From Flavobacterium indicum GPTSA100-9 = DSM 17447 (GTDB taxonomy: Bacteria > Bacteroidota > Bacteroidia > Flavobacteriales > Flavobacteriaceae), in contig NC_017025.1 in the NCBI RefSeq assembly GCF_000455605.1, positions 1-64,000 on the forward strand: a stretch of DNA of 64,000 bases. Direction: 5' to 3'. The notes under the pieces are model-generated. The model was not told the origin of the DNA, made no database searches, and saw only the letters and a list, made by a program, of their open reading frames with translations. Shown here piece after piece: positions 1-64,000 of the stretch. Position 1 is the first letter of the stretch. Every line of letters starts with the position of its first letter. The position numbers were made by a program, and so were the translations under genes.

Positions 1-77
1 TGTATGAAATCGCAAAAAGATTAAAATTGAATTCCAATAAAAAAACACAATACCATTTGACTGTTAAAAAAAAATGA
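1..77 (+). CDS. 3' end of an unidentified gene (partial)
   Basis: An open frame enters from the left edge (codons from base 3) and stops with TGA at 75-77, giving a 24-residue basic tail that begins YEIAKRLKLN. It ends 10 bases before the rnr start in the same direction, which fits an upstream operon partner of RNase R. The fragment is too short to assign to a family and could be a chance open frame, because the sequence is very A-rich. Confidence 0.4.
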   Translation, partial: YEIAKRLKLNSNKKTQYHLTVKKK

Positions 78-87
78 AAAAGACCAA

Positions 88-2265
88 ATGAAAAAGAATT
101 TTAGAAAAATGACAAAAAAAAACAAAGACTTCTCAGCAAAGATTTATAAAATACTTTCACAAGAACCTTCTAAGAGTTTTAATTACAAACAAATTGCTGC
201 AATTTTAGAAGTTACAGATACTCAAAGTAGAAACGAAATTATTAAAGAGTTAAAATATTTAGCCTCTCAAGAAAAGATACAAGAAATTGATCGAGGTAAA
301 TTTCAAGTAATTTCAAGTTCTGATTATTACGAAGGATATATTGATATGACCTCTCGTAAAACAGGCTATTTTGTGTGTGATGAATTAGAAAAAGATGTTT
401 TAATACCGTTTGCTAATTTAAATCATGCGTTAGACGGCGATAAAGTAAAATGTTACATTTATAATAAAAGAGCCTCTAGAAGACCCGAAGCTGAAGTTGT
501 TGAAATTCTTGAACGAGCTAAGAATGAATTTGTTGGCGTGATAGATGTTCAAAAGAATTTTGCCTTTGTTACCACAGCTAATGCGAAAATGTATACCGAT
601 ATTTTTATTCCAAAAAATGATATTGGTGAAGCCCAACATGGTGAAGTCGTTTTGGTTCGTATGACGGATTGGCCTAAAAAAGCAGATTCTCCTTTTGGAA
701 AAGTAGTAAAAGTGTTAGGTAAACCAGGGGAACACAACACTGAAATTCATGCTATTTTAGCAGAATATGGCTTGCCTTATGATTTTCCAATTGAAGTAGA
801 AGCTTTTGCAAATAAAATTGATACTTCTATTACCGTTGAAGAAATTGCGAAACGAAGAGACCTACGTAATGTTTTAACATTTACTATAGATCCTAAAGAT
901 GCCAAAGATTTTGATGATGCCTTATCTTTTCAGGTTTTAGAAAATGGTAATTATGAAATTGGAGTGCATATTGCCGATGTTTCACATTATGTTAAAGAAG
1001 GCACTATTTTAGATGACGAAGCTTATCATAGAGCTACTTCGGTGTATTTAGTAGACCGTGTGGTTCCCATGTTACCAGAAGTGTTGTCAAATTTTGCTTG
1101 TTCCTTGCGTCCACATGAAGAAAAATATACCTTTTCTGCCGTATTTCAATTGAATGAAAAAGCAGAAGTACTTGATTCTTGGTTTGGAAGAACCGTAATT
1201 TATTCGGATCAGCGTTTTGCTTATGAAGAAGCTCAGGAAATAATAGAAACAAAAAGTGATATCATTCCTGCACACATTTCGTTAACTGGAGAACAGTATC
1301 ATGCTCCAAAACCAATAGTTGAAGCTACATTAAAGCTAGATGAATTAGCTAAAAAATTACGTAGTAAACGAATGGCAGCTGGTGCTATTTCTTTTGATAA
1401 AGTAGAAGTAAAATTCAATTTAAATGAAAATGCAGAACCTGTTGGTGTATTTTTTAAACAAAGTAAAGATGCGAATCATTTAATTGAAGAATTCATGTTA
1501 TTAGCCAATAGAAAAGTAGCAGAATTTATTGGTAAACAAAAGAAAACTTTTGTCTATCGAATTCACGATGAACCTAATGAAGATAAATTAATGAGTTTGC
1601 AATCGGTGATTTCAAAATTTGGTTATTCCATAAATTTTAAATCGAAAGCAACCATTTCTAGTTCATTAAATACCTTGTTAGAAGATGTTCAAGGGAAGAA
1701 AGAACAAAATATGGTAGATACTTTAGCTATAAGATGTATGAGTAAAGCGGCCTATTCTACTCAAAATATCGGACATTACGGATTAGCATTTGATTATTAC
1801 AGTCATTTTACGTCTCCTATTCGTCGTTATCCTGATGTTATGGCACACCGTTTGTTACAATATTATTTAGATGGAGGCAAAAGTGTGAGTGAAGAGGATT
1901 ATGAAGAAAAATGTAAACATTCGTCTGAAATGGAAAGTTTAGCTGCTAATGCCGAACGCGATTCTGTGAAATACATGCAAGTAAAATACATGCAAGATCA
2001 TAAAGATCAGGAGTTTTTAGGTGTTGTTTCAGGAGTAACAGAATGGGGTATATATGTAGAAATCATTGAAAATAAATGCGAGGGAATGTGTCGAATTCGA
2101 GAAATAAAAGATGATTATTATGTATTTGATGAAAAACAATATGCCTTAGTTGGAGAAATGACTAAAAGTTTAATACAATTAGGGGATGAAGTGTATGTTA
2201 AAGTTAAAAACGCCGATTTAGTTAAGAAACAATTAGACTTTTGGTATATTAGAAAGAATGAATAA
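88..2265 (+). CDS. rnr: Ribonuclease R (RNB family 3'-5' exoribonuclease)
   Basis: Processive 3'-5' exoribonuclease that degrades structured RNA in the cytoplasm. The 725 residues match the usual length of RNase R. The order is an N-terminal winged-helix segment (about 20-75), cold-shock-like OB domains, the RNB catalytic domain and a C-terminal S1 domain (about 640-720). The catalytic signature around 268-283 shows IDPKDAKDFDDA, with the clustered metal-binding aspartates of the family. It is followed by the conserved stretch HRATSVYLVDRVVPMLP and by FTSPIRRYPD. A second in-frame ATG at 109 is a possible alternative start, but 88 follows the upstream stop closely. The C-terminus lacks the long basic tail of the E. 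coli protein. Confidence 0.96.
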   Translation: MKKNFRKMTKKNKDFSAKIYKILSQEPSKSFNYKQIAAILEVTDTQSRNEIIKELKYLASQEKIQEIDRGKFQVISSSDYYEGYIDMTSRKTGYFVCDELEKDVLIPFANLNHALDGDKVKCYIYNKRASRRPEAEVVEILERAKNEFVGVIDVQKNFAFVTTANAKMYTDIFIPKNDIGEAQHGEVVLVRMTDWPKKADSPFGKVVKVLGKPGEHNTEIHAILAEYGLPYDFPIEVEAFANKIDTSITVEEIAKRRDLRNVLTFTIDPKDAKDFDDALSFQVLENGNYEIGVHIADVSHYVKEGTILDDEAYHRATSVYLVDRVVPMLPEVLSNFACSLRPHEEKYTFSAVFQLNEKAEVLDSWFGRTVIYSDQRFAYEEAQEIIETKSDIIPAHISLTGEQYHAPKPIVEATLKLDELAKKLRSKRMAAGAISFDKVEVKFNLNENAEPVGVFFKQSKDANHLIEEFMLLANRKVAEFIGKQKKTFVYRIHDEPNEDKLMSLQSVISKFGYSINFKSKATISSSLNTLLEDVQGKKEQNMVDTLAIRCMSKAAYSTQNIGHYGLAFDYYSHFTSPIRRYPDVMAHRLLQYYLDGGKSVSEEDYEEKCKHSSEMESLAANAERDSVKYMQVKYMQDHKDQEFLGVVSGVTEWGIYVEIIENKCEGMCRIREIKDDYYVFDEKQYALVGEMTKSLIQLGDEVYVKVKNADLVKKQLDFWYIRKNE

Positions 2266-2278
2266 TTAATTTTTGTCT

Positions 2279-2297
2279 TGCTGAACTTGTTTCAGCA
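2279..2297 (+). repeat. REP-like hairpin CTGAACTTGTTTCAG, copy 1
   Basis: TGCTGAA and TTCAGCA form a 7-bp stem around a CTTGT loop between rnr and the DUF2807 gene. There is no T-tract, so it is not a typical terminator. Its 15-base core recurs with one change on the opposite strand at 6335-6349, which suggests a dispersed element. Confidence 0.5.
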
Positions 2298-2314
2298 TCT
2301 AAATTTACAATAAC

Positions 2315-2989
2315 ATGAAAAAAAAATTTTTTAATTTTTTAGCTTTTTCCATATTTTCAATTTGTGCTGCTCAGACTGAAAAAAACGTTGGTGATTTTAC
2401 TAAAGTCACTGCTTTTGATAAAATTGACGTTACCTTGGTTCCAGGAACTGAAAATAAGGTTTTGTTAACAGGTGCAAATTCAAGTGAAGTGGAATTAATC
2501 AATAAAAATGGGGAATTAAAAGTCCGTATGCCTTTGGGTAAAATGTTAAGTGGAGATGATGTCACTGCCACAGTTTATTTCAAAAAAATAGATGCTGTGG
2601 AAGCGAATGAAGGCAGTAGAGTAGTTTCTAAAGAAGCGATTCAAGCTATTGGATTTGATATTATTACTAAAGAAGGTTCAGAAGTAAATTTACAAAACTT
2701 ACAAGCGGATAAATTAACAGTTAGGACCAGTGCAGGTAGTATAGTTACTGTAAAAGGTACAGTAAAAAATCAGGATGTTTTAGCTAATTCTGGTGCAAAA
2801 TATGACGGACAAGATTGTAAAACCCAACAAACAACAGTGACTGTTAATGCAGGTGGTATAGCTCAAATTTTTGCAACTGATTTTGTTGATGCCAAAACAC
2901 GAGCAGGTGGAACAATTACAATTCATGGTAAACCAAAACAAATTAATGAAAAGAAAATTGCTGGAGGTACCATAGAACAAGCAAAATAA
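2315..2989 (+). CDS. Exported DUF2807 (head GIN domain) protein
   Basis: A 224-residue secreted protein with a clear signal peptide (MKKKFFNFLAFSIFSICAAQ, cleavage after about residue 19). The body is a DUF2807/GIN domain rich in beta strands, with short repeating motifs (VEANEGSRVVSKE, ITKEGSEVNLQNLQADKL, TVRTSAGSIVTVKG) typical of a right-handed beta-helix-like fold. Family members are common in Bacteroidota and are predicted to lie in the periplasm or at the cell surface. No enzymatic residues are recognisable and the function is unknown. It lies 49 bases after rnr and ends at a strong terminator. Confidence 0.8.
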   Translation: MKKKFFNFLAFSIFSICAAQTEKNVGDFTKVTAFDKIDVTLVPGTENKVLLTGANSSEVELINKNGELKVRMPLGKMLSGDDVTATVYFKKIDAVEANEGSRVVSKEAIQAIGFDIITKEGSEVNLQNLQADKLTVRTSAGSIVTVKGTVKNQDVLANSGAKYDGQDCKTQQTTVTVNAGGIAQIFATDFVDAKTRAGGTITIHGKPKQINEKKIAGGTIEQAK

Positions 2990-3016
2990 TTTTGTAAAAG
3001 AAATTGTTTATATTTT

Positions 3017-3047
3017 AAAACGATACCCTAAAAAGTATCGTTTTTTT
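3017..3047 (+). terminator. Rho-independent terminator after the DUF2807 gene
   Basis: A 10-bp stem, AAAACGATAC (3017-3026) pairing with GTATCGTTTT (3035-3044), has an 8-base loop and is followed by a T-run. It separates the rnr/DUF2807 unit from the LysE gene. Confidence 0.85.
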
Positions 3048-3091
3048 AGTATATTTTAGTAACTTCGTACAAACAAACTATAAATATATAA

Positions 3092-3769
3092 ATGATTCAA
3101 GACATTTTAACTGCCTTGCCATGGGGTTTTCTATTGGCTATTTCTATTGGTCCAGGATTTTTTGTTCTTTTAGAAACAAGTATTACTAAAGGTTTTAAAG
3201 CAGCAATTTTTTTGGATTTTGGAATAGTGTTTAGTGATATTATCTTTATTTTAATAGCTTATTTTGCTTCTAATCAAATATTAGCACAATTTAAAGATAA
3301 TCCTAATTTATTTATTATTGGCGGACTTATAATGGGTATTTATGGTTTAGTATCATTTATTCAATTAAAAAAGAAGTTTGTTATTGAAGAAGAAAAAGAT
3401 GTTGATGATATTCCTAAAAATAACTACTTAGGTTTATTTTTTAAAGGGTTCTTTTTAAATGTAATTAATATTGGAATATTAGGTTTTTGGATGATGGTAA
3501 TTATTACACAAGGTCCAATTTTAAAGATGGTTCCTTTTAGAATTTTTACTTTTTTTGCTGCAACTTTATTATTTTATTTAGGTTTTGATGTGGTTAAAAT
3601 TTTATTAGCTAAACAATTAAAACACCGTTTAACTCCCACTAATATTTATAAAATTAAACGTATTATCAGTTTTGTATTAGTTATTTTTGGTGTTTTCTTC
3701 ATTTTACAAGGTCTTTTTCCTGGAATGAAAGAAAAAGTTACTGATCGAATTGAACATTCTGCTGATTAG
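3092..3769 (+). CDS. LysE family translocator (amino-acid exporter type)
   Basis: A 225-residue inner-membrane protein with about six hydrophobic segments. The N-terminal helix carries the family's GP motif (ISIGPGFFVLLETSITKG, about 17-34), followed by FLDFGIVFSDIIFIL. A charged loop (EEEKDVDDIPKNN, about 100-112) precedes the second half. LysE/RhtB proteins export amino acids by secondary transport, but the substrate cannot be read from sequence. A 7/8 match to the -7 box (TAACTTCG, 3060-3067) lies 24 bases upstream of the start. It is monocistronic between a terminator and the minus-strand tRNA. Confidence 0.85.
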   Translation: MIQDILTALPWGFLLAISIGPGFFVLLETSITKGFKAAIFLDFGIVFSDIIFILIAYFASNQILAQFKDNPNLFIIGGLIMGIYGLVSFIQLKKKFVIEEEKDVDDIPKNNYLGLFFKGFFLNVINIGILGFWMMVIITQGPILKMVPFRIFTFFAATLLFYLGFDVVKILLAKQLKHRLTPTNIYKIKRIISFVLVIFGVFFILQGLFPGMKEKVTDRIEHSAD

Positions 3770-3907
3770 ATTTTTTAATTTGAAAATGTGTTATATTACT
3801 TAATACATTTTAGTATTCATTGCCTGAGTTCGATGTATTTTAATTAATTCTTTAGATTCTAGCTCGAGTTTAGCGGAGGAAGAAGTAAACAAGTTCCGAT
3901 TAATAAT

Positions 3908-3942
3908 AAAAAAAAGAGCTACTATTTCTAGTAACTCTTTTC
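3908..3942 (-). terminator. Terminator downstream of tRNA-Cys
   Basis: On the minus strand AAAGAGTTACTA and TAGTAGCTCTTT form a 12-bp stem with one wobble and a GAAA loop, followed by a long T-run. It lies immediately 3' of the tRNA. Confidence 0.85.
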
Positions 3943-3943
3943 G

Positions 3944-4014
3944 AGGCATCGCCCGGATTCGAACCGGGGTACGCGGTTTTGCAGACCGATGCCTAGCCGC
4001 TCGGCCACGACGCC
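3944..4014 (-). tRNA. tRNA-Cys (anticodon GCA)
   Basis: A 71-base cloverleaf on the minus strand. The acceptor stem GGCGTCG pairs with CGATGCC, including one G-T pair. The anticodon loop CTGCAAA carries GCA (plus-strand 3980-3982). The T arm is CCGGGTTCGAA-like with a 5-bp stem. Discriminator base U73 is the expected identity element for Cys. CCA is not encoded. It is a single isolated tRNA with its own terminator. Confidence 0.95.
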
Positions 4015-4035
4015 TTATTGGATTGCAAATATACT

Positions 4036-4124
4036 AAAAAAGTTAAAAGTCAAAAGTTAAAAGTCAAAAGTTTTTATAATTATTTAAATCTAATTACTTT
4101 TTACTGTTCACTAATTACTTTTAA
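4036..4124. repeat. Intergenic word-repeat element 1
   Basis: Two perfect tandem copies of the 14-mer AGTTAAAAGTCAAA (4041-4054 and 4055-4068) are followed by AGTTTTT. Two direct copies of CTAATTACTTTT (4090-4101 and 4111-4122) follow. It fills the gap between tRNA-Cys and folB and holds no gene. It resembles the elements at 4493, 42664 and 43541 in style, though not in exact sequence. Confidence 0.55.
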
Positions 4125-4127
4125 AAA

Positions 4128-4484
4128 CTATCTTTTTTTCTTCATTATAATAGTAACTCCCTCAACATCACCACCAATAGGCGGATTCAATTTGGTTACT
4201 TCTACCCTAACCTGAGTCACCATAAATAATTCATTTAAAATTCGATCGATGATTCTTTTAGCTACATGTTCTAATAATTTAGCACGTATTGCCATTTCTT
4301 CTGTAACAATTCGGTTTAAATCTACATAATCAACCGTGTCTGTCAATTCATCGGTTTGAGAAGATGGTTTCAAATTCGTTTTTATCGTTAAATCCACGCG
4401 ATAATTACTACCAATTTTTGCTTCTTCTTCTAAACATCCGTGATAAGAAAACGTACGAATGTTGGTTAATTTTATTATTCCCAT
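4128..4484 (-). CDS. folB: Dihydroneopterin aldolase
   Basis: Converts 7,8-dihydroneopterin to 6-hydroxymethyl-dihydropterin and glycolaldehyde in folate biosynthesis. At 118 residues it has the normal family length. The conserved substrate-binding glutamate region is near residues 19-21 (GCLEEEAKIG). The catalytic lysine is K98 in VTKLNPPIGGDVEGV, at the same position as in E. coli FolB. The LLEHVAKRI helix is also typical. It is transcribed away from glnS, and no other folate gene is adjacent. Confidence 0.93.
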   Translation of the reverse strand: MGIIKLTNIRTFSYHGCLEEEAKIGSNYRVDLTIKTNLKPSSQTDELTDTVDYVDLNRIVTEEMAIRAKLLEHVAKRIIDRILNELFMVTQVRVEVTKLNPPIGGDVEGVTIIMKKKR

Positions 4485-4492
4485 TAATTTTT

Positions 4493-4600
4493 GTTTCAGG
4501 TTTCAAGTTTTATATTGTTTACTTGAATAGTATTTTTTCAAGTTCAAAGTTAGGTAGTTTTTTCAACTTTTTAAACAACTTTAAACCTTAAACTTGAAAC
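4493..4600. repeat. Intergenic word-repeat element 2
   Basis: About 108 bp between folB and glnS. The left arm GTTTCAGGTTTCAAGTTT (4493-4510) and the right arm at 4579-4600 (CTTTAAACCTTAAACTTG then AAAC) are imperfect inverted repeats built from GTTTCAAG/GTTTAAGG-type words. The left arm shares a 17-base identity with element 3 in the suf operon. Confidence 0.6.
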
Positions 4601-4630
4601 ATTTTCTATCTTTGCTAAAAGATAGAAAAT
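4601..4630 (+). promoter_or_regulatory. glnS promoter -7 box inside a 13-bp perfect palindrome
   Basis: ATTTTCTATCTTT (4601-4613) and AAAGATAGAAAAT (4618-4630) are perfect inverted repeats around GCTA. The -7 box TATCTTTG lies at 4607-4614, inside the left arm. The expected transcription start (about 4619-4621) lies in the right arm, so the palindrome would act as DNA (operator-like) rather than as an RNA hairpin. No TTG -33 element is seen at the usual spacing. Confidence 0.6.
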
Positions 4631-4634
4631 TATT

Positions 4635-6317
4635 ATGTCTACAGAAGAAAAATCACTGAATTTTATAGAACAAATCATTGAAGAAGATTTAAAAAATGGT
4701 TTGTCAAATGATAAGTTACGTTTTCGTTTTCCACCAGAACCTAATGGGTATTTACATGTGGGTCATGCCAGTGCAATTTGTCTTAATTTTGGTTTAGGAT
4801 TAGATTATAAAGCACCGGTAAATCTTCGTTTTGATGATACCAATCCTTCTAAAGAAGAACAAGAATATGTAGATGCGATTAAGCGCGATGTAGCATGGTT
4901 AGGTTATCAATGGGATAAAGAATGTTATGCTTCAGATTATTTCCAACAATTATATGATTGGGCAGTAGAATTGATTAAAAAAGGTAAAGCTTACGTAGAC
5001 AATCAATCTTCTGAAGAAATGGCGAAACAAAAAGGAACGCCAACGCAACCAGGTACTAATAGTCCAAATAGAGACCGTTCAGTGGAAGAAAACTTAGATT
5101 TATTTACTCGTATGAAAAATGGTGAATTTCCTAACGGAAGTTACATTTTACGTGCTAAAATAGATATGGCTTCACCCAATATGTTGATGCGTGATCCGAT
5201 TATTTATCGTATTATGCACGAACATCATCATAGAACTGGAAATGATTGGTGCATTTATCCTATGTACGATTGGGCACATGGTGAAAGCGATTATTTAGAA
5301 CAAATTTCACATTCTTTTTGTACGTTAGAATTCTTACCTCATAGAGAATTATACGATTGGTTTTTAGACCAAATTTACGACAGTTCTAAAGTAAGACCGA
5401 AACAACGCGAATTTGCTCGTAGAAATTTATCACATACGGTAGTTTCTAAACGAAAATTATTGCAATTGGTTGAAGAAAAGCATGTTACAGGATGGGACGA
5501 TCCACGTATGAGTACGATTTCAGGTATGCGTAGACGCGGCTATACACCTGCTGCCATTCGTAATTTTGCTCATACAATTGGAATTGCTAAACGTACCAAT
5601 TTAATTGATGTTTCGTTATTAGAATTTTGTGTACGTGAAGATTTAAATAAAATTGCACCTCGTGTAATGGCGGTTTTAGATCCAGTTAAATTAGTAATTA
5701 CGAATTATCCTGAAGGTAAAGAAGAATGGTTAGAGGCAGAAAATAATCCAGAAGAAGAAGTATTAACTTTTAGAGAAGTACCTTTTTCTAGAGAATTATA
5801 TATCGAAAGAGAAGACTTCCAAGAAGAAGCACATAAGAAATTTTTCCGTTTAACCTTAGGTACAGAAGTACGTTTAAAAAATGCGTATATCATTAAAGGT
5901 GAGTCGGTTGTAAAAGATGAAAACGGTAAAATTACCGAAATTCATTGTACGTATGATGTAGATTCTAAATCAGGAAGTGGTACCGAAGCGAGTAAACGTA
6001 AGGTTAAAGGAACCATTCACTGGGTTTCTATTCAACATGCAAAAGAAGCTGAAGTACGTGTGTATGACCGTTTATTTACACATGAAATGCCGGATGGAAA
6101 TAAAGAGGTTGATTTTAAAGAATACATCAATCCTAACTCTTTGCAAGTTATAACAGGTTATGTAGAACCAAGTTTAACTTCTGCTAAAGAATTGGATCAT
6201 TTCCAATTTCAGCGTTTAGGATATTTTTGTGTAGATCGAGATTCCACAGCAGAAAAATTAGTTTTCAATAAAACAGTTGGACTAAGAGATACTTGGGCAA
6301 AAGTTTCAGAACAATAA
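4635..6317 (+). CDS. glnS: Glutaminyl-tRNA synthetase
   Basis: Charges tRNA-Gln with glutamine in the cytoplasm (class I aminoacyl-tRNA synthetase). The 560 residues match bacterial GlnRS length. The HIGH-type motif is PEPNGYLHVGHAS (about 34-46) and the KMSKS-type motif is VVSKRKLLQL (about 269-278). The C-terminal anticodon-binding beta barrels are present (about 340-555). Together with the separate gltX in this window it indicates direct glutaminylation. The start at 4635 sits 21 bases after the -7 box. Confidence 0.97.
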   Translation: MSTEEKSLNFIEQIIEEDLKNGLSNDKLRFRFPPEPNGYLHVGHASAICLNFGLGLDYKAPVNLRFDDTNPSKEEQEYVDAIKRDVAWLGYQWDKECYASDYFQQLYDWAVELIKKGKAYVDNQSSEEMAKQKGTPTQPGTNSPNRDRSVEENLDLFTRMKNGEFPNGSYILRAKIDMASPNMLMRDPIIYRIMHEHHHRTGNDWCIYPMYDWAHGESDYLEQISHSFCTLEFLPHRELYDWFLDQIYDSSKVRPKQREFARRNLSHTVVSKRKLLQLVEEKHVTGWDDPRMSTISGMRRRGYTPAAIRNFAHTIGIAKRTNLIDVSLLEFCVREDLNKIAPRVMAVLDPVKLVITNYPEGKEEWLEAENNPEEEVLTFREVPFSRELYIEREDFQEEAHKKFFRLTLGTEVRLKNAYIIKGESVVKDENGKITEIHCTYDVDSKSGSGTEASKRKVKGTIHWVSIQHAKEAEVRVYDRLFTHEMPDGNKEVDFKEYINPNSLQVITGYVEPSLTSAKELDHFQFQRLGYFCVDRDSTAEKLVFNKTVGLRDTWAKVSEQ

Positions 6318-6334
6318 AAATAAAAAGTTGTCTA

Positions 6335-6349
6335 CTGAATCAAGTTCAG
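6335..6349 (-). repeat. REP-like hairpin, copy 2 (inverted)
   Basis: Read on the minus strand the core is CTGAACTTGATTCAG, one base different from the copy at 2281-2295. ACTGAA and TTCAGT form a 6-bp stem with a 5-base loop just after glnS and before its terminator. Confidence 0.45.
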
Positions 6350-6365
6350 TCTTAATTTATATAAG

Positions 6366-6399
6366 AAACCTGTAAAAAATTTTTTTTGCAGGTTTTTTT
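6366..6399 (+). terminator. glnS terminator
   Basis: AAACCTG (6366-6372) pairs with CAGGTTT (6389-6395). Internal A and T runs can extend the stem, and a T-run follows. From 6400 to 6670 the sequence is very AT-rich, with no ORF of note and no RNA fold that can be recognised. Confidence 0.8.
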
Positions 6400-6671
6400 A
6401 TTTTATATCAATAAAATCAATTTTAAATTAAACTTTTATAATTAGTATGTATAATATATTTTATCTATTATTTTTAATATTTATATAACTATTATCTTTT
6501 AAAATCGACTTCTATATTTTGTTTTTAAAACATTTTTAAAAACGTGTAATATGAATTTAAGATAATGTTTGTAAAAGTGTCTAAAAAAGCTTTAAAATAC
6601 ATTTTTGTTGTTTTTTTATATTTTTATCAATAAAAACAATCTAAATAGTTACTTCAATAAATTTTAGATAT

Positions 6672-6707
6672 AAAAAAAACCACCAATTTAAAATTGATGG
6701 TTTTTTT
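6672..6707 (-). terminator. Terminator of the SPFH gene
   Basis: An inverted repeat of AAACCA-C-CAATTT with AAATTG-A-TGGTTT is bordered by A-runs and T-runs. On the minus strand it follows the SPFH stop codon by about 20 bases. The flanks would allow it to work in both directions. Confidence 0.75.
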
Positions 6708-6726
6708 AAATTATTTAAAAAAAATT

Positions 6727-7692
6727 TTACCCTTGTGCAGGTGGAACATCATTCCCACTTCCTAAATGTTTATCTTTCGGTTTTGGTTTAGTGGTTTTCA
6801 TTGCTTCACCAATTTGGTTACTCGCCGCAAAACTCGCTACCATATTGTTCAACATATCGGTTGCAGCTTGTGGTGAATTTGGTAACAATATTAAATTAGA
6901 ATGGGTATCGGCACCAATAGCATGTAACGTATCATAATGTTGGGTTACCACAATTAAAGCACTGGCTTCTTGTGAATTGATTCCCACTTCATTCAATTGA
7001 TTTACCGATTCTACTAATCCTCTAGCAATTTCTCTTCTTTGATCTGCAATACCTTGACCTTGAAGACGTTTACTTTCTGCTTCTGCTTTAGCTTTAGCTA
7101 CAATACGAATACGTTGTGCTTCTGATTCATATTCAGCAGCTACTTTTTCACGTTCCGCAGCATTAATACGGTTCATAGCATTCTTAACCTGAATATCCGG
7201 ATCAATATCGGTCACTAATGTATTGATGATGTCGTAACCATAAGTCGTCATCGCTTCGTTTAATTCACGTTTTACTGCAATTGCAATATCGTCTTTTCTA
7301 ACAAAAACGTCGTCTAAGATTAATTTTGGAACTTCCGCACGTACCACATCAAATACATAAGCAGTAATTTGATCGTGCGGATATTCTAATTTATAAAAAG
7401 CTTCATACACTTTTTCTTGTATTACTTTAAATTGTACTGATACTTTCATTTTAACAAACACATTATCCTTCGTTTGTGTTTCAATGATTACATCTAATTG
7501 TTGTATTCTTAAATTTACACGTCCGGCTACTCGATCAATAATGGGTACTTTCATTTGTAAACCCGAGTTTCTAATACTTGTGAATTTTCCAAATCGTTCA
7601 ATTACGACAGAAGTTTGCTGTTTTACTGTGAAAAAAGCAGAGAAAAAAATAACCAATCCAAAAATGATGAATGGTATTGAAATAAATTCCAT
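6727..7692 (-). CDS. SPFH/Band 7 (stomatin/QmcA-like) membrane protein
   Basis: A 321-residue protein with one N-terminal membrane anchor (about 3-22, FISIPFIIFGLVIFFSAFF). An SPFH domain follows (about 25-190: ERFGKFTSIRNSGLQMKVPIIDRV and the NALVTDIDPD-like stretch). Then comes an Ala/Glu-rich coiled-coil segment (about 180-240, RINAAEREKVAAEYESEAQR). Such proteins form oligomeric scaffolds in membrane microdomains and often modulate proteases. The Pro/Lys-rich C-terminus is variable. No NfeD-type partner gene is adjacent. Confidence 0.85.
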   Translation of the reverse strand: MEFISIPFIIFGLVIFFSAFFTVKQQTSVVIERFGKFTSIRNSGLQMKVPIIDRVAGRVNLRIQQLDVIIETQTKDNVFVKMKVSVQFKVIQEKVYEAFYKLEYPHDQITAYVFDVVRAEVPKLILDDVFVRKDDIAIAVKRELNEAMTTYGYDIINTLVTDIDPDIQVKNAMNRINAAEREKVAAEYESEAQRIRIVAKAKAEAESKRLQGQGIADQRREIARGLVESVNQLNEVGINSQEASALIVVTQHYDTLHAIGADTHSNLILLPNSPQAATDMLNNMVASFAASNQIGEAMKTTKPKPKDKHLGSGNDVPPAQG

Positions 7693-7768
7693 AGTTATAC
7701 GTTTTAGTTAATAGATATGTAGTTATACGTTTTTTTATTAGTAATGTTACATATTTCATAAATAATAC

Positions 7769-7776
7769 TATTTTTG
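7769..7776 (+). promoter_or_regulatory. -7 box TATTTTTG for the outer-membrane barrel gene
   Basis: Perfect TAnnTTTG match 19 bases before the ATG at 7795. It overlaps the longer open frame that begins at 7774, which argues for translation starting at 7795. No clear -33 element is visible. Confidence 0.5.
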
Positions 7777-7794
7777 CCCCTTAATTTTTTAAAT

Positions 7795-8451
7795 ATGAAG
7801 AAGTTAGTATTTGTAGTAATCGCCCTATTTTCAATTGTATCTTTTGGTCAAAGAGGTTTTAAAGACAGTAATCGTATAGGTATTGGTGGAGGTTTAACCC
7901 AAATGAATATTTATACCAGTAATTTTAATATAAAACCAGAGCAAGGTTGGATGGCCGGTATGCATGTTCGTGGAAATTATTACAACGACTGGCAAATGAG
8001 TTTTGGAATGTTTTTTACTGATAGTAATTTTTCCTTACAATCTTACAAAGGTTTATCTAAAGTGGATACGAATTTTAAATTATCTGCCGTTCAAATTTAT
8101 TTGTTACCAGGCTACGTAATTAGTCAAAATCATTTTAATGTGGAGTTTGGACCTGTTTTACAAATTAATGATAAATTAAAAATTAGTAAAGACGATGAGA
8201 ACAATATTCTTGTTGATCATCCTACTTTACAAGCGAAAGATATCACACAAGTTACTAAGATTAATGCCAATATTTATGCAGGTATTAATGTAGGAATCAC
8301 TAATTTTCGTCTTCGTTTAGGTTACCAATATGGTTTAAATAATTTCTTTGGTAATTACAAAAATGTAGAGGAAATTAAAACAAAAGCACCAAATGAGAAA
8401 TTCAAAGGAAATCTTGGAATTTTAAGCGGACAGTTGACAATTTATTTGTAA
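7795..8451 (+). CDS. Outer-membrane beta-barrel (PorT-like fold) protein
   Basis: A 218-residue exported protein. The ATG at 7795 is chosen because it directly begins a signal peptide (MKKLVFVVIALFSIVSFGQ) and lies just after a -7 box. The mature part alternates short amphipathic strands and turns (GIGGGLTQMNIYT, YAGINVGITNFRLRLGYQYGLNNFFG), as expected for an eight-stranded barrel of the outer-membrane beta-barrel families of Bacteroidota. No specific function can be assigned. It ends at a strong bidirectional terminator shared with gltX. Confidence 0.75.
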   Translation: MKKLVFVVIALFSIVSFGQRGFKDSNRIGIGGGLTQMNIYTSNFNIKPEQGWMAGMHVRGNYYNDWQMSFGMFFTDSNFSLQSYKGLSKVDTNFKLSAVQIYLLPGYVISQNHFNVEFGPVLQINDKLKISKDDENNILVDHPTLQAKDITQVTKINANIYAGINVGITNFRLRLGYQYGLNNFFGNYKNVEEIKTKAPNEKFKGNLGILSGQLTIYL

Positions 8452-8456
8452 AAAAC

Positions 8457-8490
8457 AAAACCCCTGAATTTTCAGGGGTTTCTTTTTTTT
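8457..8490 (+). terminator. Bidirectional terminator between the barrel gene and gltX
   Basis: AAACCCCTGAA and TTCAGGGGTTT form a GC-rich stem followed by an 8-T run on the plus strand and a T-rich tail on the minus strand. It serves two convergent genes. Confidence 0.9.
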
Positions 8491-9991
8491 ATAATGTAGC
8501 TATAGCTTTCTCAATTCGTTTTATTGTTTCGGCTTTTCCTATCATTTCAATAATATCAAACAAGTGTGGTCCTTTTAAAGCTCCTACTAAGCTTAAACGT
8601 AACGGTTGCATTACTTTACCCATTCCAATTTCATTCGTCGTCATCCATTCTTTTAAAAGTGTTTCAATATTTACAGAAGTAAAATCTTCAATCTTTTCTA
8701 ATTCTGAAATCACTTGTTGCATTAAACTTGGCGTTTCTTCTTTCCAGTTTTTAGTCGCTTTTTCATCGTAAGATGTTGGCGCTTCAAAGAAATAGTCGGA
8801 TAAATCCCAAAATTCATTTACGAAATGTGCTCTTTCTTTAATCAAAGAAACCACTTTTGTTAAATCAAGAGCAGTTGAGATTCCTTTCTTTTCTACTATT
8901 TTTTTAAAGCTTGCTGCTAAATTTTCATCCGATTGTTTTTGTAAATATTGATGATTGAACCATTTGTTTTTCTCTGGGTCAAACTTCGCTCCTGCTTTAT
9001 GAATTCTTCCTAAATCGAATTTTTGTACCAATTCTTCTAATGAGAATATTTCTTGTTCCGTTCCGTCGTTCCAACCTAATAAGGCTAAAAAGTTTACTAC
9101 CGCTTCTGGGAAGAAACCATTTTCTCTATACCCCATCGATGTACCTTCTTCTGTTTTCCACTCTAATGGAAATACAGGGAATCCCATTTTATCACCATCA
9201 CGTTTTGATAATTTTCCATTACCAATTGGTTTTAAAATTAAAGGTAAATGTGCAAATTCAGGTGCTTCCCATTCAAATGCTTTATATAATAAATGGTGTA
9301 AAGGTAAACTAGGTAACCATTCTTCCCCACGTATTACATGCGATGTTTCCATTAAATGATCATCTACTATATTCGCTAAATGGTACGTTGGCATCCCATC
9401 TGATTTGAATAATACTTTATCATCTAATAAATTCGTGTCAAATTTTATGGTTCCACGTATAATGTCTTGTAATTCTAATAGTTCATTTACTGGAGTTTTA
9501 AATCGTACAACAAAATGTTCACCATTGGCAATACGCTCTTCTATTTTTTCACGTGAAACTGTTAAGGAATTATCTAATTGTTCTCTTACCGTATGATTAT
9601 AGATAAATGTTTTTCCTTCGGATTCGGCTTTTTTTCTTAATTCATCTAATTTCTCCGCTGTGTCAAATGCGTAATAAGCCCAACCTTTTTCAATTAATTC
9701 ATCAGCATATTGTTTATACATAGCTTTACGTTCACTTTGTCGGTAAGGTCCAAATTTTTCATTCTTTCCTACGGTCTCATCAGGAGCAATTCCTAACCAT
9801 TCTAAAGCTTCAAATATATAAGCTTCTGCACCTGGAACAAATCGAGTTTGATCGGTATCTTCTATTCTTAAGTAAAATACACCATTATGTTTTTTTGCAA
9901 ATAAATAATTGAATAAGGCTGTTCGTACACCTCCTATGTGCAAAGGTCCTGTTGGACTGGGTGCAAATCGAACTCTAACGGGTCTTGACAT
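8489..9991 (-). CDS. gltX: Glutamyl-tRNA synthetase
   Basis: Charges tRNA-Glu with glutamate. The start at 9991 gives 500 residues beginning MSRPVRVRFAPSPTGPLHIG, with the class I HIGH motif as HIGG. The KMSKS motif is KLSKRDGD (about 260-267). An upstream ATG at 10027 falls next to the -7 box at 10025-10032 and is unlikely to be used. The C-terminal helical anticodon-binding region is complete. It is divergent from the DUF4175 gene. The gene contains a degenerate parS-like 16-mer at 9545-9560. Confidence 0.97.
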   Translation of the reverse strand: MSRPVRVRFAPSPTGPLHIGGVRTALFNYLFAKKHNGVFYLRIEDTDQTRFVPGAEAYIFEALEWLGIAPDETVGKNEKFGPYRQSERKAMYKQYADELIEKGWAYYAFDTAEKLDELRKKAESEGKTFIYNHTVREQLDNSLTVSREKIEERIANGEHFVVRFKTPVNELLELQDIIRGTIKFDTNLLDDKVLFKSDGMPTYHLANIVDDHLMETSHVIRGEEWLPSLPLHHLLYKAFEWEAPEFAHLPLILKPIGNGKLSKRDGDKMGFPVFPLEWKTEEGTSMGYRENGFFPEAVVNFLALLGWNDGTEQEIFSLEELVQKFDLGRIHKAGAKFDPEKNKWFNHQYLQKQSDENLAASFKKIVEKKGISTALDLTKVVSLIKERAHFVNEFWDLSDYFFEAPTSYDEKATKNWKEETPSLMQQVISELEKIEDFTSVNIETLLKEWMTTNEIGMGKVMQPLRLSLVGALKGPHLFDIIEMIGKAETIKRIEKAIATL

Positions 9992-10024
9992 AATTCTTTT
10001 TTTTAGAAATTTTCTAATTGAGTA

Positions 10025-10032
10025 CAAAGATA
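10025..10032 (-). promoter_or_regulatory. gltX -7 box (TATCTTTG)
   Basis: Perfect TAnnTTTG on the minus strand, predicting a leader of about 30 bases before the ATG at 9991. Confidence 0.55.
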
Positions 10033-10112
10033 AAACGAACTTCTATCTTAACTATGAGAACTTTTAATATTTTTTTGGTTTATTAACATTTTCTGCTTTT
10101 GTATTAACGAAT

Positions 10113-10120
10113 TACATTTG
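10113..10120 (+). promoter_or_regulatory. -7 box TACATTTG for the DUF4175-ybeY-mnmG run
   Basis: Perfect TAnnTTTG about 54 bases before the DUF4175 start. No TTG is found at a good -33 distance, so this is a single-element match. Confidence 0.45.
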
Positions 10121-10173
10121 ATTTATTTATGAAAAATATTGTAAATTTATCGGTTATAAACATTTTGTAAACA

Positions 10174-13100
10174 ATGGTTGAAAAAAAATCGATTATTTAC
10201 GATAAATTAGAAAGCTTTATCAAAAAGTATTACACGAATGAGCTAATAAAAGGAAGTTTACTTTTTATAGCTATTGGCTTGTTATACTTCATTTTTACTT
10301 TTCTAATTGAATATGTATTTTGGTTTTCTACATCAGGAAGAAGTATTTTATTTTGGTCTTTTGTTATCATTGAATGTTTGTTGCTGTTTAAATTTATTGC
10401 GATTCCATTATTTAAATTGTTTAAACTTCAAAAAGGAATTAACTATGAAGAAGCTTCTGTTATAATTGGTAATCACTTTTCTGATGTTAAGGATAAATTA
10501 CTGAATTTTTTACAGTTATCAACTGTAACGCAACCCTCTGAATTAGTATTAGCTTCTATTGATCAGAAAGCTGAGAACCTTCAACCTATTCCATTTTCTA
10601 ATGCTATCAATTTTAAAAAGAATTCACGTTTTTTACCTTATGCCATTATACCAGTATTGGTGATTCTTTTCTTTTATTTTTCGGGTAATGCTGATATTGT
10701 TTCTAATAGTTTTAATCGTGTAGTAGCTTACAATCAAAATTTTGCTAAACCTGCTCCTTTTCGTTTTATAATTGAAACCAATCCGTTACTTGTGGAACAA
10801 AACCAATCGTTTCAATTAAAAGTAAAAACAGTGGGTTCTATTCAACCAGAGAACGTTTCTATAGTTATTAATAATGAAACTTATTTTTTAGAAAGTGAAC
10901 AACCAGGCTTTTTTACCTATACTTTTCAAAATGTTCAACATGATATTCGTTTTCATTTATTAGCAAACGAAATAACGTCTAAAGATTTTACTTTAAAAGT
11001 GGTTAACGTTCCAACCATTTCTTCATTTGCTATGAAATTGGTTTATCCTTCACATTTAGGTAAAACTTCTGAAGTCATTAAAGGCACGGGTAATGCTGTT
11101 GTTCCAGAAGGGACTCAAGTATTTTGGGTGTTGAATACCTTAGCTACGACTTCAGTGCATTATATAGAAAATAGTTTGTTTACTAATTTTACACCAACCT
11201 CTAATCAATTCCATTATTCTAAAATTATTAAAAAGAATACCGATTATGAGATAGCTATTTCTAATAAGCAATTGAAAGACTACGAAAAATTACAATATAA
11301 GTTAACGATTCTAAAAGATCAATATCCCTCTATTTCTGTTACTGCTGCTCCAGATAGTTTAAAATTAAAACAACCTGTTGCTATCGGTCAAGTTTCTGAT
11401 GATTATGGAATGTCTGCTTTACAAGTGGTATATTATGATGTTACTAAACCTACTGTTCGTTTTAAAAAATCCATTGCTATTAAAAATAAGTTAGTAGATC
11501 AATTTATCTATTCTTTTCCTGATGGTTTAACCCTAAAACCGGGTGTAACTTACGAATATTATTTTGAAGTATTTGATAATGATGTAGTTAATGGAAGAAA
11601 ATCATCAAAATCTGAAATTTTTGGTCATAAAGAATTAACATCTGAACAAAAAGAACAAAAAGCTCTTCAGGAACAACAATCTACAATTAGTAGTTTACAA
11701 AAAACATTAGATTCTCAAGATAAACAATTGGATGCTTTGGACAATTTAAAAAAATTAGACAAACAAAAAGAAAATCTAGATTATAAAGACCAAAAAAAGA
11801 TAGAAGATTTTATTAATCGTCAAAAACAGCAACAAGATATGATGCAAGAATTCTCTGAGAAGATGAAAGAGAATTTAGAAATTTTTAAATCAGATAAAAA
11901 TGACGAATTCAAAAAAGAGTTGTTAGAGCGTTTAGAAAAATCGGATAAAGATGCTGCTAAAAATGAAAAGTTATTGAAAGAACTAGAAGAGCTAACTAGA
12001 AAATTGCAAAAAGAAGAGTTGTTTGAAAAAGCCGATCAATTGAAACAACAAGCCAAAGCGCAACAGAAATCGTTAGAGCAATTAGTAGAGTTAACTAAAC
12101 GATTTTACGTGGAACAAAAAGCTGAACAATTAGTTGAGAAGTTAGATAAATTAGCTGATAAACAAGATAAGCTCTCTGATAAAAATTCCAATTCCTTAGA
12201 AGAACAGCAAAAACTTTCTAAGGAATTTGATGCCATCAAAAATGAATTAAATGAGTTAGAAAAAGAAAATAAAGAATTAAAAACACCAATGGATATTCCT
12301 AATGATAAGGGAGAGCAACAAGATGTAGATCAACAACAGCAAAAAGCGGAAGATAATTTACAAAAAAACAATACCTCTGCTGCTAAAAAAAATCAAAAAT
12401 CGGCTGCTCAAAAAATGAAAGAAATGGGTAAGAAAATTAGCAATTCTATGTCTACCGGTGAAATGGCTGAAAATGCAGAAGATGCTAAAGCATTACGTCA
12501 AATTTTAGATAATTTATTAACCTTTTCTTTTGATGAAGAAAAATTATTAAAACAATTTAAACAAGTTAAAAACTCAAAAACTTCTATCAATTCTCTATTA
12601 AAAAAACAACAAGAATTGAAAGTACAATTTAAGCATATTGATGATAGTATTTTTGCTTTAGCTTTACGTCAACCCAAATTGTCAGATATTGTTTTAAAAG
12701 AAGTTGAAGAAGTACATTATAATTTAGATAAAGCTTTAGAATTTTTACCATCATCTAATTTATACAAAGGAATATCACATCAACAATTTGTTTTATCCTC
12801 TGCCAATAAATTAGCAGATTTTCTAAGTAATGTGCAAAGCGATATGAATATGTCCATGAGTAGTTCCTCAGGAGGTAAAGGTAAACCGAAACCAGGTCAA
12901 GGTTCAGGGCAACAATTATCAGATATTATTCAAAAGCAAAAAGGCTTAGGCGAACAAATGAAAGAAGGTATGCCTAAACCGGGAGAAGGTAAGAAACCGG
13001 GTGAAGGAAAAAAGCCAGGTGAAACTGGTAAAAGCGGACAAGGTTCTTCTGGTAACGATGGTGAAGGTGATGCTGGTAAATTGTTAGAAATCCTTAAACA

Positions 13101-13470
13101 GCAACAAGATTTACGTGAAGCTTTGCAAAATGAATTGGATAAACAAGGTTTAGGAGGCAACGGTCAAAATGCGTTACAAAAAATGAAAGAATTGGAAAAG
13201 CAATTAATAAATAAAGGTTTTACACAAGAGAATGTGAATCGTGCTTTACAAATTAATCACGAACTTTTAAAATTAGAGCATGCGATGAAACAGCAAGGAC
13301 AGGATAACAAACGGGAATCAAATACAAATGCAAAGGATTATTTAGGTTCTAATAAACCCTTACCTCCTGCTCTATTAAATTATTTAAAAAGTGTTGAAAT
13401 ATTAAATAGACAAAGCTTACCTTTGCAGCCCAATTTTAATCAAAAAGTACAAACGTATTTTAAAAACTAA
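10174..13470 (+). CDS. DUF4175 family large membrane/coiled-coil protein
   Basis: A 1098-residue protein. Two or three membrane segments lie near the N-terminus (about 25-50, 55-80 and 150-168). A beta-rich extracytoplasmic segment follows (about 185-480). The rest is a very long charged coiled coil (about 490-760) and a low-complexity tail rich in Gly, Lys, Pro and Gln (about 905-975, with GEGKKPGEGKK-type repeats). The function is unknown. In Bacteroidota this family commonly precedes ybeY and mnmG, as here. Its stop codon overlaps the ybeY start (TAATG), so the two are probably translationally coupled. Confidence 0.85.
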   Translation: MVEKKSIIYDKLESFIKKYYTNELIKGSLLFIAIGLLYFIFTFLIEYVFWFSTSGRSILFWSFVIIECLLLFKFIAIPLFKLFKLQKGINYEEASVIIGNHFSDVKDKLLNFLQLSTVTQPSELVLASIDQKAENLQPIPFSNAINFKKNSRFLPYAIIPVLVILFFYFSGNADIVSNSFNRVVAYNQNFAKPAPFRFIIETNPLLVEQNQSFQLKVKTVGSIQPENVSIVINNETYFLESEQPGFFTYTFQNVQHDIRFHLLANEITSKDFTLKVVNVPTISSFAMKLVYPSHLGKTSEVIKGTGNAVVPEGTQVFWVLNTLATTSVHYIENSLFTNFTPTSNQFHYSKIIKKNTDYEIAISNKQLKDYEKLQYKLTILKDQYPSISVTAAPDSLKLKQPVAIGQVSDDYGMSALQVVYYDVTKPTVRFKKSIAIKNKLVDQFIYSFPDGLTLKPGVTYEYYFEVFDNDVVNGRKSSKSEIFGHKELTSEQKEQKALQEQQSTISSLQKTLDSQDKQLDALDNLKKLDKQKENLDYKDQKKIEDFINRQKQQQDMMQEFSEKMKENLEIFKSDKNDEFKKELLERLEKSDKDAAKNEKLLKELEELTRKLQKEELFEKADQLKQQAKAQQKSLEQLVELTKRFYVEQKAEQLVEKLDKLADKQDKLSDKNSNSLEEQQKLSKEFDAIKNELNELEKENKELKTPMDIPNDKGEQQDVDQQQQKAEDNLQKNNTSAAKKNQKSAAQKMKEMGKKISNSMSTGEMAENAEDAKALRQILDNLLTFSFDEEKLLKQFKQVKNSKTSINSLLKKQQELKVQFKHIDDSIFALALRQPKLSDIVLKEVEEVHYNLDKALEFLPSSNLYKGISHQQFVLSSANKLADFLSNVQSDMNMSMSSSSGGKGKPKPGQGSGQQLSDIIQKQKGLGEQMKEGMPKPGEGKKPGEGKKPGETGKSGQGSSGNDGEGDAGKLLEILKQQQDLREALQNELDKQGLGGNGQNALQKMKELEKQLINKGFTQENVNRALQINHELLKLEHAMKQQGQDNKRESNTNAKDYLGSNKPLPPALLNYLKSVEILNRQSLPLQPNFNQKVQTYFKN

Positions 13471-13889
13471 TGATACTATTTAATTACGAATCTGATTTTA
13501 TTTTAACTAATGAGGAAAACTATAGTAATTGGATTTCTAGAATTATTGAATCTGAAGACTATATAATTGGTGAAATAAATTATATTTTTTGTGACGATGA
13601 ATATTTACACGCTATTAATGTTCAATATTTAAATCACGATACTTTAACTGATATTATTAGTTTTGATTATACGGAAGGTAAAGTTATTTCTGGTGATATT
13701 TTTATTTCAACAGAACGTGTTCGAGATAACGCAAATGATTTTAATGTTTCGTTTGATGAAGAATTAAAACGTGTCATGGCACATGGTGTTTTACATTACT
13801 GTGGGTATAAAGATAAATCTGATTCAGACGCACAATTAATGCGTAAAAAAGAAGAAGAAAAAATTAACTTGTTCCACGTGGAACAATAG
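13470..13889 (+). CDS. ybeY: YbeY endoribonuclease / rRNA maturation factor
   Basis: Metal-dependent RNase that acts in 16S rRNA 3'-end maturation and ribosome quality control. The 139 residues and the C-terminal zinc motif HGVLHYCGYKDKSD identify it. The usual H-x3-H-x5-H reads H-x3-H-x5-D here, so the third His ligand is replaced by Asp. The start codon overlaps the DUF4175 stop by one base. The last codons (LFHVEQ) are encoded by a parS-like palindrome, so the C-terminal end doubles as a probable ParB site. Confidence 0.92.
   Translation: MILFNYESDFILTNEENYSNWISRIIESEDYIIGEINYIFCDDEYLHAINVQYLNHDTLTDIISFDYTEGKVISGDIFISTERVRDNANDFNVSFDEELKRVMAHGVLHYCGYKDKSDSDAQLMRKKEEEKINLFHVEQ
13870..13885. 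promoter_or_regulatory. parS-like site A (TGTTCCACGTGGAACA)
   Basis: Perfect 16-bp palindrome, matching the widely conserved ParB/Spo0J-binding consensus TGTTnCACGTGnAACA. It overlaps the 3' end of ybeY. Confidence 0.85.
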
Positions 13890-13913
13890 TTAAACAGCTA
13901 ATCTTTTCTTTTA

Positions 13914-13929
13914 TGTTCCACGTGGAACA
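13914..13929. promoter_or_regulatory. parS-like site B (TGTTCCACGTGGAACA)
   Basis: A second perfect copy, identical to site A, in the ybeY-mnmG spacer. Centre-to-centre distance to site A is 44 bp. Confidence 0.85.
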
Positions 13930-13956
13930 TAAAAGAAATTTTATATTAATATTAAA

Positions 13957-13972
13957 TGTTTCACGTGGAACA
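13957..13972. promoter_or_regulatory. parS-like site C (TGTTTCACGTGGAACA)
   Basis: The palindrome core is intact with one asymmetric base. It ends at the base immediately before the mnmG ATG (13973), so it occupies the whole position where a ribosome-binding site would lie. Centre-to-centre distance to site B is 43 bp. Confidence 0.85.
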
Positions 13973-15850
13973 ATGAGTTTATTTCAAAATACATATGATG
14001 TTATTGTAGTGGGTGGTGGCCATGCTGGTTGTGAGGCTGCTGCTGCTGCTGCTAATATGGGTTGTTCAACCCTTTTGGTTACCATGAATCTTCAGAATAT
14101 TGCTCAAATGTCTTGCAACCCAGCCATGGGTGGTATTGCAAAAGGGCAAATCGTTCGAGAAATTGATGCGTTGGGTGGTTATTCTGGAATTGTTTCTGAT
14201 AAAACAGCCATTCAATTTAAAATGTTGAATCTTTCCAAAGGTCCTGCAATGTGGTCTCCTCGTTGTCAGAGTGACCGTATGCGTTTTGCAGAAGAATGGC
14301 GTTTGATGTTAGAAGGTACTCCTAATTTAGATTTTTATCAAGAGATGGTTTCTGGTATCATAACCGAAGGAAATCGTATTGTTGGAGTTCGTACTTCTTT
14401 AGGTGTGGAAATAAAAGCTAAAACGGTTGTTTTGACTAATGGTACTTTTTTAAATGGTTTAATTCATATTGGTGAAAAACAATTTGGTGGTGGCCGTGCT
14501 GGTGAAAGCGCTTCTTTCGGAATTACAGAAGATTTACAAGCTTTAGGTTTTGAATCGGGAAGAATGAAAACAGGAACGCCTCCTCGTGTGGATGGTCGTT
14601 CTTTAGATTTTTCAAAAATGACAGAGCAACCTGGTGATGTGAATCCTTCTAAATTTTCCTATTCAGATGTGACACAACCATTAAAACACCAACGTTCTTG
14701 TTACATGTCTTATACTTCTGAAGTAGTACATGATTTATTACGAGAAGGTTTTGATCGTAGTCCTATGTTTAATGGAAGAATAAAAAGTATAGGTCCACGT
14801 TATTGCCCGTCTATTGAAGATAAAATTAATCGTTTTGCAGATAAAGACAGACATCAGTTGTTTGTAGAACCAGAAGGTTGGAATACGGTTGAGTTTTATA
14901 TTAATGGTTTTTCTACTTCATTACCAGAAGATGTTCAGTTTAGAGCTCTACGTTCTGTGCCTGGTTTTGAAAATGTAAAATTCTTTAGGCCGGGTTATGC
15001 TATTGAATACGATTACTTCCCTCCTACACAATTAAAACATACCTTAGAAACTAAATTAATTGATGGTTTATTTTTTGCTGGACAAATTAATGGAACTACG
15101 GGATATGAAGAAGCGGCTTCACAAGGATTAATGGCGGGTATTAATGCAGCTTTAAAAGTTAAAGAACAAGACCCGTTTATTTTAAAACGTGACGAGGCCT
15201 ACATTGGAGTTTTAATTGATGATTTAATTACTAAGGGAACGGAAGAGCCGTATCGTATGTTTACTTCACGTGCAGAATATAGAACACTTTTACGTCAGGA
15301 TAATGCAGATTTACGATTAACACCAAAAGGATTTGCAATAGGTTTAGCCAAAGAAGATCGTTTACGTAGAATGGAATATAAACGTGATGCCTCTGATGCT
15401 TTCTTAACCTTTTTTAAAGAAACAAGTTTAAAACCTGATGAAGCCAATCCTGTTTTAGTAGAAAAAGGATCATCACCTATGTCGCAACCCGACAAAATGT
15501 ATAAGGTGTTTTCTCGTCCGCAATTAGATTTAGAAGATTTTATAAAATTTGAAAAAGTGGCCAATTATATTCAAGAGCATAATTTAGATTCTGAAATTAT
15601 TGAGCAAGCCGAGATTCAAGTTAAGTATGCGGGTTATATAGAAAAAGAAAAAAATCATGCAGATAAAGTCAATCGATTAGAAGATGTAATGATTCCTTCT
15701 AATTTTGATTTTGATAAAATAAAGTCAATTTCTATTGAAGCACGACAAAAACTAAATAAAATTCGTCCCACAACAATTGCACAGGCTTCTCGTATTAGTG
15801 GCGTGTCTCCTAGTGACATTTCTGTGCTTTTAATTTATATGGGTAGATAA
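13973..15850 (+). CDS. mnmG: tRNA uridine-5-carboxymethylaminomethyl modification enzyme MnmG (GidA)
   Basis: FAD-dependent partner of MnmE that installs the 5-carboxymethylaminomethyl group at wobble U34 of several tRNAs. The start at 13973 (MSLFQNTYDVIVVGGGHAGC) gives 625 residues, the family length. A longer frame from 13913 would translate parS DNA and is rejected. The FAD dinucleotide fold is at 10-35 (VVGGGHAGCEAAAAAANMG). The conserved SCNPAMGGIAKG and YCPSIEDK motifs are present, and the C-terminal helical domain is intact. The gene is bracketed by parS-like sites at both ends. No Shine-Dalgarno sequence is visible. Confidence 0.97.
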   Translation: MSLFQNTYDVIVVGGGHAGCEAAAAAANMGCSTLLVTMNLQNIAQMSCNPAMGGIAKGQIVREIDALGGYSGIVSDKTAIQFKMLNLSKGPAMWSPRCQSDRMRFAEEWRLMLEGTPNLDFYQEMVSGIITEGNRIVGVRTSLGVEIKAKTVVLTNGTFLNGLIHIGEKQFGGGRAGESASFGITEDLQALGFESGRMKTGTPPRVDGRSLDFSKMTEQPGDVNPSKFSYSDVTQPLKHQRSCYMSYTSEVVHDLLREGFDRSPMFNGRIKSIGPRYCPSIEDKINRFADKDRHQLFVEPEGWNTVEFYINGFSTSLPEDVQFRALRSVPGFENVKFFRPGYAIEYDYFPPTQLKHTLETKLIDGLFFAGQINGTTGYEEAASQGLMAGINAALKVKEQDPFILKRDEAYIGVLIDDLITKGTEEPYRMFTSRAEYRTLLRQDNADLRLTPKGFAIGLAKEDRLRRMEYKRDASDAFLTFFKETSLKPDEANPVLVEKGSSPMSQPDKMYKVFSRPQLDLEDFIKFEKVANYIQEHNLDSEIIEQAEIQVKYAGYIEKEKNHADKVNRLEDVMIPSNFDFDKIKSISIEARQKLNKIRPTTIAQASRISGVSPSDISVLLIYMGR

Positions 15851-15870
15851 TTTACTAATTAATAATTTTA

Positions 15871-15886
15871 CGTTCCACGTGAAACA
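15871..15886. promoter_or_regulatory. parS-like site D (CGTTCCACGTGAAACA)
   Basis: A 15/16 match to TGTTCCACGTGAAACA, 20 bp after the mnmG stop in the spacer before the methyltransferase gene. Confidence 0.8.
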
Positions 15887-15932
15887 ACCGTGTGAAGCAT
15901 TATAAATACTATAAATAACAAAAAACAACTAA

Positions 15933-16781
15933 ATGCAGTTTTCAGAAGAAAATCAATATTTATTAGTTAAAGATTATTCGGTTTCTAAAGAAACCTTTTC
16001 TTTATTATACAATAAAGAATACGATTTATTAAAAACCTACCCTACGCCCTCTTTAGATGTTTTGGGTAAATATTACGAAAGTGAGGATTATATATCTCAT
16101 ACGGATAGTAAACGTACTTTGTTTGAAAAATTATATCATTTTGTGAAAGTTAGAGCCATTAAAAGTAAAGTAGCTTTAATTACAAAAGAAAATTCATCAA
16201 AAGGAAATTTACTGGATATAGGTGCAGGAACAGGTGATTTTTTAACAGAAGCTAAAAACCAAGGTTGGACCACTTTAGGTTATGAACCCAATGCTTCTGC
16301 TAAAACGCTTGCTGAAAATAAAGGCGTTGTTTTTACTGATGATATTTTTGTGTTACCTAATGCAAGCTTTGATGTAATTACAATGTGGCATGTATTAGAA
16401 CATGTACCCAATTTAGAGGAATACATCGCCAATTTAAAAAGATTGCTGAAACCTGGCGGTACAATTATTATTGCTGTTCCAAATTATAAATCTTTTGATG
16501 CGCAGTACTACGGTCGTTTTTGGGCTGCTTATGATGTGCCTCGCCATTTATGGCATTTTTCTAAAACAAGTATACAAAGACTTTTTTCTGATCACGATTT
16601 AAAATTGTTTCACGTGAAACCTATGTGGTTTGATAGTTTTTATGTGAGTATGCTTTCAGAAAAATATAAAACAGGAAAAATGAGTTTGATTAAAGGAGGT
16701 TTCATTGGTTTACGCTCAAATGTGTCTGGAATCTTTAAAAAAGAGTTTTCATCGCACATTTACATCATTAAAAACAACTAA
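15933..16781 (+). CDS. Class I SAM-dependent methyltransferase
   Basis: A 282-residue cytoplasmic methyltransferase. SAM-binding motif I is LLDIGAGTGDF (about 93-103), followed by the acidic GYEPN loop. The post-motif region ITMWHVLEHVPNLEEYIANLKRLLKPGG is typical of the Methyltransf_23/UbiG-like group. The substrate is unknown. It follows mnmG by 82 bp and may be co-transcribed. A parS-like site lies within the coding sequence near codon 227. The 214-bp spacer after it shows no clear terminator. Confidence 0.85.
   Translation: MQFSEENQYLLVKDYSVSKETFSLLYNKEYDLLKTYPTPSLDVLGKYYESEDYISHTDSKRTLFEKLYHFVKVRAIKSKVALITKENSSKGNLLDIGAGTGDFLTEAKNQGWTTLGYEPNASAKTLAENKGVVFTDDIFVLPNASFDVITMWHVLEHVPNLEEYIANLKRLLKPGGTIIIAVPNYKSFDAQYYGRFWAAYDVPRHLWHFSKTSIQRLFSDHDLKLFHVKPMWFDSFYVSMLSEKYKTGKMSLIKGGFIGLRSNVSGIFKKEFSSHIYIIKNN
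16606..16621. promoter_or_regulatory. parS-like site E (TGTTTCACGTGAAACC)
   Basis: A 15/16 match to TGTTTCACGTGAAACA, inside the methyltransferase gene, where it encodes LFHVKP. Intragenic parS sites are usual for ParB systems. Confidence 0.75.
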
Positions 16782-16995
16782 AATCGATTTTAAAGCGGTT
16801 TTTAGCTGTTTTATCACTATAAAACATCAAAATATATTACCAAAATTCAAACTTTTGTTAAAAACAAGCTATTGAAGTGGATTTTAATAGGTGATTTTGA
16901 TACATTTTTTACACATAATAGAGATAATTTATATATAAAAAATTACGTTTATAAAAAGAAACTATTTATTTTTACCAAAATTTAAAAATTTAAAA

Positions 16996-17550
16996 ATGAG
17001 AAAATTTATAATTTTAGCTGTAGTAGCAACTTCTTTATTTTCATGTCAAGAAACAGAAACAAAAAAAGACGATTTTAAAACAGGATATATCGATTCAGCA
17101 GTACTTTTAGAAAAGTATGAGAAATTTAAAGATGAAGGAGATAAATTAAAAGTAAAGTATGAAGAAGCAGGAAGACCGTATGAAGCACAAGAAAAACAGT
17201 TAATGGCTGAAAGAGAAAGTTTGCAACGTGCGGCACAAGCCAATGGTCCAGCTTGGATTCAACAAAACCAACAACGTTTGGCTGATTTCGAAAAAAGATC
17301 TCAAGCTTTTATGCAAGCGAAACAACAGGCTTTAGCTGCTTTAGAAGAGCAAACTAATAAACAACAAGATTCATTAGTAAAAGATGTTAGAAAATACATC
17401 AAAGAATATGGGAAAAAAGAAGGATATGATTATATTTTCTTGACAAACGATGCTTCAAACATTATTTATGCTAAAGACGGTTACAATTTAACAGATAAAT
17501 TGTTAAAACAATTAAACGAAGAATACAAATCTTCAAAAGAGAAAAAATAA
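16996..17550 (+). CDS. OmpH/Skp-family periplasmic chaperone-like lipoprotein
   Basis: A 184-residue exported protein. The signal peptide has a lipobox-like end (LFSC, Cys17), so it is probably a lipoprotein. The body is a long charged helical coiled coil (about 40-130, KYEEAGRPYEAQEKQLMAERE) flanked by short strands, with GYDYIFLTNDASNIIYAKDGYNLTD near the C-terminus. That is the OmpH/Skp architecture that holds outer-membrane proteins in the periplasm. It is monocistronic and ends at a strong terminator. Confidence 0.85.
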   Translation: MRKFIILAVVATSLFSCQETETKKDDFKTGYIDSAVLLEKYEKFKDEGDKLKVKYEEAGRPYEAQEKQLMAERESLQRAAQANGPAWIQQNQQRLADFEKRSQAFMQAKQQALAALEEQTNKQQDSLVKDVRKYIKEYGKKEGYDYIFLTNDASNIIYAKDGYNLTDKLLKQLNEEYKSSKEKK

Positions 17551-17553
17551 TAC

Positions 17554-17584
17554 AAACCCCGAGTAATTTCGGGGTTCTTTTTTT
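17554..17584 (+). terminator. Terminator after the OmpH-like gene
   Basis: AACCCCGA and TCGGGGTT form a GC-rich 8-bp stem followed by C and a 7-T run. Confidence 0.9.
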
Positions 17585-17614
17585 AATATATTTACCTTTC
17601 AACATTTTACGCCT

Positions 17615-19888
17615 ATGAATCATTTATCAGCCGAAGCACAATATGTGCTAAAATTTATCAATCAAACCAATAAACCTGTATTTCTAACAGGAAAAGCAGG
17701 TACCGGAAAAACCACATTACTTAAAGAAATTATTGCAACCACACATAAAAATACGGCTGTAGTTGCACCCACAGGAATAGCCGCTCTTAATGCTGGCGGT
17801 GTCACTATACATTCCTTGTTTCAATTGCCTTTTGCAGCCTTTATTCCTGATTATAAACCAGTTAATCTTATTTCAGGATCCCAAAAATTTGAAAGTCGCT
17901 TTACTTTAGGTCGTCATTTCATGATGAATCGGACTAAAAAAGCGGTCATTCAAAATTTAGAATTATTAGTGGTAGATGAAGTCAGTATGCTACGCGCAGA
18001 CGTGTTAGATGCCATGGATTTCATGTTGCAAAAAGTTCGTAAAAACAACCAACCTTTCGGGGGTTGTCAAGTTTTATTTATAGGGGATTTATTACAATTA
18101 CCACCCATAGTAAAGCAAGAGGAATGGATTGAATTGCAGCACTATTATTCGGGAATGTATTTCTTTAATGCGCATGTTGTCCAAAAACACAAGCCTCTAT
18201 ATATTGAGCTAAATAAAATTTTTAGACAAAATGATGCCCAATTTATTTCTTTACTGAATCATCTAAGAAATAATTCAATTACCCAACAACATCTTGATTT
18301 TTTAAAGGATTATGTGCAACCCGAATTTGATTTAAAAAAGAATCCTGGGTATATCACACTTACTACGCACAATAGTAAAGCAGATAGAATAAATGAAGGG
18401 GCTTTACAAGAATTAAACAGTAAATCCTATTTTTATAACGCAGAAATTATTGGCGATTTTCCCGATAAAATTTTTCCTATTGAGCCTAGTTTAGAATTAA
18501 AAGTAGGTGCCCAAATAATGTTCATTAAGAATGATATTTCACACGAAAAGAAATTTTTTAATGGAAAAATGGGTGTCATCAAATCACTTTCAGATAAGGA
18601 AATAATTGTACTTTTTCCAGAAGAAAATAAAACCATTGAAGTCGACCTGTATTCTTGGGAAAATATTAAGTATTCTGTGGATGAAAACACCAAAGAAATT
18701 AAAGAAGAAGTTATAGGTACCTTTACCCACTACCCGATCAAATTAGCCTGGGCCATTACGGTACATAAAAGTCAAGGGTTAACATTTGACAAAGCAGCGC
18801 TCGATGTGTCGCAAGTTTTTGCACCCGGACAAGCCTATGTGGCTTTATCAAGACTTCGTGGCTTAAATGGCTTAATTTTGCTTTCTCCGTTAAATTTAAA
18901 TGGTATTTCAAGTGATCAATCTGTGTTGCAATATGCCACACACAAAGCAACACCTGAAGTTTTAGAAGAAACGTTGACTATTGAAACGCGTAATTATTTG
19001 TTAGAAATTTTTATTAAAACCTTCGATTTCAAACAGTTAATACAAGAGTGGCGTAATTTCCAGTTTAGTTTTAAAGACGAATTACCCAATTCGACTAAAA
19101 ACAAACAAAAAATTTGGGCTACAACCCAGGCAGAATCTTTATTTCAATTACTAGAACCGTCTTCAAAATTTGCACTTCAATTAAAAAAAATATTCAATCA
19201 AGAACAGGTTGATTTTGTTTTTCTAAAAGAACGATGTAATGCAGCCTATCATTATTTTTTTAAGACAATTGATTTTGTTGAAGACGAATTGTTGCTAAAA
19301 ATTGAGGAAATTAAACGTAAAAAGAAAATGAAAGTCTTGTATGACGAATTACAAGCATTAGAAGCAATACAATTAAAAACCTTACTCGACTTAAAAAAAG
19401 CCTTACTCCTTTTAGATGCATTACTAGAAAAGAAAGAAATTACTAAAGAAATTTTGCATTCAGACGAAATTAAATATTTTAAAATTAATAAGTTAGTAAC
19501 AATCGCGAACCGATTTAAGTCGGAAAACAGTTCTTTACTCGAAGATGAGGACGATGCTTCGTATTATGATGCCCCTCAGAAAAAAGAAAAAAAGGATAAA
19601 AAATCTACTTTAGAAACCACATTTGAATTGTGGAAACAAAATAAAACCATCTATCAAATTGCTGAAATTAGAAAACTATCAGCAGGTACCATTTTTAGTC
19701 ATTTTACTAAACTATTAGAAGCTGATTTATTGCGGTTGGAAGATATTATTTCGGATGAAAAAATTCAGGAACTTACAGAAGCTTTTAATGGGTATACCAA
19801 CGAACCATTAGGTGAGATTAAAGAAAAATATGGCGACCAGTTTTCATGGGATGAATTACGTTTGTTTAAAGCAAGTTTGAAGAAGTAA
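17615..19888 (+). CDS. PIF1-like/RecD-type DNA helicase with a C-terminal helix-turn-helix domain
   Basis: A 757-residue SF1 helicase. Walker A is GKAGTGKTT (about 26-34) and the Walker B region is LLVVDEVSMLRAD (about 118-130). The conserved helicase motif ITVHKSQGLTFDKAALD lies near 381-397, followed by YVALSRLRGL. These resemble PIF1 helicases, which unwind 5'-3'. The C-terminal third is charged and helical and ends in an HTH_40-like domain (about 670-755, KNKTIYQIAEIRKLSAGTIF), a winged-helix module also found at the end of RecQ-type enzymes. It is a single-gene unit and its cellular role is unknown. Confidence 0.85.
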   Translation: MNHLSAEAQYVLKFINQTNKPVFLTGKAGTGKTTLLKEIIATTHKNTAVVAPTGIAALNAGGVTIHSLFQLPFAAFIPDYKPVNLISGSQKFESRFTLGRHFMMNRTKKAVIQNLELLVVDEVSMLRADVLDAMDFMLQKVRKNNQPFGGCQVLFIGDLLQLPPIVKQEEWIELQHYYSGMYFFNAHVVQKHKPLYIELNKIFRQNDAQFISLLNHLRNNSITQQHLDFLKDYVQPEFDLKKNPGYITLTTHNSKADRINEGALQELNSKSYFYNAEIIGDFPDKIFPIEPSLELKVGAQIMFIKNDISHEKKFFNGKMGVIKSLSDKEIIVLFPEENKTIEVDLYSWENIKYSVDENTKEIKEEVIGTFTHYPIKLAWAITVHKSQGLTFDKAALDVSQVFAPGQAYVALSRLRGLNGLILLSPLNLNGISSDQSVLQYATHKATPEVLEETLTIETRNYLLEIFIKTFDFKQLIQEWRNFQFSFKDELPNSTKNKQKIWATTQAESLFQLLEPSSKFALQLKKIFNQEQVDFVFLKERCNAAYHYFFKTIDFVEDELLLKIEEIKRKKKMKVLYDELQALEAIQLKTLLDLKKALLLLDALLEKKEITKEILHSDEIKYFKINKLVTIANRFKSENSSLLEDEDDASYYDAPQKKEKKDKKSTLETTFELWKQNKTIYQIAEIRKLSAGTIFSHFTKLLEADLLRLEDIISDEKIQELTEAFNGYTNEPLGEIKEKYGDQFSWDELRLFKASLKK

Positions 19889-19919
19889 CGAATTAAATTT
19901 TTACATTAATGCAACCACT

Positions 19920-19947
19920 CTGCTCAGAGTCTTCTAGCTTTGAGCAG
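19920..19947. repeat. Inverted repeat between convergent genes
   Basis: CTGCTCA (19920-19926) and TGAGCAG (19941-19947) can pair around a 14-base loop between the helicase and the ABC operon. A T-run is lacking, so termination is possible but not clear. Confidence 0.4.
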
Positions 19948-19966
19948 TAGGGCGCATATTAAAAAA

Positions 19967-20638
19967 TTAAATCACTTCTCCATCTTTCATCTCTATAATT
20001 CGGTCGCTTCGTTTGGCAAAATCGTCGTCGTGAGTAACTGCAATGATGGTTTGCCCATAATTTTTGGTCAATTCTTGAAAAATATCAAAAACAATTTGGG
20101 TGTTTTTACTATCTAAATTTCCCGTTGGTTCATCACCCATAATAAGTAAAGGATCATTAATTAAAGCACGAGCTATGGCTACACGTTGTTGTTGGCCACC
20201 GGAAAGCTTGTTAGCCGGTTTCAACGCTTGGTCTTCTAAGCCTAAAATTTTTAATTTTTCATACGCTTTATGTTCGATTTCCTCATGATTAAGTCGACCT
20301 AATTTTAACGCCGGAAGCATCACATTTTTTAAACAACTAAATTCTGATAATAAATAATGGAATTGAAACACAAAACCAATTTTTTCATTTCGAATGGCCG
20401 CTAATTGATCAACACTTAAATCGGTTACTAATTGATTATCAATATGTAATTTTCCTTTATAGTCCGTATCCATAGTGGAAAGCACATACAATAGCGTTGA
20501 TTTACCACTCCCCGATTTTCCTATCATAGATAAGAATTCTCCTTTTTTAACTTCAAAAGAAATGTCTTTTAATACCTGAAATTCTATCGGATCATAAAAG
20601 AATTTATTGATGTTTTCAGTCTTTAATATCGTACTCAT
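19967..20638 (-). CDS. ABC transporter ATP-binding protein (MacB/LolD type)
   Basis: A 223-residue nucleotide-binding subunit. Walker A is [12 protein letters not shown] (about 38-49), the signature is [15 protein letters not shown] (about 144-158) and Walker B is [14 protein letters not shown] (about 163-176). The H-loop is TVTHDDD-like. The MacB/LolD/FtsE group powers mechanotransmission rather than classical transport. It is the last gene of the five-gene efflux operon, one base after the permease gene. Confidence 0.93.
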
Positions 20639-20639
20639 T

Positions 20640-21863
20640 TTATTTTCTAAATATACTTACGGGATCAACTTTTGCTGCTTTTTTAGCTGGAATATATCCA
20701 GCAAAAAAGGTAATGAATAAGCCAACAATTACACCTTGCAAATATTTTAAAGGCTCATAATCAATAGGGAAATAACCAATATCACCACCTACATATACAT
20801 TTTTAAGAATTGATATTAATACAGTCGCAATGAGCATCCCTCCTAGTACACCTGCCACACCTATCGATATAGCTTGGGAAACAAAAATGCGGATTACGTC
20901 TTTTCCTTTGAATCCCATCGCTTTTAAAATTGCAATATCATTAATTTTTTGTGTAATAGTCATGTTCAAAATATTATAAATTCCAAATCCAGCAACAATC
21001 AAAATGGTAAATGAAACAAACGTAATGATGATTTTTCGCATTTTATTAGCTGCCATAAAGGTCGCGTTAGCTTCTTTCCATCCTTCTGCTTTATAACCCG
21101 TTAAATTAGAAATGGTGGTGGCTGTTTTTTCTGCCTTTTCAGGATTTAAAATGTTAACATTAATATCCGTTACATAAGACGTTCCTTCTTTTAAGAATTG
21201 TTGCGCACTGGCAATATTTACATAAGAGGTTGTTTTATCAACTTTAGAATTATTGGTTTTAAAAATTCCGATTATTTTTAAATTTTTTGTAACTGATTTT
21301 GAAGAAGTTATGGATACATTGTCACCAATTCCTAAACTCATTTTTTCTGCAATTCCACTACCAATGATGATGCCGTTGGAGTTTGATTTCAACACATCAA
21401 AATTACCTTCTACCATATAAGACTTAATGTCAAACATAATATTAGCTTCTTCGGGTTTAATCCCTATTGCACTACCAGCAATTTGAGATTTTCCGTTATT
21501 AAAAAACACACTAGTGGCTACTTGAGGTGTTACAACGGTTACTTCTGATAATTTTGAAAGGGTTTCAATGATTACTTTCGGATTAATCAGCGTGTTAGTT
21601 TTTGGAACGATTTTCGGATTGGTTATAATGTATTTTTCTTTGGTGTCTTGAATTAAAGGTTTACTGATTACATCGTCGTTATAAATTCGAATATGTGGGG
21701 TTGTTTTAAATATACTGGCACTCGAACTCTTGTCAAAACCCACGAGCATACTATTCATAAAAATATAAATAGACATCCCTAATACGACGCCTAATGTAGC
21801 CACAGCCGTCATTTTTTTGTTAGAAAACAAATAGGTTTTTGCAATATCTAAACTAATATTCAT
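20640..21863 (-). CDS. ABC transporter permease (MacB/FtsX family)
   Basis: A 407-residue inner-membrane subunit. One N-terminal membrane helix (about 15-37) is followed by a large periplasmic MacB-PCD domain (about 40-270). Three C-terminal helices form the FtsX domain (about 280-300, 328-352 and 370-395). The ends NISLDIAKTYLFSNKKMTAVATLG and PAKKAAKVDPVSIFRK are typical. The role is inferred from the operon: it would pair with the adjacent ATPase and adaptor to form a MacAB-TolC-like tripartite export system. The substrate is unknown. Confidence 0.92.
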   Translation of the reverse strand: MNISLDIAKTYLFSNKKMTAVATLGVVLGMSIYIFMNSMLVGFDKSSSASIFKTTPHIRIYNDDVISKPLIQDTKEKYIITNPKIVPKTNTLINPKVIIETLSKLSEVTVVTPQVATSVFFNNGKSQIAGSAIGIKPEEANIMFDIKSYMVEGNFDVLKSNSNGIIIGSGIAEKMSLGIGDNVSITSSKSVTKNLKIIGIFKTNNSKVDKTTSYVNIASAQQFLKEGTSYVTDINVNILNPEKAEKTATTISNLTGYKAEGWKEANATFMAANKMRKIIITFVSFTILIVAGFGIYNILNMTITQKINDIAILKAMGFKGKDVIRIFVSQAISIGVAGVLGGMLIATVLISILKNVYVGGDIGYFPIDYEPLKYLQGVIVGLFITFFAGYIPAKKAAKVDPVSIFRK

Positions 21864-21868
21864 GTTAC

Positions 21869-22954
21869 TTATGGAATTATGGGTAAAACAACATCTTCTG
21901 TAGTTAATCCAGCTACAATTTCAACATAATCTGTAGATACAATTCCTGTTTTTACAACCACCGGCTCTTCTTTTCCTTTCACACGCACTTTATTTCCATA
22001 TCCTAAATATTTTCTTGGAATTAATAAGGCATTCTTTTTTTCGCCGATTAAGATGTTTGCTTCTAATTGGGTTCCAAATAAAGAACTTGGAAGTGGTTTT
22101 TTAAAGATGGCTTTGCATATAAAAGATTGTGATTGTTCATCGTAGGCCGACAAAATTTCACTTATTTCTCCTTCAAAAACGGCTTGTTTATTAGTGTTTA
22201 ATTGTATAAATACGACTTGACCAATTTTTACTTTTGCAATACTATTTTCATCTACATTTAACACACATTCTATTTTTTTTGGATCGGCAATTACGGCAAT
22301 TACCTCTCCTTTTTTTACATAATCACCAGCATCTTTTACCTTTTTTACAACGGTACCTGTTTGTGGGACTGTAACTTGGTTGTAGCTCAATTGTACTTGG
22401 CTATTTTTTAATTGGTTTTCGGAATTTATATTGCTTTGTTTGGCTTGTTGTAACAATTGTTCGTATTGTTTTTTTAACGCATTCCATTGCGATAGAGAAT
22501 TTTCTGCCGCTAAACGCATATTTTCATATTCCACTTTGGCAACACTTTGACTTTCATAAAGACGTTTATATCGATTGGCTTGATTTAGATCTTGTTGGTA
22601 CTTGCTTTCGGCAAATTGAATGTTCTGTTTTAATTGTTGCAGAGCTGGTGAAGCAGCCGTTAAATTTTCTTTAGAAATGGACGTTAACTTACGGTTTGAT
22701 TCCGTATTGTTTTCATTTGTAGGATTGTCTATAGTGGCAATACGTTCATTTATTTGTACAGTAGAACCAACATCAAAAGTCACGTTTTTAAGCACACCAT
22801 CCGTTTGAGCCGTTAAATTATAGGCATTATCCCATTCTAATGTGCCTGAAGCAAAAACCAATTCTTTAATGGTTTCCTTTTTTGGATGAATTTCTTCTTT
22901 ACTACTACAAGCAATTAAGAAGAATGTGCTGATAAAAAGAACTGTATTTTTCAT
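21869..22954 (-). CDS. Efflux adaptor (MacA/HlyD-type membrane fusion lipoprotein)
   Basis: A 361-residue periplasmic adaptor. The start at 22954 is preferred because it begins a lipoprotein signal (MKNTVLFISTFFLIACSS, lipobox Cys16). The ATG at 22984 would place the start inside a repeated intergenic element. A biotinyl/lipoyl-like domain, a long alpha-hairpin (about 90-190) and beta-barrel regions (GTVVKKVKDAGDYVKKGEVIAVI) follow in the usual order. It would bridge the permease to the TolC-type channel. It ends five bases before the permease start. Confidence 0.9.
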   Translation of the reverse strand: MKNTVLFISTFFLIACSSKEEIHPKKETIKELVFASGTLEWDNAYNLTAQTDGVLKNVTFDVGSTVQINERIATIDNPTNENNTESNRKLTSISKENLTAASPALQQLKQNIQFAESKYQQDLNQANRYKRLYESQSVAKVEYENMRLAAENSLSQWNALKKQYEQLLQQAKQSNINSENQLKNSQVQLSYNQVTVPQTGTVVKKVKDAGDYVKKGEVIAVIADPKKIECVLNVDENSIAKVKIGQVVFIQLNTNKQAVFEGEISEILSAYDEQSQSFICKAIFKKPLPSSLFGTQLEANILIGEKKNALLIPRKYLGYGNKVRVKGKEEPVVVKTGIVSTDYVEIVAGLTTEDVVLPIIP

Positions 22955-22978
22955 AAATGTAAATATTGTTTTGTTAGA

Positions 22979-23049
22979 GGTCATTTATGTTATCGCCTTT
23001 TGTTTATTCGTAATTGCTTACGCAAACTTGTTGTTAATAGCGATTTCAT
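22979..23049 (-). repeat. GUAA-hairpin repeat element, copy B
   Basis: A 71-base sequence in the tolC-macA spacer, read on the minus strand, about 84% identical by eye to 46192-46261. It contains a 21-base block with a small stem capped by GTAA (TTGC-GTAA-GCAA). ATCGC and GCGAT at its two sides can form an outer stem. Confidence 0.7.
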
Positions 23050-23065
23050 GAGTAGCAATCGAATT

Positions 23066-24391
23066 TTAGTTGTTGTTAATTAGAATTTTATATTTAGAAA
23101 AACCACAATTGGCTAAGGCAGATGCTAAATTTATTTCGCTTGTAATGAATTCATTTTGTGAGAGTAAAAGTTTATCTAAAGGTAAAATTTCTTCATCGAA
23201 TTGATTCTTATTTTTTTCAAATGTGTCTTTTTTTAATTGATAAATTTTTTCAAAATGAATAACCTGTTGAATGGCTTTTTCATATTCTAAAACCAATTGT
23301 TTATTCACGGTTTCATTTTCTTTTGCGGCTTGTTCGGCATTATTTTTAGCTTGCTCCAATTGAATTTTTTTAGAATACACCGTGGATAGTTTTTGAATTG
23401 TGGTTGGAACATCCCAACTCAATTTTAATCCGATGTAATTGTAATTTACCCAATTTGAATTTTTATCCAAGTAGGTTGTATTGCTTTGGTTTTGCCAATT
23501 GAATGATGATATTAAAGAAAGTACGGGTAATTGCGACCACTGGGCTACTTTTACCTCTTGTTGTACATTTTGATATTGTAATTGACTAATACTTGTTTTA
23601 AGGTTAGAAGTGCTTTCTACTAATTTTAGGTCTTGTGCCACATTTTTTAATTCTTCTTTTAATTGAAAATTTTCTTGGGTATTTAAAAACACGCGTAACG
23701 ATTCGTGCTGAATTTTTAAAGTAATTAAAGCTTGTTGTAGTTTGTCTTCGATAGCTATTAAATTACTTTCTGCCTCGTTTACTTCTTGTTTTCTAACAAT
23801 GCCTTCTTTGTATTTATTTTGATTAATTGTAAGTATTTGCTCGGCAATTTTTTTGTTTACTTCAAAAATTTCAACTTGTTTCTGAAGATAAAGAAGGTTG
23901 TAATAAATAGTATTGATTTGATTATAAATATTTTGCTCATTCAATTTGTTTTGCTGATTTACCAATTCTACATTGATAATGGCACTTTTTAATAAGGCAA
24001 TATTTCCTGGATTAATTAAATCTATTTGAGGTTGAATAGAAAATGTGCTAACATATTGTTGCCCCATAGTAACGGCTTTGTAAGTTCCTTCGGGTTGGCC
24101 AAAAATAGGTCCAGGTAAAAAACTCACTTGTTGATCAAAATTGTTAATCACTTGAGCCGTAGAGGGAATCCTTGGATTCAAAATATTTCCTAGGGCTGTT
24201 TTCTTGGTTATAGTAGCTAATTCTGATTGTAATTGATTGTTCTTAATGGTTAAATTTTGCTCCTTCGCGTAGTGAATTAACGCGTCTAAATTTTTAATTT
24301 CTTTATTATTTTGGCCCCAATTAAATTGGGAAAAAAGTAAAATAAATAAGCTAGATTTTACCAATGTTGTACTATTCACTTTCATCTTCAT
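23066..24391 (-). CDS. TolC family outer-membrane efflux channel
   Basis: A 441-residue outer-membrane factor with a signal peptide (ends near FNWGQ, about residue 26). Two OEP repeats of long amphipathic helices follow, with strands near KSAIINVELVNQQNKLNEQN and WSQLPVLSLISSFNWQNQ. It forms the exit duct of the tripartite pump encoded by this operon. It begins one base after the TetR gene stop, so co-transcription is near certain. A repeat element separates it from the adaptor gene. Confidence 0.92.
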   Translation of the reverse strand: MKMKVNSTTLVKSSLFILLFSQFNWGQNNKEIKNLDALIHYAKEQNLTIKNNQLQSELATITKKTALGNILNPRIPSTAQVINNFDQQVSFLPGPIFGQPEGTYKAVTMGQQYVSTFSIQPQIDLINPGNIALLKSAIINVELVNQQNKLNEQNIYNQINTIYYNLLYLQKQVEIFEVNKKIAEQILTINQNKYKEGIVRKQEVNEAESNLIAIEDKLQQALITLKIQHESLRVFLNTQENFQLKEELKNVAQDLKLVESTSNLKTSISQLQYQNVQQEVKVAQWSQLPVLSLISSFNWQNQSNTTYLDKNSNWVNYNYIGLKLSWDVPTTIQKLSTVYSKKIQLEQAKNNAEQAAKENETVNKQLVLEYEKAIQQVIHFEKIYQLKKDTFEKNKNQFDEEILPLDKLLLSQNEFITSEINLASALANCGFSKYKILINNN

Positions 24392-24392
24392 T

Positions 24393-24986
24393 TTATTTTT
24401 TTATTTCGATTAATTGAAGTACCGTTTTCATGATTTTATTTCCTTCCTCAACGTTATTAAATTCAAAATGTGCTAATTTCCATTTAAACATTTGCATTCG
24501 AAAGGTACTTATTACAATATGAATAAGAGCGTCTGTTTCAATTGTAATATTTATTTCATTTTTTGCCTTTCCTCTTTCTATAATTTGTCTAATGATGCCC
24601 GTTTTCATTTGAATTAATTGAAGCATAATTGTTTGAATGGATGGTGATTCATCGATTAATCCTTCTGAAAGTATGGCAATGACAAAATGTGGATTCTTCG
24701 AAAAAAAAGTAAATTGACTGTCAAAAAGTAATTCTAAATTAGTTTTCGCATGTAAATCTTGATTCACTAAAGCATGCAAACGTTCAGACATGCTGAAATA
24801 CAATTCATTTAACAACAATTCTAAAATGGCTTCTTTAGAAGGAAAGTGGCGGTAGATTGCACTTTCAGAAAAATTCATTTCTGCAGCTAATGCTTTTGTT
24901 GTTAACCCTTTAATGCCTTTTTCTAGTAAAATTTTACCACTTATTTCTATTATTTCTTGCTGTCTTGAAGATACTTTTGTTTTCAT
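24393..24986 (-). CDS. TetR/AcrR family transcriptional regulator
   Basis: A 197-residue repressor-type protein with an N-terminal helix-turn-helix (about 25-50, LTTKALAAEMNFSESAIYRHF) and a variable ligand-binding C-terminal domain. As first gene of the efflux operon it is expected to control its own operon. The start codon lies only five bases from a -7 box, and a perfect 12-bp palindrome sits directly upstream, which fits autorepression. Confidence 0.9.
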   Translation of the reverse strand: MKTKVSSRQQEIIEISGKILLEKGIKGLTTKALAAEMNFSESAIYRHFPSKEAILELLLNELYFSMSERLHALVNQDLHAKTNLELLFDSQFTFFSKNPHFVIAILSEGLIDESPSIQTIMLQLIQMKTGIIRQIIERGKAKNEINITIETDALIHIVISTFRMQMFKWKLAHFEFNNVEEGNKIMKTVLQLIEIKK

Positions 24987-24990
24987 AGTA

Positions 24991-25011
24991 CAAAGGTATG
25001 TGAATATTCAC
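24991..25011 (-). promoter_or_regulatory. Efflux operon promoter with TetR-type operator
   Basis: The -7 box TACCTTTG (24998-24991 on the minus strand) is preceded after one base by the perfect palindrome GTGAATATTCAC (25000-25011). The palindrome lies in the -33/-7 spacer, the usual place for a repressor operator. The predicted transcript starts at or very near the tetR ATG (24986). Confidence 0.65.
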
Positions 25012-25045
25012 TAACATAAACATAAAAAGCAATTTTTTTACTAAA

Positions 25046-25075
25046 TAAAAAAAGACAACCCTTCCAGATTGCCTT
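25046..25075 (-). terminator. Terminator after the DoxX-like gene
   Basis: On the minus strand AGGCAA and TTGTCT pair (one G-T) around a C/G-rich loop, followed by a 7-T run. Confidence 0.7.
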
Positions 25076-25099
25076 ATTATTTATGTTTGTTTCTTGTTT

Positions 25100-25477
25100 T
25101 TACAACCAATAAACGCCTAGAATTGCTGGGATAAAATAGATGACGATGGTTCTTGCGCCGTCGTAATCTTTAGCTAAACGTTGACCGAATAACAAGAAAA
25201 GTAAAGTAACACAAGAAACCATACAAGCATAATCTCCCAATTGGGTCGAATGACTTGTGATGTTTTCAATTATTCCCATAACAGCCAATACGCCAGCAAC
25301 AATCTCTAAAGCTAGAACAATAAGTAGTGCTGCAGGAACATTATTTTTTAAAATAGTTTGTGAAAAATGACTTTTTAACCAACTTACATTTCCATTCCAA
25401 TCCATAATTTTATCTAATCCAGATTGTAAAAAAGTAATAGCTAAAAAAGCTAATAATAGTAAGGCAAATGCATTCAT
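25100..25477 (-). CDS. DoxX-like small membrane protein
   Basis: A 125-residue protein with four predicted membrane helices (about 2-18, 46-68, 82-98 and 105-123). The stretch FLQSGLDKIMDWNGNVSWLKSHF after the first helix is characteristic of the DoxX family in flavobacteria. The function is uncertain. It follows holB on the same strand by 29 bases and probably shares its transcript. Confidence 0.75.
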   Translation of the reverse strand: MNAFALLLLAFLAITFLQSGLDKIMDWNGNVSWLKSHFSQTILKNNVPAALLIVLALEIVAGVLAVMGIIENITSHSTQLGDYACMVSCVTLLFLLFGQRLAKDYDGARTIVIYFIPAILGVYWL

Positions 25478-25506
25478 AATCTAAGTTTTTTAGGATAAGT
25501 TAATGG

Positions 25507-26667
25507 TTATACGTTTTCTTTTTTATGTAATAAACGGGTTAATTTTATAGATAAATCAGTTAAAATAACATTTCCATTTCCATTTCGTTCAATATGATAA
25601 ATAGCTTCTTCAATTTCATGGTATATGTCTTGAATGTTTCCACCGTGAACAAAAGGAGCAAATTTTTCCAATTTAAAATTTTCAAAACTAGGCTCTAAAT
25701 AAACGAGGTCTTTCGCTTGATAATTTAATAATAAGGCTTGACGGAAATATTGCATACAAAACAATAAAAAGTTTTTCTGCACTTCCCTACCTTCTTTTGA
25801 AATTGTACTACTCCATTGTAGTAAATCTGCAATCACACTGGCATTTCCTTTGGCTTTAAAAGCGGCTCTTACCCAAGTGATAAACCATTGTTCAAAAATT
25901 TGTTCGTCATCGTCTTTGTGTAATAAATGCAACGCTTTGTTGTAATTGCCTTCAGACTGATGGGCAATTTTTTTTGCTGTATTTATTTCCAGTTGGTGTT
26001 TTTCAATTAATTCTTGCGCAATAACAGATTCAGGCAAAGCTAAAAAATCTACCACTTGACAACGGGAAGTAATCGTTTGTAATAAATCGGATGTACTTTC
26101 TGTGATTAAAATGAAAACGGTTTTTTCAGGTGGTTCTTCAAGCAATTTTAATAGTTTATTGGCCGCGGCTACATTCATTTTATCAGCCATCCAAATAATC
26201 ATGACCTTGTACCCTCCTTCATAAGCTTTTAAGGCCAATGTTTTTCCAATTTCTGAAGCATCTTTAACTGAAATGATTCCTTGTTTTTTTGGAATCTCTA
26301 ATTTCTTATACCAGTCAAATAAACCAGCATACGGGTTCTCTAAAACAAATTCACGCCATTGAGATAAAAAGTTGGCACTAATTACATGATCTCCTTTTAC
26401 TTCATCGGTACTTGTCACCGGATAAATAAAATGCAAATCGGGATGGGAAAAATGATCAAATTTTAAATTACAAGCCGCATTGCCATTGTCATTTTCACCA
26501 TTTTGGTTACCACACAAAATGTATTGTGCATAGGCAATTGCCATGGCTAACGTTCCACAACCTTCTGGTCCAACAAATAATTGAGCATGTGGAATTCGAC
26601 CTCTATCAGCAGTAGTGGTTAAGAAATTTTTAATATGGTCTTGACCTAAAACGTCTCGAAATAACAT
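25507..26667 (-). CDS. holB: DNA polymerase III delta' subunit (clamp loader)
   Basis: Clamp-loader AAA+ subunit of the replicative polymerase. At 386 residues it is slightly long for delta'. The P-loop is GPEGCGTLA (about 33-41), with the catalytic Lys replaced, which is normal for delta' because it does not hydrolyse ATP. The sensor 1 region LLEEPPEKTVFILITES and the arginine-finger motif TSRCQVVDF are clear. A -7 box lies only four bases upstream of the ATG, implying a leaderless mRNA. Confidence 0.92.
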   Translation of the reverse strand: MLFRDVLGQDHIKNFLTTTADRGRIPHAQLFVGPEGCGTLAMAIAYAQYILCGNQNGENDNGNAACNLKFDHFSHPDLHFIYPVTSTDEVKGDHVISANFLSQWREFVLENPYAGLFDWYKKLEIPKKQGIISVKDASEIGKTLALKAYEGGYKVMIIWMADKMNVAAANKLLKLLEEPPEKTVFILITESTSDLLQTITSRCQVVDFLALPESVIAQELIEKHQLEINTAKKIAHQSEGNYNKALHLLHKDDDEQIFEQWFITWVRAAFKAKGNASVIADLLQWSSTISKEGREVQKNFLLFCMQYFRQALLLNYQAKDLVYLEPSFENFKLEKFAPFVHGGNIQDIYHEIEEAIYHIERNGNGNVILTDLSIKLTRLLHKKENV

Positions 26668-26671
26668 GAAG

Positions 26672-26679
26672 CAAACCTA
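26672..26679 (-). promoter_or_regulatory. holB -7 box (TAGGTTTG)
   Basis: Perfect TAnnTTTG on the minus strand. The predicted start of transcription falls on the A of the holB ATG at 26667. Confidence 0.55.
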
Positions 26680-26776
26680 CATAAAAAAAATCAATTTTCC
26701 TTATTTTACGCCATCGTTTTCGGAATTTAACAAGGAATTATAAGATATTTTTAACGCCTTTTTAAAATCAATAACT

Positions 26777-26784
26777 TATATTTG
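26777..26784 (+). promoter_or_regulatory. pgk -7 box (TATATTTG)
   Basis: Perfect TAnnTTTG match, giving a leader of about 70 bases that contains AGCAGTCTGCT (a short palindrome, about 26812-26822). Confidence 0.5.
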
Positions 26785-26860
26785 CAAAATTCGAATAAAT
26801 ACATAAAAATGAGCAGTCTGCTGTTTATTTTGATTTAATATAGCAACAAACTAACAAAGT

Positions 26861-28048
26861 ATGAAAACAATTTTTGACATTAATTTTGAAGGAAAAAAAG
26901 CCTTAATTCGTGTAGATTTCAATGTTCCATTAGATGAAAATTTTAACGTGACAGATGCGAATCGTATCGAAGCTGCAAAACCAACCATTGATAAAATTTT
27001 AAATGATGGTGGAGCGGTTATTTTAATGTCACATTTGGGTAGACCCAAAGGAAAAGAAGAAAAATATTCATTAAAACATATTTTAGCTAAAACTTCAGAA
27101 GTTCTAGGTAAACCAGTAAAATTTGCAGAAGATTGTAGGGGAGAAGTAGCTCAAAATGCCGCTGCTGGTTTACAAATGGGAGAGGTGTTATTATTAGAAA
27201 ATTTACGTTTTTATGCTGAAGAAGAAGCAGGAGATGTTGCGTTTTCAAAAGAATTAGCGTCTTTAGGGGATGTGTATGTAAATGATGCTTTTGGTACTGC
27301 ACACCGCGCTCATGCATCTACCACTATTATTGCAAATGAATTTCCAAATGATAAATGTTTCGGTGCTTTATTAGCTAAAGAAATTGAAAGTATTGATAAA
27401 GTTTTAAAAAATTCTGAAAAACCAGTAACCGCAATACTTGGTGGTAGTAAAGTTTCTACCAAAATTACGATTATTGAAAATATTTTAGACAAAGTAGACC
27501 ACATGATTATTGGTGGTGGTATGACGTTTACTTTTATTAAAGCCTTAGGTGGAAAAATTGGAAATTCAATCTGCGAAGATGATAAAATGGAATTGGCTCT
27601 GGAAATTTTAGAAAAAGCGAAAGCGAAAGGAGTTCAAATTCATTTACCTGTAGATGTTTTGGCTGCTGATGCATTTTCAAATGATGCCAACACACAAGTT
27701 GTGGAGGTTAATGCGATTCCTGATGGATGGCAAGGTTTAGATGCCGGACCAAAAACACTAGAGATTTTAAAAAAAGTAGTTTTAAATTCAAAAACGATTT
27801 TATGGAACGGACCAATTGGTGTTTTTGAATTACCCGCTTTTGCCAATGGTACCATTACTTTGGGTGAATATATTGCTGAAGCTACTAAAAACGGAGCTTT
27901 TTCGCTTGTAGGTGGTGGCGATAGTGTAGCGGCTGTAAAACAATTTGGATTGGAACCTAGAGTGAGTTATGTTTCTACAGGTGGAGGCGCCATGTTAGAA
28001 ATGTTAGAAGGAAGAACATTGCCAGGAATCGCTGCTATTTTGAAATAA
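26861..28048 (+). CDS. pgk: Phosphoglycerate kinase
   Basis: Glycolytic enzyme that transfers phosphate from 1,3-bisphosphoglycerate to ADP. The 395 residues equal the bacterial length. The N-terminal substrate site [11 protein letters not shown] and the HLGRPKG motif are present. The nucleotide-binding GGGDSVAAV and the C-terminal [14 protein letters not shown] are all intact. It is monocistronic and divergent from holB. No convincing terminator is seen before the next promoter. Confidence 0.98.
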
Positions 28049-28049
28049 A

Positions 28050-28080
28050 TTGCACAATAAATTAAAAAGTATTACGTTTG
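28050..28080 (+). promoter_or_regulatory. Promoter of the LysM transglycosylase gene
   Basis: TTG at 28050-28052 and TACGTTTG at 28073-28080 are separated by 20 bases, matching the Flavobacterium TTG/TAnnTTTG arrangement. The expected leader is about 60 bases. Confidence 0.6.
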
Positions 28081-28146
28081 TAATTCTTTGTAAATGAAAT
28101 AGATGCTAAATATAAGGTTTAAAAACCTAAAAAAATAAAGATTAAA

Positions 28147-29853
28147 ATGAGAAAATTATTGATTATTGCTTTGTCTGTAATGGCAGGAGAGTTTTCAATA
28201 GCTCAAGAAAGTCAAGAGAAAGAATTACCATTATTTGCCCCAAAAGTATCGTACTTAGATTCTCTAAAATCGACTTTTGTAAACCATTCTACTAGTTCAT
28301 GTATCGATGAACGATGGATGAATGAATTGGCAAATTCGCAACTTTCTAAAGAAATGTTTTATGACATTGAACATTTAAACATTGATGAGAAAGTAAATTA
28401 TGATTTTGATACCGAGTTATTTAAAAACAGATTAAAAAAATTAGACGCACGTTCACCATTTGTAATTGAGTACAACCCAACGTTAGAAAATACCATTAAA
28501 GCCTTCTTAAAAAACAGAAGTAAAAGTATTGAACGTCAAATGGCTTTGGCGGAATATTACTTTCCAATGTTTGAAGAGCATTTGGCAAAATATAATTTAC
28601 CTTTAGAAATTAAATACTTAGCTATTGTAGAGTCTGCTTTAAATCCAAAAGCAAAATCTAGAGTAGGAGCTGGTGGTATTTGGCAGTTCATGCCTGCTAC
28701 TGGGAAGCAGTATAAATTAGACATTTCTTCTTATATTGATGAACGACACGACCCATTAAAAGCTACGGAGGCTATGTGTCATTACATGACTAATATGTAT
28801 GCTATTTTTGGCGATTGGAGTTTAGTGTTAGCTTCTTATAATTGTGGCCCAGGAAATGTGTCTAAAGCAATTCGTAGAGCTGGCGGAAGTACTGATTATT
28901 GGGAAATTAGAAAGTATTTACCACAAGAAACAGCCAATTACGTTCCTGCATTTTTAGCAACAATGTACATTTATGAGTTTAAGAAAGAATATGGATTAGT
29001 GCCTCAAAAAGCGAGTGTTACTTACTTTGAAACAGATACAGTTGCTGTAAAAAAGGCAATGAGCTTCAAACAATTGTCTGAACTTTTAGATGTTTCTATA
29101 GAAGAATTGGAGTTCTTTAATCCAACCTACAGTAAAAACCATATTCCTTCATACGAAGACGAGATTTATTTTTTACGATTACCAAAAAATAAAATTGGAT
29201 TATTTGTTTCAAATGAAGAAAAAATCTATGCCTATGTTGATTATTTAGAAAATGAAAAAATACGTAAGGCACAACTTGCAAAGGTTCAAAAAAGAGACAG
29301 TATTGCTAAAAAAGATTCTGTCGCTATTGCTTTAGCTACTACAGGAGATGTAGAATATGAAAAAGTCATTGAAAAAAGAATAAAAGAAATAATCAAAAAA
29401 GACTATCATAAAGTTAAAAAAGGCGAAACACTTTCTGAAATTGCAGACAAACACAATGTTTCCATTACTGATTTAAGAAAATGGAACAAAATTAAAGGAA
29501 GCAATATAAACTTTGGTCAGTCTTTGGTTATTCAAACCAAGAAGAAAGTTTCGGTCAATGAAGTGGTTAAAAAACCAATTAAGAAATCCGAGATAAAACC
29601 TTCTGAAACAGATGTATTAGTGGCAGATACTAACCCAACAGATAAAACAGCGGAATCAAAAGAAGTTGTTACTACTTCTGCTAAAAAAGATCGAATTGAA
29701 ATTAAAGAAGACTTTTATATTGTTCAAAAAGGTGACTCTATTTTTTCTATCACAAAAAAATTCCCTAATTTAACTGTGGAAGATTTAAAAAAGAAAAATA
29801 ACTTACCAAATAACAATATTCAACCTGGAATGAAATTAAAAATTCAAGGTTAA
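28147..29853 (+). CDS. MltD-like lytic transglycosylase with two LysM domains
   Basis: A 568-residue exported murein-cleaving enzyme. The signal peptide ends near residue 19 (SIAQ). The SLT catalytic domain (about 130-300) carries the catalytic Glu near 162 in YLAIVESALNPKAKS, with GIWQFMPATGKQY and LVLASYNCGPGNVSKAI. LysM domain 1 spans about 419-463 (YHKVKKGETLSEIADKHNVS) and LysM domain 2 about 522-567 (FYIVQKGDSIFSITKKF). Both should bind peptidoglycan. A Lys/Ser/Thr-rich linker joins the two. It ends at a hairpin with a modest T-tail. Confidence 0.93.
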   Translation: MRKLLIIALSVMAGEFSIAQESQEKELPLFAPKVSYLDSLKSTFVNHSTSSCIDERWMNELANSQLSKEMFYDIEHLNIDEKVNYDFDTELFKNRLKKLDARSPFVIEYNPTLENTIKAFLKNRSKSIERQMALAEYYFPMFEEHLAKYNLPLEIKYLAIVESALNPKAKSRVGAGGIWQFMPATGKQYKLDISSYIDERHDPLKATEAMCHYMTNMYAIFGDWSLVLASYNCGPGNVSKAIRRAGGSTDYWEIRKYLPQETANYVPAFLATMYIYEFKKEYGLVPQKASVTYFETDTVAVKKAMSFKQLSELLDVSIEELEFFNPTYSKNHIPSYEDEIYFLRLPKNKIGLFVSNEEKIYAYVDYLENEKIRKAQLAKVQKRDSIAKKDSVAIALATTGDVEYEKVIEKRIKEIIKKDYHKVKKGETLSEIADKHNVSITDLRKWNKIKGSNINFGQSLVIQTKKKVSVNEVVKKPIKKSEIKPSETDVLVADTNPTDKTAESKEVVTTSAKKDRIEIKEDFYIVQKGDSIFSITKKFPNLTVEDLKKKNNLPNNNIQPGMKLKIQG

Positions 29854-29874
29854 AAGAACCATAAAAATTTATAG

Positions 29875-29912
29875 AATTGCCATAAAGATTGTTTTCTTTG
29901 TGGCAATTTTAG
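29875..29912 (+). terminator. Hairpin terminator after the transglycosylase gene
   Basis: AATTGCCATAAAG and CTTTGTGGCAATT pair over 13 bases with one wobble around an 8-base loop. The T-tail is short (TTTTAG), so read-through into the GNAT gene is possible. Confidence 0.6.
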
Positions 29913-29928
29913 TTTAAACCCCATTACA

Positions 29929-30375
29929 ATGTTAGAATTTAAAATAAAGCGATTTAACGAACTTTCTATTGTTGAGTTGTATGAATTACTACGATTACGC
30001 TCAGAAGTCTTTGTAGTAGAGCAAAATTGCGTGTATCAAGATATTGATGGTAAAGATGAGAAAGCAATACACGTTTTAGGGTATAGTAATGGTATTTTAG
30101 TGGCATATTCTCGTTTATTTGCACCAGGTTACTATTTTGACAATGCTTCAATAGGACGTGTTATTGTTAAAGCAGATTTTCGCGATAAAAAATTTGGTCA
30201 TGACTTAATGAAAAAAGCAATTGAAACCATTGAGAAAGCGTTTAATACGTTAGCAATAACTATTTCTGCCCAGCAATACTTAAAAAAGTTTTATGAAAGT
30301 CATGGTTTTGTTCAAACCAGTGAAATGTATTTAGAAGACGATATTCCTCATATTCAAATGATGAGAAATGCGTAA
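29929..30375 (+). CDS. ElaA-type GNAT acetyltransferase
   Basis: A 148-residue N-acetyltransferase. The N-terminal ELYELLRLRSEVFVVEQNCVYQDIDGKD is the ElaA signature. Acetyl-CoA-binding motif A is around ASIGRVIVKADFRDKKFGHDLM (about 73-94), and the C-terminal FYESHGFVQTSEMYLEDDIPHIQM is typical. The natural substrate is unknown. It is convergent with the OmpA-domain gene across a shared terminator. Confidence 0.88.
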   Translation: MLEFKIKRFNELSIVELYELLRLRSEVFVVEQNCVYQDIDGKDEKAIHVLGYSNGILVAYSRLFAPGYYFDNASIGRVIVKADFRDKKFGHDLMKKAIETIEKAFNTLAITISAQQYLKKFYESHGFVQTSEMYLEDDIPHIQMMRNA

Positions 30376-30378
30376 AAA

Positions 30379-30414
30379 AAAGGCTGTTATTAATTTAAGA
30401 CAGCCTTTAAAATT
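30379..30414. terminator. Bidirectional terminator between GNAT and OmpA-domain genes
   Basis: AAAGGCTGT (30379-30387) pairs with ACAGCCTTT (30400-30408). The minus-strand side has a 7-T run, and the plus-strand side is T-rich. Confidence 0.8.
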
Positions 30415-31239
30415 TTATTTTATTTTAGTAATAACCAATTCCACTCTTCGGTCAAATTGAACATCTTTTCCTAGCGGTTGTGTATTGCCATAACCTTTAT
30501 ACGTCATTCGGGTTACACTAATTCCTTTTTCTTGAAAGTAACGATAGACTCTTTTGGCTCGGTTTACAGAAAGCTCTCTTTTTTTAGTGTGTTTGTCAAT
30601 AGCTTCTTTTTGAAAAGTAGGCGTGCAACATACATGTCCTTGTATTTCAATACATATTTTAGGATTACGTTTTAATAATAATACCATTTTGTCTAATTCT
30701 TTTTTAGAAGAAGCAGTTAAGTTACTACTCCCTTTTTCAAATAACACGTTTTCTAAATAAACGCGATCGCCTTCCACCGCATCTTTTCGAATGGTTTTGT
30801 AAATTCCTGGAATGTTTAATTCTTCAATTACTAAAGGTTTAAAGTTTAACACCACATCCACACGACGGTTTTTGGAACGGGCTTCCGGTACATTTTCTTC
30901 TAAATCTTCATCTATTAAAACCTTACCTTTCCCTTCAATGGTAACGATAATTTTTAATTTCACCCCTTTTTTAATCAACATGTCTTTTACACCATTGGCT
31001 CTTTTTTGAGACAATTTGTAATTGTAATCTACTTTACCAACATCGTCACAATACCCAAAAATGGAAATACTTTCTAAACGGGTTGTATCAATTAACTTTA
31101 AAAATTCCACTACTGCTTCAGATTGTAACGGTTTTAATTCAGATACATCTGATTCAAAATAAATAGAATGTACTGTTTCTTCTTGGGCAAGACTTATTAA
31201 TGAAAAAAATAAAAATAAAAGTAGGGTGATTTTCTTCAT
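30415..31239 (-). CDS. Exported protein with two OmpA-like domains
   Basis: A 274-residue protein with a signal peptide (about 1-19, ending SLAQ). Domain 1 (about 23-132) has the OmpA-type order with YKLSQKRANGVKDMLIKKGV and NRRVDVVLNF. Domain 2 (about 160-272) has GHVCCTPTFQKEAI, RELSVNRAKRVYRYFQEKG and FDRRVELVITK. OmpA domains bind peptidoglycan non-covalently, so it may cross-link the wall or pair two partners. It lies 10 bases after the ctp gene and ends the rnpA-ctp-ompA unit. Confidence 0.85.
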   Translation of the reverse strand: MKKITLLLFLFFSLISLAQEETVHSIYFESDVSELKPLQSEAVVEFLKLIDTTRLESISIFGYCDDVGKVDYNYKLSQKRANGVKDMLIKKGVKLKIIVTIEGKGKVLIDEDLEENVPEARSKNRRVDVVLNFKPLVIEELNIPGIYKTIRKDAVEGDRVYLENVLFEKGSSNLTASSKKELDKMVLLLKRNPKICIEIQGHVCCTPTFQKEAIDKHTKKRELSVNRAKRVYRYFQEKGISVTRMTYKGYGNTQPLGKDVQFDRRVELVITKIK

Positions 31240-31249
31240 GGTTATGGGT

Positions 31250-32890
31250 TTATTTTTTTAATATTTTGTTATATTCTGCCGGGGTATTTACAAGTTGCAT
31301 GGCTTTAGAAACATCGCTGTATTTTGAAGAAACATAATCATAAAAGGCATTTCTGTATCCATATCTTAACAATAACTCTTGATACAGTAATCGTTTGATT
31401 TCTTCTTTTTGTTTGTCTAATTCTTTGTCTTTTGAACGATCAATTGCAGCTTCCAATTGTTTTACTTCAACAGAAATTTCGTTGTCTATTTTTTCTTTTT
31501 TAGCAGCTTCTAAAAGACTTTTTAAGTTTTTTTCGGTATTAGTGTTAATTTCGATTTTCTCTTTCTTTAAATAGGCTTTAAACTCATTAAACTCCGCGTC
31601 TGAAATCATAGTTGGCATTTTGGCATTTGGATTTTTATAATACAATACCGTGGCAAAATCAAAAATAGCATCAGTTTCATTGATATTTCTTCCGATAGTG
31701 CTTAATTTCATGTCTAAAATTTCAACATCAGGCAAAACTCCACCACCATCATACACGGTTCTTCCTTTTTTAGTTTTGAAGGCATTGTATTCTTTTTCAG
31801 AGGTTTTAATGGGTTTGCCATTTTCATCTTTTTTACTGTAATCTGTTGCCTGAATGCATCTTCCCGAAGGTGTGTAGTATTTAGAAATTGTAACTTTTAC
31901 TTGTGTACCATAGGCTAAATTAAACGGGCGTTGTACCAATCCTTTTCCGAAACTTCTGTTACCAACAATCACCGCACGGTCTAAATCTTGTAAGGCTCCT
32001 GACACAATTTCTGAAGCCGATGCACTTCTATCATTAACTATTACCGCTAATGGAATTTCAGTATCTACGGGTTCGTTTCTGGTTTTATAGGTATGATTAT
32101 GAACTGTGTTTTTTGATTTTGTTGTTACAATAACCTCGTCTTTAGGCACAAATAAATTACAAATATTTACGGCTTCGTGTAAAAGTCCGCCCGGATTGTC
32201 TCGTAAATCTAAAATAATTTTGGTAGCTCCTTGTTCTTTTAATTTCAATAAGGCTTCTTTGGTTTCTGCTGAAGCTTTTTCATTGAACTTAGACAGCACA
32301 ATATAACCGGTTTGATTGGCTAATAATTTATAATACGGAACGGCTTTTATTTCGACCTCATCTAAAACAATTTGTCCTTTTTTTTGAACTCCTTGACGAG
32401 TGTATAAAATGTCAATTTTGGTGTTTTTAGCTCCTTTTAATAGGGCAGAAGCGTCTTCCTTAAAGTCTTTTAAATTTACATCTCCAATTTGCGTTATGAT
32501 GTCTCCAGCTTTGAAGCCGGCTTTATCGGCAGGCATGTTTTGGTATACTTCTCTAAGAATTAATTGTCCGTCGCGACGTGTAATTAAAGCACCAATTCCT
32601 GTGTATTCTCCCGTGTTGTTAATTTTGTATTTCAACACGTCTTGTTCATTAAAAAAAACAGTGTAGGGATCCAATTCCTTTAGCATTCCTTTTATCGCCA
32701 CATCCATTATATTGCCTGGATTGGTTTCATCCACATAATTTTGGTTAACGACTTTAAACATGGATGTGAAAATTTCGATTTGTTTGGCTAATTCAAAAAA
32801 ATCATTTTGAAAACTCATTCCCACCAACAAAAAGCCCGATAAGACCGTTGGAATTACAATTTTCTTTTTTAACGAAAATTTCATGTACAC
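31250..32890 (-). CDS. C-terminal processing protease (S41 family)
   Basis: A 546-residue periplasmic serine protease with an N-terminal signal anchor (about 10-28). A PDZ domain lies at about 95-180 (GIGALITRRDGQLILREVYQNMPA). The S41 catalytic core has DLRDNPGGLLHEAV, the nucleophile region VNDRSASASEIVSGAL and the general-base Lys in GNRSFGKGLVQ. The C-terminal region is helical. It trims or degrades envelope proteins at their C-termini. It sits between rnpA and the OmpA-domain gene, 61 bases after rnpA. Confidence 0.92.
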   Translation of the reverse strand: MYMKFSLKKKIVIPTVLSGFLLVGMSFQNDFFELAKQIEIFTSMFKVVNQNYVDETNPGNIMDVAIKGMLKELDPYTVFFNEQDVLKYKINNTGEYTGIGALITRRDGQLILREVYQNMPADKAGFKAGDIITQIGDVNLKDFKEDASALLKGAKNTKIDILYTRQGVQKKGQIVLDEVEIKAVPYYKLLANQTGYIVLSKFNEKASAETKEALLKLKEQGATKIILDLRDNPGGLLHEAVNICNLFVPKDEVIVTTKSKNTVHNHTYKTRNEPVDTEIPLAVIVNDRSASASEIVSGALQDLDRAVIVGNRSFGKGLVQRPFNLAYGTQVKVTISKYYTPSGRCIQATDYSKKDENGKPIKTSEKEYNAFKTKKGRTVYDGGGVLPDVEILDMKLSTIGRNINETDAIFDFATVLYYKNPNAKMPTMISDAEFNEFKAYLKKEKIEINTNTEKNLKSLLEAAKKEKIDNEISVEVKQLEAAIDRSKDKELDKQKEEIKRLLYQELLLRYGYRNAFYDYVSSKYSDVSKAMQLVNTPAEYNKILKK

Positions 32891-32951
32891 TTGGTTTAAT
32901 TAATTTTACGAAAGTAATTAAAATCTTCAAAAACTAAACCAAAAAGTTGGT

Positions 32952-33353
32952 TTACTTGTTTTTAGTTTGGAATTTTTCAAACAATTGAATGGTTTTTTCT
33001 TCAATTTCTTGATAGGAAAGGCGCTCTTTGGTTTGGTAAAAAAACATGAACGCATAGGGTTGGTCTAATTTCTCTAGTAATAATGTTTTATTTAAACGAT
33101 AACATTCTCTCAAAACACGTTTAAAATAATTTCGGTCAACCGCCTTTTTAAAGTATTTTTTAGAAACCGAAACCCCCATTTGAAGCGGTCCTAAGTCGGG
33201 ATTTTGATTTTTTAAAAAGGTATAATTTTCTTCTGTAATGGGCACATACACTAAACGCAACGGATATTTAGAAACCGATTGACCTTCAGAGAACAAAAGA
33301 TCGATGATTTTCTTGCTTTTTAATTTTTCGTGTTTGGGATAGGTATATTTCAT
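32952..33353 (-). CDS. rnpA: Ribonuclease P protein component
   Basis: Basic protein subunit of RNase P, which removes 5' leaders of pre-tRNAs. The start at 33353 gives 133 residues beginning MKYTYPKHEKLKSKK. The longer frame from 33392 would begin inside the promoter. The RNR signature reads VSKKYFKKAVDRNYFKRVLRE (about 72-92). rpmH is not adjacent, as in other Bacteroidota. A well-formed promoter lies nine bases upstream. Confidence 0.93.
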   Translation of the reverse strand: MKYTYPKHEKLKSKKIIDLLFSEGQSVSKYPLRLVYVPITEENYTFLKNQNPDLGPLQMGVSVSKKYFKKAVDRNYFKRVLRECYRLNKTLLLEKLDQPYAFMFFYQTKERLSYQEIEEKTIQLFEKFQTKNK

Positions 33354-33361
33354 CTTAAGGG

Positions 33362-33392
33362 CAAATATACAAATACAAACTGAGGCTAACAA
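33362..33392 (-). promoter_or_regulatory. rnpA-ctp promoter
   Basis: On the minus strand TTG (33392-33390), 20 bases, then TATATTTG (33369-33362). The predicted start is about four bases before the rnpA ATG, so the leader is almost absent. Confidence 0.65.
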
Positions 33393-33397
33393 GAAAG

Positions 33398-33436
33398 AAA
33401 AAACTCCTCAAAATTCAACAAAAGAGGAGTTTTTCT
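33398..33436 (-). terminator. Distal terminator downstream of the M1 peptidase gene
   Basis: AAAAACTCCTC (33399-33409) and GAGGAGTTTTT (33424-33434) form an 11-bp stem with a 14-base loop. On the minus strand it is followed by a T-rich tail. It insulates the rnpA promoter from the upstream unit. Confidence 0.8.
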
Positions 33437-33508
33437 TAGATTTTAAAATCTTAATACTCGCGATTAGTAATCTTATTTATTATAAAAATATAAAATCTTT
33501 TTAATAAA

Positions 33509-33540
33509 TAAAGCTTCAGTTTTATTAATGAAGCTTCATA
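33509..33540 (-). terminator. Proximal hairpin downstream of the M1 peptidase gene
   Basis: AAGCTTCA and TGAAGCTT pair over eight bases about 40 bases after the stop codon. The tail is AT-rich rather than a pure T-run, so it is a weaker terminator backed up by the one at 33398-33436. Confidence 0.5.
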
Positions 33541-33581
33541 AAATTAAAAATCTTCATATGATTTTACTCTTTAATTTTTTG

Positions 33582-35468
33582 TTATTTCGTTATTTCAATT
33601 TTATTGTCTTCCGGCTTAATATCTGCTAATAAACCACTTGGGTCAATAGTTACTGATTTAATTTGTGATTTTGTTTTTTCTAATTCTATGGTATAATTAG
33701 TAAAAGCCCAATCCCATCCGGCTACAACCGTTCTTTTTAAGGCGGGGTAAGCATTTGGTTTTTCCCATCGCATTAATGTATTAGGAATATAAATGTATTC
33801 TTTAGTACCATCAGTATATTCCACAATTAAATCAATGGGCATAGGCATTCTTCCTTTGCGTTCCAATACGACTTTCGTTTTTTGTCCGGCTTCTTGTACT
33901 TCTTTAACCGCATAATCAATCGTATTCGTCGTTTGAGTCCATTCGTTTAAATACCAATCTAAATTAGCTCCTGTAACACGTTCTGCCGATTTTTTAATAT
34001 CGTTTGGAGTAGGATGTGTAAATTTAAAATCGTGGTAGTAACGTTTGATGGTTTTTTCAAGATTTTCTTGTCCAATTATATAGCCTAACTGGGCTAAGAA
34101 TACTTCACCTTTACTATAGGCTGCAATGCCATAAGCCATGTTTAAATCGTAGCGATCAGCATGAGTTGTTAAAGGTTGTTCTTTTCCACTAGTTGCAATA
34201 TAAATATAATTTTTAAAGGCATCTGCAAATGGACTTTCTGGTTCTTTTGGTGGTAAAACTTGGTGCATAGCCAAATCAGAAATGTAAGATGTAAATCCTT
34301 CATCCATCCAACAATGTTTCGATTCATTCGTCGCTAAAATATGTTGGAACCAACTGTGAGCAAATTCGTGTGCTGTAACTCCCACTAAACTACCATAGCT
34401 TCTGTTTCCCGTAATTAATGTACACATAGCATATTCCATACCGCCATCACCGCCTTGTACAACTGAATATTGTTTGTACGGATAAGGACCAACATGTTTG
34501 TTGAAAAACGCAAGTAACTCCGCTGTTTTTGGTTGGAATTTTTTCCAGTTTTCAATGTTTTCTGGTTTGTTTTTATAGAAGAAATGCAATTCTACATTGT
34601 TTTCTCCCATTATTTTATCATGAATGTATTCTTTGTCGGCACCCCAAGCAAAATCATGCACATTAGGTGCTATAAAGTGCCAAGTTAAGGTTTTGGTTTT
34701 TTTAGGGTAAATGACTTGAACACCGGCGTCTTCATACCCTTTTCCTATTTCATTTTTGTTTTGTAGATAACCAGTACCGCCAATCGTATAGTCTTTGTCG
34801 ATTGTGATTTTCACATCAAAATTTCCCCATACTCCGTGAAATTCTCTTCCAATGTATGGATCAGCTTGCCAACCTTCGAAATCGTATTCCGCCATTTTAG
34901 GATACCATTGCGTCATAGATAAAGCCACATTTTCTTCCGAATTTCTTCCCGAACGACGGATTTGTAAAGGCACTTGTCCGTCAAAATCTAATGTAAATGA
35001 AACCGTTTGTTTTGGTACTATCGGTTGAGGTAAAGTAACTTCTAATATGGTACCTACTACTTTTGTTTCTGCAGCCACTCCATTTTCTTTGAAATTAGCA
35101 ATTTTTAAATAACCAATTTCATCCGGTTTTAAAGTGCTGATTCTACTTTCTTTAACCTCTTTATTTTCTTTTTTAAACGTTCGAACCATGCGTTTATCTG
35201 GATCTTTTATCGTTTGTAAACGAATATCCATGGCGCTTCCGGGTTGGAAGGCATTGGGGTACAAATGATAATACACTTTTTTTAGTGTATCTGGTGAATT
35301 ATTGGTGTATTGTAATTCTTGTTTTCCTTTGTATTGGTATTTTTTTACATCCATTTGAACATCCATTTTGTAATCCACGTGTTGCTGCCAATAGCCAGGA
35401 TTCGGATGGTTTTGTGCTTTTAATTGGAATCCAATCAAAGTAATTCCTAAAACGAAAAGTTGTTTCAT
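33582..35468 (-). CDS. M1 family metallopeptidase (exported aminopeptidase)
   Basis: A 628-residue zinc aminopeptidase. The start at 35468 is chosen because it begins the signal peptide MKQLFVLGITLIGFQLKAQ and lies after a -7 box. The zinc motif HEFAH (H367, E368, H371) is followed after 18 residues by E390 in WMDEGF, the exact HExxH-x18-E spacing. The exopeptidase region GGDGGMEYAM corresponds to the GxMEN motif, here with MEY. It is expected in the periplasm or outside the cell, releasing amino acids from peptides. A promoter overlaps the terminator of the S8 gene just upstream. Confidence 0.92.
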   Translation of the reverse strand: MKQLFVLGITLIGFQLKAQNHPNPGYWQQHVDYKMDVQMDVKKYQYKGKQELQYTNNSPDTLKKVYYHLYPNAFQPGSAMDIRLQTIKDPDKRMVRTFKKENKEVKESRISTLKPDEIGYLKIANFKENGVAAETKVVGTILEVTLPQPIVPKQTVSFTLDFDGQVPLQIRRSGRNSEENVALSMTQWYPKMAEYDFEGWQADPYIGREFHGVWGNFDVKITIDKDYTIGGTGYLQNKNEIGKGYEDAGVQVIYPKKTKTLTWHFIAPNVHDFAWGADKEYIHDKIMGENNVELHFFYKNKPENIENWKKFQPKTAELLAFFNKHVGPYPYKQYSVVQGGDGGMEYAMCTLITGNRSYGSLVGVTAHEFAHSWFQHILATNESKHCWMDEGFTSYISDLAMHQVLPPKEPESPFADAFKNYIYIATSGKEQPLTTHADRYDLNMAYGIAAYSKGEVFLAQLGYIIGQENLEKTIKRYYHDFKFTHPTPNDIKKSAERVTGANLDWYLNEWTQTTNTIDYAVKEVQEAGQKTKVVLERKGRMPMPIDLIVEYTDGTKEYIYIPNTLMRWEKPNAYPALKRTVVAGWDWAFTNYTIELEKTKSQIKSVTIDPSGLLADIKPEDNKIEITK

Positions 35469-35494
35469 AAGATTTTTATTTTGGTCATAAAAAG

Positions 35495-35536
35495 AAAACC
35501 ACAAAGATAAACGAGTCGTCTAAACTTTGTGGTTTT
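35495..35536 (-). terminator. S8 peptidase terminator overlapping the M1 promoter
   Basis: AAAACCACAAAG and CTTTGTGGTTTT form a perfect 12-bp stem with an 18-base loop, followed on the minus strand by CTTTTTAT. The 3' arm shares bases with the -7 box TATCTTTG (35509-35502). Confidence 0.8.
35502..35509 (-). promoter_or_regulatory. M1 peptidase -7 box (TATCTTTG)
   Basis: Perfect TAnnTTTG on the minus strand, giving a leader of about 29 bases before the ATG at 35468. It lies inside the terminator of the upstream gene. Confidence 0.55.
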
Positions 35537-35558
35537 TTAACTATTTCTAAACTAATTT

Positions 35559-37154
35559 TTATTTTTTAGCCATTTTCTCTGCTAAAAGTAACGCATTATA
35601 TGCATTTACAATTTTTCCAGATTTTGAAGCGTCTTTGAAATTCACTTTGTGTTTGTCTTCCCCAACAGTTACTGTATTGGTTAAGGACGTACCACTTTCC
35701 ATAATAATTTGTTTTACTTGCTTCGCGGTTAAACTAGGATAGTATGAACGAATTAATGTGGCAACACCAGCTACATTAGGAGAAGCCATCGATGTACCTT
35801 GTAAATATTCATAGGTATTTAGCGGTGTAGTAGCGTAGATTTTTTCTCCTGGTGCGTAAATGTCTACATTGTTTTTTCCATAGTTAGAGAAACCAGCAAT
35901 CATTTTTGAACCATAATTTGGAGCTAAAGCACCAATGATTAACACATTTGATGCAAATTCAGGACTTCCATCATAAGTGTCGTTCGGGTATTTGTTGGTA
36001 ACATCTAAATCATATGATTCATTTCCAGCCGCAATAACTACCAACACATCTTTAGACTCCGCATATTTGATAGCCTCAATTACCCATTCTTTATGTTGAG
36101 AAAAATACTTACCAAAAGATCCGTTAATTACTTTTGCACCATTATCTACTGCATATCGAATTCCTAACGCAATGTCTTTATCATACTCATCTCCATTAGG
36201 AACAGCTCTTACCGCCATAATTTGCGCATTGTTGGTAACACCATCGCCGCCAAGTTTGTTTCCTCTTACTTGAGCCACAATTCCCGCTACGTGTGTGCCG
36301 TGTTTTGCTTCTTTAGGTTCCGGACCTACTACATTATTATTTCCGTATTTAGTGTCTTTCAAGTCGTCAGGATTATCTCCAACTACTTTTCTTCCGTCAA
36401 AATTAACATTAAGATTATAGTCTAATTGCCCATAAACATAATCTTTAAATTCAACAATTTCTTTGTCAAAATCTGCTTTAGAAGTTCCTGATAAAATTTG
36501 AGTAAACATTGCTTTCGCTTGTTTTACATTTGTATCATCTGATTGAATTGCTTTTACTTCTTCTAAAGTAAAGTTATCTTTCTTTAAATGATCTTTAATT
36601 GTTTTTTCAGCTTTCAGGATAAAATCCAATTGTTGTTTATTGCCTTGTAAATCTTGAATTTGTTTTTCTAATTCCGCTTTAGCTTTGTCATAATCTGGTG
36701 TTCCAGGGCCTTTTTTAACTATACGAGTTAATTCTAATTGTTCATGCACCGCATTTCCAAGGAAATTCCATCCATGAATATCATCAACATACCCGTTTTT
36801 ATCGTCGTCAATATTGTTCCCTGCAATTTCTTTTGGATTCGTCCAAATAACTGCCTTTAAATCTTCATGGTTAATATCTACTCCAGAATCAACAATTCCT
36901 ACTATAACTTTTTGTCCTTTTTTACCTTTTAATAGTTCAGCATACGCTTTATCCACACTCATTCCAGGAACAGTGTCTTTTACTAAATCCAAATGACTCC
37001 ATCTTTGTAAATCTTTCTCTTTTAAGGGAGTGGTTTTCAAAGGCATTTTGTCAATATTTTCAACAGGAGTTGGAATTACTTTTGCAGGTCCACAGCTTGC
37101 AAGCGCTAATGCAAAAGCAACAGATAAATAATAAGGTCTAAATAATTTTTTCAT
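35559..37154 (-). CDS. S8 family subtilisin-like peptidase lipoprotein
   Basis: A 531-residue exported serine protease with a lipoprotein signal (LALASCG, Cys21). The catalytic triad is Asp89 (VGIVDSGVDINHEDL), His285 (HGTHVAG) and Ser455 (GTSMASP). The Asp-His interval is about 196 residues instead of the roughly 30 of subtilisin, because a charged, mainly helical insert occupies about 120-250. No T9SS C-terminal domain is present. It is probably anchored in a membrane facing the periplasm or cell surface. Confidence 0.92.
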   Translation of the reverse strand: MKKLFRPYYLSVAFALALASCGPAKVIPTPVENIDKMPLKTTPLKEKDLQRWSHLDLVKDTVPGMSVDKAYAELLKGKKGQKVIVGIVDSGVDINHEDLKAVIWTNPKEIAGNNIDDDKNGYVDDIHGWNFLGNAVHEQLELTRIVKKGPGTPDYDKAKAELEKQIQDLQGNKQQLDFILKAEKTIKDHLKKDNFTLEEVKAIQSDDTNVKQAKAMFTQILSGTSKADFDKEIVEFKDYVYGQLDYNLNVNFDGRKVVGDNPDDLKDTKYGNNNVVGPEPKEAKHGTHVAGIVAQVRGNKLGGDGVTNNAQIMAVRAVPNGDEYDKDIALGIRYAVDNGAKVINGSFGKYFSQHKEWVIEAIKYAESKDVLVVIAAGNESYDLDVTNKYPNDTYDGSPEFASNVLIIGALAPNYGSKMIAGFSNYGKNNVDIYAPGEKIYATTPLNTYEYLQGTSMASPNVAGVATLIRSYYPSLTAKQVKQIIMESGTSLTNTVTVGEDKHKVNFKDASKSGKIVNAYNALLLAEKMAKK

Positions 37155-37229
37155 TTTTAAGGTCTTAATTTTTAAATTAGAAGTTAGATGTTGTTGATTG
37201 TTACATTTAATTTGGTTTTTAACAAATTT

Positions 37230-38087
37230 TTATAACACATCGTTCAAAGACAACGTTTCTTTTAATCGTACGCCTTTTTCTGTTTTTTCAACAGTTACAA
37301 TAGGGTTGTGTGCATCGTGTTCCAACCATAATAAATAATTTTGGTCAGCAGCTTCATTCATGAATTTGGTTTTTTCATTCATGGTTAAAAGTGGACGCGT
37401 GTCATATCCCATTACATAAGGAATAGGCACATGTCCGGCCGTAGCTAATAAATCGGCACAAAAAACAATTGTTTTTCCTTTGTATTGAATATGCGGTAAC
37501 ATTTGTTTTTCGGTATGTCCGTCTACATATAAAATATCAAAACCAAGTTCGTTTGAAAAACCGAAATCGCTATCTGGTCTGTTGATGAATTTTAATTGCC
37601 CACTTTCTTGCATCGGAATTAAATTTTCAAGTAAAAAAGAAGCTTTTTCTCTTGGGTTAGGCTTTGTAGCCCATTCCCAATGATTTTCATTGGTCCAAAA
37701 AGTGGCGTTTTTGAAAGCTACTTCATATCCAGTTTTATCTTTGTTCCAATTGACACTTCCTCCACAATGGTCGAAATGCAAGTGTGTCATAAAAACATCC
37801 GTGATGTCGTCTCTATGAAAACCTGCTTTTTGTAAAGAGGCATCCAGAGAATGATCGCCCCAAAGCGAGTAATAACTAAAAAACTTATCGGATTGTTTAT
37901 TACCCATTCCTGTGTCAATTAAAATGAGTCGGTTACCCTCTTCAATTAATAAGCAACGAGCTGCAATATCTATTAAATTATTGGCATCCGCCGGATTGGT
38001 TTTGCTCCAAATAGTTTTTGGTACTACGCCAAACATGGCACCTCCATCTAGTTTAAAATTCCCGGCTTCAATAGCATGTATTTTCAT
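37230..38087 (-). CDS. MBL-fold metallo-hydrolase (lactonase-like)
   Basis: A 285-residue cytoplasmic hydrolase. The zinc motif HLHFDH (H102, H104, D106, H107) is preceded by LILIDTGMGNK. Further ligands are likely His in YVDGHTEKQM and LEHDAHNP. The arrangement resembles the AHL-lactonase-like branch of the metallo-beta-lactamase fold, but the substrate is not predictable. A near -7 box (TACCTTTA, 7/8) lies just upstream of the start. Confidence 0.85.
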   Translation of the reverse strand: MKIHAIEAGNFKLDGGAMFGVVPKTIWSKTNPADANNLIDIAARCLLIEEGNRLILIDTGMGNKQSDKFFSYYSLWGDHSLDASLQKAGFHRDDITDVFMTHLHFDHCGGSVNWNKDKTGYEVAFKNATFWTNENHWEWATKPNPREKASFLLENLIPMQESGQLKFINRPDSDFGFSNELGFDILYVDGHTEKQMLPHIQYKGKTIVFCADLLATAGHVPIPYVMGYDTRPLLTMNEKTKFMNEAADQNYLLWLEHDAHNPIVTVEKTEKGVRLKETLSLNDVL

Positions 38088-38135
38088 AATTTTTTGTTTA
38101 AAGGTATAAAAAAAGAAGCAATAATAATGATTTGT

Positions 38136-39215
38136 TTATTTTTTAAGTTCTTCAAATAACCCTTTAAGTTGTTGATTTTCTTTATAATGCGTTTTGTCTT
38201 TTTTTAGAAAATCCGACACTTTTTTTATTCTTTCTGTCGTAATTGGGTGTGAACTTAAAAATTCGGGTACCGACAAATTAATTTCTCTCTCGGATTCTTC
38301 TAATCTTTTAAACAAGTCTAACATCCCTTTTGGGTTTACATTGTTTTTAATCATTATCTTTAAACCTTCTTCATCTGATTGTTTTTCAAATTCTCTTGAA
38401 AAAGAAAGAGATTGTAAACTGTTTGCGTGTTCACCAAGCACAGCCATTATACCATTTACATCACCCAAAATTGTAGAAATAAAAAAATATCCAGATAAAT
38501 CTCTACACATTAATTTCATGGTATGACGGTGATTGATGTGAGCAGATTCGTGTCCTATTAGTGCAACCAGCTCTTGATAATTATCCATTTTATCAATGAT
38601 TCCTGTATAAATGACTATATTTCCATCTGGAAGAGCAAATGCATTAACTATATCTGATTCAACTACCGTAAAATTGAGTTTTTTAGTATTATTCAGGTTT
38701 AGATTTTTTGAAAAATTATTTAAAATTTTTGTTTTATCATTTACAACTTTTTCTTTAGCAATAGTTTGGTTGTATAGCGTGTTTCCAAGTTGGATGTCGT
38801 ACTCTTCAGGTATTATATGAACCGCTTTTTCACCTAACCAAGGAATAAAGTAAATGTAACCAAGCATTATTGAAAATAATATGCACAATGCAATTATGAT
38901 ATGAGTTTTGAAACTATAATTTAACAACTTATAATACCAATATTCTTGATTAGTGTTACTTAAATGAGTAATAAGTTCATTTTTAAAGTTTTCATTATTA
39001 AAATGAATACTTTCAGCTGTGTCTCCTTTTAGTTGAACTAACGTTGATTTATTGGTTTTGTAAATGATTTCCACTTCTTTTATAGACCAATTTGTCCATA
39101 AAGAAGGTTTTCTTTCAAAATATAAACAATTTTTATGTTTATCTAAATGTAATTCAATTTGATAGGGTGTTGAAGATACCCCATCAAAATAAATAGCCTG
39201 TGTTTTTCTTGTCAT
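38136..39215 (-). CDS. M48 family metallopeptidase (membrane-anchored)
   Basis: A 359-residue zinc protease. The cytoplasmic N-terminal 100 residues have no familiar motif. One membrane helix (about 104-126) leads to a periplasmic M48 domain, with zinc motif HESAH (H222, E223, H226) in LVALIGHESAHINHRH and a downstream Glu in FEKQSDEEGLKIM. The order fits the BepA/HtpX group, which acts in envelope protein quality control. It starts three bases after the DUF898 gene, so the two form an operon. Confidence 0.87.
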   Translation of the reverse strand: MTRKTQAIYFDGVSSTPYQIELHLDKHKNCLYFERKPSLWTNWSIKEVEIIYKTNKSTLVQLKGDTAESIHFNNENFKNELITHLSNTNQEYWYYKLLNYSFKTHIIIALCILFSIMLGYIYFIPWLGEKAVHIIPEEYDIQLGNTLYNQTIAKEKVVNDKTKILNNFSKNLNLNNTKKLNFTVVESDIVNAFALPDGNIVIYTGIIDKMDNYQELVALIGHESAHINHRHTMKLMCRDLSGYFFISTILGDVNGIMAVLGEHANSLQSLSFSREFEKQSDEEGLKIMIKNNVNPKGMLDLFKRLEESEREINLSVPEFLSSHPITTERIKKVSDFLKKDKTHYKENQQLKGLFEELKK

Positions 39216-39218
39216 AGT

Positions 39219-40178
39219 TTAAAATACGAAATCCATGTCTAATGCATCTCCAATATCTTCTCCAGTTGCGTCTTTATAAGCAGTTTCTGTTTGTATAATT
39301 GCATCTAAATCAATATCACCTTTTAATTCAATGTTTGAGATAAAAAACTTGATTGTTCTCATTTCAACCCAAGCATAACCTATACCTAAAGTAAATACTA
39401 AGATTAAAAAGTTTACTAATGATAAAACTAAAATATCTAGACCTTTTGCAGTTGATTTAAAGTGAATAGACTCATCATTTTTGTATAATCTTGTATAATT
39501 TACATAATATTCAAAAATATCTTTTTGCCACCAGAAAAAATAAATACCGATTGTAAATATAGTTAGAAAGTATCCTTTTAAATTCATAACGAAATAATCA
39601 GCACCATCACCTTTATATTCCATTTTAATATCACCAAATCTGATATTACCAATTATGTATTTTCTTAAGTTTATAACAAACCAAGAGCCATATATTCCTA
39701 ATGTAATAAAAGTTAAAAGCAAATCAATAATGAATTTTTTAATTAATTCATTTCTGTCTCCTCTATATCCAAAACGAATACCTCTCCATGATGTTCTAGA
39801 CATACGATATTTGTATGAACCATGAATAGCTATTGGTAGTATAACTAGAAAACCAACATAAAATAAGAGAAGGCCAACTACGAGCATATTAAGAGATAAA
39901 AATAGGAACAAGACACCATATAGAAGGACAAAAATTCCAAGAGCTTTTATAAAACCAATAAACATTTCTTTTCCTGTTCCATGAAATTCAAATGGCGAAT
40001 TGTTTAAAGTAGTTTCTCCATATAAATATTTTAATTTTTTTTCTTTAGCCCAAGGATAATAGAAACCTAAAGTGATGATGGTTAACAACCAGTTAATAAT
40101 GATAATTCCAAAATAAGTTTCTCCTTTTCCTTGAAAATCAAGTGAATAGTTTTTGTTTGTTGTAGTGTTTTGTTCCAT
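39219..40178 (-). CDS. DUF898 (YjgN-like) membrane protein
   Basis: A 319-residue protein with about six to eight membrane segments and the repeated family pattern (GKGETYFGIIIINWLLTIITLGFYYPWA, then similar LTFITLGIYGSWF and LTIFTIGIYFFWW blocks). This points to internal duplication of a two-helix unit. The function is unknown. Co-occurrence with an M48 protease in one operon suggests a shared envelope role. Confidence 0.85.
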   Translation of the reverse strand: MEQNTTTNKNYSLDFQGKGETYFGIIIINWLLTIITLGFYYPWAKEKKLKYLYGETTLNNSPFEFHGTGKEMFIGFIKALGIFVLLYGVLFLFLSLNMLVVGLLLFYVGFLVILPIAIHGSYKYRMSRTSWRGIRFGYRGDRNELIKKFIIDLLLTFITLGIYGSWFVINLRKYIIGNIRFGDIKMEYKGDGADYFVMNLKGYFLTIFTIGIYFFWWQKDIFEYYVNYTRLYKNDESIHFKSTAKGLDILVLSLVNFLILVFTLGIGYAWVEMRTIKFFISNIELKGDIDLDAIIQTETAYKDATGEDIGDALDMDFVF

Positions 40179-40297
40179 ACGAAGTTAATTATTTAATAAA
40201 CTGCAATATATAATCTTTTTTAAGTCAAATAAAAAAAATCTATCAAATGATTATTTATTAAAATATAGAGGATTATGTAAAAATACATTTTATGTTG

Positions 40298-40305
40298 TAC
40301 CTTTG
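40298..40305 (+). promoter_or_regulatory. suf operon -7 box (TACCTTTG)
   Basis: Perfect TAnnTTTG in the 217-bp spacer upstream of the A-type carrier gene, giving a leader of about 85 bases. No IscR-like operator could be recognised. Confidence 0.5.
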
Positions 40306-40395
40306 CTGTTAATTTAGACAAAATCAAAATAAGATAATTAATAGAAAGTTCATTTTAGACGAATCTAAGTTATACAAACAAAAAATACATTGGTT

Positions 40396-40725
40396 ATGAT
40401 AAAAGTTTCAGACAGTGCAAAGAAAAAAGCCATTGATTTAATGACAGAAGATGGTTTTAATCCAACAAACGACTTCATTCGTGTAGGGGTTAAAAGTGGA
40501 GGATGTAGCGGGTTATCTTATGAATTAAAATTCGATAACAAACAAAACGAAGACGATAAATTGATTGAAGATAATGGCATGAAAATTTTATGCGACAAGA
40601 AGAGTTTCTTGTATTTAATTGGAACAACATTAGAGTTTTCAGGCGGTTTAAACGGGAAAGGATTTGTTTTTAATAATCCAAACGCACAAAGAACGTGCGG
40701 ATGTGGAGAATCTTTTTCGTTATAA
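40396..40725 (+). CDS. A-type iron-sulfur carrier (HesB/IscA/SufA family)
   Basis: A 109-residue Fe-S carrier that passes clusters from the SUF scaffold to target proteins. The three conserved cysteines are in SGGCSGLSYEL and RTCGCGESF. The start ATG at 40396 is preferred to the TTG at 40390. It is the first gene of the suf operon, ahead of sufB, with the four-helix-bundle cassette inserted between them. Confidence 0.93.
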   Translation: MIKVSDSAKKKAIDLMTEDGFNPTNDFIRVGVKSGGCSGLSYELKFDNKQNEDDKLIEDNGMKILCDKKSFLYLIGTTLEFSGGLNGKGFVFNNPNAQRTCGCGESFSL

Positions 40726-40728
40726 ACG

Positions 40729-41197
40729 AATCCAAAAAATCTAAAAAGGGATAATTAATAAACCTAAAATGGCAAAGTACAATTCGTTTGAAGAAATGGA
40801 AGTTTGTCAAAAAGCACTTCAATTTGGAGTAAAAGTTTATAAACTTACCTTGACAAATGATAAAATTGTCAAAGATTATGGATTAAAAGATCAATTACAA
40901 AGAACAGCTTTATCTATTTCTAATGATATTGCTGAAGGATTTGAAAGAGAAACAAAAAAAGAATTTATTAGATTTTGTACATTTCTAAAGGTTCTGCTGG
41001 TGAATGTAGAAATATGTTTAATTTTTTACAATTGCTAGAATATATAAATGAAGTAAACTTCTACGACCATAGAAATGACGTTTTAGAGATTTCAAAACAA
41101 TTAGGTAATTATATTAAATATTTGAAAAATTTGGAAAAGCAAAATAAAATGGCATAACGAAATATTTTGGTTTTTTAGATTTTTTAGATTTTTTAAA
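40729..41197 (+). repeat. Word-repeat cassette containing the four-helix-bundle gene
   Basis: The left arm around 40732-40747 (CCAAAAAATCTAAAAA) and the right arm at 41169-41196 (TTTTTTAGATTTTTTAGA then TTTTTT) are inverted relative to each other, sharing a 14-bp core. They enclose the S23/IVP-type gene and together fill the whole space between the A-type carrier gene and sufB. The arrangement parallels the gene-less word elements at 42664 and 43541 in the same operon. Confidence 0.6.
40769..41157 (+). pseudogene. Four-helix-bundle protein (S23/IVP family), frameshifted
   Basis: The first frame (40769 to about 40976) reads MAKYNSFEEMEVCQKALQFG through NDIAEGFERETKKEFIRF. The second frame continues from 40975 with LYISKGSAGECRNMFNFLQL to the stop at 41157. 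Together they make the normal family length of about 129 residues. The junction lies in a run of four T (40973-40976), where five would restore the frame, so one T appears lost. Family members occur in 23S rRNA intervening sequences and as stand-alone genes of unknown function. A sequencing error or programmed frameshifting are alternatives. The gene sits inside the suf operon. Confidence 0.8.
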
Positions 41198-41205
41198 TAA
41201 AAAAC

Positions 41206-42654
41206 ATGAGCAAATACACAGAAGACGACTTAAAAGTTGAATTAGAAAATAAAGAATACGAATACGGATTTTACACCAATTTAGAATCGGAAACGTTTCC
41301 TGCTGGTTTAAATGAAGAGATTATTCGTGCAATTTCTAAAAAGAAAGAAGAACCAGAATGGATGACGGAATGGCGTTTAGAAGCTTTTCGCATTTGGCAA
41401 ACAATGGAAGAACCAGAATGGGCCAATGTGAATTATGAAAAACCTGATTTCCAAGCTATTTCCTATTATTCAGCGCCTAAAAAAGCGGATCCTAATAAAA
41501 CATTGGATGATGTTGATCCAGAGTTGCTAGCCATGTATAAAAAGCTAGGAATTTCTGTAGATGAGCAAAAAATGATGAATAATGTGGCGATAGACATTGT
41601 GGTAGATTCTGTATCTGTAGCCACTACATTTAAGAAAACGTTGGCAGAAAAAGGTATTATTTTTATGAGTATTTCTGAAGCGATAAAAGAGCATCCAGAA
41701 TTGGTTCAAAAATACTTAGGTTCTGTTGTACCTACAACGGATAACTTTTATGCCGCTTTAAATTCAGCTGTTTTTTCAGATGGAAGTTTTTGTTACATTC
41801 CAAAAGGGGTAAAATGTCCGATGGAATTGTCAACATATTTCCGAATCAATCAAGGCGGAACAGGTCAGTTTGAAAGAACATTGGTAATTGCGGATGAAGG
41901 AAGTTATGTTTCCTATCTAGAAGGATGTACAGCTCCGAGTCGCGATGAAAATCAATTACATGCTGCGGTAGTGGAATTAATTGCCATGGACGATGCCGAA
42001 ATTAAATATTCAACCGTTCAAAACTGGTATCCTGGAAATAAAGAAGGTAAAGGTGGTGTTTACAACTTCGTTACCAAAAGAGGTTTGTGCGAGAAAAATG
42101 CCAAAATTTCTTGGACGCAAGTAGAAACGGGTTCTGCCGTAACCTGGAAATATCCTTCGTGTGTATTGAAAGGAGACAATTCTATTGGTGAGTTTTATTC
42201 CATTGCTGTTACCAATAATTTCCAACAAGCGGACACCGGAACGAAGATGATTCATTTGGGGAAAAACACCAAATCAACGATTATATCTAAAGGAATTTCT
42301 GCAGGTAAATCACAAAACAGTTACAGAGGTTTGGTGCAAATTGGTGCAAGAGCTGAAAATGCACGTAATTTTTCACAATGTGATTCGCTTTTAATGGGAA
42401 ATAATTGCGGTGCACATACTTTTCCCTATATCGAAAGTAAAAATGCTTCGGCAAAAATTGAACACGAAGCTACGACTTCAAAAATTGGAGAAGATCAAGT
42501 GTTTTATTGTAATCAAAGAGGAATTCCAACCGAAAAAGCGATTGCATTAATTGTTAATGGCTTCAGTAAAGAAGTATTGAACAAATTACCGATGGAATTT
42601 GCCGTGGAAGCTCAGAAATTATTGGAAATTTCGTTAGAAGGTTCCGTAGGATAG
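41206..42654 (+). CDS. sufB: SUF scaffold protein SufB
   Basis: Scaffold component of the SufBC2D complex, on which Fe-S clusters are assembled. The 482 residues match the family. The N-terminal helical part is followed by the beta-helix core with [42 protein letters not shown] and [21 protein letters not shown]. The C-terminal [16 protein letters not shown] segment contains the conserved Cys. It heads the sufBCD set after the interrupted spacer. Confidence 0.97.
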
Positions 42655-42663
42655 TTTTGTTTT

Positions 42664-42780
42664 AAGTTTCAGGTTTCAAGTTATACCTGAACTTTAAATA
42701 ATTATAATAGAATTTAAAATAATTAAATATAAATGTTTCAAGAACAACATTTCATAATCTTGAAACTTTAAACCTGAAAC
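42664..42780. repeat. Intergenic word-repeat element 3 (sufB-sufC spacer)
   Basis: The left arm contains GTTTCAGGTTTCAAGTT (about 42667-42683), identical over 17 bases to element 2 at 4493. The right arm at 42759-42780 (CTTGAAACTTTAAACCTG then AAAC) is its imperfect inverse. The AT-rich middle has no ORF. It fills nearly the whole spacer. Confidence 0.65.
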
Positions 42781-42788
42781 TCAATAAA

Positions 42789-43538
42789 ATGTTACAGATT
42801 AAAAATTTACACGCGTCTGTTGAAGACAAAGACATATTAAAAGGAATTAACCTTGAAATTAAAGCAGGAGAAGTACACGCGATTATGGGTCCTAACGGAG
42901 CTGGAAAATCAACGTTATCTTCTATTATTGCTGGAAATGAAAATTATGAAGTAACCGAAGGAGAAATCATTTTGGACGGAGAAGATTTATCTGAATTAGC
43001 TCCTGAAGAAAGAGCGCATAAAGGTGTTTTCTTGTCGTTTCAATATCCAGTAGAAATTCCTGGTGTTTCGGTAACCAATTTCATTAAAACAGCCATCAAC
43101 GAAAAGCGTAAAGCAAACGGTCAGGAAGAAATGCCTGCGAACGAAATGTTGAAATTAATTCGTGAAAAATCGGAATTATTAGAAATGGATCGTAAATTTT
43201 TATCGCGTTCGTTAAACGAAGGATTTTCGGGAGGAGAAAAGAAACGTAACGAGATTTTCCAAATGGCTATGTTAGAACCAAAAATTGCTATTTTGGACGA
43301 AACCGATTCAGGTTTAGACATCGATGCGTTGCGAATTGTAGCTAACGGTGTGAATAAATTGAAAAATGAAAATAACGCCGTATTAGTCATCACACACTAC
43401 CAACGTTTGTTAGATTATATTGTTCCAGATTTTGTTCATGTTTTAATGGATGGAAAAATCGTTAAATCGGGTACAAAAGAATTAGCCCTTGAGTTAGAAG
43501 AAAAAGGATACGATTGGATTAAGGCAGAGTTAGTATAA
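42789..43538 (+). CDS. sufC: SUF ATPase SufC
   Basis: ABC-type ATPase of the SufBC2D complex. At 249 residues, Walker A is [12 protein letters not shown] (about 36-47). The signature region is [15 protein letters not shown] (about 143-157) and Walker B is [14 protein letters not shown]. It drives conformational changes in SufB/SufD during cluster assembly rather than membrane transport. Confidence 0.97.
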
Positions 43539-43540
43539 AA

Positions 43541-43604
43541 AGTTGTTTGTTGTTGGTTGTCAGTTATTGGAAACCATCAACCCTCAACCATTAACCATCA
43601 ACTA
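43541..43604. repeat. Intergenic word-repeat element 4 (sufC-sufD spacer)
   Basis: The left half uses the words GTTGTTTGTTGTTGGTTGTC. The right half (CCATCAACCCTCAACCATTA and so on) is built from inverse words such as AACCATCAAC. The element occupies the entire 68-bp spacer up to the sufD start. Confidence 0.55.
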
Positions 43605-43606
43605 TA

Positions 43607-44923
43607 ATGGAATTAAAAGATAAATTAGTAGCTTCTTTCATGGCGTTTGAAGAAAAAATCAACGATAACGCTGAATTACACGAAGTAAGAAGTCAAGCCA
43701 TAAAAAATTTTGAAACCAAAGGTTTCCCTTCTAAAAAAGAAGAGGCTTGGAAATACACGTCTTTAAACGCAATTTTAAAGCACGATTTTAGTGTGTTTCC
43801 TAAGCATGAAAATGCCATTGAATTTAAAGATGTTAAAAAGTATTTTCTTCATGATGTAGATACGTATAAAGTTGTATTTATTGATGGAAAATTCAGTTCG
43901 TTCTTGTCATCTACTACGCACGATGGATTAGACGTTTGTTTGCTGTCTTCTGCATTGACCAAACCAAAATATAAAATGGTAATTGATACCTATTTTAATC
44001 AAATTGCGAGTAAAGAAGAAACCTTAACTACTTTGAACACGGCTTTTGCTTTTGAAGGAGCGTACATCCATGTACCAAAAAGTAAAGTAGTGGAAAAACC
44101 AATTGAAATCATCTATTTCTCCACTGGAAATGAAGCAGCTTTAATGGTGCAACCAAGAAATTTAATCATTGTTGGTGAAAATGCACACGTGCAAATCGTA
44201 GAACGTCATCAAAGTTTAAATAGTAATCCGGTTTTAACCAATTCAGTAACCGAAATTTTTGCTCAAAAAAGAGCCATTGTTGATTATTACAAAGTTCAAA
44301 ATGATGTGCTTACCGCTAATTTAGTAGATAACACCTATATTGCCCAAAAACAAGAAAGTAGAGTAGCCGTGCATACTTTCTCTTTTGGTGGAAACATCAC
44401 TAGAAACAATTTGAATTTCTATCATCAAGGTGAACGCATCGATTCTACGTTAAAAGGCATTACCATAATTGGCGAAAATCAACATGTGGATCATTACACT
44501 TTAGTGCATCATGCACAGCCTAATTGTGAAAGTCATCAAAATTATAAATGTATTTTAGACGATAAAGCGACCGGTGTTTTCAACGGAAAAATTTTCGTAG
44601 AGAAAGAAGCACAAAAAACAGACGCTTTTCAGCAAAACAATAACATTTTAATAAGTGAAAAAGCAACGATTAATGCAAAACCCCAATTGGAAATTTTTGC
44701 AGATGATGTAAAATGTTCGCATGGTTGTACAATCGGACAATTAGATGAAAGCGCTATGTTCTACATGCAACAACGCGGTATTCCTAAAAAAGAAGCTAAA
44801 GCATTATTGATGTATGCTTTTACAAACGAAGTAACTTCTAGTATTCAAATCCCCGAATTAAAAGCTAAAATCGGTAGAATTATTGCTGATAAATTGGGAG
44901 TTAATATGGGATTTGATTTGTAA
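43607..44923 (+). CDS. sufD: SUF scaffold protein SufD
   Basis: Partner of SufB in the SufBC2D scaffold. The 438 residues include the N-terminal helical domain with FPSKKEEAWKYTSL. The beta-helix carries VDHYTLVHHAQPNCESHQNYK, and the C-terminal DVKCSHGCTIGQLDESAMFYMQQRGI holds the conserved Cys/His residues. It is followed by a hairpin terminator before sufS. Confidence 0.96.
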   Translation: MELKDKLVASFMAFEEKINDNAELHEVRSQAIKNFETKGFPSKKEEAWKYTSLNAILKHDFSVFPKHENAIEFKDVKKYFLHDVDTYKVVFIDGKFSSFLSSTTHDGLDVCLLSSALTKPKYKMVIDTYFNQIASKEETLTTLNTAFAFEGAYIHVPKSKVVEKPIEIIYFSTGNEAALMVQPRNLIIVGENAHVQIVERHQSLNSNPVLTNSVTEIFAQKRAIVDYYKVQNDVLTANLVDNTYIAQKQESRVAVHTFSFGGNITRNNLNFYHQGERIDSTLKGITIIGENQHVDHYTLVHHAQPNCESHQNYKCILDDKATGVFNGKIFVEKEAQKTDAFQQNNNILISEKATINAKPQLEIFADDVKCSHGCTIGQLDESAMFYMQQRGIPKKEAKALLMYAFTNEVTSSIQIPELKAKIGRIIADKLGVNMGFDL

Positions 44924-44931
44924 ATAAATAG

Positions 44932-44955
44932 ACCGCATATATTGCGGTTTTTTTT
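44932..44955 (+). terminator. Intra-operon terminator between sufD and sufS
   Basis: ACCGCA (44932-44937) and TGCGGT (44943-44948) form a 6-bp GC-rich stem with a TATAT loop, followed by 7-8 T. It lies 10 bases before the sufS ATG and may lower downstream expression. Confidence 0.75.
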
Positions 44956-44965
44956 AAATAAGATT

Positions 44966-46180
44966 ATGTTAGACATTCAAAAAATAAGAGCCGATTTTCC
45001 CATTCTTTCCCAAAAAGTGAATGGCAAGCCATTAGTGTATTTTGATAACGGAGCCACTTCACAAAAACCACAAGTGGTTATCGATGCGATTGAAAAATAT
45101 TATTCAGAATACAACGCTAATATTCACCGAGGCGTACATACCTTGAGTCAATTAGCCACTGATGCTTATGAAATAGCGCGAAATACGATTCAATATCACA
45201 TCAACGCAAAATACAATCACGAAATTATTTTTACATCAGGAACTACATTTGGAATCAATTTGGTAGCCCATGGTTTTGCAAGCATCATAAAATCAGGTGA
45301 TGAGGTAATGATTTCTTCTTTAGAACACCACAGTAACATTGTGCCTTGGCAATTTTTATGTGAAAAAACAGGGGCGAAGTTGGTCGTAATTCCCATGAAT
45401 GAAAAAGGAGAATTAGTTGTTTCAGAATTCGATAACTTACTTTCTGAAAAAACAAAAATTGTTGCGGTTAATCATATTTCTAATGCCTTAGGTACCATTA
45501 ATCCTATTGAATATATCATTAAAAAAGCTCACGAAAAAGGCGCAGCTGTTTTAATTGATGGCGCACAAGCGACTCCACATTTAAAACCCGATGTGCAAGC
45601 ACTCGATTGTGATTTTTATGTGTTTTCGGGGCATAAAATTTGTGGTCCAACAGGCGTGGGAGTTTTGTATGGAAAAGAAGAATGGTTGCGTAAATTACCA
45701 CCGTATCAAGGAGGAGGAGAGATGATTGCTGAAGTAACATTTGAAAAAACAACGTATGCCGATTTACCTCATAAATTTGAAGCCGGTACGCCCAATATAG
45801 AAGGAGGAATCGTTTTAGGCACGGCTATTGATTATATGAATTCAATTGGTTTTGATGCTATTGCTTCTTATGAAAATGAACTTTTAGCGTATGGTACAAA
45901 AAGATTAAAAGAAATAGAAGGTTTAACCATTTATGGAACTAGTGAAAACAAGGCTTCCGTTATTTCATTTAATATTGACGGTATACATCCCTACGATATT
46001 GGCACAATTATAGATAAGTTAGGTATAGCGGTAAGAACCGGACATCATTGTGCGCAACCGATTATGCAGTATTTCAATATTCCTGGAACTATTAGAGCTA
46101 GTTTCGCTTTTTATAATACCAAAGAAGAAATTGATATATTTGTAGAAGCTGTGAAAAAAGCACAGCAAATGTTGTCTTAA
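44966..46180 (+). CDS. sufS: Cysteine desulfurase SufS
   Basis: PLP-dependent enzyme that takes sulfur from cysteine and passes it to SufE. The start ATG at 44966 gives 404 residues (MLDIQKIRADFPILSQKVNG). An upstream TTG at 44942 lies in the terminator stem and is rejected. The PLP Lys is K224 in FSGHKICGPTG and the catalytic Cys is C362 in RTGHHCAQP. The HHSNIVPW motif is also conserved. Confidence 0.97.
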   Translation: MLDIQKIRADFPILSQKVNGKPLVYFDNGATSQKPQVVIDAIEKYYSEYNANIHRGVHTLSQLATDAYEIARNTIQYHINAKYNHEIIFTSGTTFGINLVAHGFASIIKSGDEVMISSLEHHSNIVPWQFLCEKTGAKLVVIPMNEKGELVVSEFDNLLSEKTKIVAVNHISNALGTINPIEYIIKKAHEKGAAVLIDGAQATPHLKPDVQALDCDFYVFSGHKICGPTGVGVLYGKEEWLRKLPPYQGGGEMIAEVTFEKTTYADLPHKFEAGTPNIEGGIVLGTAIDYMNSIGFDAIASYENELLAYGTKRLKEIEGLTIYGTSENKASVISFNIDGIHPYDIGTIIDKLGIAVRTGHHCAQPIMQYFNIPGTIRASFAFYNTKEEIDIFVEAVKKAQQMLS

Positions 46181-46191
46181 AACCGTTTACT

Positions 46192-46261
46192 ATGAAATCG
46201 CCATATACAACAAGTTTGCGTAAGCAAACACCAATAAATAAAAGCGATACCATATGGGACC
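46192..46261 (+). repeat. GUAA-hairpin repeat element, copy A
   Basis: A 70-base copy of the element at 22979-23049. The inner stem TTTGC (46215-46219) and GCAAA (46224-46228) is capped by GTAA. ATCGC (46197-46201) and GCGAT (46244-46248) can form an outer stem. It lies in the sufS-lipoprotein spacer in the sense orientation, ending 24 bases before the next ATG. Confidence 0.7.
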
Positions 46262-46285
46262 TATGACAAATATAATTTTACACAT

Positions 46286-46783
46286 ATGAAAACTTTAACG
46301 TATTTAGCCAGTCTTGTATTTTTATTTACAAGTTGCAATTGTCAAAAAGCGACAACTAATTCAGAAACAACTAAATTAGTAGACAACACTCAAACGATAT
46401 CCAATTTGAATCAAATACAGGAAGAAATTCCAGTTGTTGAATACGCCGCGAGCGCTAGAAACCTATTTTTATCTGTTAAAGTTGAAAATAAAATGCTTTA
46501 TGTTTCAAAACAAAGAGATTTTAAAGATTATGAAACTAAAATTACGCTTTCAGAAAAAGATTGGAATGACATTGTTGTTTTAACTAAAAAAATTGATTTA
46601 ACTAAAGTTAAGGATTGGAAATGGCCAACAGAAATGCGCTATTATGATGGAGCGCCGCATGCTAATGTTACTTTTTTTAGCAAAGGAGTTGCCTATCCAG
46701 CGGCTGGTTTTGACCATGGACATCCTCCTGCAGAAGGGGAAGCTTTAATTAATAAAATACTAAGTTTAGTACCAAAAGAATAA
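46286..46783 (+). CDS. Uncharacterised lipoprotein in the suf operon
   Basis: A 165-residue exported protein with a lipobox (LFTSC, Cys17). The mature part contains VEYAASARNLFLSVKVENKML, ITLSEKDWNDIVVLTKKIDL and a His-containing end (GFDHGHPPAEGEALINKILS). I recognise no characterised family. It lies one base upstream of sufE, so it belongs to the suf transcript, although a periplasmic or membrane lipoprotein has no obvious place in cytoplasmic cluster assembly. Confidence 0.7.
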   Translation: MKTLTYLASLVFLFTSCNCQKATTNSETTKLVDNTQTISNLNQIQEEIPVVEYAASARNLFLSVKVENKMLYVSKQRDFKDYETKITLSEKDWNDIVVLTKKIDLTKVKDWKWPTEMRYYDGAPHANVTFFSKGVAYPAAGFDHGHPPAEGEALINKILSLVPKE

Positions 46784-46784
46784 T

Positions 46785-47207
46785 ATGACAATACAAGAAA
46801 TACAAAACGAAATTGTAGATGAGTTTTCGATGTTTGATGATTGGATGCAACGCTACGAATACATCATTGAATTAGGAAAATCACTGCCTTTAATTGACGA
46901 ACAATATAAAACCGAAGATAATATTATTAAAGGTTGTCAATCTAAAGTTTGGGTACATGCAGAAGAAAATGAAGGTAAAATTCAATTTACTGCAGACAGT
47001 GATGCTATTTTAACGAAAGGAATCATTGCTATTTTAATTAGAGCTTTTTCTAATCAAACACCAGCAGCTATTTTAGAAGCGAATACAGATTTTGTAGATG
47101 AAATTGGATTGAAAGAACATTTATCACCTACTAGAGCCAATGGTTTGGTATCTATGATTAAACAGATAAAAATGTATGCTTTGGCATTTCAAACAAAAAA
47201 CAATTAA
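46785..47207 (+). CDS. sufE: Sulfur acceptor SufE
   Basis: Accepts persulfide sulfur from SufS and hands it to the SufBCD scaffold. It has 140 residues. The catalytic Cys is C51 in IIKGCQSKVWV, the same position as in E. coli SufE. The motif DWMQRYEYIIELGKSLP at 19-35 is diagnostic. Confidence 0.95.
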   Translation: MTIQEIQNEIVDEFSMFDDWMQRYEYIIELGKSLPLIDEQYKTEDNIIKGCQSKVWVHAEENEGKIQFTADSDAILTKGIIAILIRAFSNQTPAAILEANTDFVDEIGLKEHLSPTRANGLVSMIKQIKMYALAFQTKNN

Positions 47208-47242
47208 TATTTAACAAGGATATTTTAGACCTTAATATAATT

Positions 47243-47566
47243 ATGGAAGAATACAAAGACGAAATCAACTTAGGAGAAAATGTTGTAAGGGTATTAAAAA
47301 CAATTTTTGACCCTGAAATTCCAGTTGATATTTATGAATTAGGATTGATTTATGATGTAATGATTAATGAAGATAATGAAGTTAAAATTTTAATGACATT
47401 AACTTCGCCAAATTGTCCAGTAGCAGAAACATTACCACAAGAAGTAGAAGAAAAAATTAAGTCTATTGGTGAAGTGAAATCATGTGAGGTTGAAATCACT
47501 TTTGATCCACCTTGGAGCAAAGATTTAATGAGTGAAGAAGCAAAATTAGAGTTAGGAATGCTATAA
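47243..47566 (+). CDS. MIP18/DUF59 family Fe-S assembly protein (SufT-like)
   Basis: A 107-residue protein of the MIP18 (DUF59/PaaD-like) family. It shows VLKTIFDPEIPVDIYELGLIYDV and TSPNCPVAETLPQEVEEKI, the latter with the conserved Cys. Such proteins assist Fe-S cluster maturation and are standard members of suf operons. It is 35 bases after sufE. Confidence 0.92.
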   Translation: MEEYKDEINLGENVVRVLKTIFDPEIPVDIYELGLIYDVMINEDNEVKILMTLTSPNCPVAETLPQEVEEKIKSIGEVKSCEVEITFDPPWSKDLMSEEAKLELGML

Positions 47567-47647
47567 ACTAGTAAATAGTTGCAGCTGCAGTAATCTGTAA
47601 TTTTACATGTGTTTCTGAAAACTGTGATTAATAACTGTGACTTAAAT

Positions 47648-48154
47648 ATGGACGAAATTGTAAATAAAGTTGCCAACAGTAAATTAATGGTTTTCGATTT
47701 AGAAGATTATTATCCTGAGGAAAATCACGTAACTAGTATTGATATTTCTCAATGGTTATTTGGAGGTTTTGTGTTGAAAGAATCTGAGTTTAGAGACCAT
47801 TTAAAAAACACGGATTGGTCCGTGTATCAAGACAAATATGTTGCATTGTTTTGCTCTGAAGATGCTATTTTACCAGCTTGGGCTTTTACGTTGGTAACAG
47901 TTCATTTAGTGCCTTATGCGTTAAAGGTTGTCCAAGGCTCAAAAGAAAACGCAATCATTGAGTGGTATCAAGATGTGTTAAACAAATTGGATTATACAGA
48001 CTATTTTGATAAGCCTTTAATTTTAAAAGGCTGTGCTAAGAAACAAGTACCTCAAGAAGTTTACACTATTGCCATTCAAAAGTTAATTAAAGTGGCAAAA
48101 AGTGTTATGTTTGGTGAAGCTTGTTCGGCAGTGCCTTTGTATAAAAGAAAATAA
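47648..48154 (+). CDS. DUF2480 family protein
   Basis: A 168-residue cytoplasmic protein without signal or membrane segment. The start at 47648 (MDEIVNKVANSKLMVFDLED) is preferred to an upstream ATG at 47609. Features include SIDISQWLFGGFVLKESEFRD, FCSEDAILPAWAFTLVTVHL and a C-terminal Cys-containing stretch (LKGCAKKQVPQEVY). The family appears to be largely restricted to Bacteroidota and recurs at the end of suf operons, so a link to Fe-S assembly is likely but untested. It ends at a strong terminator. Confidence 0.85.
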   Translation: MDEIVNKVANSKLMVFDLEDYYPEENHVTSIDISQWLFGGFVLKESEFRDHLKNTDWSVYQDKYVALFCSEDAILPAWAFTLVTVHLVPYALKVVQGSKENAIIEWYQDVLNKLDYTDYFDKPLILKGCAKKQVPQEVYTIAIQKLIKVAKSVMFGEACSAVPLYKRK

Positions 48155-48182
48155 AAATACCCGACTTGGTCGGGTATTTTTT
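48154..48182. terminator. Terminator between the suf operon and hflX
   Basis: A perfect 12-bp stem (AAAATACCCGAC with GTCGGGTATTTT) has a 3-base loop and T-rich ends on both strands. It serves two convergent units. Confidence 0.9.
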
Positions 48183-49404
48183 ATTCATTTTCGATCGCTT
48201 CTTTGTAATCGGGATATAAAAACTTGTTGTATGGAAAACGTGTGATGTGAATTTCTCGAACAGCTTCATAGACTTTTTCTCTAAATTCTTCAAAATTGGC
48301 TTTTTCAGTAGCAGAAATAAATAAGGTGTTTTTATCTCCTAATTTACTCATCCAAGTTTTTTTCCAATCTTCTAGTGAAAAGTTTTTAGTAGTTTTTTCA
48401 ATAGTAATGTCCGTTTCATCTATTTTATCATAGCTGTAAGCATCAATTTTATTGAATACCATTATTGTTGGTTTGTCGGCACTCTTAATATCTTGTAAAA
48501 TCTGATTTACAGATTCAATATGGTCTTCAAAGTCAGGATGAGAAATATCAACTACATGCAATAATAAATCGGCTTCACGAACTTCATCAAGTGTACTTTT
48601 AAAAGATTCAACTAATTGCGTTGGAAGTTTTCTAATGAAACCAACCGTATCTGATAATAAAAAAGGTAAATTTTTAATTACCGTTTTTCTTACAGTGGTA
48701 TCTAGTGTAGCAAATAATTTATTTTCTACAAACACTTCGCTTTTCCCAACAGCATTCATTAAAGTAGATTTACCTACATTGGTATAACCTACTAAAGCAA
48801 CGCGTACCATGGCACCACGATTACTTCGTTGAATAGCCATTTGTTTGTCAATTGTTTTGATTTTTTCTTTTAATAAAGCAATACGATCACGAACTATACG
48901 TCGGTCCGTTTCAATTTCTGTTTCACCAGGACCACGCATACCAATACCACCGCGTTGACGTTCTAAGTGTGTCCACATTCCGGTTAATCGTGGTAGTAAA
49001 TATTGACATTGAGCTAATTCTACTTGAGTTCTGGCGTACGAAGTTTCTGCTCTTTGAGCAAAAATATCCAAAATAAGATTAGTTCGGTCCAAAACTTTAC
49101 AATCTAATTCTCTTGTAATATTTTTTTGTTGAGCAGGAGTTAATTCATCATCAAAAATTACGGTTTTAACCTCATTATCTTTAATGTAATAATTAATTTC
49201 TTCAAGTTTACCACTTCCTACAAATGTTTTAGGATTAGGTTTGTCCATTTTTTGAGTAAACCTTTTTACAACTTCACCACCTGCAGTATAAGTTAAAAAT
49301 TCTAACTCATCAAGATATTCATTAAGTTTGTCTTCATCTTGAAGTTGTGTTACAATTCCAACGATTACAGTTTTTTCAAAATTATGTGTTTCTTTTTCTA
49401 ACAT
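48181..49404 (-). CDS. hflX: Ribosome-associated GTPase HflX
   Basis: GTPase that splits stalled or stressed ribosomes. It has 407 residues. The N-terminal HflX domain (about 1-190) has KRFTQKMDKPNPKTFVGSGK and the coiled-coil glycine-rich linker ERQRGGIGMRGPGETEIETDRR. The G domain follows with G1 GYTNVGKSTLMN, G3 DTVGF and G4 FNKID. A -7 box lies 16 bases upstream of the start. Confidence 0.96.
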   Translation of the reverse strand: MLEKETHNFEKTVIVGIVTQLQDEDKLNEYLDELEFLTYTAGGEVVKRFTQKMDKPNPKTFVGSGKLEEINYYIKDNEVKTVIFDDELTPAQQKNITRELDCKVLDRTNLILDIFAQRAETSYARTQVELAQCQYLLPRLTGMWTHLERQRGGIGMRGPGETEIETDRRIVRDRIALLKEKIKTIDKQMAIQRSNRGAMVRVALVGYTNVGKSTLMNAVGKSEVFVENKLFATLDTTVRKTVIKNLPFLLSDTVGFIRKLPTQLVESFKSTLDEVREADLLLHVVDISHPDFEDHIESVNQILQDIKSADKPTIMVFNKIDAYSYDKIDETDITIEKTTKNFSLEDWKKTWMSKLGDKNTLFISATEKANFEEFREKVYEAVREIHITRFPYNKFLYPDYKEAIENE

Positions 49405-49419
49405 ATATTAAAATAAACA

Positions 49420-49427
49420 CAAAAATA
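49420..49427 (-). promoter_or_regulatory. hflX -7 box (TATTTTTG)
   Basis: Perfect TAnnTTTG on the minus strand, giving a leader of about 11 bases. Confidence 0.5.
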
Positions 49428-49497
49428 GTGAAATATTCTCAAAACCTCAGAAACACCTATGCTTTTCGTCGATAAAAACGTTATTTCGTCGTGTTTT

Positions 49498-49528
49498 TTG
49501 TTTTGCTTAAATAAACTTGGTACATTTG
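49498..49528 (+). promoter_or_regulatory. Promoter of the T9SS adhesin cassette
   Basis: TTG (49498-49500), 20 bases, then TACATTTG (49521-49528). The expected leader is about 31 bases before the ATG at 49564. The longer open frame from 49459 begins upstream of this promoter and is therefore rejected. Confidence 0.65.
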
Positions 49529-49563
49529 TTAGTATTTATATAATCAAAAACAAAAAAATTATA

Positions 49564-52500
49564 ATGAAAAAACTACTCACACTATTGATGTTAGCGCTTT
49601 CTTATGTAGGTTTTGGTCAGTTAACACAGAACTTTGAATCGGGTACGTTTCCACCAACAGGTTGGACTACCTTTGATAACGGAGTTGGTACGGTTAACTG
49701 GAATACTACATCGAGTGCTGCATTAGCTTATGGAGGCACAGGTACTTCTGCCTTTTTAACAAGAGTTACAGGTACGGCTGGTGTTACAGCTGAGGAATAT
49801 TTGGTTACTCAACAATTTTTAGTTCCTGCCAATGGTCAATTACGTTTTTATACTAGGACGACTTTAGCTGGGGATGATGGAAGTACATTTTCTGTTAGAA
49901 TTTCTACTACTTCACAGACAGGTACAGCGGCATTTACTACAATACCTACGGCTACTTGGACAGAAAATACTTTAAATACTACTTTTAATGTGTATGAGGA
50001 GAAAGTAGTGTCGTTAAGTACTTATGCGGGTCAAAATGTTTATTTAGCCTTTGTTCGTACTAATGAGAATGGAGATAGATGGTTGATTGATAATATTAAT
50101 GTTGTTGAGGCGTGTAATGCACCAGCGACGTTAACTTCTACTAATATTGGTACTACGTTTGCTACTTTAGGTTGGACGGGTCCTGTGGGTGCTACACAAT
50201 GGGAGATTGAGGTTCAGCCTCAAGCGGTTGCATTTACAGGTGTTCCTAACTATACACCTGTAACCACGAATCCTTATACGGTTTCTACGGGTTTAACACA
50301 AGGTACAGCATATAAATTTAAGGTACGTGCTATTTGTCCTTCAGGTTTTCCAAGTGAATGGTCAAGTGCCACGGGTACTTTTACTACTACCATTCCTGGT
50401 CAGGCTTGTGCGGCGCCAATTGTAGTGGGTTCATTACCTTATACAACAACAAATAATACGTCTAACTTTGGCGATACTAATGATATTTTACAACCCTTAA
50501 CGTGTAGTGGTAGTGCTACGAATTATATGCAAGGGAATGATGTGTTTTATACGTATACACCGACTGTTTCTGGAAATATTGCTATAACATTAACACCAGC
50601 AGGAGCCAATTCAAGTATCCATGTTTATAATGCTTGTCCTGGTACACCAGGCGCTACATGTTTAGCAGGTGTGGCCAATACGAATAGTAATCCTAGAAAT
50701 ATTAATCCATTTGCAGTTACAGCAGGAACGACGTATTATATTATTGTTTCGTCATCAGCTACATCACAAACCGTGGGTTATACTTTAACAATTCAACAAG
50801 TATTTTGTACACAACCTAGTGCATTAACAGCGACAAATATTACCACTACATCAGCAGATTTATCATGGGGTAATCCATCAGGAGCTACATCATGGCAAGT
50901 TTCAGTTGGTATGGCTCCTTATGGTCTTCCAACAGGTGCTGGTACAACAGTGAATACTAACACAGGCTGGACATACAATGGTGTTTCTGGAGTTGTGTAT
51001 CAATATTATGTACGAGCGGATTGTAATGATGGTAACTTTAGTGTTTGGTCAGGTCCATTTACATTTACTTTACCACAAGTTGCAACGAACTTAAACTTTT
51101 CAGACGGATTTGAAACGGTTACAGGTTGGACATTAGCAAATATTTCGTCTACAAATGTTGCTCAGCCTAATAAATGGGCATTAGGTACAGCAGTAGCTAA
51201 TGGTGGTACACATTCCATTTATATTTCAGATACAGATGGAGCGACCAACAATTATAATATTACAGGAACTTCAGTAGTTCATGCCTATAAAGATTTTAAT
51301 ATTCCAGCAGGAGCAATTCAAGGAGAGTTAAAATTTGATTGGCGTTCAATAGGAGAGAATGCGAATGATTATTTTAGAGTATGGATGGTTCCTACCACGT
51401 TTACTCCTAATCCAGGAACACAGATTACAGCTGGAGCAGGTAGAATAAAAGTAGGAATAGATTTTTCTTCTTCCGCTACATGGGTTACTCAGGTTTATGA
51501 TGCGCTAAACATTTCTTCTTTTGCAGGAGGTACCATGCGTTTGGTTTTTGAGTGGAGAAATAATAATGCAACAGGAGTGCAAACACCTGCGGCTATTGAC
51601 AATGTAATGTTGAATTTAATTGCTTGTCCAAAGCCAACAGCTGTTGCTGCGAATATCATTGGATATAATTATGGTGTTTTATCATGGACAGCTGGAAATA
51701 CTGAGACACAATGGGAAGTGATTACTCTACCACAAGGTTCACCAGCACCAAATGCTTCATCTACAGGTATAAATGTAACGACTAATCCATATACAATAAC
51801 AGGATTAAACTCAATTACATGTTATGATGTTTATATTCGAGCGGTTTGTGGTCCTGGTAACGTGAGTTATTGGACGGGTCCGTATAATTTCTGTACTACT
51901 CCACACTTCTGTGCGGGAGATCATTTTTATGATACAGGAGGTGCTACTGGAGCATATTCAAATAATGCCAATTCAGTAACAACAATATGCCCAGACAATG
52001 TGGGAGATGTTGTAACTGTTGTGTTTAATTCATTCAATATTGCGGCTGGAGATAACTTAGTTATTAGAGATGGTAACTTAATTACTTCTCCAATTGTTGG
52101 TACTTATACAGGAACAACATTACCACCATCATTTACATCAACTTCAGCAACTGGATGTTTAACCTTTGTATTTACATCAAATGCAACAGGAACAGCAGCA
52201 GGATGGGATGCAACCATATATTGTACACCACCAATTACGTGTCCTAAACCAGTTACGCTTAGTGTTAGTAATGTTACTGCTTCGACTGCACAATTGTCAT
52301 GGACAGAGTCGGGTAGTGCAACACAATGGGAAGTTTTTGTAGTTCCTTTTGGTTCAAACCTACCAATTTATGGACAATCAGGAATTCCTGCAACTTCTAA
52401 TCCTTTTACAATAAATGGTTTATCACCATCAACTACATATACATTCTATGTAAGAGCAATTTGTTCATCAACAGATGCTAGTTTTTGGTCAGATGGATTT

Positions 52501-55500
52501 ACATTTACCACTACGCCTTTAAATGACAATTGTAGTAACGCAACTATTGCAATAGTAAATGATGATTTAAATTGTACAATATTAAACCCAGGTAATTTAG
52601 GTGGCTCAACACCATCAACAGTACCTGCTTTAACAGCATGTACACCAACAGCAAATGATGTTTGGTACCAATTTGTTGCTACAAAATCAACTCATACTAT
52701 GAGCTTGTCGAATGTGACAGCAGGAAACACGGTTAATTTTGCTTTATATACAGGAACTTGTACAGCAATGACTCAAGTGAATTGTTTTACAGGTGCAACA
52801 AATGTTGTAAATAATTTAATTATTGGTCAAACATATTATATTAGAGTGTTTACAGCTGGATCAACTGCTAATACAATTAATTTTAATTTATGTATAGGAA
52901 GTGTTCCATGTCCGGAATCAGTTTCATTGTGTTCATCATCAATTACTTATCCGAATGCAACAAATGTAATTAATTTAGGTAGTTATGGTTGTTTAGGATC
53001 ATCTCCGAATGCAAGTTTCTTCTTTTTAGAAGCTGCTCAAAACGGAACATTAAGTTATACTATGAACCAAGTGAACGGTAGTGGAACAGGAATTGACGTT
53101 GATTATGCTTTATGGGGACCATTTGCATCTAAGGATGCAGGATGTATTGCAATTCCTAATGGATCACCAATTCAATGTAGTTATTCTGCTGCTCCAACAG
53201 AAACCTTTACTGTAAATGCTTTACAAGGTCAAATTTATATATTAATGGTTACAAACTTTGCTAATCAAGGGGGAACTATAACAATTACTCCAAACCCTTC
53301 AAATACAGCACAAGTTTTCTGTTATCCTTATCCAACTTATAATTATTCGTCACTTTATTATTGTAATAATGCTGCGAATACAACACCAACTTTAATTCCA
53401 GGTGCAACTGCTGGTACATATACTGCTTCACCTTCAGGATTAAATATCAATTCAACTACTGGAGAAATTAATTTTTTAGCAAGTTTACCAGGTACTTATA
53501 CTGTAACTAGTACAATTATACCTAACTTAGCACCTCCAGCAGATAATCCGCCACAAATTTGTACAAGAACTGTAATTGTAACACCAACACCAAATGCTAC
53601 AATTGCTTATTCTAATCCAACTTATTGTAATACAGATAATCAACTTCATCAAATTACATTAACAGGAAATTCAGGAACTGGAGCTTATTATTCTTCTACA
53701 CCTGTAGGATTACAAAACGCTTTAGATCCAATTACTGGAGCAATTACTCCTGTATTAGCTGCAACTGGTACTTATACAGTAACTCTAACAGTACCGGCAC
53801 AAGGTGGATGTCCGCAATACACTACATCTACTACAATAACTATTGTTACTGGACCTGTAATTCCAGCTCAAGTAGATGTTAATGGTTGTAATTCATATGT
53901 TTTACCGGCATTATCAGTAGGAAATTATTATACAGGTTCTGGTGCAACGGGTACACAATTAAACGCTGGGGATGTTATTTCTACAAATCAAACAATTTAT
54001 GTTTATGCAACTAATGGTCAATGTAGTTCTGAAGATGCATTTAATGTAAATATTATTAATATCCCTACTCCAGTAATAAATATAACTTCACAGCCTACAT
54101 GTGCTGTACAAACTGGTTCAATTGAAGTTGTGTCACCTGTAGGTTCTTCGGGAACTATACCGACTAATTTATTTATTTCTGAAGTAACAGATGCAAATAC
54201 TGGATCATTAACATATGTTGAATTGTATAATGGAACTGGAGCAGCGGTTAATTTATCAGGATATAAATTAAGAGTTTATAATAATGGCGCAACTACAACA
54301 ACATGTGATAATGTGTTGTCTGGAACAATTGCAAATAATGATACATTTGTTATTAAACTAAGTAGTGATGCTAATATTCCAGGTATAACACCAGATTTAA
54401 TTTTAGGAACTTGTTCTGGTGTAAACAATAATGATAATATTAGATTAACTACTTCAGCTAATGTTGTAATTGATATGTGGGGTCCTACTGATGGAAGTAT
54501 TTTTACTCCAGCTGGACAAGCAGGTTATACCTACAGAAGATTAGCAAGTGCAACTCCATTACCTAATCCAACTTGGGATGCTACTCAATGGACTTCTTTA
54601 GATCCTGAGAATTATTCTAATTTAGGTCAATACTTATTGCAAACTGCAAATTATGAATATAGTGTAGACAATGGTACTTATCAATCAAGTACAATATTCA
54701 CCGGATTAACACCAGGAACACACACTTTAATTGTACATGATATTGTAAATAACTGTTATTCAGCGCCAATTTCGTTTACAATAAATGCTGTACCATTTAT
54801 TAATCCTGAATTAGGATTTAGTTATACAACACCAGTATGTCAATCTACGGGTACAAACCCAACAACTATATTAAATGCTGGGTTTAATACAGGTGGTACA
54901 TTTAGTTCAACAAATCCAGGATTAGTTTTTGTTAGTAATTCTACTGGAGAGATAGATTTAATTAATTCTACACCTGGTACCTATCAAGTAGATTATACTT
55001 ATTCGGGCGATGTAGCTAACTGTATAAATTCAGGTACTAGTTCTGCGACTTTAGTCATAAATGTTTCTACACCAGCAACATTTACACAGATTCCAACAAT
55101 TTGTCAAAATGCAACTGCTCCTGTATTACCAACAACTTCTACTAACGGAATAAACGGTACATGGAACCCTGCAACAATTAATACATCAGTTGCTGGTACA
55201 TCTACTTACACTTTTACTCCAAATGCAGGTGAATGTGGTACAGGTACAACAATGAATATTACTGTTGACACAAATATTACGCCATCATTTACTCCAATAA
55301 ATGATTTATGTATAGGTGCAACTCCACCAAGTTTACCAACAACTTCTAATAATGGAATTACAGGTACTTGGAATCCAAGTGTTATTTCAACTACCTCTGC
55401 AGGTACATTCAATTACACATTCACACCTGATGCAGGACAATGTGCTTCTCCAGTTGTAGTTTCTGTTTTAGTTAATAATAATGTAATGCCTGTATTTACT

Positions 55501-55938
55501 CAAATAGAACCTATTTGTGTAGGTGAACAGCCTGTTACTTTAAATTTAATTTCTAATAATGGAATAAGTGGAACATGGACTCCATCATCTGTAGATACTA
55601 CTCAACCAGGTTCTTTTGTTTATACATTTACTCCAAATGATCCTACACAATGTGCTGCTTCTACAACTATGACAGTTCAAGTTGTTCTATGTACTATCCA
55701 AAAAGGTATAAGTCCTAATGGAGATGGTTTAAATGATTATTTGAAGTTAAGTGCTCAGAAGGTTGAGATATTTAATCGATATGGTAAGGAGGTTTATAGT
55801 AAGTCGAGTTATGTTAATGATTGGCATGGTCAGTCTAACGGTGGTTCAGTTTTACCTGATGGTACGTATTATTATGTTATAGAGTTATACGGAGGCGAGG
55901 TTAAAACGGGATGGATTTATATAAACAAAGAGGATTAA
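49564..55938 (+). CDS. Giant multidomain surface adhesin with T9SS type B sorting domain
   Basis: A 2124-residue secreted protein. It has a signal peptide (1-18, ending GFGQ) and a choice-of-anchor J domain (about 20-185). Fibronectin III domains lie near 186-280, 415-505, 690-780 and 893-985. PPC-like beta domains are near 278-415 and 986-1118, and a second anchor-type domain near 505-690. A CUB-like Cys-containing domain lies at about 781-887 and an LTD (lamin-tail) domain at about 1530-1685. A SprB-like repeat is near 1696-1735. Three tandem 69-residue repeats cover about 1838-2043, then the type B gliding-motility C-terminal domain (GISPNGDGLNDYL, about 2050-2124). It is expected to be exported by T9SS and fixed to the cell surface with the help of the adjacent PorP/SprF protein. 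Confidence 0.92.
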   Translation: MKKLLTLLMLALSYVGFGQLTQNFESGTFPPTGWTTFDNGVGTVNWNTTSSAALAYGGTGTSAFLTRVTGTAGVTAEEYLVTQQFLVPANGQLRFYTRTTLAGDDGSTFSVRISTTSQTGTAAFTTIPTATWTENTLNTTFNVYEEKVVSLSTYAGQNVYLAFVRTNENGDRWLIDNINVVEACNAPATLTSTNIGTTFATLGWTGPVGATQWEIEVQPQAVAFTGVPNYTPVTTNPYTVSTGLTQGTAYKFKVRAICPSGFPSEWSSATGTFTTTIPGQACAAPIVVGSLPYTTTNNTSNFGDTNDILQPLTCSGSATNYMQGNDVFYTYTPTVSGNIAITLTPAGANSSIHVYNACPGTPGATCLAGVANTNSNPRNINPFAVTAGTTYYIIVSSSATSQTVGYTLTIQQVFCTQPSALTATNITTTSADLSWGNPSGATSWQVSVGMAPYGLPTGAGTTVNTNTGWTYNGVSGVVYQYYVRADCNDGNFSVWSGPFTFTLPQVATNLNFSDGFETVTGWTLANISSTNVAQPNKWALGTAVANGGTHSIYISDTDGATNNYNITGTSVVHAYKDFNIPAGAIQGELKFDWRSIGENANDYFRVWMVPTTFTPNPGTQITAGAGRIKVGIDFSSSATWVTQVYDALNISSFAGGTMRLVFEWRNNNATGVQTPAAIDNVMLNLIACPKPTAVAANIIGYNYGVLSWTAGNTETQWEVITLPQGSPAPNASSTGINVTTNPYTITGLNSITCYDVYIRAVCGPGNVSYWTGPYNFCTTPHFCAGDHFYDTGGATGAYSNNANSVTTICPDNVGDVVTVVFNSFNIAAGDNLVIRDGNLITSPIVGTYTGTTLPPSFTSTSATGCLTFVFTSNATGTAAGWDATIYCTPPITCPKPVTLSVSNVTASTAQLSWTESGSATQWEVFVVPFGSNLPIYGQSGIPATSNPFTINGLSPSTTYTFYVRAICSSTDASFWSDGFTFTTTPLNDNCSNATIAIVNDDLNCTILNPGNLGGSTPSTVPALTACTPTANDVWYQFVATKSTHTMSLSNVTAGNTVNFALYTGTCTAMTQVNCFTGATNVVNNLIIGQTYYIRVFTAGSTANTINFNLCIGSVPCPESVSLCSSSITYPNATNVINLGSYGCLGSSPNASFFFLEAAQNGTLSYTMNQVNGSGTGIDVDYALWGPFASKDAGCIAIPNGSPIQCSYSAAPTETFTVNALQGQIYILMVTNFANQGGTITITPNPSNTAQVFCYPYPTYNYSSLYYCNNAANTTPTLIPGATAGTYTASPSGLNINSTTGEINFLASLPGTYTVTSTIIPNLAPPADNPPQICTRTVIVTPTPNATIAYSNPTYCNTDNQLHQITLTGNSGTGAYYSSTPVGLQNALDPITGAITPVLAATGTYTVTLTVPAQGGCPQYTTSTTITIVTGPVIPAQVDVNGCNSYVLPALSVGNYYTGSGATGTQLNAGDVISTNQTIYVYATNGQCSSEDAFNVNIINIPTPVINITSQPTCAVQTGSIEVVSPVGSSGTIPTNLFISEVTDANTGSLTYVELYNGTGAAVNLSGYKLRVYNNGATTTTCDNVLSGTIANNDTFVIKLSSDANIPGITPDLILGTCSGVNNNDNIRLTTSANVVIDMWGPTDGSIFTPAGQAGYTYRRLASATPLPNPTWDATQWTSLDPENYSNLGQYLLQTANYEYSVDNGTYQSSTIFTGLTPGTHTLIVHDIVNNCYSAPISFTINAVPFINPELGFSYTTPVCQSTGTNPTTILNAGFNTGGTFSSTNPGLVFVSNSTGEIDLINSTPGTYQVDYTYSGDVANCINSGTSSATLVINVSTPATFTQIPTICQNATAPVLPTTSTNGINGTWNPATINTSVAGTSTYTFTPNAGECGTGTTMNITVDTNITPSFTPINDLCIGATPPSLPTTSNNGITGTWNPSVISTTSAGTFNYTFTPDAGQCASPVVVSVLVNNNVMPVFTQIEPICVGEQPVTLNLISNNGISGTWTPSSVDTTQPGSFVYTFTPNDPTQCAASTTMTVQVVLCTIQKGISPNGDGLNDYLKLSAQKVEIFNRYGKEVYSKSSYVNDWHGQSNGGSVLPDGTYYYVIELYGGEVKTGWIYINKED
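55074..55690 (+). repeat. Three tandem 69-residue repeats in the adhesin
   Basis: Three consecutive units of about 207 bp start near 55078, 55285 and 55492. Each contains an (I/L)C-x-G/N motif, NNGI-x-GTW and YTFTP-x-AG/DP (for example SNNGITGTWNPSVIS and SNNGISGTWTPSSVD). Divergence between units is substantial, so the duplication is old. Confidence 0.8.
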
Positions 55939-55954
55939 AAGAATAAATTAAGGA

Positions 55955-55994
55955 TTAACTGCTTAGTTTTAATAGAGCTAAGCGGTTAATTTTA
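55955..55994 (+). terminator. Hairpin between the adhesin and porP/sprF genes
   Basis: TTAACTGCTTAG (55955-55966) pairs with CTAAGCGGTTAA (55978-55989), a 12-bp stem with one wobble. The following T-stretch is weak, so it may attenuate transcription or stabilise mRNA ends rather than fully terminate. Confidence 0.55.
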
Positions 55995-56006
55995 AACAAT
56001 ACATTT

Positions 56007-56927
56007 ATGAGAAAAATATATTTAGTAGTATTACTATTAACGGTTTTTGGTTCTGATTTGTTTGCTCAGCAGGATCCTCATTATACGCAGTATATGTATA
56101 ATATGAGTGTTATGAATCCGGCTTATGCAGGTAGTAAGGAGTCATTATCTATGGGTTTGTTGTATAGAAAGCAGTGGGTTGAGATAGAGGATGCGCCTAC
56201 GACTGCGACTTTATTTGGTCATGCTCCAGTTGGGAAGAATGTAGGTATGGGTCTATCGGTTATTAACGATAAGATTGGTCCTGTTGAGGAGAACAATATT
56301 TATGGTGATTTCAGTTATACATTGAATTTAGGAGGAGATCATAAATTAGCTTTAGGTTTAAAGGCAGGTTTAACGTTGCATAATGTTGATTATTTTACGG
56401 AGATTGCGCCTACTTTACCAGATCCTAACGATGATTCATTTGCTAAGAATGTTAGTAATAGTTATTTTAATTTTGGTACGGGATTATTTTATTATACGAA
56501 TAAGTACTACTTGGCTTTGTCTGTTCCTAATATGGTTAAGGCCCAGCATTTAGATTTTAATGGTAGGAGTTATGGTAGTGAGGTGAGTCATTATTTTTTA
56601 ACAGGGGGTTATGTTTTTGATTTGAATGAGAGTTTAAAGTTCAAGCCTTTTTTCATGTTGAAGAGTGCGTTTGATGCGCCTACTTCGTTGGATGTATCGA
56701 CAAATTTTTTATTTAAGGAGAAGTTTGAGATTGGCGCGACGTATCGTTTAGACGACAGTTTTGGTGCGATGGTGAATTATGCTATTACACCGAGTTTAAA
56801 ATTAGGATATGCCTACGATCATATTGTATCGGATTTAAAGGTGACTACCCCGGCATCACACGAGGTTATCTTGTTGTTTGATGTTAATTTCAGCAAGAAG
56901 GTATCAAGTTCACCGCGTTATTTTTAA
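56007..56927 (+). CDS. PorP/SprF family type IX secretion outer-membrane protein
   Basis: A 306-residue beta-barrel protein with a signal peptide (ends near LFAQ, residue 21). The family signature is QQDPHYTQYMYNMSVMNPAYAGS (about 21-43), followed by repeated barrel strands (GLLYRKQW, YFNFGTGLFYYTNKYYLALSVPNM). SprF-like proteins are needed for surface attachment of proteins with type B C-terminal domains, such as the gene just upstream. Codon use is unusual for the window: 16 of 19 lysines use AAG. Confidence 0.93.
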   Translation: MRKIYLVVLLLTVFGSDLFAQQDPHYTQYMYNMSVMNPAYAGSKESLSMGLLYRKQWVEIEDAPTTATLFGHAPVGKNVGMGLSVINDKIGPVEENNIYGDFSYTLNLGGDHKLALGLKAGLTLHNVDYFTEIAPTLPDPNDDSFAKNVSNSYFNFGTGLFYYTNKYYLALSVPNMVKAQHLDFNGRSYGSEVSHYFLTGGYVFDLNESLKFKPFFMLKSAFDAPTSLDVSTNFLFKEKFEIGATYRLDDSFGAMVNYAITPSLKLGYAYDHIVSDLKVTTPASHEVILLFDVNFSKKVSSSPRYF

Positions 56928-56948
56928 TCTATTCAAAGAAGAACAGAC

Positions 56949-58814
56949 ATGAGAAGACTATATATATCAGCCGTTGCATTATTGCTTACAACAAGTATTT
57001 ATGCACAGAATAAGGACACAAAAGACGCGGATAAGCTATTTGATCGTTTAGAATATGTTGATGCAGCCCAAGCTTATTCCAAATTAGTAGAGAAAGGCAA
57101 AGCGGATGCTTATGTTTACAAACAGCTTGGCGATTGTTACTACAATGTTTTTAACACTAAGGAAGCGGTTACGTGGTATGCTAAGGCCGTGGAGCGCCCA
57201 CAAGAGGCGGAGGTGTATTACCGTTATGCCCAAATGTTAAAAGCAGAAGGGAACATGCAGGAGAGTAACAAACAAATGGCTCAATTTGCCAAGATGCAGC
57301 CAAACGATGCTCGAGCTAAAGCGTTTACCAATAACCCTAATGTGGTGCAACAACTCCAACAACAAAGTAAGTTATACAACATCAAGAAATCGGATGTGAG
57401 TAGTGATAAGGCCGACTTTGGTGCGCAGTTAACCAATAACAATGAGGTTTATTTTGCGAGTGCTAGAAACACCGCAAGAAAGAAAAACGGTATGGATGAA
57501 CAACCGTACTTAGACCTTTATAAGGCAACAAGAAACACAGACGGAAGTTTGAGTCAAGCTACGGAAGTAGTGGAGTTGAATACCAAATGGCACGATGGCC
57601 CTGCGGCTATTACCTCTGATGGTAGTACGATTTACTACGGTAGTGAGAGCTTTAACCAAAGTGAATTCCAAAAGGATAAAACAAAGAAATTAAAATACGG
57701 ACAAATCTACTTATACAAAGCCACAAAAGGGGAAGGGGATAAGTGGACAAATGCCAAAGCATTACCTATTAACAGTAAAGAATACTCGGTTAGAAACCCA
57801 AGTATCAGCAAAGACGGTAAGACGTTGTATTTTTCATCAGACATGCCAGGTGGTATGGGTGGCGAAGACATCTGGAAAGTAAGTGTTGATGGCGATAGCT
57901 ATGGTACACCAGAGAACCTTGGAAGTGGAGTCAACTCAGAAGGGAACGAGAGTTTTCCTTATATCACGGATGACCATGTGCTATTCTTTGCGTCAAACGG
58001 TAAACCAGGATTTGGTGGCTATGATGTGTTTACATACAACACCACTACAAAAGAAACCAAGAATGTTGGTGCTCCGGTAAACACGGAGAAAGACGACTTT
58101 GCGTTTAGCTACAATAAAGAGAAAAAGGTAGGTTACTTCTCTAGTAATAGAGAAGGGAACGACGATATTTTCCAAGCCGATCCGATTTGTGGTGTGGATG
58201 CTTTAGTGAAAGTTATGGATGCAGAAACAGGCAAATTATTAGCTGGAGCACAAGTAACGGTAACAGATGCTAAAAACAAATCAGTAGGCACACAAGACAC
58301 CGATGAATCAGGAGCAACGAAATACGGATTAGCTTGTGAACAAAGCTATGGCGTAACGGCAACAAGAAGTGGATACGAGCCAGGAAGTGCTACGATGAAA
58401 CAGAGTGAAGGCGGAAGCGAAGTGATAGAAGTAAAACTAACCCCAATCAAGCCAATCATCACCGAGAGAGAAGTTATATTACAACCGATTTACTTTGAGT
58501 ACGACAAGTCGAACATCACAGCACAAGGCGCTGAGGAGTTAGACAAGTTAGTACAAGTAATGCACGAGTATCCGAATATGGTGATTTATGCAAAATCGCA
58601 CACCGATAGCAGAGGAAGCGACAGCTACAATTTGAGATTATCCGACCGAAGAGCTAAGGCTACGGTACAATACATCGTCTCAAAAGGTATTGCAAAAGAA
58701 CGTATCTCAGGCAAAGGTATGGGAGAAACTGAACCGAAAGTTTCTTGCACAAACTGTTCTGAAGAAGAACATGCACAAAACAGACGTTCAGAGTTCTTAA
58801 TTGTAAAAAAATAA
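56949..58814 (+). CDS. OmpA family protein with TPR, beta-propeller and carboxypeptidase-like domains
   Basis: A 621-residue exported protein (signal ending IYAQ, about residue 20). It has TPR-type helices at about 25-125 (DAYVYKQLGDCYYNVFNTKEAV) and PD40/WD40-like propeller blades at about 165-405 (NPSISKDGKTLYFSSDMPGGMGGEDIW). A carboxypeptidase-regulatory-like beta sandwich lies at about 412-495 and an OmpA domain at about 510-620 (YFEYDKSNITAQGAEELDKL, NLRLSDRRAKATVQYIVSKGI). This gene regularly follows porP/sprF in T9SS cassettes and probably ties the surface complex to peptidoglycan. Confidence 0.92.
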   Translation: MRRLYISAVALLLTTSIYAQNKDTKDADKLFDRLEYVDAAQAYSKLVEKGKADAYVYKQLGDCYYNVFNTKEAVTWYAKAVERPQEAEVYYRYAQMLKAEGNMQESNKQMAQFAKMQPNDARAKAFTNNPNVVQQLQQQSKLYNIKKSDVSSDKADFGAQLTNNNEVYFASARNTARKKNGMDEQPYLDLYKATRNTDGSLSQATEVVELNTKWHDGPAAITSDGSTIYYGSESFNQSEFQKDKTKKLKYGQIYLYKATKGEGDKWTNAKALPINSKEYSVRNPSISKDGKTLYFSSDMPGGMGGEDIWKVSVDGDSYGTPENLGSGVNSEGNESFPYITDDHVLFFASNGKPGFGGYDVFTYNTTTKETKNVGAPVNTEKDDFAFSYNKEKKVGYFSSNREGNDDIFQADPICGVDALVKVMDAETGKLLAGAQVTVTDAKNKSVGTQDTDESGATKYGLACEQSYGVTATRSGYEPGSATMKQSEGGSEVIEVKLTPIKPIITEREVILQPIYFEYDKSNITAQGAEELDKLVQVMHEYPNMVIYAKSHTDSRGSDSYNLRLSDRRAKATVQYIVSKGIAKERISGKGMGETEPKVSCTNCSEEEHAQNRRSEFLIVKK

Positions 58815-58856
58815 ATTAGTTAAGTTAAGAATACCCTCTTAGTAAATACTAAGCAA

Positions 58857-58887
58857 AAGAGCACCCAAAAGGGTGCTCTTGTTGTTT
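58857..58887 (+). terminator. Terminator of the adhesin-porP-OmpA cassette
   Basis: AAGAGCACCC and GGGTGCTCTT (58871-58880) form a perfect 10-bp stem with an AAAA loop, followed by the mixed tail GTTGTTTG. From 58890 to 59246 the sequence is AT-rich without a gene. It holds only short hairpins such as TTTAGTAAACTAAA. Confidence 0.8.
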
Positions 58888-59246
58888 GTATAAATCTTAA
58901 CTAAAGAAATTCACTCCAAATTGCTTCAATAAGAGACAGAAGTAGTAACTATTGTAATTTTTTTTAATAAATGGTTGTTGTGTAACAACTAACATTTTGG
59001 ATATAATTGTTTTTATATTAAAATGTATATTAATTTACTTGAAATGCTATTTTGATTATAAAAAAGTACTGTAGCACCAATTCCAATTAGAGATAAAATA
59101 ATTGAACTGTTTAAATTTGATTATTTACTTATAATGTTTAGTAAACTAAATATAAAAACTAAATTTGGTAAAATTGTTTCCTTTGTAAATTCTATTTTTC
59201 TTTTATTTTTTAAAACTAATGTGCCAAACTACTTTTAGGTGCAGTT

Positions 59247-59843
59247 TTATATTTCTATCGCTTTTAATCTGTCATTTTGCATGATCAATTCTTGTCCGTT
59301 TAGCCAATTTTGCTCCTTGTCTGCAGAAAGAATAATAGGCATACGTTTTTTTGTATTGTGTATTTTGCTCATTAGTTCGTTTGCTTCAGTGGTTAAAATA
59401 GTATAGGTATTGATAATTTCCCCAGTGGATTTGTCAATCCATTCGCTCCATAGCCCTGCAAATGCAAAAAGTTCATTTTCTGGTAATGTTAATTCATATT
59501 TTTGTTTTCTTTTATCGTCTAACCATTTCCATTCGTAAAAAGCATCCGCCAGTATTAAACAACGATTATTTACTATATTTCTAAAACTTGGTTTTTCGTG
59601 TATGGTTTCTATTCTGGCGTTTAAAGTGTTTTTCTTTATCGTATCGTCTTTTGCCCAAAATGGTAGTAAACCCCAACTGAACAGTTGAATTTCATTTGGC
59701 TGCTTGTTTGTAATTATAGGTGTTTTTGGAAATTGAAATCCGTTATAAACAGATGGTGTAAACCCTTTTTCATCTTTGAAATTGGCTTTAAAACGATGTT
59801 TTAATTCTTGTGCCGATTTAGATTGTTTGGAGTGGAAACACAT
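59247..59843 (-). CDS. SOS response-associated peptidase (SRAP, YedK/HMCES family)
   Basis: Shields abasic sites in single-stranded DNA by forming a thiazolidine DNA-protein crosslink through Cys2. The start at 59843 (MCFHSKQSKS) gives 198 residues and places Cys at position 2, as the chemistry requires. A start at 59855 would bury it. The other active-site residues are visible: N75 (LNARIET), E104 (DAFYEWKW) and H162 (KIHNTKKRMPI). It begins four bases after the umuC stop, forming a umuD-umuC-SRAP damage-tolerance operon. Confidence 0.92.
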   Translation of the reverse strand: MCFHSKQSKSAQELKHRFKANFKDEKGFTPSVYNGFQFPKTPIITNKQPNEIQLFSWGLLPFWAKDDTIKKNTLNARIETIHEKPSFRNIVNNRCLILADAFYEWKWLDDKRKQKYELTLPENELFAFAGLWSEWIDKSTGEIINTYTILTTEANELMSKIHNTKKRMPIILSADKEQNWLNGQELIMQNDRLKAIEI

Positions 59844-59847
59844 AGCG

Positions 59848-61110
59848 CTAAACATTTATGGTGATGATGTCACTTAATCTTGTGGTATAGCAAGGTGATA
59901 ATTTCTTCTGTTTCATTTTCCATACACGTTTTTGGTCTTGTGAAGCGAGACGTACTTTATGTTGTCCAAAATTTGAATTTATTTTATCAATAGCTTGCAT
60001 TAATGGAATATGCCGCTCATTTCGACTTTCAAAAAGTAAGGTTTGTTCCACCCTTTCAGGTGTAAAATCTTGTACAATTACTCCAGCTTTTTTATAAGCA
60101 AAACCTTGTTTGAATATTTTTCTCAATCCTTGTTTGGCAAAGGTTGCCAATTCAATACTTGAATTAGTTGGAAATGGTAATTTAATACTAATATTTCGGC
60201 TGTATTGAGGCAAATCTTTTCTATATCCATTGCTGTGAATGAATACCATTATAGAATTACAACAAGATTTTTGTTTTCTTAATTTTTCTGCGCACGCACT
60301 TGCAAAGGTTGAAATGCGTTCATTAAGATCTTCAAACTCTGTATAATTGGTTTCAAAACTTCTCGTAGTTGCAATGTTTTTTTTCGCTTGCGTTTCTTCG
60401 AGATCAAGTGTTGGAATGCCTTGTAAGTCGTGTTTTATTCGAAGTCCAACCACGGCTAAATTTTTCCTTACCCAATCGTCCGAAAGTTGTGTAAAGTCAT
60501 ATGCTGTAATTACATTATGAGCATTAAGTCGTTTGGCATGTTGTCTTCCAATTCCCCATACGTCTTCTATTTTTAACCATTTAAGAGCTTTGATACGTTT
60601 TTCTTCGTTGTCGATACTATAACAACCATTTGTTTTATTCGGAAATTTTTTGGCAATACGGTTGGCAAGTTTTGAAAGTGTTTTGGTGGGAGCAATCCCC
60701 ACGCTTATAGGTATTCCTGTCCATTTAGTTACTTTATAACGCATTTCTTCTCCATGCTTTTGCAGATTAAAATGCTTTTCGAACCCCTTGAATTTTAAAA
60801 AACATTCGTCAATACTGTAAATTTCCATTTCGGGCGAATAGTCTGAAAGTATTGTCATTACTCGATTGCTCATGTCGCCATATAAAGCAAAATTTGCTGA
60901 AAAAACGTTTACATCATGTTGTTTAAAAAACTTTTCGTATTTAAATGCTGGAGCACCCATTGGAATTCCAACAGCTTTAGCTTCGTTACTTCGCGCTATT
61001 ACACAACCGTCATTATTTGAAAGCACAACAATTGGCTTTCCGTTCAAATCTGGACGAAAAACGCGCTCACAAGAAGCATAAAAGTTATTACAGTCAATTA
61101 ATGCAAACAT
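59848..61110 (-). CDS. umuC: DNA polymerase V catalytic subunit UmuC (Y family)
   Basis: Translesion polymerase. It has 420 residues. Palm-domain catalytic motifs are [17 protein letters not shown] (3-19) and [12 protein letters not shown], with the paired acidic residues (about 98-109). Helix-hairpin-helix and little-finger regions follow, and the C-terminal UmuC extension ends near [16 protein letters not shown]. It starts three bases after umuD, so synthesis is coupled. Activity is expected to require cleaved UmuD. Confidence 0.95.
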
Positions 61111-61113
61111 TTT

Positions 61114-61563
61114 TTATACATATTTGATAACGTGAGTAACGATTCCCCAAATTAAGAAATTATTGTCTTCGGTTACTTTAATTGGTTGGTAATCTTCATT
61201 TTCTGGAATAAGCCAAACTTCATTTTTCGTAATTTTAATACGTTTGGCCGTAAATTCTCCATCAATATAACAAACGGCAATTTTGTCGTTTATAGGTTCT
61301 AAACTTCGATCAATTATTAGTAAATCACCATCGTTAATACCTGCATTTATAAGCGAAACGCCTTTAACCCTTCCGTAAAATGTAGCAGATGGATGTTTAA
61401 TAAGATGCTTATTAAGGTCAATAGAAATATCTATAAAATCTAATGCGGGAGAAGGAAAACCAGCACTTATACCTTCGTCCACAAAAGGCAATTCAAGAAC
61501 AGTTTTAGTTTCTGCCGAAAAAATATCAATACTATTGCTTGAGTGTAATTTTAAAGGTGTCAT
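61114..61563 (-). CDS. umuD: UmuD-type S24 self-cleaving protein
   Basis: Regulatory subunit of polymerase V that undergoes RecA-stimulated autocleavage. The ATG at 61563 gives 149 residues. The frame open to 61794 has only a TTG start and no family similarity. The cleavage site is Ala34-Gly35 (SAGFPSPALDF), where E. coli has Cys-Gly. The catalytic Ser70 lies in KGVSLINAGINDGDLL and Lys107 in GEFTAKRI. It heads the umuD-umuC-SRAP operon. Confidence 0.93.
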   Translation of the reverse strand: MTPLKLHSSNSIDIFSAETKTVLELPFVDEGISAGFPSPALDFIDISIDLNKHLIKHPSATFYGRVKGVSLINAGINDGDLLIIDRSLEPINDKIAVCYIDGEFTAKRIKITKNEVWLIPENEDYQPIKVTEDNNFLIWGIVTHVIKYV

Positions 61564-61752
61564 TTTATTTCTTTGTTTTTGTCCGTACGCTTGGTTCGGT
61601 ACTATTGTATTTAGTGTTCCCAGGCTTTGGCACAGAGGCGACTTCTTGATCGCGGTATTATTTCTTGCTAAGATAAGATTTTCTGCTGGAAAATTTAACG
61701 TGATATTTGTTGTTTTATAGCTATTTTTCAAAACGTAGTTATAAAAAAGCTT

Positions 61753-61772
61753 GTATATATTTCCTAATATAC
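61753..61772 (-). promoter_or_regulatory. Inverted repeat GTATAT-N8-ATATAC upstream of umuD (possible operator)
   Basis: A 6-bp inverted repeat with an 8-bp spacer, about 190 bp upstream of the umuD ATG. Its overall look (about 20 bp, AT-rich) resembles SOS-type operators, but AT-rich DNA yields such repeats by chance. No TAnnTTTG box was found in the 61564-61800 leader. Confidence 0.2.
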
Positions 61773-61857
61773 TGCAAAAGCAAACACATTTCAAATTTCA
61801 TAGTAAAGCACTATAGTATAATTTTTTATTGGCTAGCGTGTTTGAAATTCAACACGT

Positions 61858-61965
61858 CAAGTATAGCCCCGGGTGGAGCGGCACAAAAAAAGGTTGTCCT
61901 GCTTTAGACAACCTTTTTTGTATAACGGAACACGGGTGTGTATGTGTTATGAAATGCTATACTTG
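61858..61965. repeat. 108-bp structured element with perfect 10-bp inverted ends
   Basis: CAAGTATAGC (61858-61867) and GCTATACTTG (61956-61965) are perfect inverted repeats. Inside are the GC-rich block AGCCCCGGGTGGAGCGGCAC, the prfC terminator hairpin and an ACAC/GTGT-rich part. A further hairpin, CGTGTTTGAAATTCAACACG, lies just outside at about 61838-61857. The element looks like a small non-autonomous repeat carrying a terminator. Confidence 0.6.
61885..61920 (-). terminator. prfC terminator
   Basis: A perfect 13-bp stem (AAAAAAGGTTGTC with GACAACCTTTTTT) has an 8-base loop and T-runs on both strands, so it can work in either direction. Confidence 0.9.
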
Positions 61966-61971
61966 TGCTCC

Positions 61972-63570
61972 TTATTCTTTTTTATGATAATCGGATGTGA
62001 AATATAATTTTACACTTGGATATTTAGATTGGGTCATTTGGATAGAGAAATCGCTATCCGCTAAGAAAACCAACTGTCCGTGTTTGTCGTGACCTAAGAA
62101 TTTTTGTTTTACACGTTTAAACTCGGCAAATTCTTCGTTCTTTGGATCATCGGGTAATACCCAACACGCTTTATAAGCCGGGAAGTTTTCGTAGGTACAT
62201 TTAGCGCCGTATTCGTGCTCTAAACGGTATTGAATTACTTCGTATTGAAGGGCACCAACAGTTCCAATTACTTTTCTGCCGTTCATTTCAATGGTAAACA
62301 ATTGGGCAACACCTTCGTCCATTAATTGGTCTAAGCCTTTTTCTAATTGTTTGGCTTTCAATGGGTCGGCATTGTTTACATAACGGAAGTGCTCCGGTGA
62401 AAAACTTGGAATACCTTTGAAATTCATAATTTCGCCTTCGGTTAAGGTATCGCCAATTTTAAAGTTTCCGGTATCGTGTAAACCTACAATATCACCTGGA
62501 TAAGAGATGTCTACGATTTCTTTTTTCTCAGCAAAGAACGCATTTGGACTTGAGAATTTTAAGTTTTTCCCATGGCGTACATGCAGATAAGGTTTGTTGC
62601 GTTCAAACACACCCGATACAATTTTTACAAACGCTAAACGGTCGCGGTGTTTTGGATCCATATTCGCGTGAATTTTAAACACAAATCCACTGAATTTATT
62701 TTCGTTGGGTTGCACTAAACGGGTGTCTGATTCTTTGGGTTTGGGTTGTGGTGCAATTTCAATGAATGCATCTAATAACTCGCGTACTCCAAAGTTATTT
62801 AAAGCCGAACCAAAGAATACAGGTTGTAATTTACCAGTTAGATAAGCATCTCTGTCAAAAGCAGGATACACTTCTTCAACTAATTCTAATTCTTCACGAA
62901 GTTTGTTGGCTGGTTTTTCGCCTATTATTTTTTCTAATTCCGGACTGTTAATGTCGCTAAATGCAATGGTTTCTTCAATATTTTTACGACTGTCGCCTTC
63001 AAACAAGTTGATGTTTTTTTCCCAAATATTATAAATCCCTTGGAAATCATAACCCATACCTATAGGGAAACTTAGCGGAGTAACATGTAAACCTAATTTT
63101 TTTTCTACTTCGTCCATCAAATCGAACGCATCTTTTCCTTCACGGTCTAATTTGTTGATGAAAACAATCATAGGTATGTTACGCATGCGGCATACTTCTA
63201 CTAATTTTTCGGTTTGTTCCTCCACCCCTTTAGCTACGTCGATTACTACAATTACGGAGTCTACAGCAGTTAAGGTACGAAAAGTATCTTCTGCAAAGTC
63301 TTTGTGACCAGGCGTATCTAAAATGTTTATTTTTTTGTCTTTATAGTTAAAAGCTAATACCGATGTTGCTACCGAAATTCCTCTTTGACGCTCAATTTCC
63401 ATGAAGTCGGAAGTAGCTCCTTTTTTAATTTTATTACTTTTTACGGCTCCTGCTTCTTGGATAGCACCACCAAATAAAAGTAACTTTTCAGTTAAAGTTG
63501 TTTTACCCGCATCGGGGTGCGAAATGATACCGAAGGTTCTTCTACGTGCGATTTCTTTTTCGAAACTCAT
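61972..63570 (-). CDS. prfC: Peptide chain release factor 3
   Basis: GTPase that recycles RF1/RF2 from the ribosome after peptide release. The start at 63570 gives 532 residues (MSFEKEIARRRTFGIISHPD). The ATG at 63588 overlaps the -7 box and is rejected. G1 is SHPDAGKTTLTEKL, G3 is DTPGHKDF and G4 is INKLDRE. EF-G-like domains II and III follow. It is monocistronic with a short leader. Confidence 0.97.
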   Translation of the reverse strand: MSFEKEIARRRTFGIISHPDAGKTTLTEKLLLFGGAIQEAGAVKSNKIKKGATSDFMEIERQRGISVATSVLAFNYKDKKINILDTPGHKDFAEDTFRTLTAVDSVIVVIDVAKGVEEQTEKLVEVCRMRNIPMIVFINKLDREGKDAFDLMDEVEKKLGLHVTPLSFPIGMGYDFQGIYNIWEKNINLFEGDSRKNIEETIAFSDINSPELEKIIGEKPANKLREELELVEEVYPAFDRDAYLTGKLQPVFFGSALNNFGVRELLDAFIEIAPQPKPKESDTRLVQPNENKFSGFVFKIHANMDPKHRDRLAFVKIVSGVFERNKPYLHVRHGKNLKFSSPNAFFAEKKEIVDISYPGDIVGLHDTGNFKIGDTLTEGEIMNFKGIPSFSPEHFRYVNNADPLKAKQLEKGLDQLMDEGVAQLFTIEMNGRKVIGTVGALQYEVIQYRLEHEYGAKCTYENFPAYKACWVLPDDPKNEEFAEFKRVKQKFLGHDKHGQLVFLADSDFSIQMTQSKYPSVKLYFTSDYHKKE

Positions 63571-63585
63571 GTTAAAAAATTTTTG

Positions 63586-63593
63586 CAAAGGTA
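63586..63593 (-). promoter_or_regulatory. prfC -7 box (TACCTTTG)
   Basis: Perfect TAnnTTTG on the minus strand, giving a leader of about 11 bases before the ATG at 63570. Confidence 0.55.
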
Positions 63594-63604
63594 GTTATTC
63601 TATA

Positions 63605-63636
63605 AACGAAAAAAAACCTTAGAAGGACTAAGGTTT
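63605..63636 (-). terminator. Terminator of the exonuclease gene
   Basis: AAACCTTAG (63614-63622) and CTAAGGTTT (63628-63636) form a 9-bp stem with a 5-base loop, followed on the minus strand by an 8-T run. Confidence 0.85.
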
Positions 63637-63650
63637 CAAATATCAACTAT

Positions 63651-64000
63651 TTATATTTTTAAAATCTGATCTTCTTGAAGTAATTTTTCCCCACGTAGTC
63701 TTAAAATTACTTGTGCAACTGCTACTACATCTTTTTCACAATACGTAATGATTCGGTCAATGTCTTTGTCAATGTAATATACTTTTGCGACTTCACTTCC
63801 GTCTATATCGTCTTTTGGTGAAGGAATGCCTAATACTTTAGTTAATAATTTTAAAGAAGTAAAATGTTTATAGTCGCCAAATTTCCATAATTCCATGGTA
63901 TCTAAATGTGGAACTTCCCAAGGTTTTTTACCCATTATATTTAGTTTATTGGGTACTTTAATACCGTGAATAAACATTCTTCTTATAATATATGGGAAAT
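63651..64000 (-). CDS. PolB-like 3'-5' exonuclease domain protein (partial)
   Basis: The frame is open to the right edge (preceding residues FPYIIRR before the Met at 63977), so the N-terminus is missing. The visible 116 residues include GKKPWEVPHLDTMELWKFGDYKHF and LTKVLGIPSPKDDIDGSEVAKVYY. The Exo III-type motif YCEKDVVAVAQVILRL has the expected Tyr-x3-Asp. This matches the predicted 3'-5' exonuclease family related to the proofreading domain of family B polymerases. Exo I lies outside the window. A repair role is plausible but unproven. Confidence 0.85.
   Translation of the reverse strand, partial: FPYIIRRMFIHGIKVPNKLNIMGKKPWEVPHLDTMELWKFGDYKHFTSLKLLTKVLGIPSPKDDIDGSEVAKVYYIDKDIDRIITYCEKDVVAVAQVILRLRGEKLLQEDQILKI

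Follow-up and report, generated by a model that had tools for sequence, protein, structure and literature searches.

The only core parS sites of a Flavobacterium-like genome bracket mnmG near the GC-skew minimum and very probably form its chromosomal centromere

The window analysed here is a stretch of 64,000 nucleotides at the start of the single contig (2,993,089 bp) that makes up the genome. It carries mnmG (gidA) between ybeY and a methyltransferase gene, with five 16-bp parS-like sites in and between these genes (Table 1). The mnmG start codon is our choice, relatives aligning from residue 1–8 on; the list of open reading frames has the start at 13913. A scan for sigma-70 promoters around mnmG gave 12 matches versus 16.7 expected.

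Table 1. Genes and parS-like sites at the mnmG locus (window coordinates)
Feature	Coordinates	Strand	Remarks
Weak parS-like site, TTTTTCACGTGAAACT	9545..9560	.	2 mismatches; inside gltX; excluded from the parS count
ybeY, endoribonuclease	13470..13889	+	Pfam PF02130
parS1, TGTTCCACGTGGAACA	13870..13885	.	in the final ybeY codons; protein end ...LFHVEQ
parS2, TGTTCCACGTGGAACA	13914..13929	.	ybeY–mnmG gap; centre of a perfect 34-bp palindrome (13905–13938); also a match of the terminator-like scan
parS3, TGTTTCACGTGGAACA	13957..13972	.	immediately before the proposed mnmG start codon (ATG 13973)
mnmG (gidA), tRNA modification enzyme	13973..15850	+	Pfam PF01134; bracketed by parS
parS4, CGTTCCACGTGAAACA	15871..15886	.	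begins 21 bp past the mnmG stop codon
Class I methyltransferase gene	15933..16781	+	Pfam PF13489
parS5, TGTTTCACGTGAAACC	16606..16621	.	within the methyltransferase gene, encoding LFHVKP

A sequence-only reading of this DNA had picked out the five 16-mers as matching a parS-like motif at 15 or 16 positions, and a motif scan of the whole window recovered them as described. parS1, parS2 and parS3 match TGTTNCACGTGNAACA at all 16 specified positions, while parS4 and parS5 match at 15, the single mismatch being an outermost base in each; the cluster spans 13870–16621. At up to three mismatches, the window holds 18 matches to TGTTNCACGTGNAACA versus 3.78 expected, and the maximum in 100 shuffles was 9. 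For the core 14-mer GTTNCACGTGNAAC, a first-order Markov model based on the window gives an expectation of 0.0023 per 64 kb, or 0.11 per genome. The whole genome contains five copies, all within 2.8 kb in the mnmG cluster, and the reversed control pattern is absent. Only one other 16-mer of the genome comes within one mismatch of the motif; it lies at 2,352,005 and has no CACGTG centre. A chance origin of the cluster is ruled out by the shuffles, the Markov expectation and the genome-wide uniqueness of the core, in agreement with what the sequence-only reading had asserted, and the genome-wide count that it proposed shows a motif confined to one cluster rather than scattered.

That reading also depended on the genome having a ParB gene, and one is present. 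A single ParB_N match was detected (115 bits), in a gene at 2,242,625–2,243,521, and parA lies directly upstream, so that the two appear to form a parA–parB operon. The ParB protein carries the CTPase domain and HTH of a chromosomal ParABS system and contains GERRLRAS, which we take to be the CTP-binding motif. It is similar to ParB proteins of solved structures (7bnk, E 5.1e-52; Spo0J 6sdk, E 5.4e-45) and exceeds the cut-off of the NCBIfam model parB_part; the top-scoring NCBIfam model is Noc, below its cut-off (237.9 versus 315 bits). For ParA, none of the 25 NCBIfam models listed reached its cut-off, and the parA call relies on a Walker motif together with ParA-superfamily matches below cut-off. 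Proximity of parAB to parS is common, though not required, in chromosomal ParABS systems and is not seen here: parB lies 764 kb and dnaA (at 818 kb) 0.80 Mb from mnmG, each about a quarter of the chromosome, and rsmG (gidB) is at 2.53 Mb.

In order to place the replication origin, GC skew was computed from contiguous stretches that start at 2.825 Mb, cross the contig end and stop at 0.175 Mb, the contig being assumed circular. The cumulative skew has a local minimum at 2,990,235, and the parS sites lie 16.7–19.5 kb from it, parS1 being the nearest. The skew plot that the sequence-only reading had called for thus puts the minimum close to the locus, and mnmG, which it had regarded as an origin-proximal marker, is one in this genome. 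Across the chromosome, sampled as 20 evenly spaced 20-kb stretches, nine of the ten stretches in the first 1.5 Mb have positive skew, near zero in two cases, and eight of the ten beyond have negative skew. With the origin placed at parS, the half-versus-half skew contrast is 1.497, the maximum possible (permutation p=8e-5); the corresponding values are −0.136 for dnaA, 0.136 for parB and 0.698 for rsmG. None of dnaA, parAB and rsmG is close to the origin here, so they would have misled as origin markers. Next to the skew minimum, ORFs of 80 aa or more leave a gap of 579 bp (2,990,883–2,991,461; 16% GC), and this AT-rich gap may, as a guess, be taken as a candidate oriC. No DnaA-box cluster was found near the skew minimum, the perfect boxes being two single ones at distances of 4.6 and 12.5 kb.

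The motif recurs in close relatives. All 18 same-genus genomes have 3–10 sites with at most one mismatch, versus 0–2 for the reversed control; among the positions listed, not all of these sites are at mnmG, and some are without the CACGTG centre. A match is also present in 10 of 12 further genomes of the order. Among 80 named mnmG loci, the best 80 of at least 592 from an alignment of MnmG, 77 have a core site; only both Capnocytophaga loci and that of Tenacibaculum finnmarkense lack one in the stretch examined. The names of the nearest loci point to Bacteroidota (in the GTDB sense) as the phylum and to Flavobacterium or a close relative as the genus. The 80 loci hold 181 core sites (reversed control, 0), with up to eight sites per cluster: 103 in the 1 kb before mnmG, 72 in the 1.5 kb after the gene, none inside and six elsewhere. 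Many are close to the gene. Upstream, the distance from site start to mnmG match is within 50 bp for 57 of the 103; downstream, 40 of the 72 begin within 15 bp past the end of the match. Neighbouring upstream sites showed no helical phasing at 10.0–11 bp (Rayleigh p 0.31–0.62; 28 spacings of 34–162 bp, a 29th of 885 bp being excluded).

To extend the comparison to the phylum, 118 genomes were drawn evenly, 117 of them with mnmG; the sample is uneven by family, family f26 alone contributing 26 genomes, and its members are related by descent. A core site occurs in 111 of the 118 genomes, with 266 core sites in total versus 16 for the reversed control. The stretch examined around mnmG covered 1.5 kb per side in 30 genomes and up to 8 kb in 87, less at contig ends, and 244 of the 266 sites fall within it; one or more are present there in 106 of the 111 genomes with sites, the exceptions being G065, G092, G042, G062 and G137. 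Of these 244 sites, the 400 bp upstream of mnmG hold 104 and the 400 bp downstream 96; four are inside the gene and 40 farther away. Three of the four inside are at the extreme ends of the gene (G043, G129 and G124) and one is at +390 (G045). Counted by genome, 102 of 117 have a site within 400 bp outside mnmG, 42 of them on both sides; counted by family, 27 of 30 include one or more genomes with a site near mnmG (exceptions f16, f27 and f41). The side varies by family, being upstream only in f25 and both in 21 of the 26 f26 genomes, while f21, f22 and f32 have sites downstream only. An exact core is absent from six mnmG-bearing genomes, and in five of these (G061, G075, G110, G083 and G105, not G119) versions with one mismatch persist at the mnmG ends. 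This phylum-wide address of parS at mnmG, counted over 117 genomes, is new here. A site at a distance after mnmG similar to that of parS5 was found in G112.

The partner genes do not share this address. In all 20 single-contig genomes (four with rounded lengths), parB is separated from mnmG by 301 kb to 2.3 Mb, or 8–47% of the genome; dnaA is within 57 kb of mnmG in eight of them and rsmG within 2.1 kb in five.

Two known partners of ParB–parS in chromosome organisation, SMC and ScpA, were also sought. With all 23 candidates scored, the best SMC match in this genome reached 28 bits versus a cut-off of 567, and ScpA gave no match at E 0.001. With neither protein detected, the loading of Smc–ScpAB by ParB–parS would be impossible here in the standard way. 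In the phylum sample, ScpA was detected in 101 of 118 genomes and SMC exceeded its cut-off in 98 (five candidates scored per genome). The 20 genomes without an over-threshold SMC comprise 17 without ScpA and three (G052, G058 and G125) with strong partial SMC matches, probably from genes that are split or cut. The same 17 genomes, this one included, lack both ScpA and an over-threshold SMC: all 12 sampled from the family of the window, both of a second family of the order and three others of the class. All 17 retain parS at mnmG.

We conclude, with a probability of about 0.93, that the five sites together make up the chromosomal parS centromere in this Flavobacterium-like bacterium. The sequence-only reading had placed the chromosomal centromere in this window, and that view gains support from the only core sites of the genome lying near the skew minimum and from the single ParB gene beside parA. 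ParB dimers made from the parAB operon 0.76 Mb away would bind each palindrome, load there as clamps and spread by sliding into mnmG and the adjacent genes, forming one partition complex, and ParA would then move sister copies of the origin-proximal DNA apart. Placed near the origin, parS would be copied and segregated among the earliest parts of the chromosome. The cluster is probably a legacy of an ancestral group of origin genes with gidA, gidB, parA, parB and dnaA, of which mnmG would be the one still at the skew minimum here, together with parS. In sequence and function this is most likely an ordinary parS centromere; what is unusual is its gene-level address, its uncoupling from parAB and dnaA, and its occurrence in a genome without detectable SMC or ScpA.

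Palindromes also work as RNA, and the sites could be hairpins or terminators kept at both ends of mnmG for that reason. Many sites do lie directly before the start or directly after the stop of mnmG, a T-rich tail follows the perfect palindrome of parS2, and five terminator-like sites were found where 1.5 were expected, two of them at parS1 and parS2. The variable pair of the motif speaks against such a role. Over 380 sites of distinct context, oriented by mnmG and located outside the gene within 600 bp of it, the pair is T..A in 133, C..G in 127, C..A in 62 and T..G in 58. If the sites were selected as RNA, T..G (a U-G pair, which is tolerated) should outnumber the C..A mismatch, whereas the two are about equally frequent, with no clear bias by side (C..A versus T..G, upstream 26 versus 36, p 0.25; downstream 36 versus 22, p 0.09). 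This strand symmetry is as expected for a protein dimer on double-stranded DNA, unlike an RNA hairpin. In addition, the complementary arms extend at most one base past the 14-mer in 271 of the 380 sites, and the motif is that of a ParB site, almost absent elsewhere in the genomes, so that we regard the RNA explanation as scarcely credible. It is very unlikely, too, that the sites are operators through which ParB or another CACGTG-binding protein controls mnmG, with no centromere role. Such a role would suit a site that directly precedes the mnmG start codon in this genome and is found no more than 60 bp upstream of the gene in many relatives, but f21, f22 and f32 have their sites downstream only, clusters of up to eight sites exceed what an operator needs, and the genome has a single ParB match, beside parA, and no other core parS.

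A different choice concerns the link to mnmG, and it leaves the centromere explanation untouched. The linkage may reflect descent only, parS and mnmG both having stayed near the origin and mnmG having no role of its own, or parS–mnmG(–parS) may be a selected unit. Descent fits the listing of gidA in the ancestral origin gene cluster, in the part of that source compared (PMC2099444), and the continued closeness of rsmG to mnmG in a quarter of the single-contig genomes (5/20). It accounts less readily for the 200 of 244 sites that lie within 400 bp outside the mnmG ends instead of being spread over the stretch examined. Under selection, the centromere would need mnmG between or beside its sites, for example for its transcription, as a platform of fixed length for clamp sliding, or for control of mnmG by ParB. 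We favour mere descent, which we hold to be probable. The broader proposal, that parS–mnmG(–parS) is a selected functional unit across the phylum and also that ParB–parS in the lineages lacking SMC and ScpA segregates and organises the origin without Smc–ScpA, alone or with some other partner, seems to us rather unlikely as a whole.

A consensus parS palindrome is common to Bacillus subtilis, Caulobacter and Pseudomonas, in which parAB lies near the origin and parS. The present locus resembles these systems in its palindrome, its parA–parB pair and the clustering of sites near the origin, and differs from them in that parB is 0.76 Mb from mnmG and parS. In the parts consulted of a 2020 review, chromosomal ParABS systems are described as having parS sites clustered near the origin, at which ParB loads SMC (PMC7333895); unlike there, SMC and ScpA were not found in this genome. 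The genome differs likewise from the ancestral origin gene cluster, as far as that source was compared (PMC2099444): mnmG is near the skew minimum as in the ancestral arrangement, whereas dnaA, rsmG and parB, the genes that the comparison covers besides mnmG (yidC, yidD, rnpA, rpmH and dnaN being left out), are far from it.

The closest parallel is a study of Bacteroides caecimuris and Muribaculum intestinale, which, in the parts compared, reports ParABS with most parS sites clustered at the inferred origin, known condensins not found and an origin not always coincident with dnaA (PMC10197239). Our genome shares with these species ParABS, a parS cluster at the inferred origin and the lack of a detected SMC or ScpA. 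Those parts of the study make no mention of mnmG or of the distance to parB, and the mnmG link and the absence of SMC and ScpA are counted here over 117–118 genomes. Judged by titles, we found no paper describing parS at mnmG (gidA) in Bacteroidota, though the Livny 2007 survey may contain it.

Descriptions of parS usually place it near the origin; in 27 of the 30 families sampled here its address is at the level of a gene, with parB and often dnaA elsewhere. The 2020 review asks, in the part consulted, why parS sites are found near one another and what causes them to cluster (PMC7333895), and such an address offers a handle on these questions. The 17 genomes with parS and without SMC and ScpA are natural strains for studying the role of ParB–parS without the usual condensin. 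Should the skew result hold more widely, the origin of such genomes would be better marked by mnmG than by dnaA. We sampled ten 8-kb stretches in each of two others. In G146, the skew score is 0.06 for mnmG, −0.028 for dnaA and −0.113 for parB, with a maximum of 0.29 at 0.86–1.04 Mb. In G131, mnmG is at 1.59 Mb, the four stretches up to 1.43 Mb have negative skew, and the value at 1.75 Mb is 0.008; mnmG scores 0.509 versus −0.578 for dnaA, and the maximum of 0.578 falls at 1.88–2.14 Mb, not exactly at mnmG.

ScpA is present in 101 of the 118 genomes sampled from the phylum. Within this sample, neither ScpA nor an over-threshold SMC is found in the genomes of the window's own family (including the window's own genome, G000), in either of the two genomes sampled from another family in the same order, or in three further genomes of its class. 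This shared absence is apparently a joint loss.

In G000, an ORF-free gap adjoins the cumulative GC-skew minimum and is a possible oriC candidate; no DnaA-box cluster was found at this gap.

Within the window, parS2, which lies between ybeY and mnmG, is the centre of a longer perfect palindrome followed by a T-rich tail, a sequence arrangement that may give the palindrome a second role in ending the ybeY transcript.

Coordinates of the sequence features discussed
Feature	Position	Remarks
Perfect palindrome centred on parS2	window 13905-13938	34 bp, then T-rich tail
1098-aa protein, upstream of ybeY	window 10174-13470	sole Pfam match DUF4175, sub-threshold
ORF-free gap	G000:C1:2,990,883-2,991,461	579 bp, 16% GC; outside window

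Among the mnmG loci of relatives, L165, L167 and L174 each carry 6-7 parS sites upstream of mnmG. In genome G053, five parS sites lie at a contig edge (C1:261-559), apart from mnmG, a separation that probably reflects an assembly break. The gene for the 1098-aa protein was found again upstream of ybeY-mnmG in relatives. One in-frame TGA occurs within the mnmG match of G035 (C1:1025060-1026934). Loci L159 and L186 come from records that bear the titles Limnohabitans and Chitinophaga pinensis; their mnmG shares 80% identity with that of the window, and these records are probably mislabelled or contaminated MAGs.
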